From an uncultured Caulobacterales bacterium (lineage in GTDB: Bacteria; Pseudomonadota; Alphaproteobacteria; Caulobacterales; Caulobacteraceae): DNA of 64,000 nt. Shown one piece after another: positions 1-64,000 of this stretch. Made by a program: the position numbers and the translations under genes. A model generated the notes under the pieces. That model saw nothing but the letters and a program-made list of their open reading frames with translations, was not told the DNA's origin and did no database searches. Within the stretch, counting starts at the first letter, position 1; each line of letters begins with the position of its first letter. The DNA lies in NCBI GenBank assembly GCA_903862425.1, contig CAIOYC010000009.1, forward strand, positions 248,001-312,000, given 5' to 3'.

Positions 1-1
1 C

Positions 2-592
2 GCCGCACCTCTGGAGGTTGATGCCGATCGTAGGGCCATAAAGCAGATAGTGCTCAACCTCGTCTCCAACGCCCTGAAGTTCACGCCCTCGGGCGGCATG
101 GTCACCGTGACGGTGGATAAGGCGGCCGGCGCTCTGGACCTCGTCGTCGCAGACACTGGCATGGGCATCGCGCCCGAGGATCTCAAGCGCCTTGGCCGGC
201 CCTATGAGCAGGCGGCCAACGGACGGGCTCAAGGCACGGGCCTCGGTCTCTCCCTCGTGCGATCTTTCGCAGAGCTGCACGGCGGAACGATGAACATCGA
301 GAGCAGGCTAGGTGAAGGCACCGCCGTCACTGTCCGCCTGCCCGTGCTGGTCGAGGCTGTGCTGAAGCCTGATGAAGCGGAGGCCTCGGCGCCAACGCGG
401 ACGCCTGGACCCGATACAGCCATGCCCGAACCGGTTCGAGAGACGGATTCGGCGCCTATTGCCGCAAAAACTCCGCCCGCTGCGGACCATGTCCCCGCCG
501 CGCCGGTGGCGGTCCCGATTAATGAGACGGGTAAACCGCAGCGGGAGTTACCCATCCCGAAGGTGGCGCCAGGCGGGGCGCCGGAAGCCTAG
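2..592 (+). CDS. Sensor histidine kinase, C-terminal part (5' end outside window)
   Basis: This is the ATP-binding end of a two-component sensor kinase; the reading frame is open from base 2, so the start lies upstream. In the 196 visible residues I see the N box (NLVSNALKF, about residues 19-27), the G1 box (DTGMGIAP, about 51-58) and the G2 box (GTGLGLSL, about 78-85), followed by the usual end of the HATPase_c domain. An 80-residue tail rich in Pro and Ala follows and looks disordered. The phosphorylated His and the sensor region are not visible. A cell-cycle kinase such as DivJ or PleC is possible in a Caulobacterales genome but cannot be shown from this fragment. Its stop shares CTAG with the next, convergent gene. 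Confidence 0.9.
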   Translation, partial: AAPLEVDADRRAIKQIVLNLVSNALKFTPSGGMVTVTVDKAAGALDLVVADTGMGIAPEDLKRLGRPYEQAANGRAQGTGLGLSLVRSFAELHGGTMNIESRLGEGTAVTVRLPVLVEAVLKPDEAEASAPTRTPGPDTAMPEPVRETDSAPIAAKTPPAADHVPAAPVAVPINETGKPQRELPIPKVAPGGAPEA

Positions 593-1500
593 CGGCCCGC
601 CATCAGGAAGGCGCGAGCGGCGGCGAAGTCGCCCACCTCGAACACCGCGCGCTGGCTTGGCAAGCCCGAATAGATGAACTCGACCGTCACCGCCTCGCGC
701 GGGTCGAGCCCCTCCATCGCCCTGGCGGCGGCGGGGGGAAAGGTGAACATGGCTCCCGCCCCTTGGCCGCCTGGCAACAGGGAAGCCGGCGCGGCCTGAC
801 GCGACTGAGCGAGGAAGCTACGCGTCAGGTCTCGAGGCGGGGCGTGGCCCACCAAATCGCGTCGACGCGGATCGAGGTAGGCCTGCGTCGCCTTGCTCGT
901 GTCTCGAACGATCAATACCGCCGTCGCGGCCTGCAGCGCTGAGGGTTTGGAGATGGCCACGGTAGGGACCGAGGCGGCTGTTGTTATCCCCAAAGTAAGC
1001 TGCCCTGCACCGGCGCCGTCCCACTGGCCGGGCGCTGAAAGTTTCCAGCGCGGCCCCTCCACCGCCTTGCGATCCACGACGGGCGCGGTCGGCTCTCGGT
1101 CGGCCTGCCAGGCGGACAGATCGCCAGGAAAGCGCATGGAACTCATCCGCGCATAACCCTCGAAAGCCTTACGCACGCGGTTCGCCGCCGTGCCAAGGTC
1201 GGGCGAGTTGCAAGCCACGCTGAAGGCCGCCAGGCGAGCACGATCGGCGGCGGCGGTCAGGGCCCCGTCGTTCGCGCCCGAGCGCAGGGCGGCGCCTCGC
1301 GCCTGCAGGCTCGATGCGGCGAGGGCGGCGGAAATTTCCGGAGCGAACAGCCTGCAGCGACCGTCGGCCTCGCGCATTACCGTCCGCTCGTAGTAAAGAC
1401 CGATCGCATTCGAAGCGTGCGCAAGGCCGGGAAGTGCGACCAGGGTCGCCAGCAACAGTCCGAGCTTGCCGCCGCGAGGGCGGGCATGGGTCTTGAGCAT
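589..1500 (-). CDS. Hypothetical secreted protein, 303 aa
   Basis: I do not recognise a family. The N-terminus has a basic segment and a hydrophobic core (LGLLLATLVALPGLAHA, about residues 13-29), so a Sec signal peptide with cleavage near AHA-SNA is likely and the mature protein is probably periplasmic. The mature part contains two Cys (in GRCRLF and VACNSP) that could form a disulfide. No membrane segment follows the signal. It converges on the histidine kinase gene and overlaps it by the shared CTAG. Codon use is typical of the window. Function unknown. Confidence 0.8.
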   Translation of the reverse strand: MLKTHARPRGGKLGLLLATLVALPGLAHASNAIGLYYERTVMREADGRCRLFAPEISAALAASSLQARGAALRSGANDGALTAAADRARLAAFSVACNSPDLGTAANRVRKAFEGYARMSSMRFPGDLSAWQADREPTAPVVDRKAVEGPRWKLSAPGQWDGAGAGQLTLGITTAASVPTVAISKPSALQAATAVLIVRDTSKATQAYLDPRRRDLVGHAPPRDLTRSFLAQSRQAAPASLLPGGQGAGAMFTFPPAAARAMEGLDPREAVTVEFIYSGLPSQRAVFEVGDFAAARAFLMAGR

Positions 1501-1597
1501 TACCGTCTCGTGTCAGCCCCGGCTTGTTTCGTCCGGACATTGAACCGACCATAGGACAGCCCCGCTTTCAGTCGGGTTTAGCTTCAGGGTTAACCAT

Positions 1598-1948
1598 TTG
1601 CTCCTTTCCACCGATGTCTGGGTCGCCGCCCTGATCCGCCGCGCGCAACTCGGCGGAGCTTTCGCGACCGTTGCCATGAAGGGCGATGCGAGCGCGGGGG
1701 CTGTGCTGGTGAAGGCGTTCAACTCGCGCTCGCGGGAAGCGCGTCTCTACGCCGAAGCGACGCGGGGCGACGGCGAGCGCGTCTGGATGCAGCCCCGGCC
1801 CGGCGAGATCGAAGCCGAGCTCGACGCCTACGCCCAGCGCGCGCGCCGTATAGACCCCGACCTGTGGCTCGTGGAGGTCGAGGATACCGAAGGCCGCCAT
1901 TTCCTCACTGAATCGGTCGAGGGCGAAGGAGCGCAAGGACAAACTTAG
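1598..1948 (+). CDS. DUF1491 family protein
   Basis: A 116-residue protein that matches my recollection of the alphaproteobacterial DUF1491 family. It has the N-terminal TDVWVAALIRRAQ-type opening and the signature stretch RRIDPDLWLVEVEDTEGRHFL (about residues 83-103, only the motif centre quoted). The start is TTG, chosen because family members begin just before the S/T-D-x-W-V-A-A-L motif; no in-frame ATG lies nearby upstream. The function of the family is unknown. No signal peptide or membrane segment. It stands alone between divergent and pseudogene neighbours. Confidence 0.85.
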   Translation: MLLSTDVWVAALIRRAQLGGAFATVAMKGDASAGAVLVKAFNSRSREARLYAEATRGDGERVWMQPRPGEIEAELDAYAQRARRIDPDLWLVEVEDTEGRHFLTESVEGEGAQGQT

Positions 1949-1960
1949 GCCGGCTCGCTT

Positions 1961-2158
1961 TCAGACAGAAAGGCAGCGCAACCTTTCGCGCTGTCGAACC
2001 ATGACCTTGGGGCTCTCACAGGAGAGGGCCTCTAAGCCCTCCCGATCCACTATCTCCACGCGCCCACGACGATAGTTGATCATCCCCTTGCGTTGGAAGA
2101 CCCCCTCGTATCGCGAACGCTCCGCTTGCCGAAAGGCTTCGCTAACCACCTTCCTCAA
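1961..2158 (-). pseudogene. Decayed Crp/Fnr-family regulator, C-terminal helix-turn-helix remnant
   Basis: The frame encodes KGMINYRRGRVEIVDREG followed by LEALSCE, the highly typical end of the winged helix in Crp/Fnr regulators (wing RRG, then DR-x-x-LE-x-x-SCE). Upstream of this the frame loses similarity. In a neighbouring frame, WLAKPFGKRSVRDT resembles the expected recognition-helix region (LGVRRxSVT), which suggests a frameshift near base 2110. No cyclic-nucleotide-binding domain is present upstream, where the next gene (plus strand) begins. I therefore call it a truncated, frameshifted remnant; a very small live protein is less likely. Confidence 0.55.
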
Positions 2159-2232
2159 CGGGGCTGCAAGTGGCGTTGGGCTAAGGTTCCTCCTGCGCCG
2201 CAGTGGGCGCGCGTCCCGGGTGGTTCCGTCCT

Positions 2233-2613
2233 ATGCTGTTCCTGATGAATGATCGCGTGCTGCAACTGGACGACGACGCGGATCTGGGCGTTGCGCCCGG
2301 CCGGTTCGACGCCATAAGCACCGCTTACGCGGTCAAGCTCGGCCAGGAGCTCTTCTCCGAACAGCCGATGCTGCATCGGGAGGCGCAGGAGCGTGCGCGT
2401 CGGTTGGCCCTGTTGATCCGGGCCAAGGCGCCGGAGGTGAATGCGGCGCTATTTGTGGCTCCGGCGGTGGGCTGCCGGCCGGACCAGGTGATCACCCGCT
2501 TCGCCAGCCTGTCGCTCGAAGTGATGGCCTCGCTCTATTCGCGCGATCGCGCCGAGGGCGGCCTTACCCCTGTTCAGGCCGACAACGAGGTCTGGCGGCG
2601 CCTTGCCGCCTGA
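2233..2613 (+). CDS. Conserved-looking hypothetical protein, 126 aa
   Basis: I do not recognise a family. The ATG at 2233 (MLFLMNDRVLQL) was preferred over an upstream ATG-like start because the upstream 10 residues look untranslated; 2245 is another option. The protein is soluble and mixed alpha/beta. It has a helical centre (HREAQERARRLALLIRAKA) and a later segment with a single Cys (VGCRPDQVITRFASLSLEVM). No signal peptide or membrane segment. Third codon positions are strongly G/C, as in neighbouring real genes. Function unknown. Confidence 0.7.
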   Translation: MLFLMNDRVLQLDDDADLGVAPGRFDAISTAYAVKLGQELFSEQPMLHREAQERARRLALLIRAKAPEVNAALFVAPAVGCRPDQVITRFASLSLEVMASLYSRDRAEGGLTPVQADNEVWRRLAA

Positions 2614-2712
2614 GCATCTTCGCTTTTAGCGATCTTCCTGACATTTTTTGACGCGCTTTCGTCACGTCGATCTGCTTAGCTCATGCCTTCATTTCGAGGC
2701 GGAGCGATACGG

Positions 2713-3165
2713 ATGGGTATCCTGGACAATCTGACCGGCATGCTGGGCGGCGGCCAGGGCGGCGAAGGGGAAAAGGCCGAGGGTGCCATGGGCATTCTCG
2801 GCTCGCTGCTGCAACAGGGCGAAGGCCAAGGCCAGAGCTCCAACATCGTCGGCGCCTTGCTCGGCGCGGCGGGCGGCGCCATGCAGGGCGGACCAGCTTC
2901 CGCGGGCGAGGCCCAGGGCGGCATGGCCGGCATGCTCGAGACCCTCGCCGCAAACGGCCTGGCCGAGCACGTGGGCTCGTGGCTATCCAACAACCCGAAC
3001 ATGCCCATCTCCGTCGACCAGATCAGGAATGCGCTCGGCTCCGAGCAGGTGCAGAGCATGGCCAACTCTGCCGGCCTGCCTGTTGGCGACTTTCTCAAGC
3101 ACCTGGCCGATCACCTGCCCGCCGCTGCAGCTCAAGCGGCCGGCACGGAAGGTCCCGCCGCCTAG
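2713..3165 (+). CDS. YidB-like (DUF937) family protein
   Basis: A 150-residue protein of the YidB-like/DUF937 family. The N-terminal half is low-complexity Gly/Gln/Glu-rich (MGILDNLTGMLGGGQGG...). The second half carries the family core: NGLAEHVGSWLSNNPN, then ISVDQIRNALGSEQVQ, and GLPVGDFLKHLADHLP (about residues 87-140). ATG 2713 was chosen because family members begin MGxLDxL; an in-frame ATG at 2683 would add ten unlike residues. The family's cellular role is not established. Ala-rich C-terminus; no membrane segment. Confidence 0.85.
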   Translation: MGILDNLTGMLGGGQGGEGEKAEGAMGILGSLLQQGEGQGQSSNIVGALLGAAGGAMQGGPASAGEAQGGMAGMLETLAANGLAEHVGSWLSNNPNMPISVDQIRNALGSEQVQSMANSAGLPVGDFLKHLADHLPAAAAQAAGTEGPAA

Positions 3166-3234
3166 CAGAATGGCCTAGATGGGCGAACGAGGGCGACGCC
3201 GGCAAGCGTCGCCTCCATCCCCAGCCAGACATCC

Positions 3235-3900
3235 TTAAGCCGCCAACGCCGTTCCTGAGGTACTGGTTGTGCTCGTGGTGCTGTCCGCGCTCGACTGATC
3301 GGTCGTCGCCGTTGTCGATGCCGTGGTCGCGGTGTCCGTCGTACTGGTGCTCGAGGTCGCAGCCTCCGCGTGGTGGCGGTGGTGGTGTCCACCCCCGCCG
3401 AGCTGCTTGAGCGCCGTGGTCAGTTCGTCGGCGCTAAGCTGGCCGTCGCCATTGGTATCGAGCTTGCTGAACGCGTCGGAGATCGTGCTCGAGGTCGAAG
3501 AGGTGGACGAGCTGCTGTCCGACGACAGAGCCTTGGTCACTTCATCGAGGCTGAGCGAGCCGTCGCCATTGCTGTCCGCGCTGGTGATCAGGCTGCTGGC
3601 ATCATTGGCTGCGGGATCGCTCGACTGCTCCTGGGCCTGTATCAGGGCTGACAGGGTGTCGCCGGAGAACTGGCTGGAGGCGCCGCCCGACGGCGGAGGA
3701 CCCGGAGGTGGACCGGGCGGCGGCCCCGATGGTGCGCTCGTGCTGGACCAGGCGCTATTTGCCGAGTCCGACGAGGTCGCATCGGTAGAGCTTTGCCCAG
3801 TGATGCTCGACAGGTCGCTCTGCAGCGTGCTCATCAGCTGCTGCAGAGCAGACCAGGAAACATTAGAGCTTCCTGACACTTGCATGGTTAAGACCTTCAT
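3235..3900 (-). CDS. EF-hand calcium-binding protein, low-complexity
   Basis: Two clear EF-hand loops are present, DSNGDGSLSLDE and DTNGDGQLSADE, each with the D-x-D/N-x-D-G-x-x-x-x-x-E ligand pattern, so Ca2+ binding is well supported. They lie in a very Ser/Thr-rich protein with a Pro/Gly stretch (PPPGPPPGPPP) before the first loop and a His-rich patch (GGGGHHHRHH) after the second. The tail is almost only Ser, Thr, Asp and Ala. No signal peptide is evident. ATG 3900 is used; 3885 (MQVSGSS) is an alternative. It is divergent from prfC across an AT-rich spacer. Role unknown. Confidence 0.85.
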   Translation of the reverse strand: MKVLTMQVSGSSNVSWSALQQLMSTLQSDLSSITGQSSTDATSSDSANSAWSSTSAPSGPPPGPPPGPPPSGGASSQFSGDTLSALIQAQEQSSDPAANDASSLITSADSNGDGSLSLDEVTKALSSDSSSSTSSTSSTISDAFSKLDTNGDGQLSADELTTALKQLGGGGHHHRHHAEAATSSTSTTDTATTASTTATTDQSSADSTTSTTSTSGTALAA

Positions 3901-3994
3901 TTGCGGGCAGATCCGGGCCAATGGAGGACGGACTGCAGATCGCCGATGGGAGTACCGGCGATCGTCCAGGTCGCAAGACGCGGGCCAGAATTTC

Positions 3995-4024
3995 CTATAA
4001 AATCAGAGATATAAATTGAAACAA
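3995..4024 (-). promoter_or_regulatory. Candidate promoter of the EF-hand gene
   Basis: In an unusually AT-rich spacer the minus strand reads TTGTTT (4024-4019), 18 bases, then TTATAG (4000-3995). This resembles a sigma-70-type promoter facing the EF-hand gene and would give an untranslated leader of roughly 90 bases. The plus strand of the same spacer may also hold the prfC promoter, but I could not define it. Confidence 0.35.
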
Positions 4025-4128
4025 CCTCGGCTTTATTTCGCCCTATTTGGGATGCTTTCGCGAGTTGGCGCACCTACGCGTCGATGAGTGATTGTCAGTC
4101 CTTCAGCGCGTCTCTATCTCAGCCGCTC

Positions 4129-5730
4129 ATGACTACCCCTTCGACTAGTCCGGCCGCGCAGGCGGCGCGGCGGCGCACCTTCGCTATTATCTCCCACCCC
4201 GACGCGGGTAAGACCACGCTGACCGAGCACCTCCTGCTGGCCGGCGGGGCGATCCGTGCGGCCGGCGCGGTGCGGGCGCGGGGCGAGAACCGCCGCACGC
4301 GCTCGGACTGGATGAAGATCGAAAAGGAGCGGGGCATCTCCGTCTCCGCCTCGGTAATGACCTTCGAGCACGAGGGCCTGTTGTTCAACCTGCTCGATAC
4401 GCCGGGCCACGAAGACTTCTCGGAGGATACCTACCGCACCCTGACCGCCGCCGATGCCGCAGTGATGGTGCTGGACGCGGCCAAGGGCATCGAGCCGCAG
4501 ACCCTGAAGCTGTTCGAGGTCTGCCGCCTGCGCGACATCCCCATCGTGACCTTCATCAACAAGATGGACCGCGAGGCGCTGGACCCCTTCGCTCTCCTGG
4601 ACGAGATCGGCTCCAAGCTGGCGCTGGATCCTGCGCCGCTCTACTGGCCGGCGGGGTCGGGCAACCGGTTCAAGGGCATGGTCGACCTGCGCGATGGGCG
4701 CTTCACCGCCTATACCCGTACCGGCGGAGCGGAGGAGGGGTTCGAGAAGATCGCCCTCAACTCCAACGCCATCTCGCGCGTACTCGACCCGGACGAAAAG
4801 GAAGAGGTGGAGGAGGGGGCCATGCTGGTTCGTGAGGCTTCCAAGCCCTTCGACGTGACCTCGTTCCTGGAGGGGCATATGACGCCGGTGCTGTTCGGCT
4901 CGGCCCTGCGCCACTTCGGCGTCGGTGAGCTGCTGGAGGCGCTCGGCGCCTACGCGCCGCCGCCCAAGGCAACGGCGGCGGACAAGTCAGGCGCCGATAT
5001 CCATGTGGCGCCGGGCGATCCTGAGGTCACGGGCTTCGTCTTCAAGGTCCAGGCCAATATGGACCCAAACCACCGCGACCGGATCGCCATGCTGCGGGTC
5101 TGCTCCGGCAAGTTTCAGCGCGGCATGAAGCTGAAGGTGCAGAACACAGGGCGCCAGCTTTCCGTCAACGCGCCGATCATGTTCATGGCCGCCGACCGGG
5201 AATTGGCCGAGGAGGCCTATGCAGGCGACGTGATCGGTGTCCCCAATCACGGCGTCCTGCGGGTAGGCGACAGCCTCTCGGAGAGTGGCCAGATCCGCTA
5301 TGCCGGCCTGCCCAACTTCGCGCCGGAAATCCTGCAGCGGGTAAGGGTCAAGGACCCGCTCAAGGCCAAGCACCTGAAGAAGGCGCTCGAAGGCCTGGCG
5401 GAGGAGGGCGTGACCCAGCTCTTCCGCCCCATGATCGGCTCTGACTTCATTGTGGGCGCCGTCGGGCAGCTGCAGTTCGAAGTGATGGCCGACCGCCTGG
5501 CCAACGAATACCAGCTCGATGTCCTCTTCGAACCTTCGCCCTACGCCGAGGCGCGCTGGATTACCGGCAGCAAGGCGGACATCGAGGACTTCATCGGCAA
5601 GCACCGCTCCGCCATGGGCCAGGACAATGACGAACAGCCGGTCTTTCTCGGCAAGTCGTCCTGGGAGGTGGGCTATGTGCAGGAGCGCTACCCCAATGTC
5701 GCATTCCACAAGGCGAAGGAAAGAGGCTAG
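4129..5730 (+). CDS. prfC: Peptide chain release factor 3
   Basis: This is the GTPase that removes RF1/RF2 from the ribosome after peptide release; it acts in the cytoplasm. With ATG 4129 the protein has 533 residues, normal for the family. The G1 loop (SHPDAGKTT) is at 22-30, G3 (DTPGH) at 90-94 and G4 (NKMD) at 144-147. The switch I stretch RSDWMKIEKERGISV, typical of RF3, follows G1. The C-terminal RF3-specific domain continues to the end. An in-frame ATG at 4084 would add 15 residues without family resemblance. It is a single gene divergent from the EF-hand gene. Confidence 0.97.
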   Translation: MTTPSTSPAAQAARRRTFAIISHPDAGKTTLTEHLLLAGGAIRAAGAVRARGENRRTRSDWMKIEKERGISVSASVMTFEHEGLLFNLLDTPGHEDFSEDTYRTLTAADAAVMVLDAAKGIEPQTLKLFEVCRLRDIPIVTFINKMDREALDPFALLDEIGSKLALDPAPLYWPAGSGNRFKGMVDLRDGRFTAYTRTGGAEEGFEKIALNSNAISRVLDPDEKEEVEEGAMLVREASKPFDVTSFLEGHMTPVLFGSALRHFGVGELLEALGAYAPPPKATAADKSGADIHVAPGDPEVTGFVFKVQANMDPNHRDRIAMLRVCSGKFQRGMKLKVQNTGRQLSVNAPIMFMAADRELAEEAYAGDVIGVPNHGVLRVGDSLSESGQIRYAGLPNFAPEILQRVRVKDPLKAKHLKKALEGLAEEGVTQLFRPMIGSDFIVGAVGQLQFEVMADRLANEYQLDVLFEPSPYAEARWITGSKADIEDFIGKHRSAMGQDNDEQPVFLGKSSWEVGYVQERYPNVAFHKAKERG

Positions 5731-5757
5731 GCTGGGCCGGACTTAGGGGGAGGACGG

Positions 5758-6123
5758 ATGATCGCCGCGTTACTTGCCGCCGCCGTCATCGCCACGAGTC
5801 CGGTGCACTTCGGCGTCTATCTACCCCGCGAGAACGTGTTGCTGAAGCCGATCTGGGTGCGCACGCCTAGCGCCGCCGAGTTCGCCGCCAGCGGCTTCAA
5901 CCGCAAGCGGCGGGGATCCGCTCCCGAACGCGTCATACTAAGGTGCGGCGTGCACCCGGATGGGAGCCTGACGTCCTGCCGGATATTGTCCGAAAGCGCG
6001 AGGAACCGCGGTTACGGCGCCAGCGCCCTGCGAACTGTCCGCTACTTCCGCCTTGCCCGTCGCAGCGGCCCCTATCGGGTCGGCGGCGGCATACTGACCA
6101 TGGCCATAAACTACGGCGGCTAG
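5758..6123 (+). CDS. Secreted protein with TonB C-terminal-like fold
   Basis: A 121-residue protein with a probable signal peptide (MIAALLAAAVIATSPVHF). The C-terminal half reads VILRCGVHPDGSLTSCRILSE followed by GYGASALRTVRYFRLA. This resembles the pattern of TonB C-terminal/energy-transducer domains (V-x-C-x-V-x-x-DG-x-L-x-x-C, then a G-x-G-x-x-A-L helix). The two Cys are likely disulfide-bonded in the periplasm. It has no membrane anchor or proline-rich linker, so it is not a complete TonB. It starts 28 bases after prfC and shares CTAG with the convergent MFS gene. Function unknown. Confidence 0.65.
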   Translation: MIAALLAAAVIATSPVHFGVYLPRENVLLKPIWVRTPSAAEFAASGFNRKRRGSAPERVILRCGVHPDGSLTSCRILSESARNRGYGASALRTVRYFRLARRSGPYRVGGGILTMAINYGG

Positions 6124-7358
6124 GCCGGGATCGCCAGAGGTTCAGACTGTTTCCAGACGCGCCTTACCACCAAGGCGAAGAGGATGAAGATCGCGATACC
6201 GCCCAGCGTCAGGCCCGCATCGGCCCAGAGCATGGCCACCGAGCCCGATCTGGTCTGTACGGCGCCTTCGACGAAGGTCGCCAGCGCGATGGGAAGGTTG
6301 GCGCCGCAGCTCATCAGCTGGCTCTTGGTCGCCGCAGCGCCCTTGCCGATGGCCTCCAGGCTCACGGCGTAGAAGATGGCGTACATGAAGCCGTTAGTGA
6401 CCGCATAGAGAAGGGTCAGCGCTACGAAGACTATGGGTGTGTGCGGCAGGATCGCCATGGCGATCGCGCACAACGCCGCGCTCGCTCCGGCGACGAGATA
6501 GGTGGCCTTCCGGTCGAAGCGGTCGGCCGCATAACCGATCAGCAGAGATCCGACCGCCGAGGCGATGCCGCCGGCAAACCCCGTGACGAGGGCGACGGTA
6601 TCCGCGGTCGCCCGCCAGTCGCTGGCGATCGCCGCGAACAGGTTGGACGCTGCGCCGGTGGCTATGGGAAGCAACACCAGCACGATGGCGAGCAAGCCCA
6701 GGCGCGATCGCACCAGTCCCCACAGGTCGAACACGACGTTCTTAGCCGTTGCCTGGAGGCTCGGAGCCCGGTGATCGTGCGACGGCTCTTTCAGCGAAAT
6801 CAGCGCCAAGGTGCAGGCGACGCAGATTCCGCCAGTCACGGTGGCCGCCACAGGCATGCCGCCCGCGTGCTGGGCCAGCCATAGGGCAAGGCCGCCGCCC
6901 ATGCCCTGACCGCCGATGTTGCCCGCCTGCGACCAGCCCGACGCGCGACCCTTTTCTTCATCCGGCACGGCATGGGCCAACAGTCCGCTGGTGGCGGTGC
7001 CGCATCCGCTGGAGGCGATCGAGGCTAGAAGGATCAGCAGGCTTAGAACTGGCAGGCTGGCCAGGGTCATGGGCAGGAAGCCGGAGGCGGCGATGAACAG
7101 GCCGGTGACGATGGCCGACGCCACGTACCAGCGCCGATAGGTCCAGACGCAGTCGATGACCGGCGCGTAAAGGAACTTCCAGGTCTGGGGCAGGAGCTGG
7201 AGCGCAACCAGGCCTCCGATGGCCACGGTGGGCACGTGTGACTGCGCCAAGACATAGGCTAGCGTGACGACGACAAACCCGCTGGCCAGCCCATAGGGCA
7301 GGAACAGCACCGCGTAGCGCCAGTGCCCCACGCGCCGCGCCGCCGTCTCTTCGTTCAT
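6120..7358 (-). CDS. MFS transporter
   Basis: A 412-residue major facilitator superfamily protein with about twelve hydrophobic segments across its length, ending in a short basic tail. The inter-helix loops carry short R/K-rich motifs (YAADRFDRKATYL is the classic loop motif G-x-x-x-DR-x-x-R/K in the C half). The substrate cannot be read from the sequence. The overall layout is reminiscent of AmpG-type permeases, but I see nothing decisive. ATG 7358 (MNEETAARR) is preferred over an upstream start that would add 19 residues without membrane character. Confidence 0.88.
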   Translation of the reverse strand: MNEETAARRVGHWRYAVLFLPYGLASGFVVVTLAYVLAQSHVPTVAIGGLVALQLLPQTWKFLYAPVIDCVWTYRRWYVASAIVTGLFIAASGFLPMTLASLPVLSLLILLASIASSGCGTATSGLLAHAVPDEEKGRASGWSQAGNIGGQGMGGGLALWLAQHAGGMPVAATVTGGICVACTLALISLKEPSHDHRAPSLQATAKNVVFDLWGLVRSRLGLLAIVLVLLPIATGAASNLFAAIASDWRATADTVALVTGFAGGIASAVGSLLIGYAADRFDRKATYLVAGASAALCAIAMAILPHTPIVFVALTLLYAVTNGFMYAIFYAVSLEAIGKGAAATKSQLMSCGANLPIALATFVEGAVQTRSGSVAMLWADAGLTLGGIAIFILFALVVRRVWKQSEPLAIPA

Positions 7359-7419
7359 CGCCCACCCCTGGCCATGGTCAAGCTTAACCCAGGTTAGGGC
7401 GCTTGAAAGGCGCAATCGG

Positions 7420-7878
7420 TCAGGACGGGTCCTCCAAAAGGTCCGGCGCCTCGAAATCGAGAGCGTCTTCGGGCTCCGCCAGGTCGGTCTCGGAGATCAG
7501 TTGGCCGCGTACGCTGACGCCGGCGCGCACCACACTCTCCGGGTCGCCGGTGATCAGGGGGTGCCAGGCGGCCAGCCCGCGTCCTTCATGCAGCCGCCGA
7601 TAGGCGCAGGACAGCGGCATCCATCGCAGATCCTCGATATTCCACGGTGTCAGCTTGATGCAGTCGGGCACGTGCTGCTTGCGGTTCTCGTAGTCGGAAC
7701 AGCGGCAGGCGCCGATATCCAGCAGCTTGCAGGCCACCCGCGTAGGAATCACCTCGCCGGTCTCTTCGTCCTCGAACCGGATCAGGCAGCAGCGTCCACA
7801 GCCATCGCACAGGCTTTCCCACTCGCCGGCGTTCATTTCGGCGAGGGATTTGACCTCCCAGAAGGGTTTATCCGTCAT
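7420..7878 (-). CDS. ycgN: YcgN family (UPF0260) cysteine-cluster protein
   Basis: A 152-residue protein matching UPF0260/YcgN. It opens with WEVKSLAEMNAGEWESLCDGCGRCC, which contains the C-x2-C-x2-CC cluster (about residues 24-31). It continues with the family stretches CKLLDIGACRCSDYENR, VPDCIKLTPWNIEDLRWMP and LSCAYRRLHEGRGLAAWHPL. The conserved Cys suggest a bound metal or Fe-S centre, but the role of the family is unproven. Cytoplasmic; no signal. It is divergent from the penicillin-binding protein gene 61 bases away. Confidence 0.92.
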   Translation of the reverse strand: MTDKPFWEVKSLAEMNAGEWESLCDGCGRCCLIRFEDEETGEVIPTRVACKLLDIGACRCSDYENRKQHVPDCIKLTPWNIEDLRWMPLSCAYRRLHEGRGLAAWHPLITGDPESVVRAGVSVRGQLISETDLAEPEDALDFEAPDLLEDPS

Positions 7879-7939
7879 AAGAAGGAAGCCACGGCTTGGA
7901 CACAGCCGTGCATATAGGTCCTATCCAGCGCTCCCGTCG

Positions 7940-9967
7940 ATGCGGAGCCGAACAGAGGCTGAAGACACCGCCATCGTGCGTCCGCCCCCGCCATCACAGA
8001 GCCCCGGCCCAGGACCGATCCGCGCCGACCTCGAGCATGCGAGGGCGAAGCAGATCGGCGTGTGGCGTGCGCTGGGTCTCGGCCTTGGCATTGGCGCGAC
8101 GCTTTCGCTGCTGTTCGTCGGCCTGTGGGTTTGGAAACTGGCTTTTTCGGACCTCCCGACCATTCCGGACAAGGCAGAGCTATGGTCCATGAACCGACCG
8201 GCGGGGACCACCTTCGTGGACCGCAACGGCAAGGTGGTCGGCCAGCGCGGCCCCAAGCATGGTTCGCCCCTGACCCTGCAGGAGCTTCCGCCCTATCTGC
8301 CGAAGGCCTTCATGGCGGCGGAGGATCGGCGCTTCTATCACCATGGCGGGGTGGACCTGATCGGCATCCTGCGCGCAGCGAAGACCGACATCGCCAAGCA
8401 CAAGCTGGCCCAGGGCGGCTCGACCATCACCCAGCAGATCGCCCGCACCCTGTTCCTCACGCCTGAACAGACCCTGCGCCGTAAGCTGCAGGAGGCCGGC
8501 CTCGCGATCCGCATCGAGCACCTGATGACTAAGGACGAGGTGCTGGCCCTCTATCTGAACCGCATCTATTTCGGCGGCGGCGCCTATGGAGTGGAGGCCG
8601 CCAGTCAGACTTATTTCGGCAAGTCTGCGCGCAATCTCAACCTGTCAGAGGCGGCCCTGCTCGCCGCCCTGCCCAAGGCGCCGACCCGGCTGGCCCCCAC
8701 CGACGACTTCCAGTCGGCGCTGCGCCGCTCGCACCTTGTGCTGCGCTCGCTGGTGGCCGAGCACTGGATCACCGACGAGCAGGCGGCGGACGCGGTACTG
8801 CATCCGCCGAAGCTGGTCAGCGAACCGGAGGGCGAGGGGGACTTCGGTTACGTCCTCGACCTCGCAGCGGTCCAGGCCAAGCAACTCAATACCGCCAATG
8901 TGCCTGATCTCGTCGTCCATCTGACGATCGACAGCCGCCTGCAGGCGGAGGCGACCCAGGCGGTGCGCGAGGCTGTAGCCAAGGGTACGCCGCTCGGCGC
9001 CACCCAAGCGGCGCTGGTGGCGCTGGGACCGAGCGGCGACGTGCAGGCCATGGTCGGCGGAGCGGATCACCGCCTGTCCGCCTTCAACCGCGCCACCCAG
9101 GCCCAGCGTCAGCCGGGGTCGGCTTTCAAGGCGTTCGTCTACGCCGCCGCGCTGGATCAGGGCATCTCGCCCGACGATGTGCGCGAGGATGCGCCGGTGA
9201 ACATCAACGGCTGGCGACCGACCAATGCGGACGGCCAGTATGCGGGCAACATCTCCCTCGCCGACGCCTTCGCCTGGTCAAAGAACACCGTGGCCGTGCG
9301 CCTGACGCAGGAGGTCGGCCCGGCCAAGGTGGCGGACATGGCGCGCCGCTTCGGCCTCACCACCATCCCGCCGCATCCCGCGCCGCCCATCGCGCTCGGC
9401 GCTTACGAGACCAGCCTGATCGATCTGGTGTCCGGCTATCAGGGCTTCCAGCTCGGCGGACGGCGGGCCGCACCCTACCTGATCGAGTCGATCACCGACG
9501 CGCGCGGCAGGCCGGTCTACAAGCATCCTCCCGAGGCTCCCGCGAACGTCTACGACCCGGCCAAGGCGGCGCAGATGGTGCGGCTGATGCAGGGCGTGAT
9601 CGACAAGGGCACAGGGCGCAAGGCCGCACTCGGCCGTCCCGCCGCCGGCAAGACCGGCACCACCAGCGACTATCGCGACGCCTGGTTTGTCGGCTTTACC
9701 CCTGACTATGTGGCGGGCGTGTGGATGGGCGACGATCGCGGCGCCTCGATGAAGCACGTGGCGGGCGGCGACCTGCCCGCTGAGGCCTGGAAGCGCTTCA
9801 TGCTCGCCGCCGAACAGGGCCTGCCGCCGCGCCCCTTCCCGAAGCCGGGCGAGGCTGATGCCGTCGATCCCCGCGCCGACTTCTATCGCGATCTCGCCGG
9901 CCAGTTCGACGCCGCCGCGAGCGCCGCTCCTCCCGAACAGCATGGCGTACTGGGCGGCCGGCTCTAG
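7940..9967 (+). CDS. Class A penicillin-binding protein (transglycosylase/transpeptidase)
   Basis: A bifunctional peptidoglycan synthase of the PBP1A group. With ATG 7940 it has 675 residues: cytoplasmic N-tail, one membrane anchor (about 43-66), GT51 glycosyltransferase with catalytic Glu128 in AAEDRRFYHHGG and the TITQQIART motif at 162-170. The transpeptidase follows, with SAFK (394-397, nucleophile Ser394), SKN (447-449) and KTGT (571-574). All catalytic motifs are intact. It is shorter than PBP1A of E. coli because the inserted OB-type domain is absent or small. It acts at the periplasmic face in cell-wall growth. It shares CTAG with the convergent DMT transporter. Confidence 0.95.
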   Translation: MRSRTEAEDTAIVRPPPPSQSPGPGPIRADLEHARAKQIGVWRALGLGLGIGATLSLLFVGLWVWKLAFSDLPTIPDKAELWSMNRPAGTTFVDRNGKVVGQRGPKHGSPLTLQELPPYLPKAFMAAEDRRFYHHGGVDLIGILRAAKTDIAKHKLAQGGSTITQQIARTLFLTPEQTLRRKLQEAGLAIRIEHLMTKDEVLALYLNRIYFGGGAYGVEAASQTYFGKSARNLNLSEAALLAALPKAPTRLAPTDDFQSALRRSHLVLRSLVAEHWITDEQAADAVLHPPKLVSEPEGEGDFGYVLDLAAVQAKQLNTANVPDLVVHLTIDSRLQAEATQAVREAVAKGTPLGATQAALVALGPSGDVQAMVGGADHRLSAFNRATQAQRQPGSAFKAFVYAAALDQGISPDDVREDAPVNINGWRPTNADGQYAGNISLADAFAWSKNTVAVRLTQEVGPAKVADMARRFGLTTIPPHPAPPIALGAYETSLIDLVSGYQGFQLGGRRAAPYLIESITDARGRPVYKHPPEAPANVYDPAKAAQMVRLMQGVIDKGTGRKAALGRPAAGKTGTTSDYRDAWFVGFTPDYVAGVWMGDDRGASMKHVAGGDLPAEAWKRFMLAAEQGLPPRPFPKPGEADAVDPRADFYRDLAGQFDAAASAAPPEQHGVLGGRL

Positions 9968-10851
9968 CCGAGCGCCGTCATCACGACGCCCAGCGCCACG
10001 GCCACGCCGGCGACGAGTTGCGTCCAGTGCAGACGCTCCTTGAACAGGCGGTGTCCGGCAAAGGCGGCCATGGGCGCCTCGATCACCCCCACTGCCCGCA
10101 CCGACGCCGCGGCCGCCAGGGCGAGCGCCACGAACCAGCCGGCGGAGGCGAGCGAGCCGCACATGCCCGCCAGTGACGAGCGCCGCCAGTCGCGGAACAC
10201 CTGCACCACCGTCCCCGGACTGATCGCCAGCAGGATGAGGCCCAGGCCGAGGCTCTGGATCGCCTGCACGATGGGTACCGACAGGATGGCGGCGAACACC
10301 GGGTGGTGCGGCTCCAGCGCGATCCCGGCGTGGCGGAAGGCGTTAAGGGAGAAGCCGAAGGTCAGACCAGAGAACAGGCCGAAGCCGCCGCCGATCAGCT
10401 CCTCGTGCACATTGGCGCTGCGCGGCCAGGTCAGGGCGATAAGGCCGACCGTGGTGATCGCGATACCGAGCCAGCCCGTGGCGGTCAGTCTGTCGTGAAA
10501 GGCGATCAGCCCTATCATCGCCGCCAGGGGCAGGGAGCTCTGCTGCAACGAGGTCGCCACGGCGAAGCCGGACCGGTGCATGGCTGAAAGCAGGGCGGCC
10601 GTGGCCAGCACCTGGCTCAGCGCTCCAAGCGCGCAAAGGCTGAGGAAGGATGGACTATAGGTGGGATGCGCGCCCGGCGTCATCGCGAACGCCGCCGCTG
10701 CGAACACCAGCGAGAAGGGCAGCCCGAACAGGAACCGCACCAGGGTTGCGCCCCAAGGTCCGCTCGACCCGATCAGGCTCCGCTGCAGTCCGTTGCGCGC
10801 GACCTGGAACCCGGCGGCGGCGATGGTGGCGAGCACCCAGGCGAACGGCAT
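9964..10851 (-). CDS. EamA/DMT family transporter
   Basis: A 295-residue integral membrane protein with ten predicted hydrophobic segments arranged as two EamA repeats. The pattern is that of the drug/metabolite transporter superfamily: an end-of-repeat helix pair with LTATGWLGIAITTVGLIAL in the first half and HWTQLVAGVAVALGVV in the second. ATG 10851 (MPFAWVLATIAAAGF) places the first membrane helix at the N-terminus. The frame stays open for a further 228 codons upstream, but that part lies antisense to the ABC-F gene. Substrate unknown. Confidence 0.9.
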   Translation of the reverse strand: MPFAWVLATIAAAGFQVARNGLQRSLIGSSGPWGATLVRFLFGLPFSLVFAAAAFAMTPGAHPTYSPSFLSLCALGALSQVLATAALLSAMHRSGFAVATSLQQSSLPLAAMIGLIAFHDRLTATGWLGIAITTVGLIALTWPRSANVHEELIGGGFGLFSGLTFGFSLNAFRHAGIALEPHHPVFAAILSVPIVQAIQSLGLGLILLAISPGTVVQVFRDWRRSSLAGMCGSLASAGWFVALALAAAASVRAVGVIEAPMAAFAGHRLFKERLHWTQLVAGVAVALGVVMTALG

Positions 10852-10942
10852 AGAACTCTCTCTTGTTGAGCGGCCGGTCATACGGCGCCGCGCCGCACAC
10901 ACAAGGCTCGAATCCTTGGCGGGATTGGTGCAGAAGGCGCCC

Positions 10943-12757
10943 ATGGCCCGTCCTGCCGCTACCCGTCCCCCGATCGTCGCCCTGAAGAACGTGCAGCTGG
11001 CCGATGGGCCGGTGATGCTGTTCGACGGGGTGGACCTGTCGCTCGAAGCGCGCGCCCGCGCCTGCCTGGTGGGCCGCAACGGCGCGGGCAAGTCCACCCT
11101 GCTGAAGGTGCTGACCGGCGCCCTGGAGCCCGACAACGGCGAGCGGTTCGTGCAACCTGGTTTGCGCTCAGCCTTCGTGCCGCAGGAGCCGGTCATCACC
11201 GGCGACACCGTGCTCGACCACGCCATCTCCGGCGGCGCCCAGTTCTGGGACGCGGAGGCGGAGCTGCAGGCCTTCGGCCTGGATCCACAGAAGTCCGCCA
11301 AGGGGTTGTCGGGGGGCGAGATCCGCCGTGTCGCCCTCGCCAAGGCCTTCGCCGAGGCCCCCGACCTGATCCTGCTCGACGAGCCGACCAACCACCTCGA
11401 CATCTTCGCCATCGAGACGCTGGAGCGGCGCCTGCTGGAGAGCCGGTCGGCGGCGCTGGTGATCAGCCACGACCGCGCCTTCCTGGAGCGCACCACCAAC
11501 CGCTGCTTCTGGCTGGCCCACCGCAAGGTTCGCACGCTGGACGCCGGCTATGCCGAGTTCGAGCTCTGGGCCGACAAGGTGGAGGCGGAGGAGCAGGAGA
11601 ACCTGCGGCGCCTGACCAAGCAGATCGAGCGTGAGGCCTATACGGCGTCGCGTTCCGTCACCGCCCGGCGCACCCGCAACGAAGGCCGTCTGCGCGCCCT
11701 CGACGCCCTGCGCCAGCAGCGGGCGACGATCATGAAGGATGTCTCCCGGCCCCTGGAGTTGGAGATCGACGCGGGCGGCACGTCCGGCAAGCGGGTGGCG
11801 GAGGCGCGCGGCATCGGCAAATCCTTTGGCGCGCGCGTGATCGTGCAGAACTTTTCCACCCGGATCATCCGCGGCGACCGGGTGGCCATCGTCGGCCCGA
11901 ACGGGGCGGGCAAGACCACCCTGGTCAAGCTGCTGCTCGGCGAACTCGAACCCGATGCGGGCTCGGTGAAACTCGGGACGGGCCTGGAGATCGTCTATCT
12001 CGACCAGGGTCGCACCGAGCTGAAACCGGAGATGACCCTGTGGGACGCGCTCACCCCCTCGGGCGGCGACAGCATCATCGTACGCGGCTTCCCCAAGCAC
12101 GTGGCCGCCTATGCCAAGGACTTCCTGTTCCGCGACGGGCAGCTGCGCCAGCCTGTCTCGACCCTGTCGGGCGGGGAGCGCAACCGGCTGCTCCTGGCGC
12201 GGGCACTGGCCAAGCCGGCTAATCTGCTTGTGCTCGACGAACCCACCAACGATCTCGACATGGAGACCCTCGACCTGCTGGAGGACCTCCTGGCCGACTA
12301 TGAGGGCACGCTCCTGCTGGTCAGCCACGACCGGGACTTCATCGACCGGCTCGCCACCTCCACCATCGCCCTCGACGGGCGGGGCGGAGCGGTGGAGACG
12401 CCGGGCGGCTGGACCGACTTCATGCGCCAGAACCCCGGCTTCTTCGAGCAGTCCGAGCGGCTGACTGGAAAGGCTGCGCCGCCGCCCCCGCCCGTCGCCG
12501 CGCCGCGTCCCACTGCCAAGCTGACCTTCAAGGACCAACACCGGCTGCAGGAAGCGGAGAAGGAGGTGGCCGAGCTGCCCGCCGCCATCGCCAGACTGGA
12601 GGCGCGGTTGCACGATCCCGCCCTCTACGCCAAGTCGCCCAAGGAGTTCGACCAGCTCACCGTCGAGATGGAAGCCCTGCGCGCAAAGCTTGAGAAGGCC
12701 GAACTCGACTGGCTGGAGTTGGAGGCCAAACGCGAGGGGCTGGCCACGGGGGGGTAG
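10943..12757 (+). CDS. uup: ABC-F ATPase, Uup type
   Basis: A soluble duplicated ABC ATPase of 604 residues without membrane segments. The first Walker A, GRNGAGKST, is at 44-52, with signature LSGGEIRR and Walker B LILLDEPTNHLD. The second Walker A, GPNGAGKTT, is near 319, with LSGGERNR and LLVLDEPTNDLD. The C-terminal 70 residues form a charged coiled coil (KDQHRLQEAEKEVAELP...), as in Uup. ABC-F proteins act on translating ribosomes, and Uup has also been linked to branched DNA intermediates. ATG 10943 gives the family-like start; the frame is open upstream but antisense to the DMT gene. Confidence 0.92.
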   Translation: MARPAATRPPIVALKNVQLADGPVMLFDGVDLSLEARARACLVGRNGAGKSTLLKVLTGALEPDNGERFVQPGLRSAFVPQEPVITGDTVLDHAISGGAQFWDAEAELQAFGLDPQKSAKGLSGGEIRRVALAKAFAEAPDLILLDEPTNHLDIFAIETLERRLLESRSAALVISHDRAFLERTTNRCFWLAHRKVRTLDAGYAEFELWADKVEAEEQENLRRLTKQIEREAYTASRSVTARRTRNEGRLRALDALRQQRATIMKDVSRPLELEIDAGGTSGKRVAEARGIGKSFGARVIVQNFSTRIIRGDRVAIVGPNGAGKTTLVKLLLGELEPDAGSVKLGTGLEIVYLDQGRTELKPEMTLWDALTPSGGDSIIVRGFPKHVAAYAKDFLFRDGQLRQPVSTLSGGERNRLLLARALAKPANLLVLDEPTNDLDMETLDLLEDLLADYEGTLLLVSHDRDFIDRLATSTIALDGRGGAVETPGGWTDFMRQNPGFFEQSERLTGKAAPPPPPVAAPRPTAKLTFKDQHRLQEAEKEVAELPAAIARLEARLHDPALYAKSPKEFDQLTVEMEALRAKLEKAELDWLELEAKREGLATGG

Positions 12758-13302
12758 GCGCCCGATGTGGGATAGCGCCGGGGGGAAGGGCGAGGGGCGC
12801 CTCCAGATGAGGTCGCCGCTGCGCCTCGTCCGCCACTGTGGGCAGTTGAGGCAACGTTAGCGGAGGCTTGGCGGACTCCGGTGGACTGTCCAAAAAGTCC
12901 GGACAGTCCGGCGTTGGCCAGAATTCTTTTTTCGATCAATCGGTTGATGGCTTGGAGGGAGTCCGGACAGTCCGGATCGTCGCCGCGTGTCCAGCCTCTA
13001 TCCGCACGGTGCAGCAGGGGGTCTGGCACTGTCCGGCTACTATGTCGTCAGGACCTTGGCCTCAAAAAATTGGCGCAACTTGCGCCGCACGAGATCAAGC
13101 GATCCTATTCGGATCGGGCGTTGGATTTCCATGTCAAAGATCGCCGCCGGCCGTCGGGCCAGCATCCTCCATCATACCGCGAAGGATAGCGGCGGGGAGA
13201 AGATCGTCTTCGGCGCGTGTCGGAGCGACTGTCGCTGACCCGACGAGCCTCGCGCAAGCCGCGCCGCTGGACCGATCTGCGCGCAGCGGCTAGCTCTGCA
13301 CC
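12758..13302. other. 545-bp intergenic region with palindromes, no convincing gene
   Basis: No frame in this stretch shows the strong third-position G/C bias of neighbouring genes or a recognisable protein, although several frames are open. It is more AT-rich in patches. It holds the two exact copies of a 16-base palindromic repeat listed separately and a third half-copy near 13028-13037. It also holds a small palindrome ATCAA-TCGG-TTGAT (about 12934-12947) and a perfect 7-bp hairpin GGCGCAA-C-TTGCGCC at 13072-13086. It probably contains the promoter of the epimerase-like gene at 13303. Confidence 0.5.
12896..12975. repeat. Two copies of the palindromic repeat AGTCCGGACAGTCCGG
   Basis: The 16-base sequence AGTCCGGACAGTCCGG occurs at 12896-12911 and again, identically, at 12960-12975, a spacing of 64 bases. 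Each contains the dyad CCGGAC-A-GTCCGG. A related palindrome GGACTGTCC lies just upstream (12884-12892) and a half-site CTGTCCGG lies downstream (about 13030-13037). The arrangement suggests a cluster of binding sites for a dimeric regulator, or a chromosomal palindromic repeat element. Confidence 0.6.
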
Positions 13303-14154
13303 ATGGCGCAGACGGGGCAGGGCGGAGTGCTGGTGCTGGGCGGGACCAGCCTGATCGGCGGCTTCCTGCTGCCGAGGCTCGACCCTTCCGCTTTGATTCT
13401 CAGCCGCCACGTCCGTGAGGGCGACACGGCCCATCGCTGGCGGCGGGGCGACTTTGCCGATATCCAAGCCTGGTCCGCCGAGATCCGGGCCGAACAGGTC
13501 TTCGCGCTCTGCCCGATCTGGCTGTTGAAGCCGGAGCTTCTGGCCGGCCTTTACGCACGGGGCATGCGCCGGCTGGTCGCCTTTTCGTCCACCAGCCGTT
13601 TCACCAAGACCGCCTCCGGTTCGGCCAAGGAGCGCGCCGTCGCCGCCGCCCTGATCGGGGGCGAAGCGACGGTGGAGGCGTTCTGCGCCGCGCACGGCGT
13701 GGGCTACACCATCCTGCGGCCCACATTGATCTATGCGGAAGGGAAGGACGGCAACGTCTCCCGTCTCGCCGCCCTGATCCGTCGACTGGGCGTTCTCCCG
13801 CTGCCCGGCCGCGCCGCGGGGCTGCGCCAGCCTGTGCATGCGGATGATCTCGCTATCGTCGCGCTGGCCGCCATGGATCGCGCGCCCACCAACCGGGCCT
13901 ACGAGGTTCCCGGCGGCGAAACCCTGACCTACCGCGCCATGGTCGAGCGCATTTTCGAGGGGCTGGGTCGTCGGCCGTGTATCCTCAGCCTGCCGCCGGC
14001 CCTGCTACGCGTGGCCTATACGCTCGCTAAACCTGTCCTGCCGGGCTCCACCGAGGACATGATTCTGCGGGTGAACGAGGACCTGGTCTTCGACCTCGCC
14101 GACGCGCGCCGGGATTTGGGCTGGGCGGCGCGGGATTTCCATCCGCGATTTTAA
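13303..14154 (+). CDS. NAD(P)-binding epimerase/dehydratase-like protein (extended SDR)
   Basis: A 283-residue Rossmann-fold protein. The dinucleotide-binding loop VLVLGGTSLIGGFLLP is at the N-terminus (about residues 9-24). LVAFSSTSRFTKTASG follows at the position where SDRs carry the active-site Ser/Thr. Further on come GYTILRPTLIYAEG, RQPVHADDLAIVAL and YEVPGGETLTYRAMVERIF, all typical of nucleoside-diphosphate-sugar epimerase-like atypical SDRs. The YxxxK motif is not clear (FTKTASGSAKE stands there), so the chemistry is uncertain. The substrate is unknown. It is preceded by the repeat-bearing intergenic region and is not in an obvious operon. Confidence 0.8.
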   Translation: MAQTGQGGVLVLGGTSLIGGFLLPRLDPSALILSRHVREGDTAHRWRRGDFADIQAWSAEIRAEQVFALCPIWLLKPELLAGLYARGMRRLVAFSSTSRFTKTASGSAKERAVAAALIGGEATVEAFCAAHGVGYTILRPTLIYAEGKDGNVSRLAALIRRLGVLPLPGRAAGLRQPVHADDLAIVALAAMDRAPTNRAYEVPGGETLTYRAMVERIFEGLGRRPCILSLPPALLRVAYTLAKPVLPGSTEDMILRVNEDLVFDLADARRDLGWAARDFHPRF

Positions 14155-14204
14155 GGTCGCAAACGGCCTTAAGCCTTTGCCTTGCCCACATTTCCTTCGT
14201 CTTG

Positions 14205-14285
14205 CCCGGACTTGTTCCGGGCATCCACCCTACGACCGTCTGATTGGCCGAACCCCTGGGGGATGGGCCCCGGAACAAGTCCGGG
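14205..14285. repeat. Perfect 17-bp inverted repeat (intergenic palindromic element)
   Basis: CCCGGACTTGTTCCGGG at 14205-14221 and its exact reverse complement CCCGGAACAAGTCCGGG at 14269-14285 flank a 47-base spacer. Similarity extends a few bases beyond both arms (TCGTC...GACGA outside, GCATCC...GGATGG inside). Each arm is itself a near-palindrome (CCCGGA-5-TCCGGG). The element lies between two convergent genes and may serve as a bidirectional terminator, or it may be a member of a dispersed palindromic repeat family. Confidence 0.7.
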
Positions 14286-14333
14286 GGTGACGAAAAATGG
14301 GGATAGGAAAGACAAGGCTAACCGTCCTACCCT

Positions 14334-14675
14334 CTAACCTTCCGACCAGACGGCCAGTTCGTTCCCGCTCGGGTCGGTGAAGTGGAAACGCCGCCCGCCA
14401 GGGAATTCGAAGATCGGCCGCACCACCTTGCCGCCTGCCGCCTCGACCTTGGCCAACATGGCTTCAAGGTCATGGGCGAAGAGAACCACCAAGGGCTTGT
14501 CCATGCGTGAGGCTGGATCTCCATCGAAACCGCCGTCCAGCCCCTCGTTATAAGCGACATAGTCCGGGCCATAGTCCGTGAAGCTCCAGCCGAAGGCGTC
14601 GCGATAGAAAGCTTTCAACGGGGCGAGATCGCCGCCCGGCATCTCCACATAGTCGATTTTTCCGTCCTCGCGCAT
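14334..14675 (-). CDS. VOC family (glyoxalase-fold) protein
   Basis: A 113-residue single vicinal-oxygen-chelate protein. It shows IDYVEMPGGDLAPLKAFYRDAFGW, the first beta-alpha unit with the typical FYRDAFGW turn. FEFPGGRRFHFTDPSGNELAVWS is the C-terminal strand pair ending in the D-P-x-G-N-x-x-x-x-W motif. Glu near the end and residues of the first strand would form the metal site, but VOC proteins of this kind have diverse or unknown substrates. It is cytoplasmic, follows rpsD on the same strand beyond a terminator, and is likely its own transcript. Confidence 0.88.
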   Translation of the reverse strand: MREDGKIDYVEMPGGDLAPLKAFYRDAFGWSFTDYGPDYVAYNEGLDGGFDGDPASRMDKPLVVLFAHDLEAMLAKVEAAGGKVVRPIFEFPGGRRFHFTDPSGNELAVWSEG

Positions 14676-14744
14676 GGTGTCGCCTCGTTGAGTTCCTGAT
14701 ATGTTCTTATAGCCGATCCACGCGAAACCGTCGAGTCGATCACG

Positions 14745-14773
14745 AAAAAGGCCCCGGATTGCTCCGGGGCCTT
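14745..14773 (-). terminator. Rho-independent terminator of rpsD
   Basis: On the minus strand, GGCCCCGGA (14771-14763), loop GCAA and TCCGGGGCC (14758-14750) form a perfect 9-bp stem followed by five T (14749-14745). It lies 28 bases beyond the rpsD stop codon. Confidence 0.9.
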
Positions 14774-14800
14774 CTAGAGTCGTAGCCGTGATGTGAGTGA

Positions 14801-15418
14801 TTACGAGGCGTAGAATTCCACGACCAGGTTCGGCTCCATCTTCACCGGATAGGGCACTTCTTCCAGGCCGGGCGCGCGGACGAAGGTGGTGGACAGGCCC
14901 TTGCCGTCGACCTGCAGGTAGTCGGGGATGTCGCGTTCCGACGACTGAATGGCTTCGAGCACCAGCGCCATGTTGCGCGAACGCTCGCGCACGGAGATCA
15001 CGTCGCCGGCCGACACGCGGTAGGAGGCGATGTTCACGCGCTTGCCGTTCACCTGCACGTGGCCGTGGTTCACGAACTGACGGGCGGCGAACACGGTCGG
15101 CACGAACTTGGAGCGGTAGACCACCGCATCCAGACGGCTTTCCAGCAGAGCGATGAGGTTTTCCGAGGTGTTGCCCTTGCGGCGCGCGGCCTCTTCATAG
15201 GTGCGCGAGAACTGCTTCTCGGTCAGGTTGCCGTAATAGCCCTTCAGCTTCTGCTTGGCCTTCAGCTGCAGGCCGAAGTCGGAGACCTTGGACTTGCGGC
15301 GTTGGCCATGCTGGCCGGGACCGTAGGAGCGCTGGTTGATCGGGGACTTGGGCCGACCCCAGATGTTTTCGCCCATCCGGCGGTCGATCTTGTACTTGGC
15401 GCTATGGCGCTTGGACAT
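14801..15418 (-). CDS. rpsD: 30S ribosomal protein S4
   Basis: Primary 16S rRNA-binding protein of the small subunit. The 205-residue length and the opening [20 protein letters not shown] are typical of alphaproteobacterial S4. It continues with [19 protein letters not shown]. The S4 RNA-binding domain (about 94-155) reads [21 protein letters not shown], then [14 protein letters not shown]. The gene stands apart from the large ribosomal operons and carries its own terminator, which is common for rpsD in this class. About 150 bases upstream separate it from the next gene and should hold its promoter. Confidence 0.98.
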
Positions 15419-15570
15419 AGGTATCCTGTCTTCATACTCGACACGGCCGGCCTTCCCGTCAGTGGGAAGGCGATCTCAACGGCGGCTGCGCGTCACCCGT
15501 CATGCACGCGAACCGCACGGCGGAGCCGGCGGCGCGAAGGGAGCGTGTATGATGGGCGGATGCCACGAAG

Positions 15571-15933
15571 TCAAGCGGGAGAGCCGTCTGCGTCCTCCGA
15601 CGACGGCTTGCCGATGTGCACTTCGCCCGCACTGTATTCGAGGGTTCCACCGCGCAGCTCGCGCAGGACGCCGTCGAAATAGCGTCGCTCGTTCACGCTG
15701 ACCTTGCCGCTTGCGAGGCGGGTGCGGATTTCAGTTTCCGCTGCGGCGATGTCGCCGCGGTGCTTGTTCAACAGGTGCTGCGCGCGCGACCGTTCGTTCT
15801 TCAGCTTGCGCGCGCGCCGTGTGCGCCATTCCGTGAAGGGCTCGTAGAGAAACGAAGCGGCGGTAATCAGGACCACTGCCAGAATGATAAGATTTGTCAC
15901 GCGCCGACCCCGAATAGACCTGACGCGTAGCAT
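15571..15933 (-). CDS. Small membrane-anchored hypothetical protein
   Basis: I do not recognise a family. One N-terminal membrane helix (NLIILAVVLITAASFLY) is followed by a basic, helical, Arg/Lys-rich segment (EWRTRRARKLKNERSRAQHLLN). A charged C-terminal part (AAAETEIRTRL, then NERRYFDGVLRELRGGTLEYSAGEVHIG) follows. The topology is probably N-in or N-out with a single anchor and a cytoplasmic coiled-coil-like tail. Start uncertain: ATG 15933 (121 aa-scale protein) or the GTG at 15900 directly before the membrane helix. Codon bias supports coding. Confidence 0.6.
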   Translation of the reverse strand: MLRVRSIRGRRVTNLIILAVVLITAASFLYEPFTEWRTRRARKLKNERSRAQHLLNKHRGDIAAAETEIRTRLASGKVSVNERRYFDGVLRELRGGTLEYSAGEVHIGKPSSEDADGSPA

Positions 15934-16047
15934 CAGCGGCCGGCGTTGCAAAAGAGAGAACGTGGCGCACGCCAACTCGTCGCGCACTTAAGGTCGTCAT
16001 CAGACCTCGTGTCGCCGCCAATTCAATCAGCATCGTCGGACCGAAAC

Positions 16048-16815
16048 TCAATCCCCGCTCTTCTGCTTCTGCGCCAGTCGCGTGAGGTGGCGTCCGCGTC
16101 CCTTCACCAGCGCGGTGATCACGCCGCGGAAGGTGCGGACCTCCTGCTCGGTCAGATGGGCCCGGCCGAGGGCCACGCGCAGATTGCGCACCATCGAGGG
16201 CCGGTTCTCTGGGGGGAAGAAGAAGCCGGAAGTGTCCAGTTCTCGCTCCAGATGCTCATACAGGCCGACGATCTGTTCGCCCGGCGCGGGGGGCGGACCT
16301 TCGCGAAAGCGAGGAGGAGGCGTGTCGCCCGCCGCGATCAATCGCCATTCATAGGCGTTGATCGCCACCGCCTGGGCCAGGTTCAGCGACTGAAAGCGCG
16401 GATCGATGGGGATTGTGACGATGGCTTGGCAGAGCGCGATATCGGAGGTCTCCAGCCCGGCGCGCTCGGCTCCGAACAGCAGGCCGCAACGCAGGCCCTC
16501 CACCGTGGCCGAGGCGAGGTTGGCGGCGCCCGCCCGCGGCGTGATCACCGGCATCTGCGTCTCGCGCGGACGGGCGGTGGTCGCGTGGATCAGGTGCAGG
16601 TCCGACGTCGCCTCCGCCACCGTGGCGAACACCTTGGCCTCGTCGAGCGGCCAGTCGGCGCCCGAGGCGCTGGCCCAGGCGCGCTCCTGCGGCCAGCCGT
16701 CGCGCGGCGCTACGAGGCGAAGCTCCGACAGTCCGAAATTGGCCATGACGCGCGCGACGGCGCCGATATTCTCTGGCAGTTGCGGCCGATCGAGGATGAC
16801 GACGGGAGATTCCAT
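16048..16815 (-). CDS. trmJ: tRNA/rRNA methyltransferase of the TrmJ type (SPOUT)
   Basis: A SAM-dependent RNA 2'-O-ribose methyltransferase; TrmJ modifies position 32 of several tRNAs. The 255 residues show SPOUT family motifs: LDRPQLPENIGAVARVMANFG (motif 1, about 8-28), CGLLFGAERAGLETSDI (motif 2) and IPIDPRFQSLNLAQAVAI (motif 3, the trefoil knot). A C-terminal extension (EHLERELDTSGFF... and EVRTFRGVITAL), typical of TrmJ rather than TrmL, follows. Cytoplasmic. It is monocistronic as far as I can see. The exact target RNA in this organism is inferred from the family. Confidence 0.9.
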   Translation of the reverse strand: MESPVVILDRPQLPENIGAVARVMANFGLSELRLVAPRDGWPQERAWASASGADWPLDEAKVFATVAEATSDLHLIHATTARPRETQMPVITPRAGAANLASATVEGLRCGLLFGAERAGLETSDIALCQAIVTIPIDPRFQSLNLAQAVAINAYEWRLIAAGDTPPPRFREGPPPAPGEQIVGLYEHLERELDTSGFFFPPENRPSMVRNLRVALGRAHLTEQEVRTFRGVITALVKGRGRHLTRLAQKQKSGD

Positions 16816-16889
16816 CCTCGCTGTTTAGTGCGTCCGCACCGCGTCGCAAATCACGCGCTTGTCCGGCGCCGTCGCCGTTAGGGGGATTG

Positions 16890-18017
16890 CTAGCCGGCGA
16901 AGTCCCGCAGCGCGCGGCCGGGCCAGGCCTGGCCCGCCGCGCGTTGGTACTGCACGGGCCAGGGCGAGGCCTTGTCGGGTCCGCCATCGAGCGCTTCGGC
17001 AGCGTGGTGCGGCCAGCGCGGGTCGTCCAGCAGGGCGCGGGCGAGGGCGATCATGTCGGCCTTGCCTTCAGTGAGGATGGCTTCGGCCTGATGGGCTCCG
17101 GCGATCATGCCGACGGCGATCACCGTGAGGTCCGGGCAACGGTGTTTCACCGTCTCGGCGAAGGCTACCTGATAGCCGGGCTCCCGGCCGGGGATCTTGG
17201 CCCCCGCGGCATTGGCGCCGGACGAGATATGCACATAGTCGAGCCCCAGCGCCTGAAGCCTGGCGGAAACCTCCGCCGTCTCCTCTGGCGTGATGCCGCC
17301 TTCCACCCAGTCCGATCCGTTCAGACGCATGCCCAGCGCCTTTGATCTCGGCCACGCCGCGCGCACCGCCTCGGCGATCCGCAAGGGAAAGCGCATGCGG
17401 TTCTCGAGCGTACCGCCGAATTCGTCGGTCCGCTTGTTGGCGACGGGCGAGAGGAATTCGGAGATCAGATAGCCATGAGCGCCGTGAAGCTCGACGAGTT
17501 GGAAGCCCGCCCGGTCCGCGCGCTTGGCGGCCGCGACGAACGCCTCGACGATCGCGTCCATGCCGGCCTGGTCGAGCGCTTCGGGCGTGTGCCAGCCCTC
17601 GGTGAACGGCACGGCCGAGGGCGCGTAGGTGGTCCAGGCCCCCTGGCCAGGCGCGAGCGGCCCACCCTTCTCGATCCACGGCTTGTGGGTCGAGGCCTTG
17701 CGCCCGGCATGGGCCAGCTGGATGCCGAACGGCGTATCGGAAAAGCTCGCCGTGTCCCTGATCAGGCGGGCGAAGGCGGCTTCCTGCTCCTCGTTCCATA
17801 TACCGGCATCGCCGGGTGAAATCCGCCCCTCGGGCAGAACGCCGCTGGCCTCGACGATCACCACACCGGCGCCCGAAATGGCCAGGGCGCCGAGATGCTG
17901 CCAGTGCCAGGGCTGGATCACGCCATCGACGGCGGAATACTGGCACATGGGCGCGACGACGACCCGGTTCCTGAGTTCCAGGCCGCCGACCTTGATCGGC
18001 GAAAAGAGCAGGCTCAC
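16890..18017 (-). CDS. Old-yellow-enzyme family NADH:flavin oxidoreductase (YqjM-like)
   Basis: FMN-dependent ene-reductase of 375 residues. LFSPIKVGGLELRNRVVVAPMCQYSA opens the TIM barrel. QLAHAGRKAS carries the His of the substrate site, FQLVELHGAHGYLISEFLSP is the classic OYE motif, and NRMRFPLRI and GKADMIALARALLDDPRWP close the barrel. The Cys in APMCQYS (near residue 25) is the redox-tuning Cys of the YqjM subclass. Its ATG overlaps the end of the glutaredoxin gene by 4 bases (ATGA), so the two are probably translated together. Confidence 0.92.
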   Translation of the reverse strand: MSLLFSPIKVGGLELRNRVVVAPMCQYSAVDGVIQPWHWQHLGALAISGAGVVIVEASGVLPEGRISPGDAGIWNEEQEAAFARLIRDTASFSDTPFGIQLAHAGRKASTHKPWIEKGGPLAPGQGAWTTYAPSAVPFTEGWHTPEALDQAGMDAIVEAFVAAAKRADRAGFQLVELHGAHGYLISEFLSPVANKRTDEFGGTLENRMRFPLRIAEAVRAAWPRSKALGMRLNGSDWVEGGITPEETAEVSARLQALGLDYVHISSGANAAGAKIPGREPGYQVAFAETVKHRCPDLTVIAVGMIAGAHQAEAILTEGKADMIALARALLDDPRWPHHAAEALDGGPDKASPWPVQYQRAAGQAWPGRALRDFAG

Positions 18018-18400
18018 GCTTCGATCAAGCCTTGTTGCTTGAACAGGGTCTTCAACTCCCCGGCCTGGAACATCTCCTTGACGATATCGCAGCCGCCGAC
18101 GAACTCGCCGTTGACGTAGAGCTGGGGGATGGTCGGCCAGTCGGAGAAGGCCTTGATGCCCTGGCGCAGGTCGTCGTTCTGCAGCACGTCCACGCCCACG
18201 AACGGCACGCCGAGGTGATCGAGGATCTGCACCGTGAGGGCGGAGAAGCCGCAGCGCGGCTGCTCGGGCTCGCCCTTCATGAACAGCACCACCGGGTTCG
18301 CCTGGAGGGTGTCGGCGATGAAGGTGTGCACCGCGTGCTGGGTGTCGATGGCTTCGTCGGGGCCGGGGCCGGTGGGTTCGAACTGGGTGACGTCGGTCAC
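18014..18400 (-). CDS. grxD: Monothiol glutaredoxin, Grx4 family
   Basis: A 128-residue monothiol glutaredoxin with the hallmark active site CGFS at residues 50-53, preceded by FMKGEPEQPR. WPTIPQLYVNGEFVGGCDIVKEMFQAGEL holds the glutathione-binding cis-Pro and GG-CD elements. CGFS glutaredoxins bind a [2Fe-2S] cluster between two monomers or with a BolA protein and take part in iron-sulfur supply and iron sensing. A BolA gene lies 330 bases upstream on the same strand, in agreement. The N-terminal 20 residues are a short non-conserved extension. The downstream OYE gene overlaps by 4 bases. Confidence 0.95.
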   Translation of the reverse strand: MTDVTQFEPTGPGPDEAIDTQHAVHTFIADTLQANPVVLFMKGEPEQPRCGFSALTVQILDHLGVPFVGVDVLQNDDLRQGIKAFSDWPTIPQLYVNGEFVGGCDIVKEMFQAGELKTLFKQQGLIEA

Positions 18401-18482
18401 GGAAGACCTCCTGAAATCTATGCTTCTCAGCTAGGCGCGGCGCGCGGCTAGATCAAGCGTATGGGTGGGGATGTGATCGCTG

Positions 18483-18698
18483 TCATACATTGGAGCTTGC
18501 CTCCGACTTGGCTGAAGCTACCAAGGCATCGAAGTCCAACTCTTCGCTCTGCGCCATAAAAGCCATTCCGATGTAGAGGCATTCATTGCAGATGCGCACT
18601 CCGCGCGTCTTGTCCGCCACAATCAGTACAACTTCGTTTGGCTCGCGGCTGCAGAAACTGCAGGCGAAATCGTCCTTGGCGACGTCTGCAATTGTCAT
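18483..18698 (-). CDS. Free-standing ClpX-type C4 zinc finger protein
   Basis: The 71-residue protein is little more than the zinc-binding domain found at the N-terminus of ClpX: CSFCSREPNEVVLIVAD followed by TRGVRICNECL. The four Cys (13, 16, 37, 40) form C-x2-C-x20-C-x2-C. No AAA+ domain follows; the rest is an acidic helical tail. In ClpX this domain dimerises and docks adaptors such as SspB. A solitary copy could bind ClpX or its adaptors, but that is inference. It lies between bolA and grxD on the same strand, an unusual insertion in a pair whose products usually work together. Confidence 0.85.
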   Translation of the reverse strand: MTIADVAKDDFACSFCSREPNEVVLIVADKTRGVRICNECLYIGMAFMAQSEELDFDALVASAKSEASSNV

Positions 18699-18727
18699 GC
18701 GAATTCCAAACCGCTCGGCGTCAAATC

Positions 18728-18961
18728 TTAGGCCGGCGCAAGGGTCTCTAAAGCCAAGGCGTGCAGTTCGCCGCCCAGCACGTCGGCGAGCGCCTTGTTG
18801 ACCAACTGGTGCTGACGCACGCGGGATAGCCCAGCGAAAGCGGGCGAAACGATGCGGGCCCGATAATGGTCGCCGTCGCCCGCAAGGTCGGTGACGGTGA
18901 TCTCAGCGTCGGGGAAGGCGGAGGCGAGGCGGGCTTCCAGCACTTGTTGCGGCATCGGCAT
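18728..18961 (-). CDS. bolA: BolA family protein
   Basis: A 77-residue BolA-like protein. Family features are EARLASAFPDAEITVTDLAGDGDHYRARIVSPAF in the first half (only part quoted) and the helix-turn LSRVRQHQLVNKALADVLGGELHALAL. The GDGDHYR motif contains the conserved His that can bind a 2Fe-2S cluster together with a CGFS glutaredoxin. The same-strand grxD gene nearby supports that partnership. The sequence is closer to the IbaG/BolA-like short forms than to the E. coli morphogene BolA. Start ATG 18961; 18955 is equally possible. Confidence 0.93.
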   Translation of the reverse strand: MPMPQQVLEARLASAFPDAEITVTDLAGDGDHYRARIVSPAFAGLSRVRQHQLVNKALADVLGGELHALALETLAPA

Positions 18962-19023
18962 GGGGAACTCTTTCTTGTCGCAATGTCCTATAGACTGTTC
19001 CGAGCGCGGCCCGAAGGACCCTG

Positions 19024-19785
19024 ATGCAATCGATCCTGATGGCGGCTTCGGCCGCCGCCCTCCTGCACACGACGATGGTGACTTCCGGCCCCCTCATTCC
19101 GGACGGCGCCAACGGGGCCGCCATGCCGCAGAACGGCGTGTGGGCGCTCGTCCCCACAGAGTGCGAGACGCCGACCACGCTTGATCTTGCGGCCTGGCCC
19201 AAGTGCGCCACGCCCGTCGGTTTCGCCGATGACGAGGTCGCGGCGCTGGAGCGCCCCGCGCCCGGCAATAAGGCCAAGGCGGACGAATTCTATTCCATGG
19301 CGCGCACGAAATTCGCGCTCGCCCCCGCGACGGTCACAGGCGGACCGGAGGTGGTGCAGGTGGTGGTGCCCATGGTGTTCAGCCGCAGCTATTATTTCCT
19401 CGCCATCACGCCCGAGACGCTGGACGCCGATGGCCGCTTCGCTGCGGCGCGCGGCTGGCCGGTGGCCTGCGCGGAACCGGCTAAGGGCGGGTGCAGTCCC
19501 AAGGTGCTCGCCGACGTGCAGGCTCAGGCGGCGACGGCGCCTGTTGATCCGCAACGCCTCTACAAGCTCGTGCGAATCCAGCCGCCGGCCGCTGATGCGC
19601 CGGCGATAACACCCGCGCCGGGGGAGCCTGCGAACACCGATGCGCCGGCGACTACGCCACCCGCAGCGGCGGGCGCAGCGACAGTTCCCGCGCCCGGCGC
19701 CGTGACGGAGAAAACCTTGCCGCCCGCCAACAGCGCTACGCCCGCACCGTCCGCGTCAAAGACCCCGGCCGGACCGAGCGCTTAG
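19024..19785 (+). CDS. Hypothetical secreted protein with Pro/Ala-rich tail
   Basis: I do not recognise a family. It has a short hydrophobic N-terminus (MQSILMAASAAALLHTTMV) that could be a signal peptide. A domain of about 150 residues with Cys in VPTECETP, WPKCATP, VACAEP and GGCSPK follows. The final 70 residues are low-complexity Pro, Ala and Thr (GEPANTDAPATTPPAAAGA), likely disordered and perhaps wall- or membrane-proximal. It is divergent from bolA by only 62 bases and overlaps glpD at the stop codons. Third-position G/C bias is strong. Confidence 0.75.
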   Translation: MQSILMAASAAALLHTTMVTSGPLIPDGANGAAMPQNGVWALVPTECETPTTLDLAAWPKCATPVGFADDEVAALERPAPGNKAKADEFYSMARTKFALAPATVTGGPEVVQVVVPMVFSRSYYFLAITPETLDADGRFAAARGWPVACAEPAKGGCSPKVLADVQAQAATAPVDPQRLYKLVRIQPPAADAPAITPAPGEPANTDAPATTPPAAAGAATVPAPGAVTEKTLPPANSATPAPSASKTPAGPSA

Positions 19786-21284
19786 GCCGAACCGGCCTGA
19801 ACGGCCGCCCGCTCGCGCATATAGGTCTCTAGCCGCGACACCTCGTCCGGCTTGGCGTAGAGGCCGAGCTTGGTGCGCCGCCAGAGCACATCCTCGGCGG
19901 TGCGCGCCCACTCCTCGTCCATCAGGTAGTCCACCTCGCGCGCAGACAGGTCACGCACGAACGTCTCGCCGAGGTCCGCCGGTTCGCGCGCCTCTCCCAG
20001 TACCCGTCGGGTCCGCGAGCCATAGGCAAGGGCTAGGCGGCGCATGGAACCGTCCAACTTGGGATATTCGCTCGATAGCCGGTCGATCAACTCGCGCAGG
20101 CCGCCCTTGGGCACGTCCCCGCCGGGCAGCGGTTTGGTCGCCGTCCAAGGCGCGCCAGGCTTGGGCAGGTGGGGGGCGAGCTTTTCCATGACGCCCTCCG
20201 CCAGGCGACGATAAGTGGTGATCTTGCCCCCATAGACGCTGAGCAGCGGCGCCTGGCCCTGTGGTGCGTCCAGCCTTAGCACGTAGTCGCGGGTGGCGGA
20301 TTGCGCGGCTCCTTCGCCCTCGTCGGCCAGGGCGCGTACACCGGCATAGCTCCACACCACCTGGTCGGGCGTCACGGGCGTCTTGAAGTAGTCGCTGACG
20401 GCCGTGCAGAGATAGGCGATCTCGTCCGCCGTCGCCTCGACCCGCACGCTGGGGTGTTTCACCTCCAGATCGGTGGTGCCGATCAGGGTGAAGTCACCGC
20501 GATAGGGTACAGCAAACTCAACCCGCCCGTCGGCGTTCTGGAAGATGTAAGCCGCGCTATGGTCATAGAGCTTGGGCACGACGATATGGCTACCCTGAAC
20601 CAGGCGAACCCCGTGCGGCGCGTTCAGGCCTGTGAGCGCCAGCGCCTCATTCACCCATGGACCGGCGGCGTTGACCAGCGCCTTGGCGTGGACCACGCCG
20701 CCGCCGTCGGTCTCGACGCGCCAATGCTTGCCTTCACGTCGAGCGGAGGTCACAGCGGTGCGGGTGCGGATATCAGCGCCGAGCTCGCGCGCGCCGATGG
20801 CGTTGGTCACCACCAGACGGGAATCGTCGGTCCAGCCGTCGTAATAGGAAAAGCCGTGATGGAACTCGGGCTTCAGCGGCGCGCCTTCCGGCCCGTGGCT
20901 CAGGTCCAGCGACTTAGCCGCCGGCAGGCCGCCGCGATTGCCCAGGTGATCGTAGAGGAACAGGCCGATGCGCAACATCCAGCGCGGCCTCAGTCCCCTG
21001 TGGTGAGGCAGGATGAAGCGCAACGGCTGCACCAGGTGCGGCGCGATCCGAGCCAACACCGCCCGCTCGTTCAGCGCCTCGCTCACCAGGCGAAAGGCGT
21101 ATTGCTCCAGATAGCGCAGGCCGCCGTGGATGAGTTTGGTGGAGGCCGAAGAGGTGGCGCCGGCCAGGTCGCCTTTCTCGAACAGCACGACCTTCAGCCC
21201 GCGTCCGGCGGCGTCGCGCGCCACACCGCACCCGTTAACCCCACCGCCGATCACGGCGATGTCGAAGGTCTGATCCGATTCCAC
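19782..21284 (-). CDS. glpD: Aerobic glycerol-3-phosphate dehydrogenase
   Basis: Membrane-associated FAD enzyme that oxidises glycerol-3-phosphate to dihydroxyacetone phosphate and passes electrons to quinone. The 500-residue length is typical. FAD-binding GGGVNGCGVARDAAGRG is at about 13-29, and STKLIHGGLRYLEQY is the GlpD signature. FTLIGTTDLEV and LLSVYGGKITTYRRLAE form the substrate and FAD-contact region near 355-370. A C-terminal helical domain includes VDYLMDEEWARTAEDVLWRRTKLG, which is diagnostic. No glpK or glpF is adjacent. The stop overlaps the convergent secreted-protein gene. Confidence 0.97.
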   Translation of the reverse strand: MESDQTFDIAVIGGGVNGCGVARDAAGRGLKVVLFEKGDLAGATSSASTKLIHGGLRYLEQYAFRLVSEALNERAVLARIAPHLVQPLRFILPHHRGLRPRWMLRIGLFLYDHLGNRGGLPAAKSLDLSHGPEGAPLKPEFHHGFSYYDGWTDDSRLVVTNAIGARELGADIRTRTAVTSARREGKHWRVETDGGGVVHAKALVNAAGPWVNEALALTGLNAPHGVRLVQGSHIVVPKLYDHSAAYIFQNADGRVEFAVPYRGDFTLIGTTDLEVKHPSVRVEATADEIAYLCTAVSDYFKTPVTPDQVVWSYAGVRALADEGEGAAQSATRDYVLRLDAPQGQAPLLSVYGGKITTYRRLAEGVMEKLAPHLPKPGAPWTATKPLPGGDVPKGGLRELIDRLSSEYPKLDGSMRRLALAYGSRTRRVLGEAREPADLGETFVRDLSAREVDYLMDEEWARTAEDVLWRRTKLGLYAKPDEVSRLETYMRERAAVQAGSA

Positions 21285-21326
21285 AGTGCAGCTATACGGT
21301 GATCTGTCCGCGCGGGGGAGAGGCGA

Positions 21327-22379
21327 TCATTCCGCCGCCGCCTTCTCGGGGGTGAACGGGTCAGGGACCCGGCGACCGCCCTGGCGTTCGAACATCCAGC
21401 CTGGATATTCGGGCGGCAGCTTGGACACTTCGTCGAGCCTGACCATGTCGTCGGTCGTCAGGTGCAGGTCCGCGGCGGCGAGGTTGTCGCTGAGCTGCTC
21501 CACCGTCTTGGCCCCGACGATGATCGAGGTGGTGAAGGGCTTGGCGAGGATGTAGGCCAGCGCCACGCGGGCCACGGAGACGCCGTGCGCCTCGCCGATT
21601 TCTCGCATCACGTCGATACAGTAGAAGGCGCGCTCGCGATTGACGGGCGGGAAGTCGAACACCGCCCGCCGCGACCCCTGCGGCCCGTCGGCGTCGCGGC
21701 TGAACTTGCCCGACAGCAGACCGCCCGCCAGGGGCGACCAGGCCATCAGGCCCATGCGCTGGTCGTCCATCATCGGCACGAGGTCGCGCTCAAGGTCCCG
21801 CCCGGCGACCGAGTAGTAGGCCTGCAAGGTGGCGAAGCGGGTCCACCCCTGCGCATCGGCCAGCATGTTGGCCTTGGTGATCTTCCAGGCGGCCCAGTTG
21901 GAGACGCCGATATAACGGACCAATCCCTCGCGCACGAGATCGTCGAGCGCCCGCATGGTCTCCTCCAGAGGCGTGATGCGGTCGTTGCCGTGGATCTGAT
22001 AGAGGTCGATGTGATCGAGGCCCAGGCGGTCCAGGCTGTATTTCACGCCGTCCATGATGTGACCGCGCGAGGCGCCGCGATCGTTGGGCGCCTTGCCCAC
22101 ATCGCCGAACACCTTGGTGGCCACCACGATGTCCGATCGTTTTACCCCCAGCGTCTTCAGCGCGTGCCCGACCAGGGTCTCGGAGCGGCCCTCGGAATAG
22201 ACGTCTGCGGTGTCGATGAAGTTGACCCCGGCCTTGAGCGCCGTCTCGACGAGCTTGGTGCTCTCATCCTCCTGCAGGTTGCCGATGGCCTGCCACATGC
22301 CCTGGCCGCCGAAGGTCATGGCGCCGAGGCATATTTCCGAGACGTAGAGGCCCGTGCGGCCGAGCTGGTTGTAACGCAT
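21327..22379 (-). CDS. Aldo/keto reductase
   Basis: A 350-residue NAD(P)H-dependent aldo/keto reductase. Family motifs include YNQLGRTGLYVSEICLGAMTFGG and FIDTADVYSEGRSE, where Asp and Tyr are catalytic. VATKVFG has the catalytic Lys, and IDLYQIHGND has the His-equivalent position of the tetrad. GVSNWAAWKI and AWSPLAGGLLSGKF are also present, as are IIVGAKTVEQLSDNL residues for the nicotinamide phosphate. It fits the AKR subgroup of YghZ/YajO-like enzymes with broad aldehyde substrates. It is a single gene between glpD and the topoisomerase gene, all on one strand. Confidence 0.93.
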   Translation of the reverse strand: MRYNQLGRTGLYVSEICLGAMTFGGQGMWQAIGNLQEDESTKLVETALKAGVNFIDTADVYSEGRSETLVGHALKTLGVKRSDIVVATKVFGDVGKAPNDRGASRGHIMDGVKYSLDRLGLDHIDLYQIHGNDRITPLEETMRALDDLVREGLVRYIGVSNWAAWKITKANMLADAQGWTRFATLQAYYSVAGRDLERDLVPMMDDQRMGLMAWSPLAGGLLSGKFSRDADGPQGSRRAVFDFPPVNRERAFYCIDVMREIGEAHGVSVARVALAYILAKPFTTSIIVGAKTVEQLSDNLAAADLHLTTDDMVRLDEVSKLPPEYPGWMFERQGGRRVPDPFTPEKAAAE

Positions 22380-22443
22380 GAGTATGTCTCCGGAGGGGTG
22401 CGCACTCTAGCTAGGCGGCGGACACACGGTCGCAAGACGACGG

Positions 22444-23481
22444 TCAGATCTTCTTGGCCAGCTTGTCGAGAAAGCGCAGCACCGCCTTCTCGAATTTTGC
22501 GCCGTCCGTCTTCGCGAAGGCGGGCGGAAGCGTTTCTTCGGCAAAGGCCTTCAGCACCTCCGGATGCACATAGGCCTTGCGACAGACGGCCGGGGTATTT
22601 CCGAGTAGTCCGGCGGTGGCCTTGATGCACAGGTTCACCGCGCGTTTCGCCTCCGCCTGGCTGGTGGGCTTGGGTTGAAGGGCGAGAGCCTTGGCGGCGG
22701 CGAGCGTGCCCGCCCAGGTACGGAAGTCCTTGGCCGTGAAGTGCTGGCCGGTCGCTGCGTGCAGATAGGCGTTGACGTCGGACGAGCCGATGGCGTGGCG
22801 CTGCCCGTCCTCGTCCACCCACTGAAACAGGCGCTGGCCCGGCAGGTCGTGCACCTGCTTGATCACCCGCGCCAGGCGCCGGTCGCGCAGCCCGGTGCTG
22901 TGCTTGACCCCGCTCTTGCCCATGAACTCGAACCGCACAGCGGCGCCGCTGACCTTGGCGTGTTTCGACCGCAGCGTGGTCAGCCCGAAATGATTGTTGG
23001 TCTTGGCGTATTCGTCATTGCCTACACGGATAAGGGTCAGTTCGAGCAGGCGCACCACCAAGGCTGTAACCCTGTCATGCGACAGCGAACGCTTGGCTAG
23101 GTCCGCATCGACGCGTGCCCGGATCTCGGGCAGCGCCCGACCGAAGGCGGCCATGCGGCCGAACTTCCCCTCATCGCGGGTGGCGCTCCAGCGGGCGTGA
23201 TAGCGATATTGCTTTCGACCCCGGTCATCGCGGCCCGTGGCCTGGATGTGCCCGTCGGGATCGGGACTGATCCAGACGTCGGTATAGGCAGGCGGGATGG
23301 CGAGGTGACGGATGCGCTCCAGCGTGGAGGCGTCCTTCACCTCCGACCCGTTGGGGCGGACATAGTGAAAGCCGTGCGGGCCCTTACCGCGGCGGGCTAT
23401 GCCGGGATCACTGTCGTGCACATAGGTCAGGCCGGCGTGATGGGCGACGGCTTCGGGCTCCAGGCTTCCGTCCAAGGGCAT
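22444..23481 (-). CDS. DNA topoisomerase IB
   Basis: A poxvirus-like type IB topoisomerase of 345 residues that relaxes supercoils by a 3'-phosphotyrosine intermediate. I see RRGKGPHGFHYVRPNG near the N-terminus and GRKQYRYHARWSATRDEGKF, which carries the first catalytic Arg. RVGNDEYAKTNNHFGLTTLRSKHA is the core signature. FRTWAGTLAAA contains a second catalytic Arg, and the nucleophile is Tyr304 in CRKAYVHPEVL. All expected catalytic elements seem present. Such enzymes are scattered among bacteria and often acquired horizontally, but codon use here matches the neighbours. Divergent from rlmJ. Confidence 0.95.
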   Translation of the reverse strand: MPLDGSLEPEAVAHHAGLTYVHDSDPGIARRGKGPHGFHYVRPNGSEVKDASTLERIRHLAIPPAYTDVWISPDPDGHIQATGRDDRGRKQYRYHARWSATRDEGKFGRMAAFGRALPEIRARVDADLAKRSLSHDRVTALVVRLLELTLIRVGNDEYAKTNNHFGLTTLRSKHAKVSGAAVRFEFMGKSGVKHSTGLRDRRLARVIKQVHDLPGQRLFQWVDEDGQRHAIGSSDVNAYLHAATGQHFTAKDFRTWAGTLAAAKALALQPKPTSQAEAKRAVNLCIKATAGLLGNTPAVCRKAYVHPEVLKAFAEETLPPAFAKTDGAKFEKAVLRFLDKLAKKI

Positions 23482-23564
23482 CGCCGCTCCCAGTCCTCAT
23501 CGAGACCGGCGCTTTCCATGACCGGCTTGGCTGGCTAATCCTCTGCCGGAGCTCGGGTTCCGCT

Positions 23565-23579
23565 GAGGAGGCGCGTCTG
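23565..23579 (+). promoter_or_regulatory. Shine-Dalgarno and CTG start of rlmJ
   Basis: GAGGAG at 23565-23570 lies six bases before a CTG codon at 23577. That codon is followed directly by NYRHHFHAGNFADV, the conserved N-terminus of RlmJ. No in-frame ATG, GTG or TTG exists between 23511 and this point, and the first in-frame GTG (23619) would remove the conserved 14 residues. The spacing and conservation both favour CTG as the real start codon. Confidence 0.75.
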
Positions 23580-24392
23580 AACTATCGCCACCACTTCCAC
23601 GCCGGCAATTTCGCCGACGTGATGAAGCACGCGATTCTTTTGGCGCTGATCGCAGCCATGCGCCGGCCTGTGCGCGTGGTGGAGACCCATGCCGGCGCCG
23701 GCCTCTACGATCTGCAAGGCGATGTGGCGCGCCGTACGGGTGAAGCCGAGGCCGGTGTCGGACGGTTGATGACGGCCGGAGATCTGCCCGCCTCCCTGTC
23801 GATGCTCAGGCAGGCGGTGCAGCGGGAGAATGGCGACGGCGCGCTGCGTTTTTATCCGGGCTCGCCCGTCCTGGCCCTCGGCGCCATGGGAGCCGGCGAC
23901 AGCTATGTGGGCTGCGAACTGAGACCCGACGATTTCGAGACTCTGAGGGCTCTGGCGGCGAAGCGCACCGGCAAGGCGACGGCGCGGGCGGTTCAGTCGG
24001 ATGGTTATGAGCTTCTGGGCGGCGCGCTCAGAGGCGGCGAACTGGTGCTGATCGACCCGCCCTTCGAGCGGGGCGACGACTACGACCGGGCAGCGGAGGC
24101 GGTGGGCCTTTGCATCGCCCGCAAGGCCTCCATGGCGATCTGGACGCCGCTCAAGGACATGGAGACACTCGATGGCCTCGTGCGCCAGGTTGAGGCGCTG
24201 GGGCTGGCCCGCCTGTCCCTGGCCGAGGTGCGGCTGCGACCGCTCAGGAATCCGATGGCCATGAACGGCTGCGCCATGCTGCTGGTGGATGCGCCACCGA
24301 TCGAAGATGAGGCCGAAGCTGTCTGCCGCTGGGTCGCCGAGCATTGTGGCGAGGCGGGCGCCAAGGGGCTGATAACGCGTCTGGCGGGCTAG
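23577..24392 (+). CDS. rlmJ: 23S rRNA (adenine-2030-N6)-methyltransferase
   Basis: SAM-dependent methyltransferase of 271 residues that methylates A2030 of 23S rRNA in E. coli. The N-terminus LNYRHHFHAGNFADVMKHAIL is the family hallmark; the segment VVETHAGAGLYDL binds SAM. VLIDPPFE is the catalytic N6-methyltransferase motif (D-P-P-F/Y), and MNGCAMLLVDAP is near the end. The start codon is CTG, set by a strong Shine-Dalgarno (separate entry). It is divergent from the topoisomerase gene and shares CTAG with the convergent YbjQ-like gene. Confidence 0.93.
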   Translation: MNYRHHFHAGNFADVMKHAILLALIAAMRRPVRVVETHAGAGLYDLQGDVARRTGEAEAGVGRLMTAGDLPASLSMLRQAVQRENGDGALRFYPGSPVLALGAMGAGDSYVGCELRPDDFETLRALAAKRTGKATARAVQSDGYELLGGALRGGELVLIDPPFERGDDYDRAAEAVGLCIARKASMAIWTPLKDMETLDGLVRQVEALGLARLSLAEVRLRPLRNPMAMNGCAMLLVDAPPIEDEAEAVCRWVAEHCGEAGAKGLITRLAG

Positions 24393-24775
24393 ATCCGGCG
24401 CGCAACCGCCAGCGGGCCCGTCCCGTCGTCGCCGAAGCGCACGGCGGTGCCCGACGCGGAGACCATGATCAGTGACCCGTGGGGGCCGACGGTCTGGAAG
24501 TCGAGGTCGATGCCGATCACCGCATCCGCGCCAAGGCCCGCGGCCTCGTCCTCCATCATCTGCAAGGCTTGGGCGCGCGCCTTCTGCAGTACGCGCTCGT
24601 AGCTCGTGGAACGACCGCCCAGAAAGTCTCGAAAGCCGGCCATGATCTCGCGCACCACATTGGCGCCGACGATGGTCTGGGCCGCGACCACGCCCAGGTA
24701 TTCCGTCACGGGCCGCCCTTGAACGAGGGCTGTCGTGGTCATCACCAGCGTGGCGTGCGGCGGACGTCTCGCCAT
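24389..24775 (-). CDS. YbjQ family (UPF0145, heavy-metal-binding domain) protein
   Basis: A 128-residue protein with the UPF0145/YbjQ pattern. EYLGVVAAQTIVGANVVREIMAGFRDFLGGRS is the family core (about 25-56), then YERVLQKARAQALQMMEDEAAGLGADAVIGIDLDFQ. Members form pentameric rings; a metal-binding role has been suggested but not proved. Cytoplasmic, no signal. ATG 24775 is used; ATG 24742 (MTTTALVQG) would give a length closer to the usual family size of about 105-115 residues and may be the true start. Confidence 0.9.
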   Translation of the reverse strand: MARRPPHATLVMTTTALVQGRPVTEYLGVVAAQTIVGANVVREIMAGFRDFLGGRSTSYERVLQKARAQALQMMEDEAAGLGADAVIGIDLDFQTVGPHGSLIMVSASGTAVRFGDDGTGPLAVARRI

Positions 24776-24932
24776 GGAACCTACTCTCCCGAACTGTCAT
24801 TGAGGATGGCGAAGCGCCAAGCTTTAAGCCAGGCAAATCACGTCCGGGGCGAACGGAGCAGACGCGCGCATCGTTCCACGCCACAGTATATGCTTACGCT
24901 TGCCGCCCTCCCGCCGTGGAAAGCCGACCACC

Positions 24933-25400
24933 ATGTTTTTCGCTCGCTCGCACATCGACCTGCACAATATCCGCCAGTCGGTCGAGCGGATCGGCAACAT
25001 CTCCGACAACGTCGTCCATTTCGGCCCGATCAAGCTCGGTCTCGAAGCGATCCTGGAATTCGTCCCCTTCGTCGGCGAGATCTACAGCCTCGTCGCCGGT
25101 TTCATGATCCTGATCGAAGGGGTGAGGGCTCGGGTGCCGGGCACCACGCTGATGCAGATCGTGCTGCTGATCACCATGCGGACGGCCATGGGCAGCTTCG
25201 ACGCCATACCCGGCCTCGGCATCATCGGCGACCTCGCTGCCGGCGCCTTCCGTGCGCACAAGATCTCCGCCGACATGGTGGCCAAGGCCATGGACGACAC
25301 GCTTTATATCGAAGGCCATAAGGGCGACCCGGAATATGCCGACATCCTGGCCCGCGTCCGCTCCGGCAAGGAACGGCGCCGTGTGGTGTACCTCGGCTAG
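24933..25400 (+). CDS. DUF4112 family membrane protein
   Basis: A 155-residue protein of the DUF4112 type. Conserved features are LGLEAILEFVPFVGEIYSLVAGFMIL (first hydrophobic hairpin) and TLMQIVLLITMRTAMGSFDAIPGLGIIGDLAAGAFRAH (second, with the P-x-x-G-x-x-x-D motif). The C-terminus is charged and cytoplasmic. ATG 24933 (MFFARSHIDLHN) is preferred over 24900, which would add basic residues lacking similarity. Family function unknown. It converges on mutB with only three bases between the two stop codons. Confidence 0.85.
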   Translation: MFFARSHIDLHNIRQSVERIGNISDNVVHFGPIKLGLEAILEFVPFVGEIYSLVAGFMILIEGVRARVPGTTLMQIVLLITMRTAMGSFDAIPGLGIIGDLAAGAFRAHKISADMVAKAMDDTLYIEGHKGDPEYADILARVRSGKERRRVVYLG

Positions 25401-25403
25401 GGT

Positions 25404-27559
<2,156 letters not shown>

Positions 27560-27563
<4 letters not shown>

Positions 27564-27955
27564 TCGCCAGCCTCGTCGTCGTCGTCTTGGCCCGGCGGCT
27601 CGTGGGCGGCGGCGACCAGATCGATCCAGTCTGGATCCACCCCGTCCACCTCCTCCACATCCTCTGAGAAGGCCACCGCGGTGTCGCCGGTCGGCAGGAC
27701 CAGTCCCAATACCTCCAGGGTCTCGCCGCCTTCCGCCTCATGGCTTTCGGCCTGCACGACGACGGCAGCGACAGCTTCATCCTCCTCGTGCCAGATCACC
27801 GGCTGGGGCAGCATCCACTCCAGGGGTTCGCCGTTACGGGTGTCGCCAAGGGCGAAGACGGCCTTGCCCGCATCCACATCGGCTTTGGTGGCGCACCTGC
27901 CAGCCCAGACGGTCAGCTGTTCCCAGGTCTTATCATCGAACCCCTGGCTGTTCAT
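27560..27955 (-). CDS. Acidic hypothetical protein inside the mutA-mutB operon
   Basis: A 131-residue protein I do not recognise. It is translationally coupled on both sides: its ATG overlaps the mutA stop and its stop overlaps the mutB start, each by 4 bases (ATGA). It is rich in Asp and Glu (about a quarter of residues) and ends in a strongly acidic run ([12 protein letters not shown]). The middle contains [23 protein letters not shown] and [14 protein letters not shown], which look like beta strands. The tight coupling suggests a role in mutase assembly, B12 loading or regulation, but that is inference only. It is not MeaB, which would have a P-loop. Confidence 0.8.
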
Positions 27956-29766
27956 CGGCTCGTCTCCACAAGGGTGAGCGCCTGATCCAGCGCCAATACA
28001 GCGTCCATGCCGGCGAACAGAAAAGTGTCGACGCCCGCCGCTACGAGCGCCGTTTGCAGGTCACCGGGACGGCCGGCGAGGTATACCCGCGCGGCGCCTT
28101 TGGCCTTCAACGCCCGAGCGGCGGGCTCGGCGCCTTCCGCGTAGAGCGCATCGGAGGAACAGAGGATGGCGAGGTGCGCCTCCGCGGGCTCGTAGGCGTC
28201 CACCTCGCCAGTCTCTGCTACGATCCCGCCTGCCGCGAACAGATTACGCGCAAACCCTACACGGCCGCTGTAGTCGGCGGGCGAGCCGATGGTGGCGAGA
28301 AACACCCTGGGCCGGACGTGCATAGCCGCGGCGCGGCGGCGCAGGGCTTCGAAGGGTTCGGCAGCGCGATGCGGCGTGAGCGGCGAGCAGCGGCTCTCCG
28401 TACCAGCCAGGGCGGGCGGCGCGGATTTGGCGAAAGGCCCGGCGTCCGTCAGGTCGAGATCGACACCGGACTCGGCCAGGTCGGGAAACTCTGAAACCCC
28501 GATCAGTCCAGCCTTGCGCTTGGCGATGTCGGCGTTGCGAGCGGCGCCGGTCGCGGCCACGGCCTCGGCGATAAGCCCGCTTTCGAGGGCGGCGGCGGCC
28601 CCGCCCACAGCCTCGATCTGCTGCATGAAGGCCCAGGCGGCCTCGGCCAGATTGCGACTCAGGGTCTCCAGATACCACGCTCCGGCGGCCGGGTCGGCGA
28701 CCGCGCCAAGGTGGCTCTCCTCCATCAGCACAAGCTGGGCGTTGCGGGCCTGACGGCGAGCAAAGGCGGTGGGACGGCCAAGCGGCTGGCTGAAGGCGTC
28801 GAGCACGATGGCGTCCGCGCCGCCGGTGGCCGCAGCGAACCCGGCGGCGGTCACGCGCAGCATGTTCACCCAGGGGTCAAGCGCCGCCAACATCCGGCGG
28901 GACGAGCGCGCCTCGATCCTGACGGGGATGGCAGCCCCCGTGGCGACCTCGGTGATCCTGGCCCACAGGGCACGCGCGGCACGGAGCTTCGAGATGCCTG
29001 TGAAGTATTCCCCGTCCACGGTCAGCCCAAGGGCGATGGCGCCGAAGGCCTTGGCGGGCGCGACACCGGCATCGATAGCCGCCTTGGCGTAGGCGAGGAC
29101 GTTGGCCATGGCGAAGCCGAGCTCCGCCGCCTCGCCGCCGCCTGCCTCGTGCACGACCTGGCCGGACGCCAGGAAGACGGTTTCGGCGACCTCGTCACGC
29201 GCCAGCCCTGCGGCGGCCTTGATCTGCGCCGCGACGCCGCCCTTAGCCACGCCTGCTCCGGCGAAGGCGGAAAGCGGGTCGATATTGAGCGCGAGACGTG
29301 GCTTCAGCGTCCGCGCTTCTGCGATCTCCAACAGCCATTGCGCGACCGCGACGCCATGGGCGCCCGCGTCCAGGGCGACCGGGGCGAGGTCGATGAAGAC
29401 CCCCTGCAACACTTGGTCGAGGTCCGCGGCTGAGCCGATGGCGATGCCATTTTCGCCGGTCGGATCGACGGCGAGCAGGATGGAATGGGCGCCGCCCTCC
29501 AGGGCCTCGAGCGCGATGGCGTTGGCCTGAATGGGATCGGGATGATCGACGCGGACCCGGATATCCCATCGGCCATCCTCGCGCGGCGTCGGCTGCAGGG
29601 CCAGCGGCTCGGCGCTGTTGGCGGCGGTGTAGAGCGGCTCGATCTTCAGCCCGTCATAGGTCTTGGATATGAGCCGCTTGTCGAAAGCCTGACCGTCCAG
29701 TGTCTTTTCGACCAGCGTCATCCAGGCCGCGGCGTCGCCCGACGGAAAATCCGAAGCCAGAAGCAT
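27952..29766 (-). CDS. mutA: Methylmalonyl-CoA mutase, small (beta) subunit
   Basis: Structural partner of the catalytic large subunit in the heterodimeric mutase. The 604 residues include LASDFPSGDAAAWMTLVEKTLDG, then KTYDGLKIEPLYTA, LRAARALWARITEV, RIEARSSRRMLAALDPWVNMLR and LVLMEESHLGAVADPAAGAWYLE, all typical of MutA. The C-terminal B12-like domain lacks the D-x-H-x-x-G motif, as expected for the small subunit, which binds no cobalamin. ATG 29766 (MLLASDFP) is chosen; the GTG at 29847 would add a 27-residue low-complexity leader. First gene of the operon. Confidence 0.95.
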   Translation of the reverse strand: MLLASDFPSGDAAAWMTLVEKTLDGQAFDKRLISKTYDGLKIEPLYTAANSAEPLALQPTPREDGRWDIRVRVDHPDPIQANAIALEALEGGAHSILLAVDPTGENGIAIGSAADLDQVLQGVFIDLAPVALDAGAHGVAVAQWLLEIAEARTLKPRLALNIDPLSAFAGAGVAKGGVAAQIKAAAGLARDEVAETVFLASGQVVHEAGGGEAAELGFAMANVLAYAKAAIDAGVAPAKAFGAIALGLTVDGEYFTGISKLRAARALWARITEVATGAAIPVRIEARSSRRMLAALDPWVNMLRVTAAGFAAATGGADAIVLDAFSQPLGRPTAFARRQARNAQLVLMEESHLGAVADPAAGAWYLETLSRNLAEAAWAFMQQIEAVGGAAAALESGLIAEAVAATGAARNADIAKRKAGLIGVSEFPDLAESGVDLDLTDAGPFAKSAPPALAGTESRCSPLTPHRAAEPFEALRRRAAAMHVRPRVFLATIGSPADYSGRVGFARNLFAAGGIVAETGEVDAYEPAEAHLAILCSSDALYAEGAEPAARALKAKGAARVYLAGRPGDLQTALVAAGVDTFLFAGMDAVLALDQALTLVETSR

Positions 29767-29956
29767 GGGGGAGGGGGGAATCGCGCCGTCGTCCAAGCCA
29801 GAAGCTCCATCTGAACGGGGCGGAGAAAGGCCCGACGTTCCCTCCACGTCAACCCAAACCCTACGTCAATCGGCGGTTTGAGCTTGCCGCGCCGGGCGTG
29901 GCCCGTAAAGCTTATCAGCGATCAGATAAGCGCCGAGGGCGCATTGGAGACCTGCC

Positions 29957-30964
29957 ATGGCCCTGCCGCCCGTCCTGCGCGACCGTCTGCGCCTGCCCGT
30001 GATCGCCTCGCCGCTGTTCATCATTTCCGGTCCGGACATGGTGATCGCCCAGTGCAAGGCGGGGATCGTCGGTTCATTCCCCTCGCTGAACGCGCGACCG
30101 CTATCGCAGCTCGACGAGTGGCTGGCCCGCATCACCGAGGAACTGGCTCAGTGGGATCGCGACCATCCGGACACGCCGTCCGCGCCCTATGCGGTGAACC
30201 AGATCGTGCACAAGACCAATAACCGGCTCGAGCAGGATCTTGAGCTCTGTGTAAAATACAAGGCGCCGGTGGTGATCACCTCGCTCGGCGCGCGGGCCGA
30301 AGTGAACGAGGCGATCCATTCCTACGGCGGGGTCACCCTGCATGACGTGATCACCAACACCTTCGCCCACAAGGCCGTCGAGAAGGGCGCGGATGGCCTT
30401 ATCCCCGTCGCCGCCGGCGCAGGAGGACATGCGGGGACCCTTTCGCCCTTCGCCCTGATCCAGGAAATCCGTGCGTGGTTCGATGGGCCGGTGGCGCTTT
30501 CGGGCTCCATCGCTAGCGGCAAGGCGATCCTGTCGGCCCAGGCCATGGGGGCAGACCTCGCCTATATCGGCTCAGCCTTCATCGCCACGAACGAGGCCAA
30601 CGCCATGGAGGGCTATAAGGACGCCATTGTCGATAACGGCGCGGCGGACATCGTCTATACCAACCTCTTCACCGGCGTTCACGGCAACTATCTGCGCCCC
30701 TCGATCGAGCGGGCGGGGCTCGATCCGGACAATCTGCCGGTCTCCGATCCGTCGAAAATGAACTTCGGATCCGGCGGAAACCAGGAGGCAAAAGCCTGGC
30801 GCGACATCTGGGGCTGCGGGCAGGGCATCGGCGCGGTGAAGCAACGCCAGTCGGTGGCGGATTTCGTTGCCAGGCTTGGGGCGGAGTACGCGCAGGCCCA
30901 GGCCGAACTGGCCGCCAAGGTCGCCCTGACCACCCGTCCAAAAGTGGGGATAGCGGCCGAATAG
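29957..30964 (+). CDS. Nitronate monooxygenase / 2-nitropropane dioxygenase family
   Basis: FMN-binding TIM-barrel enzyme of 335 residues. It has PVIASPLFIISGPDMVIAQCKAGIVGSFPSLN at the N-terminus, and HDVITNTFAHKAVEKGADGLIPVAAGAGGHAG with the GAGGHAG phosphate-binding motif that includes the putative catalytic His. VALSGSIASGKAILSAQAMGADLAYIGSAFIAT binds the FMN phosphate. The family oxidises alkyl nitronates, but many members act on other substrates. It is divergent from mutA. A link to propionate metabolism (for example 3-nitropropionate detoxification) is only suggestive. Confidence 0.92.
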   Translation: MALPPVLRDRLRLPVIASPLFIISGPDMVIAQCKAGIVGSFPSLNARPLSQLDEWLARITEELAQWDRDHPDTPSAPYAVNQIVHKTNNRLEQDLELCVKYKAPVVITSLGARAEVNEAIHSYGGVTLHDVITNTFAHKAVEKGADGLIPVAAGAGGHAGTLSPFALIQEIRAWFDGPVALSGSIASGKAILSAQAMGADLAYIGSAFIATNEANAMEGYKDAIVDNGAADIVYTNLFTGVHGNYLRPSIERAGLDPDNLPVSDPSKMNFGSGGNQEAKAWRDIWGCGQGIGAVKQRQSVADFVARLGAEYAQAQAELAAKVALTTRPKVGIAAE

Positions 30965-31036
30965 CAGGAAATTTTTCCTCGGGAGAACAAAGTGGGGTGA
31001 GGCTGATCGGGACCTGAAGTCCTGGAGATCACAGCC

Positions 31037-31888
31037 TTGTCAGACGACGCGACCCCCCGCCTGGGCCTGCCATACCTCGCCGCCGCCCAGGCGCAGAAAC
31101 ATGTGACGGTGAACGAGGGCCTGGCTCTGCTCGACGGGCTGGTCCAGACCGCTGTCGAGAGCCGCACGACCGCAGCTCAGCCGGCGTCACCGCTCGACGG
31201 TGAGATGTACATCCTGCCGACGACTCCCACCGGCGTGGATTGGGCGGGGCATCCCGCCGGCACGGTGATGCGCTTCGAGGCCGGTGCCTGGCAGGCGATC
31301 ATGCCGGCCGCCGGCTGGGTCGCCATCGTCATGGATGTTCCCGAACTCGTCGCCTATGGCGCGACGGGATGGATCGACATCGGTTCGATGATCATCTCCC
31401 TCACCGATCTGACCAAGGTCGGTATCAACACCACCGCAGACCCCACCAACAAGCTGGCGGTCAAGAGCGAGGCGATCCTGTTCGATCACATCGGCGCGGG
31501 GGTGCAGCTCAAGCTCGACAAGGCTGCCGCAAGCGATACCGCCTCGATCCTTTTCCAGACCAACTACGGCGGACGCGCCGAGATCGGCCTGTGCGGCGAC
31601 GACCAACTGCACATTCGCACATCGCCGGATGGGACGACCTTCACCGACGCCGTGCTGATCGACAACGCGTCCGGCGCTGTCGGCCTCGGGGTGTCGGCTC
31701 CAACCAGCCGCCTGCATATCGACGGATGCGCGCGGGTGAAGGGTTATGCCGTCGCCGCGCTGCCCTCCGCCGCCAGTGAAGGGGCGGGCGCCATCCTATA
31801 CGTCACCGACGAATCCGGCGGTGCGACCCTGGCCTTTTCCGACGGGGTCGACTGGCGCCGCGTGGCCGATCGCGCCGTCGTCTCCTGA
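31037..31888 (+). CDS. DUF2793 domain protein, phage/GTA-like tail protein
   Basis: The N-terminal 115 residues match DUF2793: TPRLGLPYLAAAQAQKHVTVNE, ASPLDGEMYILP, and WQAIMPAAGWVAIVMDVPELV. The domain is found in tail-end proteins of alphaproteobacterial prophages and gene transfer agents. The C-terminal 165 residues look like a fibre: repeated short beta strands (KVGINTTADPTNKLAVKS, VLIDNASGAVGLGVSAPTSRLHIDG) ending in VTDESGGATLAFSDGVDWRRV. The start is TTG at 31037. It is first in a set of four plus-strand genes placed between central metabolic genes. Confidence 0.8.
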   Translation: MSDDATPRLGLPYLAAAQAQKHVTVNEGLALLDGLVQTAVESRTTAAQPASPLDGEMYILPTTPTGVDWAGHPAGTVMRFEAGAWQAIMPAAGWVAIVMDVPELVAYGATGWIDIGSMIISLTDLTKVGINTTADPTNKLAVKSEAILFDHIGAGVQLKLDKAAASDTASILFQTNYGGRAEIGLCGDDQLHIRTSPDGTTFTDAVLIDNASGAVGLGVSAPTSRLHIDGCARVKGYAVAALPSAASEGAGAILYVTDESGGATLAFSDGVDWRRVADRAVVS

Positions 31889-31915
31889 TCCTTCCACAAC
31901 CGAGAAAGATGACCC

Positions 31916-32575
31916 ATGGCGAAAGTCAGAGTGGAGTGGGTGCGCCTGTCGCGCCCCGATTTCAGCCGAGGCGAGGCGGCCAACGACCTCGCCGCGCACT
32001 ATGGAGCGCAAACCCTGAGCGTCTCGTCCAGCGCCGTGCAGACCGGCGTTGCGCCCGCGTTCACCAATCCCGACGGCTCGCCGGCCCCCGGCGGTTTCGC
32101 CCGCGTGTCAGGACTTGCCGGTGCGGTGAACCTGGCCTGGGGCTCGTCCGCTATCCCCAGTGAAACGATGGGAGTGCGGCTCGAAGCGGGCGCATCCCTG
32201 CTGATCGCCGTGGCCAGCGGCGATAGTCTGTCCTTCATCGAAGCTGCCGATAGTCCGGCGGCGCAAGATGTTCAGACCCATCCGCTGCAGGCCGACGCGA
32301 CCAGCCGCTCGGGCGTGATCACCACGGGCGGAACGGCGCAGGATCTGATGCCCGCCAACCCGGCGCGCAGGGGCTGGCGGTTACAGAACCAGTCGGCCGG
32401 CGACCTTTATGTCCGATCCAAAGGTTCGGGCGGGACGACGGCCGCGACCCAGGACCAGAACAGCTTTCTAATTCCCGCCGGCGCCGGCTGGACCGAGGAT
32501 GGGCATGTAACGCCCAACGCCCTTTCCGTCGTCGGCGCAGCGACGGGGCAGGCCTTCTATGCGCGGGAGTGGTAG
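31916..32575 (+). CDS. Phage-like structural protein of unknown type
   Basis: A 219-residue protein, no family recognised with confidence. The composition (Gly, Ala, Ser, few Cys) and a predicted all-beta pattern (VSGLAGAVNLAWGSS, then VRLEAGASLLIAVASGDSLSFIEA and RRGWRLQNQSAGDLYVRSKG) fit a phage tail accessory or fibre-tip protein. It starts 27 bases after the DUF2793 gene and ends 3 bases before the next, so the set is an operon. No signal peptide. Product assignment rests on context as well as composition. Confidence 0.65.
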   Translation: MAKVRVEWVRLSRPDFSRGEAANDLAAHYGAQTLSVSSSAVQTGVAPAFTNPDGSPAPGGFARVSGLAGAVNLAWGSSAIPSETMGVRLEAGASLLIAVASGDSLSFIEAADSPAAQDVQTHPLQADATSRSGVITTGGTAQDLMPANPARRGWRLQNQSAGDLYVRSKGSGGTTAATQDQNSFLIPAGAGWTEDGHVTPNALSVVGAATGQAFYAREW

Positions 32576-32578
32576 GCG

Positions 32579-33412
32579 ATGAGCTTATTCTCCAGACCCT
32601 TCAAGCCCGCCGCGCCGGGTCCCATTGGAGGAACGACGCCGTCGACGGGCGCCTTCAAGGGTGCGGATGCGCCTGCGGTCGTAACAAGCACCGACGTGAC
32701 CGCCGCCGGTGTCACCACACGCGGCGCGACCGTCTTCGCCAACGCCAAGACCCCGGGCGCCCGGGCCTATGGCCAGCTCACCGTCGCCCAGGATCAGACC
32801 AACGGTTCGGCCTATACGCATCTGGTGGGCGACGAGGCCAATGTCTGGCAGCCCAATGCCTATCCGGCCAGCGGCAGCGACATCTATGTTCGCGTGGCCG
32901 GGATCAGGGCTGCGGCGGGAAACTGGCCGGGCGCCGGCGTGCGGGTCGAGTTCAGTAGCTGGGCCAGCTACCCCGGCACGATCCAGAAGGCGTTTGCGAC
33001 CGTCGATGGGGTGTCCCCCGTGGCGCTCGAGGCGGGCGCGACCGTCGTAGGCAACGACGCGTCTGCAGGCTCCAATCTCACCGGTTACGCGCAGCGCATC
33101 AACTTCTACGGCATGCTGAACGGTGTCCGTAGCGCTCCCGCCTACGCCACCGCCAGCCCTTATGGCGAACTCTTCCTTCAATCGGCATCGACGGGCGCCA
33201 AGGTCATCATCGGTCCCGGCTCAGCCGCCATCGGCGGATCGGTCTCGATCAATGGTTCGTCCGGCCCAAGCTGGTCCGCGGGGACCGGGACGCCGAACGG
33301 CGCCGTGACCGCGCCGGTCGGCAGTCTGTTCAGCAACCTCTCCGGCGGCGCCGGCGCGACCCTTTGGGTCAAGGAAAGCGGCGCCGGCAATACCGGCTGG
33401 GTCGCCAAGTAG
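32579..33412 (+). CDS. Putative tail-fibre-like protein
   Basis: A 277-residue Gly/Ala/Ser/Thr-rich, likely all-beta protein. The N-terminus is MSLFSRPFKPAAPGPIGGTT. Middle repeats such as ATVVGNDASAGSNLTGYAQR and VIIGPGSAAIGGSVSINGSS resemble beta-helical fibre shafts. The C-terminus (TAPVGSLFSNLSGGAGATLWVKESGAGNTGWVA) is the widespread phage-fibre ending that contains the P-x-G-S-L-F/Y motif. It starts three bases after the stop of the preceding gene, so both are co-translated. Receptor or substrate unknown. Confidence 0.75.
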   Translation: MSLFSRPFKPAAPGPIGGTTPSTGAFKGADAPAVVTSTDVTAAGVTTRGATVFANAKTPGARAYGQLTVAQDQTNGSAYTHLVGDEANVWQPNAYPASGSDIYVRVAGIRAAAGNWPGAGVRVEFSSWASYPGTIQKAFATVDGVSPVALEAGATVVGNDASAGSNLTGYAQRINFYGMLNGVRSAPAYATASPYGELFLQSASTGAKVIIGPGSAAIGGSVSINGSSGPSWSAGTGTPNGAVTAPVGSLFSNLSGGAGATLWVKESGAGNTGWVAK

Positions 33413-33452
33413 CGGCCCGCCAACTCCCCACATCAGCACAAGGAGACATCTC

Positions 33453-33668
33453 TTGGACGATACCAAATCCGCCATAGCCTCGACCGGCGTCTGGGGCGGT
33501 GTGATCGCGCTGCTCGGCGCACTGGCGCCGCTCGCACTGACGGCCGTCGGGGTGAAGAGCGCCGCCGACCAGCAGGCGGTGGTCTCCACCAGCCTGCAGA
33601 TCATCGCCGGAGCAGGCGCGGCGCTGGCTCTCTATGGCCGTCTCACCGCCACCAAGCGTATCGGCTAG
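33453..33668 (+). CDS. Small holin-like membrane protein
   Basis: A 71-residue protein with TTG start preceded by AAGGAG. It has two hydrophobic segments (GVWGGVIALLGALAPLALTAVGV and LQIIAGAGAALALYG) joined by a short polar loop, then a basic tail RLTATKRIG. The G-x-x-x-ALYGR-x-x-ATK-x-I ending is common in small phage proteins beside lysis genes. A holin role is inferred from size, topology and the phage-like neighbours; no endolysin is adjacent, the nearest being the GH24 lysozyme gene 5.4 kb away. Last gene of the cassette, followed by a terminator. Confidence 0.6.
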   Translation: MDDTKSAIASTGVWGGVIALLGALAPLALTAVGVKSAADQQAVVSTSLQIIAGAGAALALYGRLTATKRIG

Positions 33669-33714
33669 GCGGCATCGAGACCGTGCCGACCGTACTTGAC
33701 GATTGGCATTGCGG

Positions 33715-33747
33715 CGGCTCCCGTCTAACTCAGGCGGGAGCCGTTTT
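33715..33747 (+). terminator. Rho-independent terminator after the phage-like cassette
   Basis: CGGCTCCCG (33715-33723) and CGGGAGCCG (33735-33743) form a perfect 9-bp stem with an 11-base loop, followed by TTTT. It separates the holin-like gene from the carboxylase gene that begins 21 bases later. Confidence 0.85.
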
Positions 33748-33767
33748 GCGAAGGTCTGTCTGCCGCG

Positions 33768-35780
33768 ATGTTTTCCAAAATCCTGATCGCCAACCGGGGC
33801 GAGATCGCCGTCCGGGTCATCAAGACCTGCCGCCGCATGGGCATCAAGACGGTGGTGGTCTATTCCGAGGCGGACGCCGACAGTCTGGCGGTGGAGATGG
33901 CCGACGAGACGGTGTTCATCGGTCCGCCGCCCGCCGCCCAGTCCTACCTCGTCCAGGACAAGATCATCGCCGCCTGCAAGGAAACGGGCGCCGAGGCGGT
34001 TCATCCCGGCTTCGGCTTCCTGTCCGAAAACGCGTCCTTCGCCCAGCGCTGCGCCGACGAGGGCATCGTCTTCATCGGACCCAACCCCGGCGCCATCAGC
34101 GCCATGGGCGACAAGATCGAGTCCAAGAAGTTCGCCGAGAGGGCCGGAGTCTCCTGTGTGCCCGGCCACATCGGCGAGATCGACGACACCGCCCACGCCA
34201 TCAGGATCTCCGAGGAGATCGGCTATCCGGTGATGATCAAGGCCAGCGCCGGTGGCGGCGGCAAGGGCATTCGCGTGGCCCATACCCGCAAGGACGTGGA
34301 GGAGGGCTTTCCCGCCGTCCGCGCCGAGGCCAAGGCGAGCTTCGGCGACGACCGCATCTTCATCGAGAAGTTCATCACCTCGCCCCGCCACATCGAGATC
34401 CAGGTGCTGGGCGATAAGCACGGCCACGTGGTCCACCTGTTCGAGCGCGAATGCTCGATCCAGCGCCGGAACCAGAAGGTGATCGAGGAGGCTCCCTCGC
34501 CCTTGCTCGACGCCAAGACGCGCGACGCGATGGGTGCCCAAGCCGTCGCCCTCGCCAAGGCGGTGAACTACGACAGCGCCGGGACGGTGGAGTTCGTGGC
34601 CGGTCAGGACAAGAGCTTCTACTTCCTGGAGATGAACACCCGTCTGCAGGTGGAGCATCCGGTGACCGAGCTGATCACCGGCGTCGATCTGGTGGAGCAG
34701 ATGCTGCGCTCCGCGGCGGGCGAGGTGATGGCGTTTGGCCAGAAAGACCTGAAGATCAACGGCTGGGCCTTGGAGAGCCGCATCTATGCGGAAGACCCCT
34801 ACCGCAAGTTCCTGCCCTCCATCGGCCGCCTGGTGCGCTACGACCCCCCGGTGGAGGGCGAGCATGGCGACAGGAAGCACGCCTACACCGTCCGCAACGA
34901 CGCCGGCGTCCGCGAGGGCGACGAGATCTCCATGTTCTACGATCCGATGATCTCCAAGCTCTGCACCTGGGGCAAGGACCGGATCACCGCCATCGACGGC
35001 ATGGCCCGCGCGCTGGAGGACTTCCATATCGAGGGCCTTGGGCAGAACATCCCCTTCCTGGCCGCGGTGATGGATCAGGCGCGGTTCCGCTCCGGCAAGA
35101 TCGCCACCAGCTACATCGCCGACGAATTCCCCGAGGGCTTCCATGGCGTCGAGCCGACCGTGTTCCAAAAGGACGCCATGACTGCCGCTGCGGCCTTCAT
35201 GCACGTCACCCTGGCCCGTCGGGCGCGGGACGCCGGCGGGCCGCTCGCTCGTCCGCTGACCCGTCAGGACTGGGTCATCACTGTGGGCGAGACGCGGCGC
35301 GCGGTGACGCTGAGCCCCTCGGCCCATGGCATGGATATCGAGATGCCCGGCGAGGGGCGTAGCCTCGCCCTCCGCGAGGTCGAGTGGCGGCCGGGCTCGC
35401 CGGTGTTCCGCGGCGTGCTCGACGGCGTCGCCTTCGCGCTCGAAGCCAAGCCAGCCGCCGAGGGCTTCGTCATCCGCCAACGCGCCGCCACCGCCCGCGT
35501 ACTGGTCCTCACCCCGCTCTCCGCCGAACTGCACGAACGCCTGCCCAAGCGCCCACCGGCCGACACCTCCAAGATGATCGTCTCCCCCATGCCGGGCCTC
35601 GTCGTCTCGCTGGACGTCAAGGAGGGCCAGGAGGTCAAGGAGGGCGAGACCGTCGCCATCATCGAAGCCATGAAGATGCAGAACATCATCAAGACCGAGC
35701 GCGACGGCGTGGTGAAGACCGTTGGCCCCAAGGCCGGCGACAGCGTCGCGGCGGACGAAATCCTGGTCGAGTTTGCCTGA
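33768..35780 (+). CDS. pccA: Acyl-CoA (probably propionyl-CoA) carboxylase, biotin-containing alpha subunit
   Basis: ATP-dependent biotin carboxylase fused to the biotin carrier, 670 residues. FSKILIANRGEIAVRVIKTCRRMGI opens the biotin carboxylase domain, and KASAGGGGKGIRVAH is the ATP-grasp glycine loop (about 158-172). RRNQKVIEEAPSP and FLEMNTRLQVEHPVTELITG carry catalytic residues. A BT-type linker domain lies at about 480-590, and the carrier domain has EAMKMQN with biotinylated Lys636. The size and BT region favour propionyl-CoA carboxylase. The nearby mutase genes, which use its product methylmalonyl-CoA, support this. The beta subunit is not in the window. Confidence 0.93.
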   Translation: MFSKILIANRGEIAVRVIKTCRRMGIKTVVVYSEADADSLAVEMADETVFIGPPPAAQSYLVQDKIIAACKETGAEAVHPGFGFLSENASFAQRCADEGIVFIGPNPGAISAMGDKIESKKFAERAGVSCVPGHIGEIDDTAHAIRISEEIGYPVMIKASAGGGGKGIRVAHTRKDVEEGFPAVRAEAKASFGDDRIFIEKFITSPRHIEIQVLGDKHGHVVHLFERECSIQRRNQKVIEEAPSPLLDAKTRDAMGAQAVALAKAVNYDSAGTVEFVAGQDKSFYFLEMNTRLQVEHPVTELITGVDLVEQMLRSAAGEVMAFGQKDLKINGWALESRIYAEDPYRKFLPSIGRLVRYDPPVEGEHGDRKHAYTVRNDAGVREGDEISMFYDPMISKLCTWGKDRITAIDGMARALEDFHIEGLGQNIPFLAAVMDQARFRSGKIATSYIADEFPEGFHGVEPTVFQKDAMTAAAAFMHVTLARRARDAGGPLARPLTRQDWVITVGETRRAVTLSPSAHGMDIEMPGEGRSLALREVEWRPGSPVFRGVLDGVAFALEAKPAAEGFVIRQRAATARVLVLTPLSAELHERLPKRPPADTSKMIVSPMPGLVVSLDVKEGQEVKEGETVAIIEAMKMQNIIKTERDGVVKTVGPKAGDSVAADEILVEFA

Positions 35781-35782
35781 GC

Positions 35783-36166
35783 GTGACCTCACATTTCGAT
35801 CCGGTCGAACTCTACGTCTCCGGCGTCGGGCGGATCGGGCGGCTCGTGTTCTTACCGGCGCTGGCGGTGGTGATCGCCGCCTACGAACTCTACGAGCGCG
35901 CTGGATCGGTGGCGCATTGGCTGACGGGTTGGGCGGTCTATCCGGTGCTCGTGTGCGCGGCCGCCAGCATCCTGTCCAAGCGGCTGCACGATCTCGGCCG
36001 AGCGGGATGGTGGTCGGCGCTGCCGATCCTGGCCTATCCGTGGATCCGCCCCTGGCCGGAGGGCATCTTCCCCGGCATCTGTTTCGGCATCGTGCTGTGG
36101 TTCGGCGTCGGCCTGGCCCTCTGGCCCGGCGAGCGCGCCTTCAATCGGTTCGGCGCCCGGCCCTAG
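35783..36166 (+). CDS. DUF805-like small membrane protein
   Basis: A 127-residue membrane protein starting with GTG two bases after the pccA stop, so probably cotranscribed. It has four hydrophobic segments. The motif [19 protein letters not shown] after the second helix is the signature of DUF805 proteins (R-L-H-D-x-x-R-S/A-G-W-W). The frame is open far upstream but that part is antisense-like to pccA in another frame and lacks sense. Function of the family unknown. It shares CTAG with the convergent lipB gene. Confidence 0.8.
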
Positions 36167-36882
36167 AGCGGCGCTTTGGCCTCGGTCATCGGGCCGAATA
36201 CCTGGGTGAAACTTTGCCTTAGCGCCTCGTCCGCCTCGGCCATGCTCACGGGTCGGCCGAGCGCCACGAGGCTGGTGACGCCGTGCTCGGCGATGCCGCA
36301 GGGGACGATGCCGCCGAAGTGGGAGAGGTCCGGCTCCACGTTCAGGCTGATGCCGTGGAAGGAGACCCACTTGCGCAGCTTAACGCCGATGGCGGCGATC
36401 TTCTCCTCGACCACGGGCAGGCCGACCTCCTTGCGATCGACCCAGACGCCCACGCGGCCAGGGCGCACCTCGGCTTCCACGTTGAAGTGGGCGAGGGCGC
36501 CGATCACCCAGTCCTCCAGCGCTGCGACGAAGGCGCGCACGTCGCGGCGCCGCGCAGTGAGGTCTAGCATCACATAGGCCACCCGCTGACCCGGGCCATG
36601 ATAGGTGAACTTGCCCCCGCGCCCGGTCTCGAACACGGGGAAGCGATCCGGCGATAGCAACTCCTCCGGCTTGGACGAGACGCCGGCGGTGTAGAGGGGC
36701 GGGTGCTCCAAGAGCCAGATCAGTTCCTCCGCCTCGCCCGCCGCGATGGCCGCCGCCCGCGCCTCCATGGCCGCCACAGCCTCGGGATAGGGAACCGGCG
36801 CACTTGATATGGCCCAGCCGGCGGCGCGACCGTCGATTCGGGCGAAGGGAGCGGCAGGATTTAACTTCGAAGCAAGCATCAC
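36163..36882 (-). CDS. lipB: Octanoyltransferase
   Basis: Transfers octanoyl from octanoyl-ACP to lipoyl domains of 2-oxoacid dehydrogenases and GcvH, the first step of endogenous lipoate synthesis. The 239 residues show [44 protein letters not shown] and [12 protein letters not shown]. The catalytic Lys is at 161 in [11 protein letters not shown], and the nucleophile is Cys195 in [10 protein letters not shown]. All key residues are present. A 25-residue N-terminal extension precedes the core. It is a single gene, divergent from the SpoA-domain gene. Confidence 0.96.
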
Positions 36883-36941
36883 GACCTCAATGTGGCCCCG
36901 GCGGCGCTCGAAGCAAAGGGCGACGCGAACGAGGGTGGTGC

Positions 36942-37193
36942 GTGGGTCAGGTCAATTCGGTTCAGGTGGAGATTTCGGTGGTGCTGGGACGCAGCACCCT
37001 GCCGATGCAGCAACTTCTGCGCATGGGCCGGGGTGCGGTGATTCCGCTCGACGCCACTGAGCACGAGCCGGTGTGGATCCTGGCCAACAACCATCCCGTC
37101 GCTCGGGGTGAAATCCAGATATCCGATGACAAGATCGCCATCTCGGTGATCGGTCCCGCCGACGTCTACGACTACATGGCGGGCGGCGCTTAG
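36942..37193 (+). CDS. Orphan FliN/MopA-type (SpoA domain) protein
   Basis: An 83-residue protein that consists almost only of a SpoA/FliN C-terminal domain: [31 protein letters not shown], then [22 protein letters not shown]. In FliN this domain builds the bottom of the flagellar switch complex; related domains occur in type III secretion C-rings. No other flagellar gene is nearby. The start is GTG 36942, preceded by GAGGG at suitable spacing. Upstream codons in this frame run antisense to lipB. It could be FliN itself in a dispersed flagellar regulon, or a paralogue. Confidence 0.8.
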
Positions 37194-37195
37194 AC

Positions 37196-38728
37196 CTATT
37201 TCCCCGTCAGCATGTCCGCCTTGGCTGCCTCCTGCGCATCGAGCAGGGGCTGGCGGAAATGGGTGCGCACGCCGGTGGAGACGCCGAACTCCATCAGCTG
37301 ATCGCTGCTGCGATCATAGGCCGGCCAACCCCCTGGCGTGCATTTATCGGGCCGTCCATCCTTGGCGAAGGCGACCCAGCAGGCGTGCATCACCTTGGTG
37401 AGGGCCAGGGTGTCAGCGTCCGGCGTGGGGCCGCTGGCGTCCTTCCAGCTGCCGAACACATAACGGATCTCCGCCGCGTGGCCGGCGCCCGGAACGGTCT
37501 GGCGCAGCACCGACGGGACGTAGGAGAAGTGATAGAGCCAGCTCGGCGCGCCCCTCGCCGCCTTGCCGGCATACCAACGTGCGGGGGCGGCCATGACGCC
37601 ATCGGTGAACAGGGCATAGGCCAGCGCCTTGTCGTCCAGTTTCTCGCCCGCATAAGCCGCCTTCAGCGCGTCCGGTTGGCGGCCAAGGAAGATTTTTGGC
37701 CCCATCGGGCTGGCCATATAGCCGGCGATCAGGGACGCCTCCCAACTGTTCGAGCCGATGATCAGCGGCACGTCGTGCTCCTCGCCGCGGGCGAAGGCCT
37801 GGGTGGGCGATTCGACCAGCAGCTTCCCGTCGATCACACGGCCCGCCTGGGTCGTCGCCGCCAGAAGTGCATCGACGTTCAGGGCGCGCAACTGCTCGGG
37901 CGTGGCGTCGGCCGGCGCCCCCGCGTTGGTCGCCAGGCTCTTGCCCGCCAGTTCGGCCTGGGCGAGCGTGACCGGCTCCTCCCAGCCGACGCCGGATTCG
38001 ACGATGACCTTGGCGAACAGGCCCTTGGTGGAGGGCATGGAAAGCAGGGCGAGGGTGTCCTGTCCCCCCGCGCTCTCGCCGAACACCGTGACATTGGCCG
38101 GATCGCCGCCGAACGCCTTGATGTTCCGCTGAACCCACTTCAACGCCGCGATCTGATCCATCAGGCCGTAATTGGCCAGGAGTTCATCCGGCGCGGCCGC
38201 CTTGCTGAGCGCCGGGTGGGCGAAGAAGCCGAGAGCGCCGAGGCGATAGTTCACGGCCACCAGCACCACCCCGTCGCGGGCGAAGGCCGAGCCATTATAG
38301 CCGCGCAGGGAGCCTGCGCCGGTCATGTTGGCCCCGCCATGCAGCCAGACCATCACTGGCGCCATCTTCGCGCCCATCGGAGCGAACACCTGCAGGGTCA
38401 GACAGTCCTCCTCGCCCTTGGACGAGACGCCGCCGCCGTTGGTGCCGCTCCCCTTGACCACCTGCGGGCAGTTCGGGCCTGAGATAGTAGCCTCGCGCTT
38501 ACCACTCCATCGGATCGCCGGTTGCGGCGGTTTCCAACGAAGGAGGCCGATCGGCGCGGCGGCATAGGGTATGTCAGCCCATACCCCGATCCCATTCTCG
38601 CTGGCGCCGACTAGCAGGCCGCTGTCGATCTCGACGGGCGCTGTGATGGGCACAGCCCCGGCCTCACCGGTAATGAGCGGTGAACTCACGGCAATCACCG
38701 CAGCGACGGTCAAGGCCCAGATCCGCAT
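37196..38728 (-). CDS. Secreted type B carboxylesterase
   Basis: An alpha/beta-hydrolase of 510 residues with a signal peptide (MRIWALTVAAVIAVSSPLITGEAGA). Type B esterase features are GIPYA-like ADIPYAAAPIGLLRWKPPQP, EDCLTLQVFAP, MVWLHGGANMTGAGS (oxyanion hole) and VTVFGESAGGQDTL (nucleophile Ser near residue 217). RYVFGSWKDASG stands in the acid/His region, where the catalytic His is likely in PGAGHAAEIRYVFG. It is probably periplasmic or extracellular. The substrate is not known; close relatives act on short esters or xenobiotics. Single gene. Confidence 0.93.
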   Translation of the reverse strand: MRIWALTVAAVIAVSSPLITGEAGAVPITAPVEIDSGLLVGASENGIGVWADIPYAAAPIGLLRWKPPQPAIRWSGKREATISGPNCPQVVKGSGTNGGGVSSKGEEDCLTLQVFAPMGAKMAPVMVWLHGGANMTGAGSLRGYNGSAFARDGVVLVAVNYRLGALGFFAHPALSKAAAPDELLANYGLMDQIAALKWVQRNIKAFGGDPANVTVFGESAGGQDTLALLSMPSTKGLFAKVIVESGVGWEEPVTLAQAELAGKSLATNAGAPADATPEQLRALNVDALLAATTQAGRVIDGKLLVESPTQAFARGEEHDVPLIIGSNSWEASLIAGYMASPMGPKIFLGRQPDALKAAYAGEKLDDKALAYALFTDGVMAAPARWYAGKAARGAPSWLYHFSYVPSVLRQTVPGAGHAAEIRYVFGSWKDASGPTPDADTLALTKVMHACWVAFAKDGRPDKCTPGGWPAYDRSSDQLMEFGVSTGVRTHFRQPLLDAQEAAKADMLTGK

Positions 38729-38857
38729 CGTTCGCCCTCTGTGCTGACCGACTGCTGCGGCCGCTTTGGCCGGAACCTAGCACGACGGCGGCATCTGCGC
38801 ACAAATCGGGCTTTCCATTCCGGCGGCGGTTTGCTAACCCCCGCGCTCCCGAAACGA

Positions 38858-38944
38858 GCGGTCGTGGCGGAATTGGTAGACGCGCAGCGTTGAGGTCGCT
38901 GTTCCTTAACCGGAGTGGAAGTTCGAGTCTTCTCGACCGCACCA
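38858..38944 (+). tRNA. tRNA-Leu (anticodon GAG)
   Basis: The acceptor stem GCGGTCG (38858-38864) pairs with CGACCGC (38934-38940), followed by the discriminator A and an encoded CCA. The D arm (GGCGGAATTGGTAGACGC), the anticodon loop TTGAGGT with GAG, a long variable arm (class II) and the T loop TTCGAGT are all evident. It reads CTC/CTT leucine codons. A strong hairpin follows. Confidence 0.96.
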
Positions 38945-38960
38945 TCGTTTCGATGGATCT

Positions 38961-39000
38961 GATGAGCGCAGGCCGGGCTTCTCGTTCGGCCTGCGCCATC
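38961..39000 (+). terminator. Strong hairpin downstream of tRNA-Leu
   Basis: GCGCAGGCCG (38966-38975) and CGGCCTGCGC (38987-38996) form a perfect 10-bp stem with an 11-base loop, extended by GATG/CATC outside a one-base bulge. No T run follows, so it is a terminator-like or RNA-end hairpin rather than a classical terminator. A second small hairpin, CCATCG-TTT-CGATGG, begins at the tRNA CCA (38942-38956). Confidence 0.55.
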
Positions 39001-39092
39001 CAAAATCTTGCTGAAAATGATCGCGCGCAGTTTCGGCCGCGTTCTTGCCACGCCGACGCCGGAACACGTCGTCTCGTGCCAAGTTGGGTCAC

Positions 39093-40637
39093 ATGAAGCT
39101 GCATCCGCGGGTAACCAAGACCGCCGTCGAGCTGGTCGAACGCTTCGAAGGGCTGCGCCGCAAGGCCGCGCGCCTTCCCGATGGCACGTGGACCATCGGC
39201 TATGGTCATACCAAGACCGCCCGTGAAGGCGTGGAAGTCTCGCCTGAAGAGGCGGAGCTGCTGCTCTATTACGACCTGTCCGAGGTGGCGACGCGGATCG
39301 ACGCCTGGACGTTCACGTCGCTGAACCAGAACCAGTTCGAAGCCCTGACGGCCTTCGCCTTCAACATCGGGCTGGAAAACTTCAAGCGCTCCACGGTGCT
39401 AAAGCGGGTCAATGAGGGTCAGCACCTGCAGGCCGCAGCCGCCATGGAGCTGTGGCGTAAGACCGAGGTGGACGGGGAGGGGCTGGTCTCCGACGCCCTG
39501 GTCCGCCGCCGCGCCGCCGAGAAGGCCCATTATCTCACCCCGCCCGAAGGTTTCCGCCCGTCGCCCAGCCAGGTGCTGCGCCCGGCGTTCGACTTCTCGG
39601 TGATCGAGGCCGCCTCGCAGAGCCACACGGCCCAGCGCGCCACGGTGATCGATGCGCCGCTCGAAGGCGACAAGACCTCCGCCAATGTCGAGGGCCGCAC
39701 CGAACATTTGGCCGAGCCCGAGGCCGACGTCTCCGCCCCGACCGTGTTCGAACCCGTCAACATTGCCTCCGTCAGCGAAGCGGCGGCCCTGGCCAGCGAG
39801 GAACACGGCGCGCCGGTCGAGGTCGTGGATGCGCCCGCCGCCGCCATCCTGGCTGAAGAACAGCCCGCTCCGGTCGTCTACGCGCCGGAACCCCAGCCGA
39901 ATACGCCGGTGGATCTACCGGTGAACGACGGTCACGGCGCTGGGGGTCTGGATCCGTTCGCCGCTGCAGCTGCAACCACCGCTGTCGCCGCTGCGGCGCT
40001 GCCCGCAGGCAATTTCGTGGAGCGCAGCTTCCAGCCGCCGCCCTCGCGCTTCGGTCGTCCAACCGACATGCAGCCCGCAGTGGCTAACGAGTACGAACTG
40101 TCGCCTCCGCCGACCTTCGATGAGCCGGAAATGCCGGTGGCGGAACCCGCTTCCGCGGCCACAGAGCCCCTGCTTGCCGCGCCCGCCAGCGAGTTCAATC
40201 TCTTCGACCGTCCGCTCGCCCCGCCCGCGCCCCGCGCCGAAGCCGGCGATCTCAACCGGCCTATCCGCTCGCTCAAACTGCGCGACGACGAGGACATGCT
40301 GGACGGCCCGGCGTCGCACACGCCCAAGCCCCGCGTGCCAGGTGAAGCGAGGCATGGCGTCGCGGCCATGCTTCACGACCGTACCTTCCTGTTCTCGTCA
40401 ATCGGGCTGCTGGGCGTGGTGCTGTTCTTCCTCGCCATCGCCACCATGCTCACGGGCAAGGCGACCTGGGGGCATCTGCTGATCGGCTTCCTCGGCGTGG
40501 TGCTGATCACCCCGGCGGGGGTCTATTTCCTCATGCGCCGGATGGCCGATACCCCGGAGCCGGTCGCCGTGCCCGCATCCCTGCAGGCCGAGCCGGTGGA
40601 AGAGCTGCTCCCGGACGCCGAGCCGGCGCACCTCTAA
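39093..40637 (+). CDS. GH24 (phage-type) lysozyme domain protein with C-terminal membrane hairpin
   Basis: A 514-residue protein. The first 150 residues form a T4/P22-type lysozyme: ELVERFEGLRRKAARLPDGTWTIGYGHT contains Glu19, Asp30 and Thr34 in the E-x-D-x-T arrangement. LNQNQFEALTAFAFNIGLENF and RRRAAEKAHYLTP follow. A linker of about 270 residues, acidic and rich in Pro and Ala, comes next. Two membrane helices lie at about 431-452 and 461-481, with a short acidic tail. There is no N-terminal signal peptide, so the lysozyme domain would stay cytoplasmic unless exported in another way. It is probably a domesticated phage enzyme. ATG 39093 follows the tRNA by 150 bases. Confidence 0.85.
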   Translation: MKLHPRVTKTAVELVERFEGLRRKAARLPDGTWTIGYGHTKTAREGVEVSPEEAELLLYYDLSEVATRIDAWTFTSLNQNQFEALTAFAFNIGLENFKRSTVLKRVNEGQHLQAAAAMELWRKTEVDGEGLVSDALVRRRAAEKAHYLTPPEGFRPSPSQVLRPAFDFSVIEAASQSHTAQRATVIDAPLEGDKTSANVEGRTEHLAEPEADVSAPTVFEPVNIASVSEAAALASEEHGAPVEVVDAPAAAILAEEQPAPVVYAPEPQPNTPVDLPVNDGHGAGGLDPFAAAAATTAVAAAALPAGNFVERSFQPPPSRFGRPTDMQPAVANEYELSPPPTFDEPEMPVAEPASAATEPLLAAPASEFNLFDRPLAPPAPRAEAGDLNRPIRSLKLRDDEDMLDGPASHTPKPRVPGEARHGVAAMLHDRTFLFSSIGLLGVVLFFLAIATMLTGKATWGHLLIGFLGVVLITPAGVYFLMRRMADTPEPVAVPASLQAEPVEELLPDAEPAHL

Positions 40638-40670
40638 CCGTAAGTTCTGCCGCGTCGCACCAATAGCAAA

Positions 40671-40696
40671 GGGCCGCCGGGTTTCCCCAGCGGCCC
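40671..40696. terminator. Terminator-like hairpin, possibly bidirectional
   Basis: GGGCCGC (40671-40677) pairs with GCGGCCC (40690-40696), and the inner GGG/CCC pairs extend the stem. Toward the minus strand it is followed by TTTGC, toward the plus strand by TTCC. It lies between the lysozyme gene (plus) and the tiny open frame on the minus strand and could serve both. Confidence 0.65.
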
Positions 40697-40760
40697 TTCC
40701 ATCGTCGTGGCCGTCGTCGACAGCCAGTGGACCTGTCGGCCCGGATGACGGCTACGCTGT

Positions 40761-40829
40761 TTAGGCGTGAACCTCGCTCATCGGGCTCCAGGTCACGACT
40801 GCGACCACGGTTGGGGACAATGAGATCAC
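40761..40829 (-). CDS. Candidate 22-residue small protein with a perfect Shine-Dalgarno
   Basis: A 22-codon frame starts at GTG 40829 and stops with TAA at 40763-40761; it begins MISLSPTVV and ends SPMSEVHA. The Shine-Dalgarno AAGGAGGTGATCC is fully complementary to the 3' end of 16S rRNA, with seven bases between AGGAGG and GTG. A promoter-like TTGGCG-18-TACATT lies about 40 bases upstream and a terminator-like hairpin 65 bases downstream. All parts of a small transcription unit are thus present. The alternative is that GGATCACCTCCTTTC on the plus strand is a fragment of a 16S gene end. The peptide resembles nothing I know; a hydrophobic centre (TVVAVVTW) could insert in a membrane. Confidence 0.55.
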   Translation of the reverse strand: MISLSPTVVAVVTWSPMSEVHA

Positions 40830-40866
40830 TGGATCACCTCCTTTCAGCTGTTGAACAGGGACCTCG

Positions 40867-40896
40867 AATGTAGGACCGCTCTTCCGCTTTCGCCAA
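40867..40896 (-). promoter_or_regulatory. Candidate promoter of the tiny gene
   Basis: On the minus strand TTGGCG (40896-40891) and TACATT (40872-40867) are 18 bases apart; the context CCTACATTC also resembles the Caulobacter housekeeping -10 pattern (GCTANAWC). Transcription would start near 40860, about 30 bases before the GTG. Confidence 0.45.
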
Positions 40897-40956
40897 GCCC
40901 CATATTGCGCAAGGCGAAAACGTGATCGGAGCTGAGTCCCTGATGCATCACCCCGC

Positions 40957-41322
40957 ATGGCTCGCATGAACGGCTGGACCGGAACCGGACGGGTGCGGGC
41001 GCGCGAGGACGGCGAGGCGCTGGAGATCGTGGTCGAGGGGCTGACCACCCAGGCCAAATACTACAAGCCCCTGATGTACGAGTTCTTCCGCAAGGAATGG
41101 CGCGGCGCGCGGCCCGCCTGGGGAGACTACGCGGTCGAAATCCGCATGGAATATACGGGCGATCCGCCGTGGATGGACCTCGACAACCTGGCCAAAGCGA
41201 TCCTTGACGCCATCAAAGGCTACGCCTTTCACGACGACGCCCAGGTGCACCGCCTGCTGGTCGAGCGCCACGCGGGCGAACGCGAACGCATTCTGGTGCG
41301 GGTCACCCCGCGCAAGGCCTAG
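40957..41322 (+). CDS. rusA: RusA-family Holliday junction resolvase
   Basis: A 121-residue endodeoxyribonuclease of the RusA family, which resolves four-way DNA junctions as a homodimer. The signature is WMDLDNLAKAILDAIKGYAFHDDAQVHRLLVERHA (about 72-106, core motif D-x-DN-x-x-K-x-x-x-DA, then DD-x-x-V). These Asp residues bind Mg2+ and Lys is essential in the family. RusA is of phage origin in E. coli, but chromosomal copies are frequent in Alphaproteobacteria. It shares CTAG with the convergent thioesterase gene. ATG 40957 or 40966 are both possible starts. Confidence 0.9.
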   Translation: MARMNGWTGTGRVRAREDGEALEIVVEGLTTQAKYYKPLMYEFFRKEWRGARPAWGDYAVEIRMEYTGDPPWMDLDNLAKAILDAIKGYAFHDDAQVHRLLVERHAGERERILVRVTPRKA

Positions 41323-41795
41323 GCCTTCGACGTCGCCTTCTTGAACGGTTGCGGCATGGCGGTGGAACTGGCCTTGGCGAGGAGGCGCCCCTCCGCATCG
41401 TAGAGTTCGCCCTCGAGGAAGCAGATCTGGCGGCCCCATTTGGCCACGCGGCCGACCACCTTCAGCGTGCCGGGCAGGGCAGGACGCAGGAAGCTGGTCT
41501 TCATCTCAAGCGTCGGCACGAAGGCGGTCATGTTGGAGGCCACGACAGCCGCGACGGACATGGTCTCGTCGAGCATGGCCATCAGGAAGCCGCCCTGAAC
41601 CTGACCGGCCGGATTGCAGAACTCCGGACGCCCTTCGCAGGTGACCTCGATTTCCTTGTTGGCTTGATCGACCCGCACGACATGAAAGCCCATGGTGTCG
41701 CTCGCCGGCGGGCGGCGCTTGGCGTTCTGGAAGCGGGCGAGCAGGGCCTCGTCGGATACGGCTTCGGGCGGCGCGTCGGCCGTAGTCTCGCTCAC
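41319..41795 (-). CDS. PaaI family hotdog thioesterase
   Basis: A 158-residue hotdog-fold acyl-CoA thioesterase-like protein. MGFHVVRVDQANKEIEVTCEGRPEFCNPAGQVQGGFLMAMLDETMS contains the family pattern N-P-x-G-x-x-x-GG-x-x-x-x-x-x-D (catalytic Asp in MLDE). Then come LEMKTSFLRPALPGTLKVVGRV and the C-terminal strands. The substrate is unknown. The GTG start at 41795 directly adjoins the sspB stop codon with no gap, so the pair is probably cotranscribed. Cytoplasmic. Confidence 0.9.
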   Translation of the reverse strand: MSETTADAPPEAVSDEALLARFQNAKRRPPASDTMGFHVVRVDQANKEIEVTCEGRPEFCNPAGQVQGGFLMAMLDETMSVAAVVASNMTAFVPTLEMKTSFLRPALPGTLKVVGRVAKWGRQICFLEGELYDAEGRLLAKASSTAMPQPFKKATSKA

Positions 41796-42302
41796 CTACT
41801 TCTTCCGGAATTTATCGAGGGAGACGATCTTGGGGCCGTCGTCATCGCCGTCGGGCCTGGGCGCTTCATCCGGATCGGCGGCCTTGGGCGCAGCGCGGAC
41901 AGGCAGGGCCTCCACCTCGGCGACTGTCTCCTCGACGGGTTGGGCGGGGAACTGCAGGCCGAAACCCACCGACGGGTCCTGAAAGCGGGTGACGGCGGCG
42001 TAGGGCACGGACAGCTTCTTGGGCTGACCGTCGAACTTCAGCACCACCGAGAAGAAGGTCTCGCCCGGCGCCAGATCCCAGAACTGGTTCTGGAGCACGA
42101 TCGTCATCTCACCGGGATAACGCGAGACGAGGTCGGACGGTACATCCACGCCCCGGGCGCGGGTCTGGAAAGTGATGTAAAGGTGATGGTCGCCCGGCAG
42201 CCGCTCGGGCGAGGCGGCCTTCTTCAGCGCCTGCTTGATGACGCCGCGCAGGGCCTCCTGGGCCATCTGCTCGTACTGCATCAGGTCGTTGTTACCCGAC
42301 AT
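41796..42302 (-). CDS. sspB: SspB, alphaproteobacterial ClpXP adaptor
   Basis: Adaptor that binds the ssrA tag and hands tagged proteins to ClpXP. The 168 residues start with YEQMAQEALRGVIKQALKKAA, then HLYITFQTRARGVDVPSDLVSRYPGEMTIVLQNQFWDL (tag-binding beta core), ETFFSVVLKFDGQPKKLSVPYAAVTRFQDPSVGFGLQF. A disordered acidic linker and the terminal ClpX-binding motif GPKIVSLDKFRKK close the protein. This is the alpha-type SspB described in Caulobacter. It lies about 170 bases downstream of the tmRNA gene on the same strand. Confidence 0.95.
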   Translation of the reverse strand: MSGNNDLMQYEQMAQEALRGVIKQALKKAASPERLPGDHHLYITFQTRARGVDVPSDLVSRYPGEMTIVLQNQFWDLAPGETFFSVVLKFDGQPKKLSVPYAAVTRFQDPSVGFGLQFPAQPVEETVAEVEALPVRAAPKAADPDEAPRPDGDDDGPKIVSLDKFRKK

Positions 42303-42373
42303 CCACGCCTCGCAACTCTACACACCCAGTCCTCTAGCATGCGCGAGGTGGAGGGACAGGGGCAAGTGTGATG

Positions 42374-42467
42374 GGTGGCGGGATTCTGTCGACAGGCTCC
42401 CCGAAAGGCGGAGGGGTTCGGTCGCCACCTCCCTGTAGAGGTGGGGGATTCTGTTGCCAGGCTCCCC
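42374..42467. repeat. Two copies of a 29-30-base imperfect direct repeat
   Basis: Copy A (42374-42402) and copy B (42438-42467) share the core GGGATTCTGT-YG-MCAGGCTCCCC, at a spacing of about 64 bases. Each copy can fold on itself because GGGGG...CCCCC flank the core. They lie between sspB and ssrA. They may be part of the tmRNA 3' processing region or a dispersed intergenic repeat. Confidence 0.55.
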
Positions 42468-42469
42468 CG

Positions 42470-42780
42470 GGCCCCGCCTAGGACTGCTAAGATCCTAGGA
42501 CTTTATACGTGAGTTCGTCAGAACCGCATTACGCGGCGATGGCGTACTCTTGAGCGAAGTTATCGTTCGCAGTTAGTAAATGGGCCGATCGCGGAGGCCC
42601 ATACCGAGAGAAAGCAAACCCCTTTAGACGTCTGTCGATGCTGATCGGCCCCATATTCTTCAGCCAACAATGGCAACACGGCGATAACCCGAGAAGATTT
42701 GGTGGAGCCGCCGGGAATCGCACCCGGGTCCAGTCCGCTTATTATGAGCGCGTTTATCTCCATAGTCCGGCCGAAACCGA
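42470..42780 (-). ncRNA. ssrA: tmRNA, circularly permuted two-piece form
   Basis: On the minus strand the acceptor piece comes first: it ends with T arm CCGGG-TGCGATT-CCCGG and GGCTCC-A-CCA, its CCA being at 42702-42700. After an intervening loop of about 47 bases the coding piece begins GGGGCC at 42652, which pairs with GGCTCC to close the acceptor stem. The tag frame (42570-42529) encodes ANDNFAQEYAIAA plus TAA, closely like the Caulobacter tag. A 7-bp hairpin CCTAGGA...TCCTAGG follows at about 42499-42477. The outer ends (near 42780 and 42470) are estimates. tmRNA rescues stalled ribosomes and tags their products for ClpXP. Confidence 0.93.
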
Positions 42781-42903
42781 ACAGAGTTGATATAGGCGCT
42801 TCAAAGCCGGGAGGGAAGGCGGCTTACGTGGCGACACGGTTGCAAGCCGTCGCCGGCTTCGCCATACCCTTGTTTCCAACGAGACCAACTTGGGAGAGAT
42901 GGC

Positions 42904-43194
42904 ATGATCGGCGTGATCGCGATCCTGAAGATCAAAGAGGGCGAGACCGAAGCTTTTGAAAAGGGCTTCACCGACATGGCCAAGCAGGTGCAGGCCAATG
43001 AGCCGGGCAATGTGGCCTATCTTCTGACCAAGAGCCGCACCGAGCCCAACACCTACAAGGTGCTGGAAATCTACAAGGATCAGGCCGCGCTTGAGGCGCA
43101 TGGCCAATACGAGCACTTCAAGGCCGGCGGCAAGGTGTTCGGCTCGACCCTCGCGGGCCGGCCCGAGGTCGAAGTGCTGGACGGGATCGGCTGA
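42904..43194 (+). CDS. Antibiotic-biosynthesis-monooxygenase (ABM/YgiN) fold protein
   Basis: A 96-residue dimeric alpha-beta barrel protein. IGVIAILKIKEGETEAFEKGFTDMAKQVQANEPGNVAYLL is the classic first half (strand, then helix with E-x-G, then strand). YKVLEIYKDQAALEAHGQYEHFKA, with W/Y-x-D-x-x-A-x-x-x-H-x-x-x-x-H/F, is the second. Members degrade or oxidise quinones and polyketides without cofactor, but many have no known substrate. The following acyl-CoA dehydrogenase gene starts 2 bases after its stop, so the two are an operon. Confidence 0.9.
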   Translation: MIGVIAILKIKEGETEAFEKGFTDMAKQVQANEPGNVAYLLTKSRTEPNTYKVLEIYKDQAALEAHGQYEHFKAGGKVFGSTLAGRPEVEVLDGIG

Positions 43195-43195
43195 C

Positions 43196-44413
43196 ATGGA
43201 CCTGAATTTCGCCCCCGAAGACGAGCAATTCCGCCAGGAAGTGAAGAACTGGATCGAAGCCAACTACGACGACGATCTGCGCAAGGCCATGTCGCAGACC
43301 AAGAACGGCTATTTGGATAAAGAGCGCCTTGCGCGCTGGCAGAAGAAGCTGGCCTCCAAGGGCTGGCTGGTCGTCGATTGGCCCGTTGAATACGGCGGCC
43401 CCGGCTTCACTGCGACCCAGCGCTACATCTGGGGCATGGAGATGGCCGCGGCCAATGTGCCCCACACCATACCGTTCGGCGTGCGCATGTGCGCCCCGGT
43501 GATCATGGCGTTCGGCTCCGATGAGCAGAAGGCCGAGCACCTGCCGCCCATGCGCAACTTCGATCGCTGGTGGTGCCAGGGTTATTCCGAACCCGGCTCG
43601 GGCTCCGACCTCGCGGCTCTATCCATGCGCGCGGATCGTGACGGCGACGACTATATCCTGAACGGCTCCAAGATCTGGACCACCCTGGCCCAGCACGCCG
43701 ACTGGATCTTCTGCCTCGTGCGCACCAGCCAGGAGGACAAGCGCCAGAACGGCATCTCCTTCGTACTCGTCGATATGAAGACGCCGGGCATTTCCGTGCG
43801 TCCTCTGCCGACGCTCGATGGGCCGCTGGACGGGCTGCAGGAGATCAACCAGGTCTTCTTCGACAATGTGCGGGTGCCGGTGGCCAACCGGATCGGCGAG
43901 GAGGGCAAGGGCTGGACCTACGCGAAGTACCTGCTCGAGTTCGAACGCGGCAACGCCTATGCGCCGGGCCTGAACGCCCAGCTCAAGAAGGTAAAGAAGA
44001 TCGCAGCGCAGGAACTGAACGATGACGGCGTGCCCATGAGCCAGGACCCGGAGTTCCGCAAGAAGCTGGCCGAGATGCAGATCCGCATCGACGCGCTGAA
44101 CGCCACCGAACTGCGCGCCTTCTCCGGCCGCGAGTCGGGCGCGGCCATGGGCGCCATCTCCTCGATGCTGAAGTGCCAGGGGTCCGAAGCCCAGCAGGCC
44201 ATAACCGAATTGGCGCTGGAGGCGGTTGGCCTCTATGCGCCCCCCTATGTGGGCGACGGTCTGGCGGAGTTGTCGTCCAACGAACTGAAGCCAGGACCGG
44301 ACTATGCCTGGCCGGTGGCGGGATCCTACTTCAACTACCGCAAGACCTCGATCTATGCCGGCTCCAATGAGATCCAGCACAACATCATGGCCAAGGCGAT
44401 CCTGGGGCTATAG
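43196..44413 (+). CDS. Acyl-CoA dehydrogenase family protein
   Basis: FAD-dependent acyl-CoA dehydrogenase of 405 residues. MDLNFAPEDEQFRQEVKNWIEANY is the alpha-helical N-domain. QGYSEPGSGSDLAALSMRA and GSKIWTTLAQHADW form the flavin-binding beta-domain. GNAYAPGLNAQLKKVK follows in the C-domain, and YAGSNEIQHNIMAKAILGL ends the fold with the usual G-x-x-E-I-x-x-x-I motif. The sequence is of the short-to-branched or steroid/terpenoid-type ACD group; the substrate cannot be fixed. It is cotranscribed with the ABM-fold gene. ATG 43196 was chosen because the preceding frame is open but overlaps that gene. Confidence 0.95.
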   Translation: MDLNFAPEDEQFRQEVKNWIEANYDDDLRKAMSQTKNGYLDKERLARWQKKLASKGWLVVDWPVEYGGPGFTATQRYIWGMEMAAANVPHTIPFGVRMCAPVIMAFGSDEQKAEHLPPMRNFDRWWCQGYSEPGSGSDLAALSMRADRDGDDYILNGSKIWTTLAQHADWIFCLVRTSQEDKRQNGISFVLVDMKTPGISVRPLPTLDGPLDGLQEINQVFFDNVRVPVANRIGEEGKGWTYAKYLLEFERGNAYAPGLNAQLKKVKKIAAQELNDDGVPMSQDPEFRKKLAEMQIRIDALNATELRAFSGRESGAAMGAISSMLKCQGSEAQQAITELALEAVGLYAPPYVGDGLAELSSNELKPGPDYAWPVAGSYFNYRKTSIYAGSNEIQHNIMAKAILGL

Positions 44414-44422
44414 CTCCGGGAT

Positions 44423-45301
44423 CTACGCCAACCGGTAGACGCTCAGTGGTCCCGGCGCGCCCTCGCTCGCCACCACGCCGCTCCTGGAAAGATGGACCAG
44501 GTGAGCGAGGACCGAGCGGGCGGCGGCGGGGTGCAGGCGCGGATCGACCGCCGCATACATGCTGGGCACCATCTCGCTGATGGTGCACGGCCCCTTGGCC
44601 AGTTCCGCCAGGATCTGCCGTTCGCGGTCAAGCCGGTGGTTGCGATAGGCGGCGATGAACGGGCGCACATCCGTCACCGGCGGCCCGTGCGTAGGGATCA
44701 ACATGGCGAAGTCCCGCGCCTCCACCTTGGACAGGCTGGCATAATAGTCGCCCATGTCCCCGTCCGGCGGCGAGACCACGGTGGTGGACCAGCCCATGAC
44801 GTGGTCGCCCGAAAACAGGACGTTCTCCTCGCGCAGCGCGTAGCAGACGTGGTTGGAGGCGTGGCCCGGCGTGGCGATGGCCTCCAGCGTCCAGCCCGGC
44901 CCAGACACCCGCTGGCCGTCGGCGATCTCCACATCGGGGCGAAAGGCGCTGTCCGCCTCGGCCTCCGACGAGCCCTGCTGCGGATCGGCCCGGCCATAGA
45001 TCGGAGGGTTCCCGACCTGCGCCGCCAGGGGGTGCGACAGGGGCGAGTGATCCGAATGGGTATGCGTGGTCAGGATAGCGACCACCGTTTCGCCCTTCAC
45101 CGCGCGCAGCAGGGCGGCAAGGTGTTCCGGCAGGTCCGGACCGGGATCGATCACCGCTACCTGGCCGTGGCCGACAATATAGGTCCCAGTGCCCAGATAG
45201 GTGAAGGGGCCGGGATTGTTGGCCGTCACCCGCCGCACCAGGGGCGTCACCGCCACCGCCCGGCCATAGGCGGGATCGATCTCGCGTACGAAGGGGATCA
45301 T
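44423..45301 (-). CDS. MBL-fold metallo-hydrolase (LACTB2-like)
   Basis: A 292-residue metallo-beta-lactamase-fold hydrolase. The metal ligand motif T-HTHSDHSP (H-x-H-x-DH) is near residue 102, GPGWTLEAIATPGHASNHVCY has the second His, and VLFSGDHVMGWSTTVV the bridging Asp. IPTHGPPV carries the last His. A winged-helix-like C-terminal domain (about 215-290, LDRERQILAELAKGPCTISEMVPSMY) resembles LACTB2 and related nucleases or thioesterases. Cytoplasmic. The substrate is unknown. Its ATG overlaps by 4 bases with the end of a small upstream frame. Confidence 0.93.
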   Translation of the reverse strand: MIPFVREIDPAYGRAVAVTPLVRRVTANNPGPFTYLGTGTYIVGHGQVAVIDPGPDLPEHLAALLRAVKGETVVAILTTHTHSDHSPLSHPLAAQVGNPPIYGRADPQQGSSEAEADSAFRPDVEIADGQRVSGPGWTLEAIATPGHASNHVCYALREENVLFSGDHVMGWSTTVVSPPDGDMGDYYASLSKVEARDFAMLIPTHGPPVTDVRPFIAAYRNHRLDRERQILAELAKGPCTISEMVPSMYAAVDPRLHPAAARSVLAHLVHLSRSGVVASEGAPGPLSVYRLA

Positions 45302-45492
45302 GCGGCGACCCCTTCGGCCCGAGCTTTGCGAGAGGCGATTAGGATTTCAGTAAGGACGTCGCTCATGGCCGCCCAAGCCGCAGTTTTCGTGTCAAAACGG
45401 CTCCAGCCCCCGGTGGCCGCGCTGCTGTGTCTCATGGCGATGCAGCTCATGATGATTTCCCTGTCCAGCTGCCACGAAGAGCCGCTGCCCAT
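45298..45492 (-). CDS. Possible small protein coupled to the MBL hydrolase (uncertain)
   Basis: A frame of up to 64 codons ends four bases into the MBL-hydrolase ATG (ATGA), an arrangement often seen in coupled genes. The C-terminal half (WSRFDTKTAAWAAMSDVLTEILIASRKARA) looks like an amphipathic helix. The start could be at 45492 or at the ATG at 45450, which is preceded by AGGGA. It overlaps the opposite-strand frame at 45366-45523, and only one of the two is likely real. No family recognised. Confidence 0.3.
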   Translation of the reverse strand: MGSGSSWQLDREIIMSCIAMRHSSAATGGWSRFDTKTAAWAAMSDVLTEILIASRKARAEGVAA

Positions 45493-45523
45493 GGGGGCGG
45501 TGCGGGTGGCCTTCTCCCACTAG
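45366..45523 (+). CDS. Possible 52-residue lipoprotein-like or membrane peptide (uncertain)
   Basis: An ATG at 45366, preceded by AAGGA with eight bases spacing, opens a 52-codon frame with very high G/C at third positions. The product has one hydrophobic segment (PVAALLCLMAMQLMMISLSSC) followed by a short polar tail. It lies antisense to the small frame at 45298-45492. Coding bias favours this strand, gene overlap favours the other; I cannot decide from sequence alone. Confidence 0.3.
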
Positions 45524-45529
45524 CCAGGT

Positions 45530-45934
45530 CTAAACCACGCCGGAGAGGTCATACCCCGCCGCTTGTCCGAGGCCGACCAGGTCGGCGCGGCTGCGTCCGC
45601 CGCGCTGGGCCTCGCCGAGCGCCCAGGTGACGATGGAGCGGGTGCCCGAACGGCAGAAGGCGATCACCGGCCCCTTGGCCGATTTCACAGCCTCCAGCAC
45701 GGCGGCGACCTGCGCGTCGCTCGGACGGCCGACCACGGGTACGGCGAGGTAGTCCAGCCCTTCGGCCCTTGCCGCCGCCTCCATCTCCGCGCCGCTCGGT
45801 TGGTCAGGGCTCTCGCCATCGGGGCGGTTGTTGATCACCAGCGTGAAGCCGCGCGCCCTGGCCTCGGCTATGTCGGCGAGCGCCAGTTGCGGGGCGACGG
45901 CGAAGTCGGGGGTGACGGTACGGATATCGGCCAT
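45530..45934 (-). CDS. DUF442/TIGR01244 phosphatase-like protein
   Basis: A 134-residue protein of the TIGR01244 (beta-lactamase-hydrolase-like, DUF442) family with a dual-specificity-phosphatase fold. The family features are FAVAPQLALADIAEARARGFTLVINNRPDGE and the P loop FCRSGTRS with Cys94. The His that usually precedes the Cys is replaced by Phe. In related organisms such proteins are linked to sulfur metabolism and sulfide oxidation (fused with ETHE1-like domains). No ETHE1 gene is adjacent, but the preceding gene is an MBL hydrolase. Single gene. Confidence 0.88.
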   Translation of the reverse strand: MADIRTVTPDFAVAPQLALADIAEARARGFTLVINNRPDGESPDQPSGAEMEAAARAEGLDYLAVPVVGRPSDAQVAAVLEAVKSAKGPVIAFCRSGTRSIVTWALGEAQRGGRSRADLVGLGQAAGYDLSGVV

Positions 45935-45943
45935 GGGTTACTC

Positions 45944-46471
45944 CTAGCGACGGCGTTCGCAGCGGACGGCGCGCTGGCCGTCGATATTACAGAAGAAGCT
46001 GCCGATAGCCGCCTTTCTGATCGCGACCTTCGAGCCCTTGTGCGGATCCTCGTTCACGCTCTCGTCATCGGTCTGGACCCAGACCACGCCCTCGTTGGAG
46101 GTCATCACCCACTTGCGCTCGCCGTTTTTATAGGCGTCCGACACCTCGATGGTGATCCGATCCACCGGCTCTTCCTTAGTGGCGCCCCGATCGAACAGGG
46201 TGAAGGCGGGGAGGGAGAAGCCGAAGGCTTGGCGGCGAACGGCCTTGGCCTGCTCGCGGTCGATCACGACCACCTGGCCTTTGGCCTCGGCCGCGTCGAG
46301 CTCGCCGGCGGCCTTGTCGTAACAGGCGAGGCGCGCGGCGTCGGGCGTGATCTTGCGGCAGTCGGCCACCGCCTGAACCACCTGGGCGCGCTGGGCCTCC
46401 ATCTTTGGCGCGGCGACAGCCACAAGAGGTGCGGCGAAGGCGAGAAGCAGGAGGGGGCGCAGGACGGTCAT
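45944..46471 (-). CDS. Hypothetical secreted protein with a CRKI/ARLACYD motif
   Basis: A 175-residue protein with signal peptide (MTVLRPLLLLAFAAPLVAVAA). After it comes VVQAVADCRKITPDAARLACYDKAAGE, a two-Cys motif (C-R-K-I-x6-R-L-A-C-Y-D) that recurs in small periplasmic proteins of Proteobacteria. The rest contains a beta-rich domain (ITIEVSDAYKNGERKWVMTSNEGVVWVQ) and ends with the two Cys of FFCNIDGQRAVRCERRR. ATG 46471 gives a proper signal peptide; an upstream start at 46516 would not. Function unknown. It lies between the DUF442 gene and a kinase gene. Confidence 0.8.
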   Translation of the reverse strand: MTVLRPLLLLAFAAPLVAVAAPKMEAQRAQVVQAVADCRKITPDAARLACYDKAAGELDAAEAKGQVVVIDREQAKAVRRQAFGFSLPAFTLFDRGATKEEPVDRITIEVSDAYKNGERKWVMTSNEGVVWVQTDDESVNEDPHKGSKVAIRKAAIGSFFCNIDGQRAVRCERRR

Positions 46472-46607
46472 CGAAGGCTCCGAATGGTAGCGCTCATTGA
46501 AGGCGCCTGGGATCATTGCGCAATCCCGCGCCTACGTATTCCCGCCTGCCGCTAACCGAACATTTAGTCCATCCGCCTATGATCGTCAGGTGCTCGCGGA
46601 GGTTTCT

Positions 46608-48314
46608 ATGTTGGCGTTCGGTAGACGGCGGGACCTATCGACTCAGGCTTCCGGCTACCTTTTCCCCGCCATCGTGTTCGTCGCCGCCGTCCCGGTCTGC
46701 GGCTGGGTTCTGCCGAGCCTCTGGTGCACCTTCATGGGCTTTATGATCTTTGCAGGGTTCTATCGGCGGGAGCGATCCGCCTCGGACTCGGACAGTCAAC
46801 TCATTCAGTTTCTGGTCAGCGCCGGCTATGCGATCGCAGCCTTCTATTTGATCGGTCTGCCCATTTCCTCTGCCAGGGTTTTGGCGACCACGCTGTATGG
46901 GGTGACCATTTTCGGGATTTTGGTGCGCGACTACCGCGAGCCGAAACGGATGCTTATCAACCTGACGCCGATGGCGATATCGGTGGTCGCCGTTCAGACG
47001 GTGGCGGTCTCCTATCACGCGGCGAAGGGCGAAGTCGGCCTCATCCTAACGGTGATTGGCGCACCTTTGATCGTCGGCCTTCTATTCGTGCGGCTCCAGC
47101 GCGACCTAGTAGAGGGCCGACGCCATATCCTGGCGGCTCAGAAGGCTGCGGAAGCGGCGGCCGAAGCCAAGACGGAATTCCTAGCCAATATGAGCCATGA
47201 GATTCGCACGCCGCTCACCGGCATCATCGGCTTCTCCGGCCTGCTGAACGAGCTTCCTGGCCTGCCGGAACAGGCGAAGGCGCATGTCAGACGGATCACC
47301 ACCAGCGGCGAAGGCCTGCTGGCGGTGGTCAACGACATTCTGGACTTCTCCAAGCTCGACGCCGGCCGACTCGAGCTTGATCCGTATCCGTTCGAGGTCT
47401 CGGCCTTCTTCGAGGACAACCTCGCCCTGTTCAGCGAGCAGGCAAGCACCAAGGGTCTGGCCCTGACCGGCGCCGTCGCGGCGGGCGTGCCCGTCGTGCT
47501 GAATGCCGACGCTGCGCGGCTGCGCCAGATCACCAACAACCTGATGGGCAACGCCATCAAGTTCACCAAGTCGGGGGCGGTGCATGTCTCGGTGGACTAT
47601 GACGCCGAGCGCGAGCGGTTGCAGGTCTCGGTCTCGGATACGGGCGAGGGCATATCGGAAGAGGCGCTGGATCGCCTGTTCGCTCGCTTCACCCAGGCGG
47701 ACGGATCGGTCAGCCGCCGCCATGGCGGCACCGGACTGGGCCTGTCGATCTGTCGGAGTCTGTCCGAGCTGATGGGCGGCGGCGTTACCGTCTCCTCCGA
47801 CCCCGGGGTCGGCTCGACCTTCTCGGTCGAGGTCTTGGCCCCCGTGTTCGAGGGTCCACTCACTGGCGACGCGCACGACGGCGCTTTCGACGGCCAGGAG
47901 ACGCCATGTCAGAGCATCCTGGTGGTTGACGATCTGGACGTGAACCGCGAACTGATCCGCGCCCTGCTGGAGGCGCTCGGCCATGTGGTGACCGAGGCGG
48001 ACAGCGGGGCGAGCGCATTGCGTGAGGCCGAAGCACAAGCCTTCGATCTGATCCTGATGGACCTTCAGATGCCCGGCATGGACGGTTTCGCCGCTGCTCG
48101 AGCTATCCGCGCCTCACAGCGTGCTAACGCCGCCACGCCAATTATCGCCCTCAGCGCCAATGTGCTGGCCGAGCACGTTCAGGCGAGTGCTAGCGCGGGC
48201 ATGAACGATCACCTGGCCAAGCCCATCGTCCTCCCGGCCCTCGTTGACACGCTCGCCCTTTGGGCCGGCGTTCGACTGGACAGTCTGGAGCAGGACCCCG
48301 CGAGAGCGGCGTAG
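46608..48314 (+). CDS. Membrane hybrid sensor histidine kinase with C-terminal receiver
   Basis: A 568-residue hybrid kinase. Residues 14-165 hold about six membrane helices with short loops and no periplasmic domain, so the sensor is probably the membrane part itself (MASE-like). The HisKA domain has the phosphorylated His197 in [13 protein letters not shown]. HATPase_c shows [23 protein letters not shown] and GGTGLGLSI. The receiver at about 438-550 has [18 protein letters not shown] and [13 protein letters not shown] (phospho-Asp near 484). ATG 46608 is preceded by GGAGG. Partner and signal unknown. Confidence 0.95.
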
Positions 48315-48367
48315 TGCATCAGAATACGCCCCCGGCTAGGCCGGAGGCGCGGGAACTGAACGGCTGA

Positions 48368-48625
48368 TTAGACCCGGCGACGGCCGGTGACGGCGTGATA
48401 GATCACCAGGACGATGACCGAACCGACCACGGCGACGAGGATGCTGTAGAGGTTGATGCCCGTCGCGCCGGACGCGCCGAACATATTGAACAGGAACCCG
48501 CCGACGACCGCGCCGACGACGCCGAGCACGATGTCGAGCACGAGGCCCTCACCGCTACGATTAACGATCTTGCTGCCGATGAAGCCGGCGATCAGGCCCA
48601 CGACGAGCCAAGCGATAATGGACAT
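48368..48625 (-). CDS. GlsB/YeaQ/YmgE family membrane protein
   Basis: An 85-residue transglycosylase-associated protein family member. IIAWLVVGLIAGFIGSKIVNRSGEGLVLDIVLGVVGAVVGGFLFNMFG carries two helices with the glycine-rich GLIAG and LGVVGAVVGG repeats. A third helix, YSILVAVVGSVIVLVIYHAV, precedes a basic tail. The family is induced in stress in several bacteria, but its molecular role is not clear. Inner membrane. Single gene convergent with the hybrid kinase. Confidence 0.93.
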   Translation of the reverse strand: MSIIAWLVVGLIAGFIGSKIVNRSGEGLVLDIVLGVVGAVVGGFLFNMFGASGATGINLYSILVAVVGSVIVLVIYHAVTGRRRV

Positions 48626-48806
48626 TAGAGCCTCCCTTTGAAAAACCGCTCAATGCGATAGGCTCGTAATGGAGCATCGCGGTTTAGGTTCCGGGTGGCC
48701 GGCAAAGGCCCGCTCCCCGATATCAGGGATGGATCACAGGGCTCTCGGGTTCGGCCTCGAATAAGACCATGCGCCCCGCCGCCCCCAGCCCCGCCACCAG
48801 CGAGTC

Positions 48807-50579
48807 TTAATGCACGGGCGTCGGAGCCAGCACGGTGGAGGCGCCGGGGCCAAGGCGGGCCCTGGCCATTTCGTCCATGGCCTCGCGGGCACCCGGGTCG
48901 CCTAGCAGCCAGGCGGAGGCGGCCAGCACCCGCACCGAGTCGGTGGAGGCGCCCATGGCGTGGGAGAACACTTCGAAGGGCGACTTCTTGGCCGGGAAGG
49001 TCTTCAGCGTGACGGGTTGGTTCGACAGGTGGGCGAGGCGCTTGGCCTCGTGTACCGCATCGTAAAAGCCGCCGAGCTGGTCGACCAGGCCGAGCGCCTT
49101 GGCCTGTTCGCCCGTCCACACCCGACCCTTTGCGATTTCGCGCACGCGCTCTACGGGGATGTGACGGCCCGTGGCTACCCGCTGCACGAAACCGGCATAG
49201 ATGCGGTCCATCCAGTCGGAAATCTTGGCCTTCTGCGCCGGGGTGAAGGGCTGGCCGGACTCGTAGGCGCCGGCGAAATCGCCGCCGACGCCAAGGCTCT
49301 TCTGATCGACGCCGAAGTGGGCCAGGGCGTCGCCGATGGCGAACTTGCCGCCGAACACACCGATGGAGCCGGTGAGGGTAGTGGGCTGGGCGATGATCTC
49401 GCTGGCTTCCGAGGAGATCCAGTAGCCGCCCGAGGCCGCGTAGGTGCCCATGGACACCACCACCGGCTTTCCCGCCGCCTTGGCCGCGCGCACCCCGGCC
49501 AGAATCTGCTCAGACGCCGTGTCCGATCCACCGGGGGAGGAGATGCGGAAAACGATGGCCTTGACCGCCTTGTCTGCGATGGCGCTACGGAAGGCGGCGG
49601 CTACGTCGTCGGAATAGACGCCTGACTGGCCGTTCAGCCCGCCGTTCTTCGACGTGCCGGTGACGATCTCACCTTCCGCTCCGATTACAGCCAGAGCCGA
49701 GCCGCCAGACGATCCGGTGGCGACGGCGCTGTTGCGGTACGTACTGAAGTCGGTCAGCACCCCGTCGTTCGCCTTGGCGCGCAGGCTGTCCTGCGCCTCC
49801 TCAACCTGACCCACATGGTCTATCAGGCCCCTGGACTGGGCTTCTTCGGCGCCATAGGGGCCGGCTTCGAGGATGGTGCGTAGCTTTTCTGCATCGAGCT
49901 TGCGGTCGGCGGCGGCGGCCCCGACCTCGCTGCGATAGACCGAGCTCATCCAACCGAGTTGCGCCTCGCGGTGGGCGGGGGTGTAGTCCGAATACAGATA
50001 GGGATTGACCGCGTTCTTGTACTCGTACCGCTGCTGGTAGTCGGCATGAATCTGCCACTTGTCGAAGAAGCGCTTCAGGAAAGTGTCGCTGGCGGCGATG
50101 CCGGTGGTCTGCAGCGCGGCGCCCGGCTGCATCCACAGATCGCCCGAGGCGGCGCCGAGCATGTAGGTGGCGGTGGAGACCCCTTGAGCATAGATGCCCT
50201 GGCTGTGGGCCAGCACCGGCTTGCCCTTGGCGCGGAAGGCGCGGATGGCGCCGCTGAGTTCGTCCGCCTCGGCCGGAGAGATGCCGCCCTCGGGCAGGCG
50301 GACCAGCAGACCCTTTACCTTGTCGTCGTTTTCCGCCCGATGCAGGGTCTGCACCACGGAGATCACTGAAAGGGCCTTGCCATTCAGGAAGGCGAGGGGG
50401 TTCAGGCTGTCCTGGTCGGCCAGGGCCTGACGCAGGTCGAGGTTAAGCACGGCGTTGGCGGGGGTGGGGGCAGGCTTGGCCGAACCGATCACGCTGGCCA
50501 GGAAGACGATGGGCAGGCCGACGAAGAACAGCAGCAGACCGGCGAACACGCCGGCCAGGGTCAGGAAGAACTGCTTCAT
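48807..50579 (-). CDS. sppA: Signal peptide peptidase SppA (protease IV, 67K type)
   Basis: Membrane-bound serine/lysine protease that removes leftover signal peptides. The 590 residues have an N-terminal anchor (FFLTLAGVFAGLLLFFVGLPIVFLASVI) and tandem S49 domains as in E. coli SppA. The catalytic Lys is near residue 189 in YEYKNAVNPY, and the Ser near 404 in LTGSIGVFGGKF. PVVVSMGTYAASGGYWISSEAS and GRVWTGEQAKALGLVDQLGGF are typical S49 motifs. Periplasmic active site. About 180 bases downstream to 48626 hold no gene. Single gene. Confidence 0.95.
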   Translation of the reverse strand: MKQFFLTLAGVFAGLLLFFVGLPIVFLASVIGSAKPAPTPANAVLNLDLRQALADQDSLNPLAFLNGKALSVISVVQTLHRAENDDKVKGLLVRLPEGGISPAEADELSGAIRAFRAKGKPVLAHSQGIYAQGVSTATYMLGAASGDLWMQPGAALQTTGIAASDTFLKRFFDKWQIHADYQQRYEYKNAVNPYLYSDYTPAHREAQLGWMSSVYRSEVGAAAADRKLDAEKLRTILEAGPYGAEEAQSRGLIDHVGQVEEAQDSLRAKANDGVLTDFSTYRNSAVATGSSGGSALAVIGAEGEIVTGTSKNGGLNGQSGVYSDDVAAAFRSAIADKAVKAIVFRISSPGGSDTASEQILAGVRAAKAAGKPVVVSMGTYAASGGYWISSEASEIIAQPTTLTGSIGVFGGKFAIGDALAHFGVDQKSLGVGGDFAGAYESGQPFTPAQKAKISDWMDRIYAGFVQRVATGRHIPVERVREIAKGRVWTGEQAKALGLVDQLGGFYDAVHEAKRLAHLSNQPVTLKTFPAKKSPFEVFSHAMGASTDSVRVLAASAWLLGDPGAREAMDEMARARLGPGASTVLAPTPVH

Positions 50580-50706
50580 GCGATAGGCCGCCCAGGAACA
50601 CGCCGACGCGCGCTGCGCCGATCGGTTGCAGCCTAGCGGTTCGCGGGGTCCTGTCCAACGCCCTTAGCGCCCCGCGCGATCACGCGGAGCGCGTCAGGAT
50701 CAGCCG

Positions 50707-51420
50707 TCACCAGGCGCGGTGACGCCAGTGATAGCCGCGCGGGTAATAGAAGTACCGGTAGCGCGGCCCGCCCAGCACCACGATGCCGGCGGTCGGCGCG
50801 CCGTAATAGGCCGGCCCGAGCACATAGCCGGCGGGTGGGGGCGGGGGCGGGGGTGCGTCCGGACCATAGTCATAGTTCGGCGGCGGCGGCGCTTCGTAGC
50901 CCTCGTCGCCGTCGTCATACTGGCTTTGATTATAGCCCCCCTGCGGCGGGGCATAGCCGCCCTGTGGGGCGTAGCGGTCATAGCTTGAGGGCGGTGGTGG
51001 CTGCTGGCTGTAGTCCGATTGTGGCGCGTAATTGCCCGGGGGCGGCGGAGGCGGGGCGTTGGCCGGATAGGCGTCCTGATCATAGCCCTGGGCATAACCG
51101 GGTTGCGGCGGGGGCGGGGGCGGCGCGCGGTTGCAGCCGGCGTTGTTCCCCACGGCTGCGCCGACGGCCGCGCCGAGCAGGCCGCCGACCAGGGTGCCGT
51201 CCGAACGGTGACCGTGTCCGGCGATCTGCGAGCCAGCGAAAGCGCCGCCGAGGCCGCCGACGATCGCGCCGGTGGCGGTCGATCCGCCGCAGTTGTCGCG
51301 TGGCGGCGGCGTCTGGTCGTAGTAACCCTGGGCGGCGGCCGCGCTGGGCAGCACGGCGGCCCCGAGACCAAGGACAATCGAGGCGGCGAACGCCCCCTGC
51401 ATCAACATTGAGGGCTTCAT
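50707..51420 (-). CDS. Glycine-zipper 2TM domain protein with Pro/Tyr-rich tail
   Basis: A 237-residue envelope protein. Signal peptide at residues 1-31, then a Cys, then a glycine zipper ATGAIVGGLGGAFAGSQIAG and GTLVGGLLGAAVGAAVGNNAGC (about 48-95). The remaining 140 residues are low-complexity Pro/Tyr/Gly (QPGYAQGYDQD, PPPPPPGNYAPQ) and end with an aromatic, basic stretch (YRYFYYPRGYHWRHRAW). Such proteins sit in the outer membrane or periplasm, with unknown role. It lies directly downstream of a second zipper gene on the same strand, apparently an old tandem duplication. Confidence 0.85.
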   Translation of the reverse strand: MKPSMLMQGAFAASIVLGLGAAVLPSAAAAQGYYDQTPPPRDNCGGSTATGAIVGGLGGAFAGSQIAGHGHRSDGTLVGGLLGAAVGAAVGNNAGCNRAPPPPPPQPGYAQGYDQDAYPANAPPPPPPGNYAPQSDYSQQPPPPSSYDRYAPQGGYAPPQGGYNQSQYDDGDEGYEAPPPPNYDYGPDAPPPPPPPAGYVLGPAYYGAPTAGIVVLGGPRYRYFYYPRGYHWRHRAW

Positions 51421-51474
51421 GCCTCGATTTCCTTCAGACTGAGGATTGGCGCGGCCCGGTTGGGCCGGCCGGAT

Positions 51475-51885
51475 TTAGCGACAGACCTGCACCTGGCGGG
51501 TCGCCATGCGGCCGCGATCATCGCGGTAGCTCTCATCGCGCCAGCCGCAGCGGCTGGCGTTGTAGCCCGGGCGATAGGTCCCGCGACCGGCGTCGTAATA
51601 CCGGTCGTCATAGGCCCGCTGGACATAACCCGACGGGCAGTGCGTGCGGGACAGGTTGTTGCCGACGGCCGCGCCGGCCAGGCCGCCGATGACTGCCCCG
51701 CCGCCACCGTGGCTGATGGCATTGCCGGCAAGGGCGCCGAGAACGCCGCCGATCACGGTGCCGCCGACCTTCTTGTCATGGGCCCGAGATTCGCAGCGCG
51801 AGGTATAGGCGTTTGCGGTGGTTGCGACGGTGGCGGTGGACGCCAGCGTGGCGACGGCCCCGAGGGCGAGAATGAACTTACGCAT
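51475..51885 (-). CDS. Glycine-zipper 2TM domain protein
   Basis: A 136-residue envelope protein with signal peptide (MRKFILALGAVATLASTATVATTANA). CESRAHDKKVGGTVIGGVLGALAGNAISHGGGGAVIGGLAGAAVGNNLSRTHC forms two zipper helices (about 31-84) flanked by Cys. The C-terminal part has Tyr-rich YVQRAYDDRYYDAGRGTYRPGY and the last Cys in VQVCR. It is related to the neighbour at 50707-51420 by domain but has a much shorter tail. It is probably the first gene of the pair. Role unknown; glycine-zipper proteins are often stress-linked. Confidence 0.85.
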   Translation of the reverse strand: MRKFILALGAVATLASTATVATTANAYTSRCESRAHDKKVGGTVIGGVLGALAGNAISHGGGGAVIGGLAGAAVGNNLSRTHCPSGYVQRAYDDRYYDAGRGTYRPGYNASRCGWRDESYRDDRGRMATRQVQVCR

Positions 51886-52067
51886 GGTCAGCTCCTTTGG
51901 CTGTGCGGGACGGAGCGAATTGGCTTGCCCCGGCGTACGATGGATTTATGGCCTAGCCATCCTGAACCGTTCTTGAGCACGCCGTTCATATTCGTTCACG
52001 GAGAGTGGCGCGCCCGCACGGTCAAGCTTCAACGACCTTTCCGGGGTTTGGTTGCAAGGATGAAACG

Positions 52068-53309
52068 ATGAGCCTGTTTCGGGTCGAGCGCATGGGGGCC
52101 CAGGGCGATGGCGTGGCCGTTGCGGAGGACGGCGCTCGCGTGTTCGCCCCCCTGACCCTCCCCGGCGAACAGGTCGAGGTCCGAGGCAAGGGCGAGCGGG
52201 CCGAGGCTGTGCGCGTGGTCGAGCCGAGCGCTGACCGTGTGGAACCGCCGTGCCCGCACTTCGGCGTCTGTGGTGGATGCGCCCTGCAGCACTGGGCCAT
52301 GGCGCCCTATACCGACTGGAAGGTCGGACTGATCCGCGAAGCCCTGTCCCGCGATGGAATAGAAACCGATGCCGCGCCGGCTTTCACCGTGCAGCCCGGC
52401 TCGCGGCGGCGGGTTGCGCTCCATGCTCGCAAACAGGGCCGGAACGTCGTGCTCGGCTTCAAGACGCGCAAATCCTGGGATGTGGTTCCGATCACCACCT
52501 GCACCATTGCCGATCCGCGCATCGTTGCGGCGCTGCCGGCCCTGCGCACCCTGGCCGCACCCTTCTTCGAGCACGCCAAGTCCGCCCCGACCCTGCACGT
52601 AACCGTGACCGCCACGGGGCTGGACGTGGACGTGACGGGGGTGGAGGCCAAGGGCGGGGGCCTGTCCGCCGATGCGCGGGTTCGAGCCGCGGATGCCGCA
52701 GCGGCCATGGACCTGGCGAGACTGACCCTGGCGGGCGACATGGTCTACTTGGCGCGCCTGCCCATGGTGCGCTTCGGCAAGGCGGCGGTCGCCCTACCGC
52801 CCGGCGGCTTCCTGCAGGCGGCCATGGACGCTGAGCGGGTGATGGCCGCGGCGGTGACCGAGGCCGTGGGCGCCGCGCCGCGCGTGGCGGACCTGTTCTG
52901 CGGCGCGGGCGCCTTCACCTTCCCGCTGGCGGAGCGGTCGGGCGTGATCGCCTACGACGCTTCGCCCGGCGCCATTGACGCTCTGACCGGTGGACGAGCC
53001 GGCACGCCGGGGCTGAAGGCGATCGAGGCCGCCGCGCGTGACCTTTATCGCCGCCCCATGCTGGCGAGCGAGATGAAGAAGCTGGACGCGGTAGTGTTCG
53101 ACCCGCCCCGCGCCGGGGCGCTGGAGCAGGCTCGGGAGATCGCCAATTCGGCCGTGCCACTGGTCGTGGCCGTATCTTGCAATCCGCAAACCTTCGCCCG
53201 CGACGCCGCCGTGCTGGTGGCTGCGGGCTTCACGCTGGAGCGTGTGCTCCCTATCGACCAGTTCCTGTGGTCGGCCCACGTGGAACTGGTCGGGGTCTTC
53301 CGTCGGTGA
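52068..53309 (+). CDS. [4Fe-4S]-containing RNA (uracil-C5) methyltransferase, RumA/RlmD type
   Basis: SAM-dependent enzyme of 413 residues forming 5-methyluridine in RNA. A TRAM-like N-domain (VERMGAQGDGVAVAEDGARVF) precedes the cluster Cys 62, 68, 71 (PCPHFGVCGGCALQHW) and Cys145 (TTCTIADPR), the RumA-type [4Fe-4S] set. PPGGFLQAAMDAE, DLFCGAGAFTFPLA (SAM) and VVFDPPRAGALEQ follow. The catalytic Cys lies in VVAVSCNPQTFARD. It could target 23S U747 or U1939; the family split cannot be resolved here. ATG 52068 is preceded by AAGGA. Confidence 0.93.
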   Translation: MSLFRVERMGAQGDGVAVAEDGARVFAPLTLPGEQVEVRGKGERAEAVRVVEPSADRVEPPCPHFGVCGGCALQHWAMAPYTDWKVGLIREALSRDGIETDAAPAFTVQPGSRRRVALHARKQGRNVVLGFKTRKSWDVVPITTCTIADPRIVAALPALRTLAAPFFEHAKSAPTLHVTVTATGLDVDVTGVEAKGGGLSADARVRAADAAAAMDLARLTLAGDMVYLARLPMVRFGKAAVALPPGGFLQAAMDAERVMAAAVTEAVGAAPRVADLFCGAGAFTFPLAERSGVIAYDASPGAIDALTGGRAGTPGLKAIEAAARDLYRRPMLASEMKKLDAVVFDPPRAGALEQAREIANSAVPLVVAVSCNPQTFARDAAVLVAAGFTLERVLPIDQFLWSAHVELVGVFRR

Positions 53310-53312
53310 GCC

Positions 53313-54224
53313 TTAGCCGCCCGCGAGCTTGCGGAACACCTTGCCGCCCTGTTCGCCGCCGTTGAAATAGGCCTGCTGGCCGGTCGTGTCGCCGATCTTT
53401 TCGATATTCTCCGCGATCTCTTCAGCAGAGAGGCCGCCCTCGCCGAGATAGGCGCCTTCGGTTTCGAAGATACGCGCCTGGGCGAAGACGCCCGCGCCCG
53501 CGGTCAGGATCACGCCGGTCGGCGCGGCTTCAGACACCAGATAGACCACGGCCGGGGTGACGTATTCCGGCTTCAGCTTCTCCAGCACTTCGGGCGGCAT
53601 CAGGCCTTCGGTCATCCGCGTGGCGGCGATGGGCGAGATGGCGTTGACGTGGATGTTGTTCTTCTGACCCTCGATCTTGAGGGTGTTCATGAGGCCGAGC
53701 ACCGCCATCTTGGCTGCGCCGTAATTGGCCTGGCCGAAATTGCCGTACATGCCGGACGAGGAGGTGGTGACGACGATGCGGCCGTAGTTCTGAGCCTTCA
53801 TCAGGTCCCACACCGCCTTGATCGGGCGGAAGGTGCCCCAGACGTGGACCTGCATCACCGCGTCGAAATCGGCCTGCTCCATCTTGGAGAAGGATTTGTC
53901 GCGCAGGATGCCGGCGTTGCAGACCAGGATGTCGATCTTGCCCCACTGGTCCAGGGTCTGCTTGACCAGGTGGGCGACGCCCGCCTCGTCCGACACCGAG
54001 GCGCCGTTGGCGATGGCTTCGCCGCCCGCCGCCACGATCTCGGCCACGACCGCTTCGGCGGCGGCGGAGTTCCCGCCCGAACCGTCCACCGAACCGCCGA
54101 GGTCGTTGACAACCACCTTGGCCCCGCGCCGCGCCAACTCCAGGGCGTGCTGCTTGCCGAGCCCGCCGCCGGCGCCGGTGACGATGGCGACCTTGCCGTC
54201 GAAGCGAATATCGTTGCCGGCCAT
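53313..54224 (-). CDS. SDR family oxidoreductase, multifunctional-enzyme-2-like
   Basis: A 303-residue short-chain dehydrogenase. The cofactor site is GKVAIVTGAGGGLGKQHALELARRGAKVVVNDLGG with the T-G-x-x-x-G-x-G motif. The catalytic residues are Ser in TTSSSGMYGN and Tyr-x-x-x-Lys in ANYGAAKMAVLG. The VVNDLGGSVDGSG loop and the 60-residue C-terminal extension (SAEEIAENIEKIGDTTGQQAYF) are typical of the hydroxyacyl-CoA dehydrogenase part of peroxisomal-type multifunctional enzyme 2. It likely acts in fatty-acid or acyl-CoA breakdown. Single gene. Confidence 0.92.
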   Translation of the reverse strand: MAGNDIRFDGKVAIVTGAGGGLGKQHALELARRGAKVVVNDLGGSVDGSGGNSAAAEAVVAEIVAAGGEAIANGASVSDEAGVAHLVKQTLDQWGKIDILVCNAGILRDKSFSKMEQADFDAVMQVHVWGTFRPIKAVWDLMKAQNYGRIVVTTSSSGMYGNFGQANYGAAKMAVLGLMNTLKIEGQKNNIHVNAISPIAATRMTEGLMPPEVLEKLKPEYVTPAVVYLVSEAAPTGVILTAGAGVFAQARIFETEGAYLGEGGLSAEEIAENIEKIGDTTGQQAYFNGGEQGGKVFRKLAGG

Positions 54225-54311
54225 GAGTAGTCCTCTGCGGATGCTGTTGGCGCAGGGGAGTAGGGAGGGGAGATTGACCCGTCAAGCCGCCCGAGGGCCA
54301 GGGATGCCCGC

Positions 54312-56543
54312 TCAGGCCGCCAGATGCGCCTCGTCGGCGGCCATCAGCACCTCGTCCAACGCGCCGATCAGCGTACCGGCGACGATGGGCTTGGGCAGAT
54401 GCAGGTTGGCGCCCGCCGCGGCGGAGGCGGTCAGATGCTCGGTCTGCACGTTGGCGCTGAGCACGATGATCGGGGTGTGCAGTCCGCGCGGACCTTCGCG
54501 CTCGCGGATCAGCCGGATAGCGGTCAGGCCGTCCATCACCGGCATCTGCAAATCCATAAGTACGATGTCGAAGGCCTGGTGATCATAGGCCTCCACCGCT
54601 TCCGCGCCGTTCTCGACGCTGGTCAGGTCGATTCCACCCACGGCGTTCAGGATCATCTCCACCACTGTCCGGTTGGCGGGATTGTCCTCGGCCAACAGGA
54701 TGCGCAGCGGCGGTTGTTCGAAGGCCTCGTCCTCGGCGGTCGCGGCGACGGGAGACGACATATCGCGCACCGCCGGCGCTTCGGCGGCGGTAAGCGGCAG
54801 GGTGAGGATAAAGGTCGCGCCTTCGCCGGGCGTGCCGATCGCCTCTATATCGCCGCCCATGGCGCGGGCCAGGTCGCGCGCCAGGCTCAGTCCAAGGCCG
54901 ACGCCGCCGAAGCGGCGGGTCATGGAGCCGTCCGCCTGGCGGAAGGCGCCGAACAGGGCCTCGGTGTCCTCGGGTTTGAAGCCCACACCGCTGTCGCGCA
55001 CCTGGAAACGCCAGGCGTCTCCGCTCTGGGAGACGCAAAGTCGCACCGCGCCCGCATCGGTGAATTTCACCGCGTTGTCGAGCAGGCTCGACAGGGCCTG
55101 GACCAATCGGCGCCCATCGCCGCGCACCCAGCCGAGCTTGGGCTCGATATCGAGGTTGAAGTTCAGCCCCTTGGCCTCGGCGACGCGTCGGGTATCGTGG
55201 ATGGGAGCCGTCAGCGCGGCGGCGAGGTCGAAGGGTTCGTCCAGGACGCGGATTTCGCCTGAGCTGAGCTCGACCAGGTCGAGCACACCGTTGACGATGC
55301 GCTGCAGCCCTTCACCGGAGGCGTGAATCAGATCGACCATCTTCTGCTGCTCGGGCGTGAGCGGGGTAGAGGTCAGTACGCTGGCCGCGCCGAGCACCCC
55401 GTTGAGGGGCGTGCGCAGCTCGTGGTTCATATTGGCCAGGAACTCGCCCTTGACCGTATCGGCGGCCTCGGCGCGTTCCTTGGCCTGAAGCAGACTGGCC
55501 TCGCGCTCGACCACGGCGTCGGCCATGGCGTTGAACACCTGGCCGAGGGCGGCGATCTCGTCCCCGCCGGAAACGACGACGCGCGCCTCTGTCTCGCCGG
55601 CTTGCAGACGCTGCGCCACTGCGCCGAGGGCGGACAGGGGCCGGGTTACGGTGCGGGCGATCAGCCAACTGCCAAGGATGAGCAGGAGCACCGCGCCGGC
55701 GCCTACCAGGACGATCTCGCGGAACAGGGCCCTGAACGGCTTCAGCGCGTCGGCCAGCGGATAGCGAAGCAGCAAGGTCTGCCGTCCGTCGCCGAGACTC
55801 GGCAGGCGGTGAGCGAAGATCAGGGAGGTCCCGGCGTCATCGGCGAAGGGCAGTCGCTGCACCTTGGACCGGGCCGGAGTCTTGTCCAACAGGGCGGCGA
55901 GGGCAGGGGACGGCTTGAAGGCATGGGCGGCGTCCAGCCCGGCCCATCCGCCGCCGTTCGCTCGGCCGACGATGGTGGCCTGGAGCGGGATGGCGGAGAG
56001 GTGCTCGAGCTGGGCCATGTCGGCGCTCTTCAGCGCCCTGGCGAACAGGACATAGCCGACGGTGGCGGGCGCGCGCAGGGGCGTGGAGACCGCTTCGTAA
56101 GTCACTCCGTTGACGCGGAACAGGCCGGACGTGGCGTCGTCGCCCTGCAGCACGCCGCTCACCACGTCCTTGGGCAGTCCGCCATCAAGGTCCGCGCGCT
56201 GGGCGGTCACCTGCCCGTCGAGGCCGATGACGAAAGCCAGATTCAGGCCGAGGCGCGAGGCGAGGTTGTCCAGCGCCGAGCGGACGGTGGCGGCGTCATG
56301 GGTGGCGACGGCGGCGCGAAAGCCGAAGTCGCGGGCCAGGATGCCCGCCTCGTCCTGCAGGGCTTCGCTGCGTGTGGCGAGCAGGTTATCGAAGACCGTG
56401 CCCGAGGCGGTCAGCTGATCGCGGCCGAGCCGTTCGGCATTGCTGCTGGCGGCGGCGTAGACTGCCAGCGCAATCGCCGCCAGCGCGACCACGAACAGGC
56501 CTGCATAGAGAACCGTCAGCTTGCTGCGAAGGTGCTTGAACAC
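54312..56543 (-). CDS. Hybrid sensor histidine kinase with periplasmic sensor, HAMP and receiver
   Basis: A 743-residue hybrid kinase. A first membrane helix (about 9-31) and a second (about 275-298) enclose a periplasmic domain of about 240 residues without a name I can give. It resembles dCache/CHASE4-like sensors (VTYEAVSTPLRAPATVGYVLFARA). HAMP follows (RTVTRPLSALGAVAQRL). HisKA has its His near 373 in NMNHELRTPLNGVLG. HATPase_c has DNAVKFTD, VRDSGVGF and FGGVGLGLSL. The receiver has LMDLQMPVMDG (Asp near 661). It is the last gene of an operon with a beta-barrel and a cupredoxin gene. Confidence 0.95.
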   Translation of the reverse strand: MFKHLRSKLTVLYAGLFVVALAAIALAVYAAASSNAERLGRDQLTASGTVFDNLLATRSEALQDEAGILARDFGFRAAVATHDAATVRSALDNLASRLGLNLAFVIGLDGQVTAQRADLDGGLPKDVVSGVLQGDDATSGLFRVNGVTYEAVSTPLRAPATVGYVLFARALKSADMAQLEHLSAIPLQATIVGRANGGGWAGLDAAHAFKPSPALAALLDKTPARSKVQRLPFADDAGTSLIFAHRLPSLGDGRQTLLLRYPLADALKPFRALFREIVLVGAGAVLLLILGSWLIARTVTRPLSALGAVAQRLQAGETEARVVVSGGDEIAALGQVFNAMADAVVEREASLLQAKERAEAADTVKGEFLANMNHELRTPLNGVLGAASVLTSTPLTPEQQKMVDLIHASGEGLQRIVNGVLDLVELSSGEIRVLDEPFDLAAALTAPIHDTRRVAEAKGLNFNLDIEPKLGWVRGDGRRLVQALSSLLDNAVKFTDAGAVRLCVSQSGDAWRFQVRDSGVGFKPEDTEALFGAFRQADGSMTRRFGGVGLGLSLARDLARAMGGDIEAIGTPGEGATFILTLPLTAAEAPAVRDMSSPVAATAEDEAFEQPPLRILLAEDNPANRTVVEMILNAVGGIDLTSVENGAEAVEAYDHQAFDIVLMDLQMPVMDGLTAIRLIREREGPRGLHTPIIVLSANVQTEHLTASAAAGANLHLPKPIVAGTLIGALDEVLMAADEAHLAA

Positions 56544-56630
56544 GCGCTCTTCCCTAGAGGTCCCCGCACGTTAGGCCTTCGCCGTAAATTCGCGATTAAA
56601 TCGCACCCTGTCGGGTGACAATTCGAAGGG

Positions 56631-57860
56631 TCAAAGCTTGGCGCGTAACGCCACCTGGATCACCGTCTGCGGATCGGTGGCGGGTTCGCCCAGTCGGAAG
56701 CGGGCAGGGCGGTTGCTCCATACGTGCAGCGCCTCGACCCACAAGCTGAAATGGCGGCTGAGGGTGAAGGCGTAGTCGGCGGTGGCGGCCCAGCCGCGCT
56801 CGTCGCGGTCCTCGGCGTGGCGCACATTGTCCTGCGTCTTGAACCAGTCGGCGCGGAGGGTGAAGCGGTTGCGGCCGTGCACCTTGGTGGCCAGCAGGTA
56901 GGCTGAGGAATAGTCCACGTCGAGATACCAGCCGGCGGCGCTGTGATTGCCGAAATAGGTGCGGCCGGTCAGGGCCTGGGCCAGGATTTCCACATCCTTG
57001 GCCGGGCGAGCGGTGAGGCCCACGTCGGTGAAGGTGGTGCGCCAACCCCATTGGCCGTCCTTGAACACGTGTGGGTCGCCGGCATTGTCGTAATAGAAGA
57101 CCTCCAGCTGGATTGGCGCGGGCGGACGCCATTCCAGCTTGGCGTAGCCTCCGGGGCGCCCCGCCAGATCAAGCGAGGGTCGGGCGGCATAGGCCTGGAA
57201 GCGCGGCGGCCCCGAAGGCAGGGGATCGGTTCCGAACAGGGTGGCGCGGATGTCGTGCAGAGCCCAGCCGCGATACGACAGCAGCGTTCCGGATGTGTCG
57301 TTGTTTCCGAATACGGCCGCGGTGGCGCTCAAGCGGTGCTCGCCGATCTCGCCGTAGAGCGTACCCTCCAGCGCCGCCACCTTCACCTCTTCGGCGACCC
57401 AGGTGTTGATGGCCGAGGGTGTCAGGGTGCGCGTCGTAGTCCAGGCCGCACCGTCGTGCTCCAGCGACACCGGCGGCCACATCAGTCCGCCGCGTAGGCT
57501 ATAGCGCACGGGGCCGGCGATGAGCGGCTTGTACTGCAGATAGCTCTCGGCTAGGTCGATGCCGTGCGACTGGTCGGGCTGGTTCTGCACCAGGATGTAG
57601 GCGGTGAGGCCGTCGGCCAGTTCGGGTCGCCAGGCGAGCGCGGCGAGGTCTAGTTCCGCGCGGGCGGCGACGCCGGACTGCGCGCCGCTATACTGGGTTT
57701 TGCCGAAGCCGCTGCGCAGGAAGGAGGCCTCGCCGTCGGCCGCGCCGAGCCGGAGGTCCAGGAAGCCGGAAACCGTGTCGCGTCCAAATAGATCAGTCTG
57801 GGCCGCCGCAGGTCTGGCTGCCAGCAGGCCAAGCGCCAAGGTTAGAACAAGGCGCTTCAT
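56631..57860 (-). CDS. Putative outer-membrane beta-barrel protein
   Basis: A 409-residue protein with signal peptide (MKRLVLTLALGLLAARPAAAQ) and alternating beta-strand pattern throughout (for example VSGFLDLRLGAADGEASFL and FSLWVEALHVWSNRPARFRLG), ending in VIQVALRAKL. Aromatic residues border many strands, as in barrels. I found no named porin family. It lies 9 bases after the cupredoxin gene and 87 bases before the hybrid-kinase gene, all on the minus strand, so the three form an operon. A role in passage or sensing of a small periplasmic compound is possible. Confidence 0.75.
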   Translation of the reverse strand: MKRLVLTLALGLLAARPAAAQTDLFGRDTVSGFLDLRLGAADGEASFLRSGFGKTQYSGAQSGVAARAELDLAALAWRPELADGLTAYILVQNQPDQSHGIDLAESYLQYKPLIAGPVRYSLRGGLMWPPVSLEHDGAAWTTTRTLTPSAINTWVAEEVKVAALEGTLYGEIGEHRLSATAAVFGNNDTSGTLLSYRGWALHDIRATLFGTDPLPSGPPRFQAYAARPSLDLAGRPGGYAKLEWRPPAPIQLEVFYYDNAGDPHVFKDGQWGWRTTFTDVGLTARPAKDVEILAQALTGRTYFGNHSAAGWYLDVDYSSAYLLATKVHGRNRFTLRADWFKTQDNVRHAEDRDERGWAATADYAFTLSRHFSLWVEALHVWSNRPARFRLGEPATDPQTVIQVALRAKL

Positions 57861-57869
57861 GCGGCGACT

Positions 57870-58493
57870 CTAGTATCCCGACATCCGCATGGCCGGGGTG
57901 CGCAGGTCGGCAGCTACGTCCTTGGCGACGACGCCGCTCGCCGCCAGGCTCGCACTCAGCTTCTGCTCGTTACCGGGCGTCTTCATGTAGGGATGCCAGA
58001 CATGGACGGTCACCGCGCCGGGAGGCAAGCCGTGGATCACAGCGTGGCCGTCCGCGCCGGTCTTCACCGCATAGGCGGTGTCGACCACCTTGATGAAGGC
58101 CACCATCTGATCGTGGATGTTGCAGCCGAGTGCGACGGCGCCGGCCTTGTCGAACTTAACCGTGCGCGCCTGTTCACGCCCGTAGAGCTTCAGCTCGAAC
58201 GTTTTGGCGGGCGAGAAGGAATAGACGTGATGGCGTACCGTGTCGGCGTTCGGGAACGTCACCTCCGCGCCCACGGGAACCAGCAGCACGAAGGGTTCGA
58301 ACTGCAGATTGTGCTGGGTGACGACGAGCGGCTGGGCGAACTTGGCCGGCGGCTTCTTGTCGGCTGCATCCACGGTGACTACCGCGTCCGTCACCGGTCC
58401 CTTGGCCGAGTGGACGAACACATCGAGGTCGGCGGCGCTGGCGCTTGCAGCGGAGGCGAGCAGGGCGGCAAGGGCGAGGGCGGCGCGGTTCAT
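57870..58493 (-). CDS. Periplasmic cupredoxin-like protein (methylamine-utilization-protein-like)
   Basis: A 207-residue protein with signal peptide (MNRAALALAALLASAASASA). The cupredoxin fold is shown by VPVGAEVTFPNADTVRHHVYSFSP and ALGCNIHDQMVAFIKVVDT. His88 or His89, Cys124, His127 and Met130 (C-x2-H-x2-M) are arranged as in a type 1 copper site. A C-terminal carboxypeptidase-regulatory-like beta domain (GADGHAVIHGLPPGAVTVHVWHP) follows. Homologues are often named methylamine utilization protein although the function is unproven. First gene of an operon with a beta-barrel and a hybrid kinase. Confidence 0.87.
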   Translation of the reverse strand: MNRAALALAALLASAASASAADLDVFVHSAKGPVTDAVVTVDAADKKPPAKFAQPLVVTQHNLQFEPFVLLVPVGAEVTFPNADTVRHHVYSFSPAKTFELKLYGREQARTVKFDKAGAVALGCNIHDQMVAFIKVVDTAYAVKTGADGHAVIHGLPPGAVTVHVWHPYMKTPGNEQKLSASLAASGVVAKDVAADLRTPAMRMSGY

Positions 58494-58563
58494 GCGACAA
58501 GGTTAACCGGCCGCCAGTGAAGATGTGGTGAACCCGTTGCGCCTGGACTGAGGCCGAGCGTGC

Positions 58564-59559
58564 CTACTTTGCTGCTTTCACGGCGCTTTTCGTGGTCGGG
58601 TGCGGCGCGCCGGCGATCTGGCCGGGCTTCATGAACTTCACCAGGACGCGCTGACCGATGAGGAGAGGCGCACTTTCGGTGGCGACCACGACCTCGACCA
58701 CGCGATCGTCCGTCTTGTCGTTGGGGTCGTCAGACTGGAGCTTGCGGGCGCCGAACTCGTCTGAACGACGCAGCACCTTACCCACATAAATCTTGGCGGC
58801 GTCCGCTTCCGGCACGACTTCGACGGCCTGGCCCATGACGATCTTCGGGATGTCCGCCTCGGCGATTTCGGCGCGGACGATGCGGGGCGTCCGGGGCTCC
58901 AGATCGAACATGGTCGAGACATTGAGGGTCGAGGCCCCGGCGCCGGGATTGGCGTATCGGCGCACCACCCGCCCATCGGCGGGCGCGCGGACGCGGGTCA
59001 GTTCCAGCTGGTACCGGGCCGTATTCAGAGCGGCCGCGGCGGTGGCGACGGCGGCGCGCTGGACGCCGATCTGTGCGTCGGCGGTCTTGATCGCGTCGGC
59101 GGCGGTATCCACGGCCTGGCCAGCGATGAAGTTCTTGGCCTGCAGTTTCTGCAGACGCGCGTATTCCCGCTCCGCGGTCGTCTTCTGCACCATCAACAGA
59201 CCGATCTGCGCCTGCGCCTGGGTTACGGCGGCTTCGGCATTGGCGACGGCGAGGCGGGGCTGGTCGTCTTCGAGCTGGGCCATGACGTCGCCCTTGGATA
59301 CCGCTTGTCCCTCCTGCACCTCGACGCTGCGGACGATGCCGGCGGTGCGGGCTGCGACCTGGATGATGCCGCCTTCGACGTCCGCCTTGCCCGAAGCGAT
59401 GGCGGCATAGGGGGTCTGGGCGAGCGCGGTCGCCGCCGCCTTCTGGTCCGCCGCCTTCTTGGCGGCGGCCTGCTTGCCCATGAATACGCAGGCTCCAGCG
59501 CCCGCGAGTACGAGTACGATGACGATCCAAAAGACGGGGCGGCGTAGCAGGGCAAGCAT
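58564..59559 (-). CDS. HlyD/DevB-type membrane fusion protein
   Basis: A 331-residue periplasmic adaptor with one N-terminal membrane helix (about 8-28). GIIQVAARTAGIVRSVEVQEGQAVSKGDVMAQLEDDQ is the lipoyl half-motif, then a long coiled-coil hairpin (about 95-180). RVRAPADGRVVRRYANPGA is the second lipoyl half and TPRIVRAEIAEADIPKIVMGQAVEVVPE the barrel. It is the last gene of a three-gene set with ABC ATPase and permease, the layout of DevBCA-type exporters. ATG 59559 (MLALLRRP) puts the helix near the start. Confidence 0.9.
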   Translation of the reverse strand: MLALLRRPVFWIVIVLVLAGAGACVFMGKQAAAKKAADQKAAATALAQTPYAAIASGKADVEGGIIQVAARTAGIVRSVEVQEGQAVSKGDVMAQLEDDQPRLAVANAEAAVTQAQAQIGLLMVQKTTAEREYARLQKLQAKNFIAGQAVDTAADAIKTADAQIGVQRAAVATAAAALNTARYQLELTRVRAPADGRVVRRYANPGAGASTLNVSTMFDLEPRTPRIVRAEIAEADIPKIVMGQAVEVVPEADAAKIYVGKVLRRSDEFGARKLQSDDPNDKTDDRVVEVVVATESAPLLIGQRVLVKFMKPGQIAGAPHPTTKSAVKAAK

Positions 59560-59563
59560 GGCG

Positions 59564-60295
59564 TCAGGCTCCGACGGAGGCGGGCTGTGCGGACGCGGCG
59601 TGCGCGTCCGGCGTATCGGTGATGAGGCCGTCCTCGATGTGAACGACGCGGTCGGCATAGTCTTCGAGGCGTGGATCGTGGGTGACGCAGATGACTGCTG
59701 CGCCGTGATCCTTCGCGGCCCGCTGAAGCAGGCGGATCACGACCTGTCCGTTCTCGCCGTCCAGCGCCGAGGTGGGCTCGTCGGCGAACAGAAGCTGGGG
59801 CTGCTTGGCGATGGCGCGGGCGATGGCGACCCGCTGTTTTTCGCCGCCCGACAGCTCGGCCGGTCGCTGGTTCAGCCGGTGGGAGAGGCCCACCTCGGTC
59901 AAGGCCTGCACCGCCTTTTCCCGCGCCGTCTTCACGTCGTGCCCCTGATATTTCAGCACCGTCGTGACCTGCTGCAGGGCAGTGAGCGCGGCGAACAGAT
60001 TGAAGCCCTGGAAGATGAAGCCGCAGTGGTCGAGGCGGAATTTGTCGATCTTGCCGGGCGAGAGGTTCCAGAGCGGCTGGCCCATCGCGGTGACCTGCCC
60101 GCTGTCGGGTCGCAGCAGGCCCGACAGGGCCGCCACCAGCGTGGACTTGCCCGAGCCCGATGGGCCCATGACCATGGTCAGTTCGCCGTGGCGGGCGCTG
60201 AAGTCCACGCCCTTCAGCACGCGGGTCTCCAGCTTGCCGGTCTTGAAGGTCTTCACCAGCCCGGTGGCGCTGATTTCGGTGGCGGGCGTGCTCAT
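59564..60295 (-). CDS. ABC transporter ATP-binding protein (DevA/LolD-like)
   Basis: A 243-residue ATPase of the LolD/MacB/DevA group. Walker A is [10 protein letters not shown] (about 43-52), the Q loop is in [11 protein letters not shown], the signature is [14 protein letters not shown], Walker B is [12 protein letters not shown], and the switch His is in VTHDPR. It energises the permease encoded by the gene before it, whose stop overlaps its ATG by 4 bases. The adaptor gene follows 4 bases after its stop. No lipoprotein-sorting gene is adjacent, which argues for DevBCA-like rather than Lol function. Confidence 0.93.
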
Positions 60296-61425
60296 CGGAG
60301 CAGGTCCGCAGGCTGGCTCTTCTTCAGCACGCCCATGGCCAGGAAGCCCGACAGGACGGCGATGGCGAGAAGCAGGATGCTGACGCTGATCAGGGCGAAG
60401 GGCGGAAAGCTCATGGGTACGCCCCCGGAACCGGCCAGCGCTGCAACGCCCGTCACCAGCACGCCAGTCAGCACCAGCCCCGCGACGCCGACCCAGAAGG
60501 ACAGCTCCATCACGATGGCGCGCAGCGAGCCCATGGAGACGCCCAGCGCCCGCAGGCTGGCGAACTCCTTGATGTTGCCGAGCACCGCGCCGCGCAGCGT
60601 CTGCGAGGTGATCCCCACCCCGATGCCGAAGCCCAGGATGACGGAGAAGCCCAGGATGATGCCGATGAACTGCTGCTTGATGAAGCCGGCGTCGTTGGCG
60701 GCGGACAGCTCGGCCTTGGTCCAGGCGTGGAATTGGTCCTTGCCGATGACGTTGAGATGGTCGCGCACCGTCTCCGCGTTCTTGGGATCGCGGATGCGCA
60801 CCATCATCGGCCCCACCCGGTTGGCGGGACGCGCCATGCCCATGAGCTGCAGCGTCTGGCGCGACACCATCACGGTGGGCTGGACGAGGTTGGGGTAGTT
60901 GGTGAGGACCACCGCCACCTTCACCGAGTGACCGCCCAGAGCCGCCGTGTCGCCGAGCTTGACCCCGAGGGCGCCGAGCGCGCTCTTGTCGATGGCGACC
61001 GTATAGGGTTCGGAGATCGCCTGGCGCATGGCGTCGTCGAAATCGGTGGGCAGGCCGAGCGCATTCGGCGCCACGTCCACGGCGCTGACATTCACATAGG
61101 TCCGCTTCTTCTCGCCGCCCTTGTTGAGGTTGGAGAACAGGCCGCCGTTCTGGGCCATGTCCGTCACCTCCACCACGTCGGGGTCGAGATAGACCAGCGG
61201 CTTCAGCCGGCGCGGCATACCTGTGGAGCTGAACAGATCGGTGGACTTGGGCGACAGCACGAAGATGTCGGCGCGCGAGCGGTCGATGGTGGCGGTAAAC
61301 GCCTTGCCGATGCCGACGAACATCCCGACCTGGGCGAGGATCAGCAGGCCCGAAAAGGCCAGCGCCACCACCGCCGCGAGATACCGCCGCCACTCATAGA
61401 TGACCGTGGATAACGCCAGCGACAT
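60292..61425 (-). CDS. ABC transporter permease of the FtsX/DevC type
   Basis: A 377-residue permease with one N-terminal helix (VVALAFSGLLILAQVGMFVGI). A periplasmic domain of about 220 residues (DIFVLSPKSTDLFSSTG to FHAWTKAELSAAND) and three C-terminal helices (FIGIILGFSVILGFGIGVGI and two more) follow. The C-terminus, [34 protein letters not shown], matches the FtsX/MacB-like end (x-x-P-A-x-x-L-R). The arrangement matches DevC in heterocyst glycolipid export and related exporters. ATG 61425 (MSLALSTV) is used; 61458 is an alternative. First gene of the set. Substrate unknown. Confidence 0.9.
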   Translation of the reverse strand: MSLALSTVIYEWRRYLAAVVALAFSGLLILAQVGMFVGIGKAFTATIDRSRADIFVLSPKSTDLFSSTGMPRRLKPLVYLDPDVVEVTDMAQNGGLFSNLNKGGEKKRTYVNVSAVDVAPNALGLPTDFDDAMRQAISEPYTVAIDKSALGALGVKLGDTAALGGHSVKVAVVLTNYPNLVQPTVMVSRQTLQLMGMARPANRVGPMMVRIRDPKNAETVRDHLNVIGKDQFHAWTKAELSAANDAGFIKQQFIGIILGFSVILGFGIGVGITSQTLRGAVLGNIKEFASLRALGVSMGSLRAIVMELSFWVGVAGLVLTGVLVTGVAALAGSGGVPMSFPPFALISVSILLLAIAVLSGFLAMGVLKKSQPADLLR

Positions 61426-61589
61426 CGCCCCGACCTGCTGACCAAACGCTTGCGCCATTGCAAACTTGGCCGGAAGAGGCCGGAAACGGGGCAGGGGGTC
61501 GAGTTAATTCGCGGTAATCGGGTGGGGCGTGTCTGGCCCGCCGAGCCAACCCCCGTTAAACCAGCCTCAAACTCAACTCCGGGGCTCTC

Positions 61590-63635
61590 ATGATCCGTCA
61601 TTCGTTGCTGGCTGCTGTTCTGCTCGGCGGGACCGCGCTTTCCGCTTCTGTCGCCCAGGCCGACGAGGGGATGTGGACCTTCGACAACTTCCCGGCGGCC
61701 AAGGTGAAGGCGGCCTATGGGGTGACCATCGACAAGCCCTGGCTCGACCATGTGCAGTCCGCCGCCGTGCGCCTGGCGGGCGGATGTTCCGCCTCGGTGG
61801 TATCCAAGGAGGGCCTCGTCCTCACCAACAATCACTGCATCGTCGACTGCGCCCAGAACCTGTCGCCCGCCGGCAAGGACTACTTCCAGGACGGCTACAG
61901 CGTGGCCCGCCGTGACGAAGAGAAGACCTGCGCCGGTCAGCAGGCGGAAATCCTGCTCTCCATCACCGACGTGACCGCCAAGGTGCAGGCGGCGGGGCAG
62001 GGGATGACCGGCTCGGCCCTGGTCAAGGCCCGCACCGCCGTCACCTCCGGCATCGAGAAGGAGGGCTGCGGCGACGACAAGACTCTACGCTGCCAGGTGG
62101 TGCGCCTGTATCAGGGCGGCCAGTATAAGCTCTACAAGTACCGCAAGTATTCGGACGTGCGCCTGGTGTTCTCGCCCGGCGTTCCGGCGGCCTTCTTCGG
62201 TGGCGACCCGGACAACTTCAACTTCCCCCGCTACGATCTCGATAGCGCCTTCGTGCGCCTGTATGAGAACGGAAAGCCGGCGATGACGCCGAACCACCTG
62301 GTGTGGAACGCCGCCACGCCCAAGGACGGCGACCCGGTGTTCGTGGCCGGCAATCCCGGCGGCACCGACCGGCAGCTGACCATCGCCCAGCTGGAGACCC
62401 AGCGCGACCTGACCATCCCGGTGACCATGGTCATGTTGGCCGAACTGCGCGGCCGGCTGATCCGCTTCGGCGAGGAGAGCCCCGAGCACAAGAAGATGGC
62501 CGGCGACCTGCTGTTCGGCCTCGAGAACTCCTACAAGGTCTATTTCGGCCGCCTGTTCGCCCTCAACGACAAGACCTTCATGGACGGGCTGAAGGCCAAG
62601 GAAGCCGATCTGCGCGCCCACGCCAAGGGCGCCAATCCCTGGGCGACCATCGAGACGGCGCAACTGGCCAGCCGCGAACTCTATCTGCAGAACCGGCTGG
62701 TCGAGGGCGGGCCGATGGGCTCCAAGCTGTTTGGCTATGCCAAGACCCTGGTGCGGGCCGCCGAGGAGCGCGAAAAGCCCTCCGCCGAGCGCCTGCCGGG
62801 CTATTCCGACAGCCAGCTTCCGCTGCTCGCCAAGCAACTGCTCGACGCCGAGCCGGTGGAGAAGCCCCTGGAGCAGCTGACCTTCGAGTTCTGGCTGACC
62901 AAGGTGCGCGAACTGCTGACCGCCGACGATCCGGACACCAAGCTGCTGCTCGGCAAGGAGAGCCCGGAAAGCCTGTCGGCGGCGCTGGTGGAGGGCACGA
63001 CGCTCGGCGATCCGGCGGTGCGCAAGGCCCTGTTCGACGGCGGGCTGAAGGCGATCCAGGCCTCCAAGGATCCTTTGATCCAATTCGCCCTGCGCATAGA
63101 TTCGCGCGGCCGGGCCATCCGCAAGGCGGTGGAGGATCGGGTCACCGGCCCCTCGACCGCGCCCACCGAAGAGATCGCCAAGCTGCGCTTCGCCGCCTAT
63201 GGCGACAGCATCTATCCGGACGCCACCTTCACCCTGCGTCTCTCCTACGGCAAGATCGCCGGCTGGAACGAGCGCGGCCGTCCGGTGCCGAGCTTCACCT
63301 ATTTCGGAGGCCTGTATGAACGCGCCACCGGCCAGGACCCCTTCAAGCTCGACGATCGCTGGGTAGCGGCCAAGGGCAAACTGAACCCGAACACGGTGTT
63401 CGACATCGCCACCACCAACGACATCATCGGCGGCAATTCCGGCTCGCCCCTGATCAACGCCAAGGGCGAAGTGATCGGCGCGGTTTTCGACGGCAACATC
63501 CACTCCCTCGGCGGCGACTACGGCTATGATCCGGTACTGAACCGGTCGGTGGTGGTATCGACCGCCGCGGTGAGCGAGGCGCTGGTCAAGGTCTATGGCC
63601 AGAAGGCGCTGCTGGACGAGCTGATGGCGAAGTAG
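61590..63635 (+). CDS. S46 family dipeptidyl peptidase (DPP7/DPP11 type)
   Basis: A secreted serine exopeptidase of 681 residues that cuts dipeptides from peptide N-termini. Signal peptide MIRHSLLAAVLLGGTALSASVAQA is followed by DEGMWTFDNFP, the typical S46 start. The catalytic His is 82 in VLTNNHCIVDC, the Asp probably lies in FGGDPDNFNFPRYDLD, and the Ser is 619 in IGGNSGSPLINAKGE. The region after it (VFDGNIHSLGGDYGYD) sets the P1 preference in the family, but I cannot tell DPP7 from DPP11 with certainty. Periplasmic. It is divergent from the ABC exporter operon. Confidence 0.95.
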   Translation: MIRHSLLAAVLLGGTALSASVAQADEGMWTFDNFPAAKVKAAYGVTIDKPWLDHVQSAAVRLAGGCSASVVSKEGLVLTNNHCIVDCAQNLSPAGKDYFQDGYSVARRDEEKTCAGQQAEILLSITDVTAKVQAAGQGMTGSALVKARTAVTSGIEKEGCGDDKTLRCQVVRLYQGGQYKLYKYRKYSDVRLVFSPGVPAAFFGGDPDNFNFPRYDLDSAFVRLYENGKPAMTPNHLVWNAATPKDGDPVFVAGNPGGTDRQLTIAQLETQRDLTIPVTMVMLAELRGRLIRFGEESPEHKKMAGDLLFGLENSYKVYFGRLFALNDKTFMDGLKAKEADLRAHAKGANPWATIETAQLASRELYLQNRLVEGGPMGSKLFGYAKTLVRAAEEREKPSAERLPGYSDSQLPLLAKQLLDAEPVEKPLEQLTFEFWLTKVRELLTADDPDTKLLLGKESPESLSAALVEGTTLGDPAVRKALFDGGLKAIQASKDPLIQFALRIDSRGRAIRKAVEDRVTGPSTAPTEEIAKLRFAAYGDSIYPDATFTLRLSYGKIAGWNERGRPVPSFTYFGGLYERATGQDPFKLDDRWVAAKGKLNPNTVFDIATTNDIIGGNSGSPLINAKGEVIGAVFDGNIHSLGGDYGYDPVLNRSVVVSTAAVSEALVKVYGQKALLDELMAK

Positions 63636-63668
63636 GATCGGGGCTTGGCCTGAAGGAGGAGGCGAACC

Positions 63669-64000
63669 ATGAGCGACGAAGCGGCTGACCGGCTGGTCGG
63701 AACATGGCGGTTGGTGTCGGCCCGGTTCGAGCCCGACGGCGCCGCGGCGTTCGACATGTATGGGCCTGACCCTGACGGGCGGCTGGTGGTGGGACCGGTG
63801 CACCTCGCAGTGATCATCACCATGCCAGGCTCGGCGGGGGCGGCTCCGAACCTCATCGCCTATTCCGGCCGGTATCGTGTCGAGGCCGGGCGGCGACTCG
63901 TCACCGCAGTCGACTTGGCTTCGATGCCCGCCTGGGTCGGAACCGAGCAGGCGCGAGAGATCGCCATCGAGGGCGACCACCTGTTGCTGCGGACGCCGGT
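63669..64000 (+). CDS. Lipocalin-like protein, N-terminal part (runs off the window)
   Basis: The frame opens at ATG 63669, preceded by AAGGAGGAGG, and continues past the window end (110 residues visible). LVGTWRLVSARFEPDGAAAFDMYGPDPDGRLVVGP is the opening of lipocalin-like domain proteins (G-T-W-R-L-V-S, then G-x-D-P-x-G-x-L). YSGRYRVEAGRRLVTAVDLASMPAWVGTEQAREIAIEGDHLLLRTP gives the next strands. Function unknown; possibly a ligand-binding protein of the cytoplasm since no signal peptide is seen. It is 33 bases after the S46 peptidase and may be in its transcript. Confidence 0.85.
   Translation, partial: MSDEAADRLVGTWRLVSARFEPDGAAAFDMYGPDPDGRLVVGPVHLAVIITMPGSAGAAPNLIAYSGRYRVEAGRRLVTAVDLASMPAWVGTEQAREIAIEGDHLLLRTP

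Follow-up and report, generated by a model that had tools for sequence, protein, structure and literature searches.

Landt 2008 is said to be the likely source of the name CC2171, and we take CC2171 to be one of the 27 earlier C. crescentus non-coding RNAs (ncRNAs) cited by Schrader 2014. In Rfam, the family RF01867 carries the description line 'caulobacter sRNA CC2171', and that line is the part of the entry drawn on here. One match to RF01867 is found in the list of small RNAs (sRNAs) of Mesorhizobium huakuii, in the portion of that paper available (PMC5596092), and the family is named in the accessible text of the Rfam 15 paper among those improved with R-scape (PMC11701678). Excerpts of Schrader 2014, which cites 27 earlier ncRNAs, report that Shine-Dalgarno (SD) sites are sparse in C. 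crescentus, being present at 24.6% of the genes (PMC4117421). Small RNAs with a tiny open frame have been described in Sinorhizobium, where peTrpL, from rnTrpL, is presented as a functional peptide in the available sections of two papers (PMC7298713, PMC10117765), and in Rhodobacter, where Pos19 is termed a small coding RNA in the excerpt consulted (PMC5036791).

The window (the whole stretch of 64,000 nucleotides that was analysed) contains on its minus strand a full match to RF01867 at 40670..40853 (92.7 bits, E 6.9e-18, cut-off 75), in which the covariance model is aligned over positions 1-159 of 159, is not truncated and lies above the gathering score. That the locus belongs to the RF01867 (CC2171) family is practically certain, and the statement in an earlier note on this DNA that no described gene was known here has to be withdrawn, since RF01867 covers the locus above the cut-off. 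The same note had described a complete-looking small transcription unit, and all of its parts can indeed be read on the minus strand. A -35-like hexamer TTGGCG (40891..40896), read from the sequence and below the level of a strict scanner, is separated by an 18-nt spacer from a -10-like hexamer TACATT (40867..40872), and a leader of 30 nt follows (40830..40859), its start at 40859 being placed from the -10 spacing alone. The block GAAAGGAGGTGATCCA precedes the GTG at 40829, which opens a frame of 22 codons ending in TAA (40761..40829, MISLSPTVVAVVTWSPMSEVHA; the stop at 40761 is also in the list of open reading frames, and the locus bears the labels L005 and L151). An intrinsic-terminator-like hairpin of 14 pairs with a GAAA loop and a short T run (40668..40699) closes the unit, as seen in the fold of the window RNA and in a test on the family.

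A strict scan of the window element for a consensus sigma-70 promoter and for a terminator detected neither, so at this locus we infer both from the family. A TTG at roughly the -35 distance is shared by many of the 28 covariance-model homologues (judged by eye and uncounted), and TANNNT lies 26-28 nt 5' of GAAAGG in 12 of the 28, the window included. A strict terminator criterion was satisfied by 111 of 138 family elements and by 16 of 498 control positions; it supersedes an earlier lenient criterion, which 141 of 142 elements passed and which had no control. These sets are nested: at least 119 loci found by an exact pattern gave 114 with more than 330 nt of downstream sequence, which with the 28 model-found homologues make 142; four were left out for a frame outside 12-33 codons or for want of a terminator candidate, giving 138, and one further element was too long for the analysis of fold openness, giving 137.

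Conservation in relatives, which the earlier note had proposed as a check, was borne out: in the genome of origin and 40 relative genomes, RF01867 was matched at E<=0.001 in 28 of the 41, 13 of these being above the cut-off, and frame, SD and terminator recur across the class. The family model reaches its gathering score in 6 of 18 chosen loci. Single representatives of the Sphingomonadales, Rhodobacterales and Mesorhizobium forms scored 46.9, 37.6 and 33.8 bits, under the cut-off of 75, and against the other Rfam families none of the three gave an E-value <0.15. BjrC68 (RF02353) was considered as a candidate and rejected, its match being below its own cut-off and confined to the terminator end.

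The most striking part of the element is its SD region. The earlier note had reported 13 bases fully complementary to the 16S 3' end; the complementarity stands, and its length has to be corrected to 17 nt, since GAAAGGAGGTGATCCAG (minus strand, 40829..40845, its final base being the G of the GTG) is the perfect complement, read from 40845 to 40829, of the 16S end GGCTGGATCACCTCCTTTC. This 16S end was seen in 7 of 25 assemblies (the own assembly and 24 relatives), the own assembly not being among the 7; GAAAGGAGGTGAT is present once in the whole own assembly, at the element locus, so that the 16S end of this genome was apparently left unassembled. The duplex of the window element with the 16S end is predicted at -35.0 kcal/mol, compared with -21.4 for the best and -13.3 kcal/mol for the median of 41 crudely called window genes, and with -27.2 kcal/mol for the best other 25-nt stretch on either strand of the window (taken in steps of 5); at other places in the window no complement to the 16S tail is longer than 11 nt. 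The SD is thus even more extreme than had been claimed, and a complementarity of 17 nt is far beyond chance. The unpaired 16S tail begins after the last 16S helix; the complement covers this tail, stopping one base short of the start codon, and exceeds what canonical initiation needs.

The conservation of this stretch can be judged from the 28 covariance-model homologues, which were picked without use of the sequence pattern. With the window included, all 15 bases of GAAAGGAGGTGATCC are retained in 20 of the 28, and GAAAGGAGGTG in 27. Eight homologues vary: seven differ only at start-proximal bases, and in the eighth, L028, the SD is broken.

When genome contigs were scanned for exact copies of GAAAGGAGGTGATCCNRTG, at least 119 loci came up, and the 80 titles listed among them cover, as assigned from those titles, Sphingomonadales, Rhodobacterales, Rhizobiales, Acetobacterales, Rhodospirillales and Caulobacterales. 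Two loci labelled as Phycisphaerales (L045) and as a betaproteobacterium (L102) show the 15-mer and a start codon with short frames of 12 and 32 codons; they could be misbinned or unrelated. In a draw of 289 genomes of the class, GAAAGGAGGTGATCCNRTG was present in 42, one apiece, and the reversed pattern in none. In a draw of 299 genomes of the phylum the shorter AAGGAGGTGATCCNRTG was found in 47 of 86 Alphaproteobacteria and in 1 of 213 others, being absent, at the sensitivity of an exact pattern, from 39 of the 86. One genome, G466, has two places with AAGGAGGTGATCCNRTG, one of them ahead of a 187-codon frame. When 299 genomes drawn from the phylum were searched with RF01867 itself, 55 had a match, every one of them alphaproteobacterial; provided that the two 299-genome draws coincide, this is 55 of 86 class genomes and 0 of 213 others, with 31 of 86 lacking a match. 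Four of the 55 (G052, G316, G591 and G282) have two matches. G052 carries two CC2171-type elements, the one found by the exact pattern and a stronger one, L187 (1441-1700), with the sequence GAAAGGAGGTGATCGAATG; in their best matches (L185 and L190), G316 and G591 have GAAAGGAGGTGGTCGAATG, variants outside the exact pattern. As far as these genome draws indicate, the element is usually present once per genome in many Alphaproteobacteria.

A long SD by itself proves no special function, since on viral contigs the same 19-base SD pattern mostly stands before unrelated frames: in 22 of 27 cases the frame is unlike that of the element, 12 of these frames having 54-397 codons. Three viral loci (L216, L220, L228) have the pattern before a hydrophobic-looking frame of 28-29 codons, MTVDR..LAFY, and two others (L211, L213) before a common 13-codon frame, MAKGKGKGKGGKC; both kinds are seemingly unrelated to CC2171. 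The remaining five viral contigs (L206, L207, L214, L218, L227) hold apparent copies of the bacterial element, which are probably host flanks or prophage-borne. A further observation concerns Rhodobacterales-type loci (L059, L075, L030), where TTGACA and then a palindrome-like CACAAAATCTGTG were seen by eye about 25-55 nt 5' of the 15-mer; its position in the presumed promoter suggests a regulator site.

What follows the SD was analysed in 142 class genomes by a search for GAAAGGAGGTGATCC followed by 14 unconstrained bases and a base other than T, with no start codon required. The pattern occurred 41 times, 23 of them in 16S genes (identified by eye from the following bases A(G/A)(C/G)CGCA) and 18 elsewhere, and in the same genomes the reversed pattern occurred 0 times. 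In all 18 non-16S cases an NTG stands one base after the 15-mer (17 ATG or GTG, one TTG). As judged by this count, the start codon is selected. The frame that it opens is 14-26 codons long in 106 of 114 elements, compared with only 23 and 21 for the two shifted frames read to their first stop; it ends in TGA in 56, TAA in 33 and TAG in 25, and its second codon is Ser in 102. In the MSHG-type (Sphingomonadales-type) group, named like the other groups from peptide type and from the record titles shown (80 of at least 119), it is exactly 18 codons in 28 of 30 elements and 19 and 20 in the remaining two, and exactly 18 codons are also found in 19 non-MSHG elements, mostly Rhodobacterales by title. 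In the window element and in L014 one base is inserted after the GTG, yet the frame still numbers 22 codons and places TW at codons 13-14, as L001 does; the shift has thus been compensated.

The RNA is also strongly folded. The window RNA reaches -99.2 kcal/mol, with z -5.18 and none of 200 shuffles equally stable, and the group mean z ranges from -3.9 to -5.6 over 137 elements, the terminator hairpin being included in both measures. A closing helix, H1, joins codons 3-5 to the bases just before the terminator, with the consensus CATTGTC:GACAATG; in the window its arms are CATTGTC, inside codons 3-5 (40816..40822), and GACGATG (40700..40706), both on the minus strand, as given by the fold of the window RNA and by covariation. 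The covariation was measured on 30 chosen Caulobacterales and Rhizobiales-type sequences, in which 96.7% of 210 cells are paired (0 of 500 shuffles as high) and seven cells are changed on both sides (0 of 500 shuffles); weaker measures are the three pairs with two-sided change (30 of 500 shuffles) and six further pair types (38 of 500), and helices slid along the sequence are paired in 18-58%. These alignments are selections: A1 consists of the window, L014 and 28 of the 44 MSHC elements, A2 of 20 of the 30 MSHG elements and A3 of 17 of the 19 of Rhodobacterales type. The MSHG counterpart of H1, CATGGTTCAGC:GCTGACCATG, is nearly invariant and hence uninformative by covariation.

The helix was also examined by swapping strands between elements. 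Compared with the average over swaps between groups, the native duplex of early codons and pre-terminator bases is stronger in 29 of 30 MSHG, 30 of 44 MSHC, 12 of 19 Rhodobacterales-type, 12 of 22 MSS, 5 of 7 Bradyrhizobium and 10 of 16 other elements, and same-group swaps equal the native duplex save in MSHC, in the 'other' group and slightly in Bradyrhizobium. Against shuffles, few native duplexes outdo 48 or more of 50 (MSHG 9/30, MSHC 12/44, Rhodobacterales type 2/19, MSS 3/22, Bradyrhizobium 0/7, other 3/16). We claim H1 for the MSHC and MSHG groups only, since the swap test supports the helix just there and is weak against shuffles. The predicted accessibility of the ribosome-binding region likewise differs between groups. 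The SD is more open than its control in 37 of 43 MSHC, 17 of 22 MSS, 21 of 30 MSHG and 13 of 16 other elements, and in none of the 19 Rhodobacterales-type or the 7 Bradyrhizobium elements. In the Rhodobacterales type a CACCTCC-like stretch lying 3' is predicted to pair with the SD, and a hairpin to enclose the start codon; the predicted openness of the start codon is 0.07, compared with 0.44 when the downstream sequence is shuffled, and in Bradyrhizobium 0.00 compared with 0.33. The start codon being predicted as paired in these two groups argues against free ribosome capture there.

A strongly folded RNA that Rfam annotates as an sRNA might be a base-pairing regulator, its G-rich 5' end or another exposed part pairing with C-rich sRNAs or mRNAs and ribosome binding being secondary (a dual-function RNA or a sponge). 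A sponge RNA is known in Caulobacter, where CrfA acts against SisA-D according to the available part of that paper (PMC12559287). We regard this explanation as unlikely, if the most serious of the alternatives, because a sponge requires neither the start codon nor the fixed stop that the family keeps, and because the complement fits the 16S end including its GATCC, 16S rRNA being the sole pairing partner examined by sequence. A weak further point against it is that the string CC2171 is absent from two Caulobacter Hfq papers, whose naming uses CCNA_R numbers that are unmapped to CC2171.

Could the element instead be an ordinary tiny mRNA, whose peptide is the functional product and whose long SD merely makes that peptide abundant? 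The conserved start codon, SD and stop would be expected of it, peptides are alike inside groups (MSHGSA.. being an example), and in the pair formed by the window and L014, whose rows were read by eye, roughly one in two base changes within the frame is synonymous, which alone would permit some constraint. Larger comparisons point the other way. In 156 distinct frames of 12-33 codons with the five common second codons, viral loci and the first four codons being excluded, pN/pS was 1.11, 1.73, 1.20 and 1.00 at 0-8, 8-16, 16-25 and 25-40% divergence (27, 39, 119 and 244 pairs, the pairs within a bin sharing sequences), and the same pairs showed no third-position excess; shifted frames gave 0.53-1.25 in this test. 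Between groups the peptides have little in common past Met-Ser, and a Pfam search with the window peptide gave no match. By these substitution ratios the peptide is under no purifying selection, and a functional peptide as the reason for the element seems rather improbable to us. Selection appears to act on start, frame length and stop, and not on residues, since the frame is conserved while pN/pS is at least 1. The conserved start, frame length and stop suggest translation, but the peptide is not conserved; in our view the element is very probably translated, and the peptide is probably not its main product. The peptide may still have a role that does not depend on its sequence.

The position of the locus was as the earlier note had placed it, between a lysozyme gene and rusA: a RusA gene lies upstream, and a gene with a Phage_lysozyme domain lies downstream in convergent orientation. 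Further out in the window are a 4HBT thioesterase gene, the gene of the SspB adaptor (minus strand, 41796-42302) and a permuted alphaproteobacterial tmRNA gene (minus strand, 42440-42821), the latter two less than 2 kb from the element. RusA is found near the element in the window (L005) and at five further Caulobacterales loci (L001, L002, L009, L014, L022), and SspB at L002, L005, L009 and L014, all of the family of the window. When 14 window-neighbour proteins were searched by tblastn at 145 of 147 loci (L011 and L015, which lack the pattern, were left out, and L001-L028 span only about 1.5 kb on each side), none was a regular neighbour outside the Caulobacterales. A link to ribosome rescue, considered from SspB and the nearby tmRNA, was dropped, as these neighbours do not recur elsewhere. 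In the Bradyrhizobium form (L074, L085, L090, L094, L117, L138), a 14-codon frame ending in KRCHLAGIAR has a tRNA-Gly gene at a distance of about 220-305 nt; in L143, of Bradyrhizobium type, this distance is about 2.5 kb.

Such neighbourhoods leave little room for a cis-acting attenuator or leader of the next gene, even if the layout with its terminator is like that of a leader peptide and the next gene is co-directional in 16 of 19 Rhodobacterales-type elements. In the window the lysozyme gene beyond the terminator is convergent, and crude gene calling on 138 elements puts the next gene past the terminator in opposite orientation in 70 and on the same strand in 60, with none inside 600 nt in 8; with this mixed orientation, and with no regular neighbours at the loci searched, the element looks free-standing, and a leader is very improbable. 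We read the locus, a member of RF01867, as a small mRNA that stands on its own and is about 190 nt long. Coincidence, or a fragment that has strayed from an rRNA operon (the latter named in the earlier note as a possible refutation), might be thought of since in the class draw the 15-mer otherwise occurs only in 16S genes, but can be set aside with near certainty, because only 17 nt match and the sequence beyond them is unrelated to 16S, no rRNA family reaches its gathering score anywhere in the window, and the locus is a scored RNA family that recurs across the class.

Three options had been offered at the outset: the micropeptide is weakened by pN/pS of at least 1 and the cis-acting leader by the mixed orientation, and a ribosome decoy or regulatory RNA gains. 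Our preferred reading, to which we give a probability of roughly 0.42, is that the element could be a small mRNA whose translation, and not its product, matters, engaging the 30S subunit through the 16S 3' tail. Engaging 30S would be the most economical function, since the element holds constant what is read by a ribosome, namely its docking site, start and stop, and varies in the peptide. We propose that free 30S subunits would bind the RNA through its exceptionally long SD:anti-SD duplex, that a bound 30S would start on the tiny frame, that translation would melt the H1 helix closing over codons 3-5, and that the ribosome would terminate at the stop and leave the RNA. Engagement and release would be the output, titrating or reading out free 30S subunits and switching the fold or the lifetime of the RNA, with the peptide as a by-product. 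The comparison speaks directly to complementarity, start, frame length, stop, fold, terminator and distribution, and from these we infer binding, translation, release and purpose. Titration or sensing of 30S subunits is a function that we put forward tentatively. More speculatively, the element might be a dedicated mRNA mimic in many Alphaproteobacteria, a substrate on which free 30S subunits, perhaps those newly matured, are tested or sensed, with the translation cycle as the signal; this we hold to be doubtful.

The start-proximal variation in 8 of 28 homologues and the absence of the element from 39 of 86 class genomes by pattern, or 31 of 86 by RF01867, weaken the reading as ribosome capture. 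Translation of the element is in turn made less likely by the finding, in the available part of Schrader 2014, that most C. crescentus ncRNA regions are untranslated; two earlier predicted ncRNAs are translated in the same data (PMC4117421). If the proposal is true, a class in which SD sites can be sparse retains one RNA with a near-maximal SD over deep divergence, selection sees the act of translation rather than the peptide, and the element would offer a way to learn how cells gauge or retain free 30S subunits.

Among described systems, lambda bar minigenes and the RNAs that trap 30S subunits work by stalling or by tRNA drop-off. They resemble the element in having a very short frame and a ribosome site able to tie up translation factors, and differ from it in this mechanism, of which the window family shows no evidence. 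The rnTrpL/peTrpL of Sinorhizobium and Pos19 of Rhodobacter are likewise small RNAs with a tiny frame; as a dual-function sRNA, peTrpL has a functional peptide, whereas the peptide of the window family is without purifying selection, and by pN/pS the element lacks the functional peptide that a translated frame of a dual-function sRNA would encode. For the Bradyrhizobium sRNAs BjsR1-10, no link to the element was found in the accessible text (PMC5082802). The extended SD of Staphylococcus aureus shares with the element a 16S pairing that passes CCUCC toward the start codon, but, in the sections available, it consists of two extra pairs at a predicted ~30% of initiation sites in ordinary mRNAs, compared with 15-17 pairs in one dedicated small RNA here (PMC13009471).

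The closest system is CC2171 itself. Sequence, 5' block, closing helix and terminator of RF01867 all agree with the window element; the difference lies in what is said of the family, since the entry, known from its description line and from the model alignment, has in that line neither the complement of the 16S tail, nor the conserved start and stop, nor the class-wide spread. In the open-licence literature we found no paper linking RF01867 to the 16S tail and none treating the family class-wide, and a literal search of the same literature for forms of the SD-plus-start sequence and for one reverse complement gave nothing related. The gene is known as RF01867; an RNA spread over the class, with a mirror of the 16S tail and an open frame that is kept where its peptide is not, is new relative to the open-licence literature searched, and RF01867 could be remade so as to cover the class.
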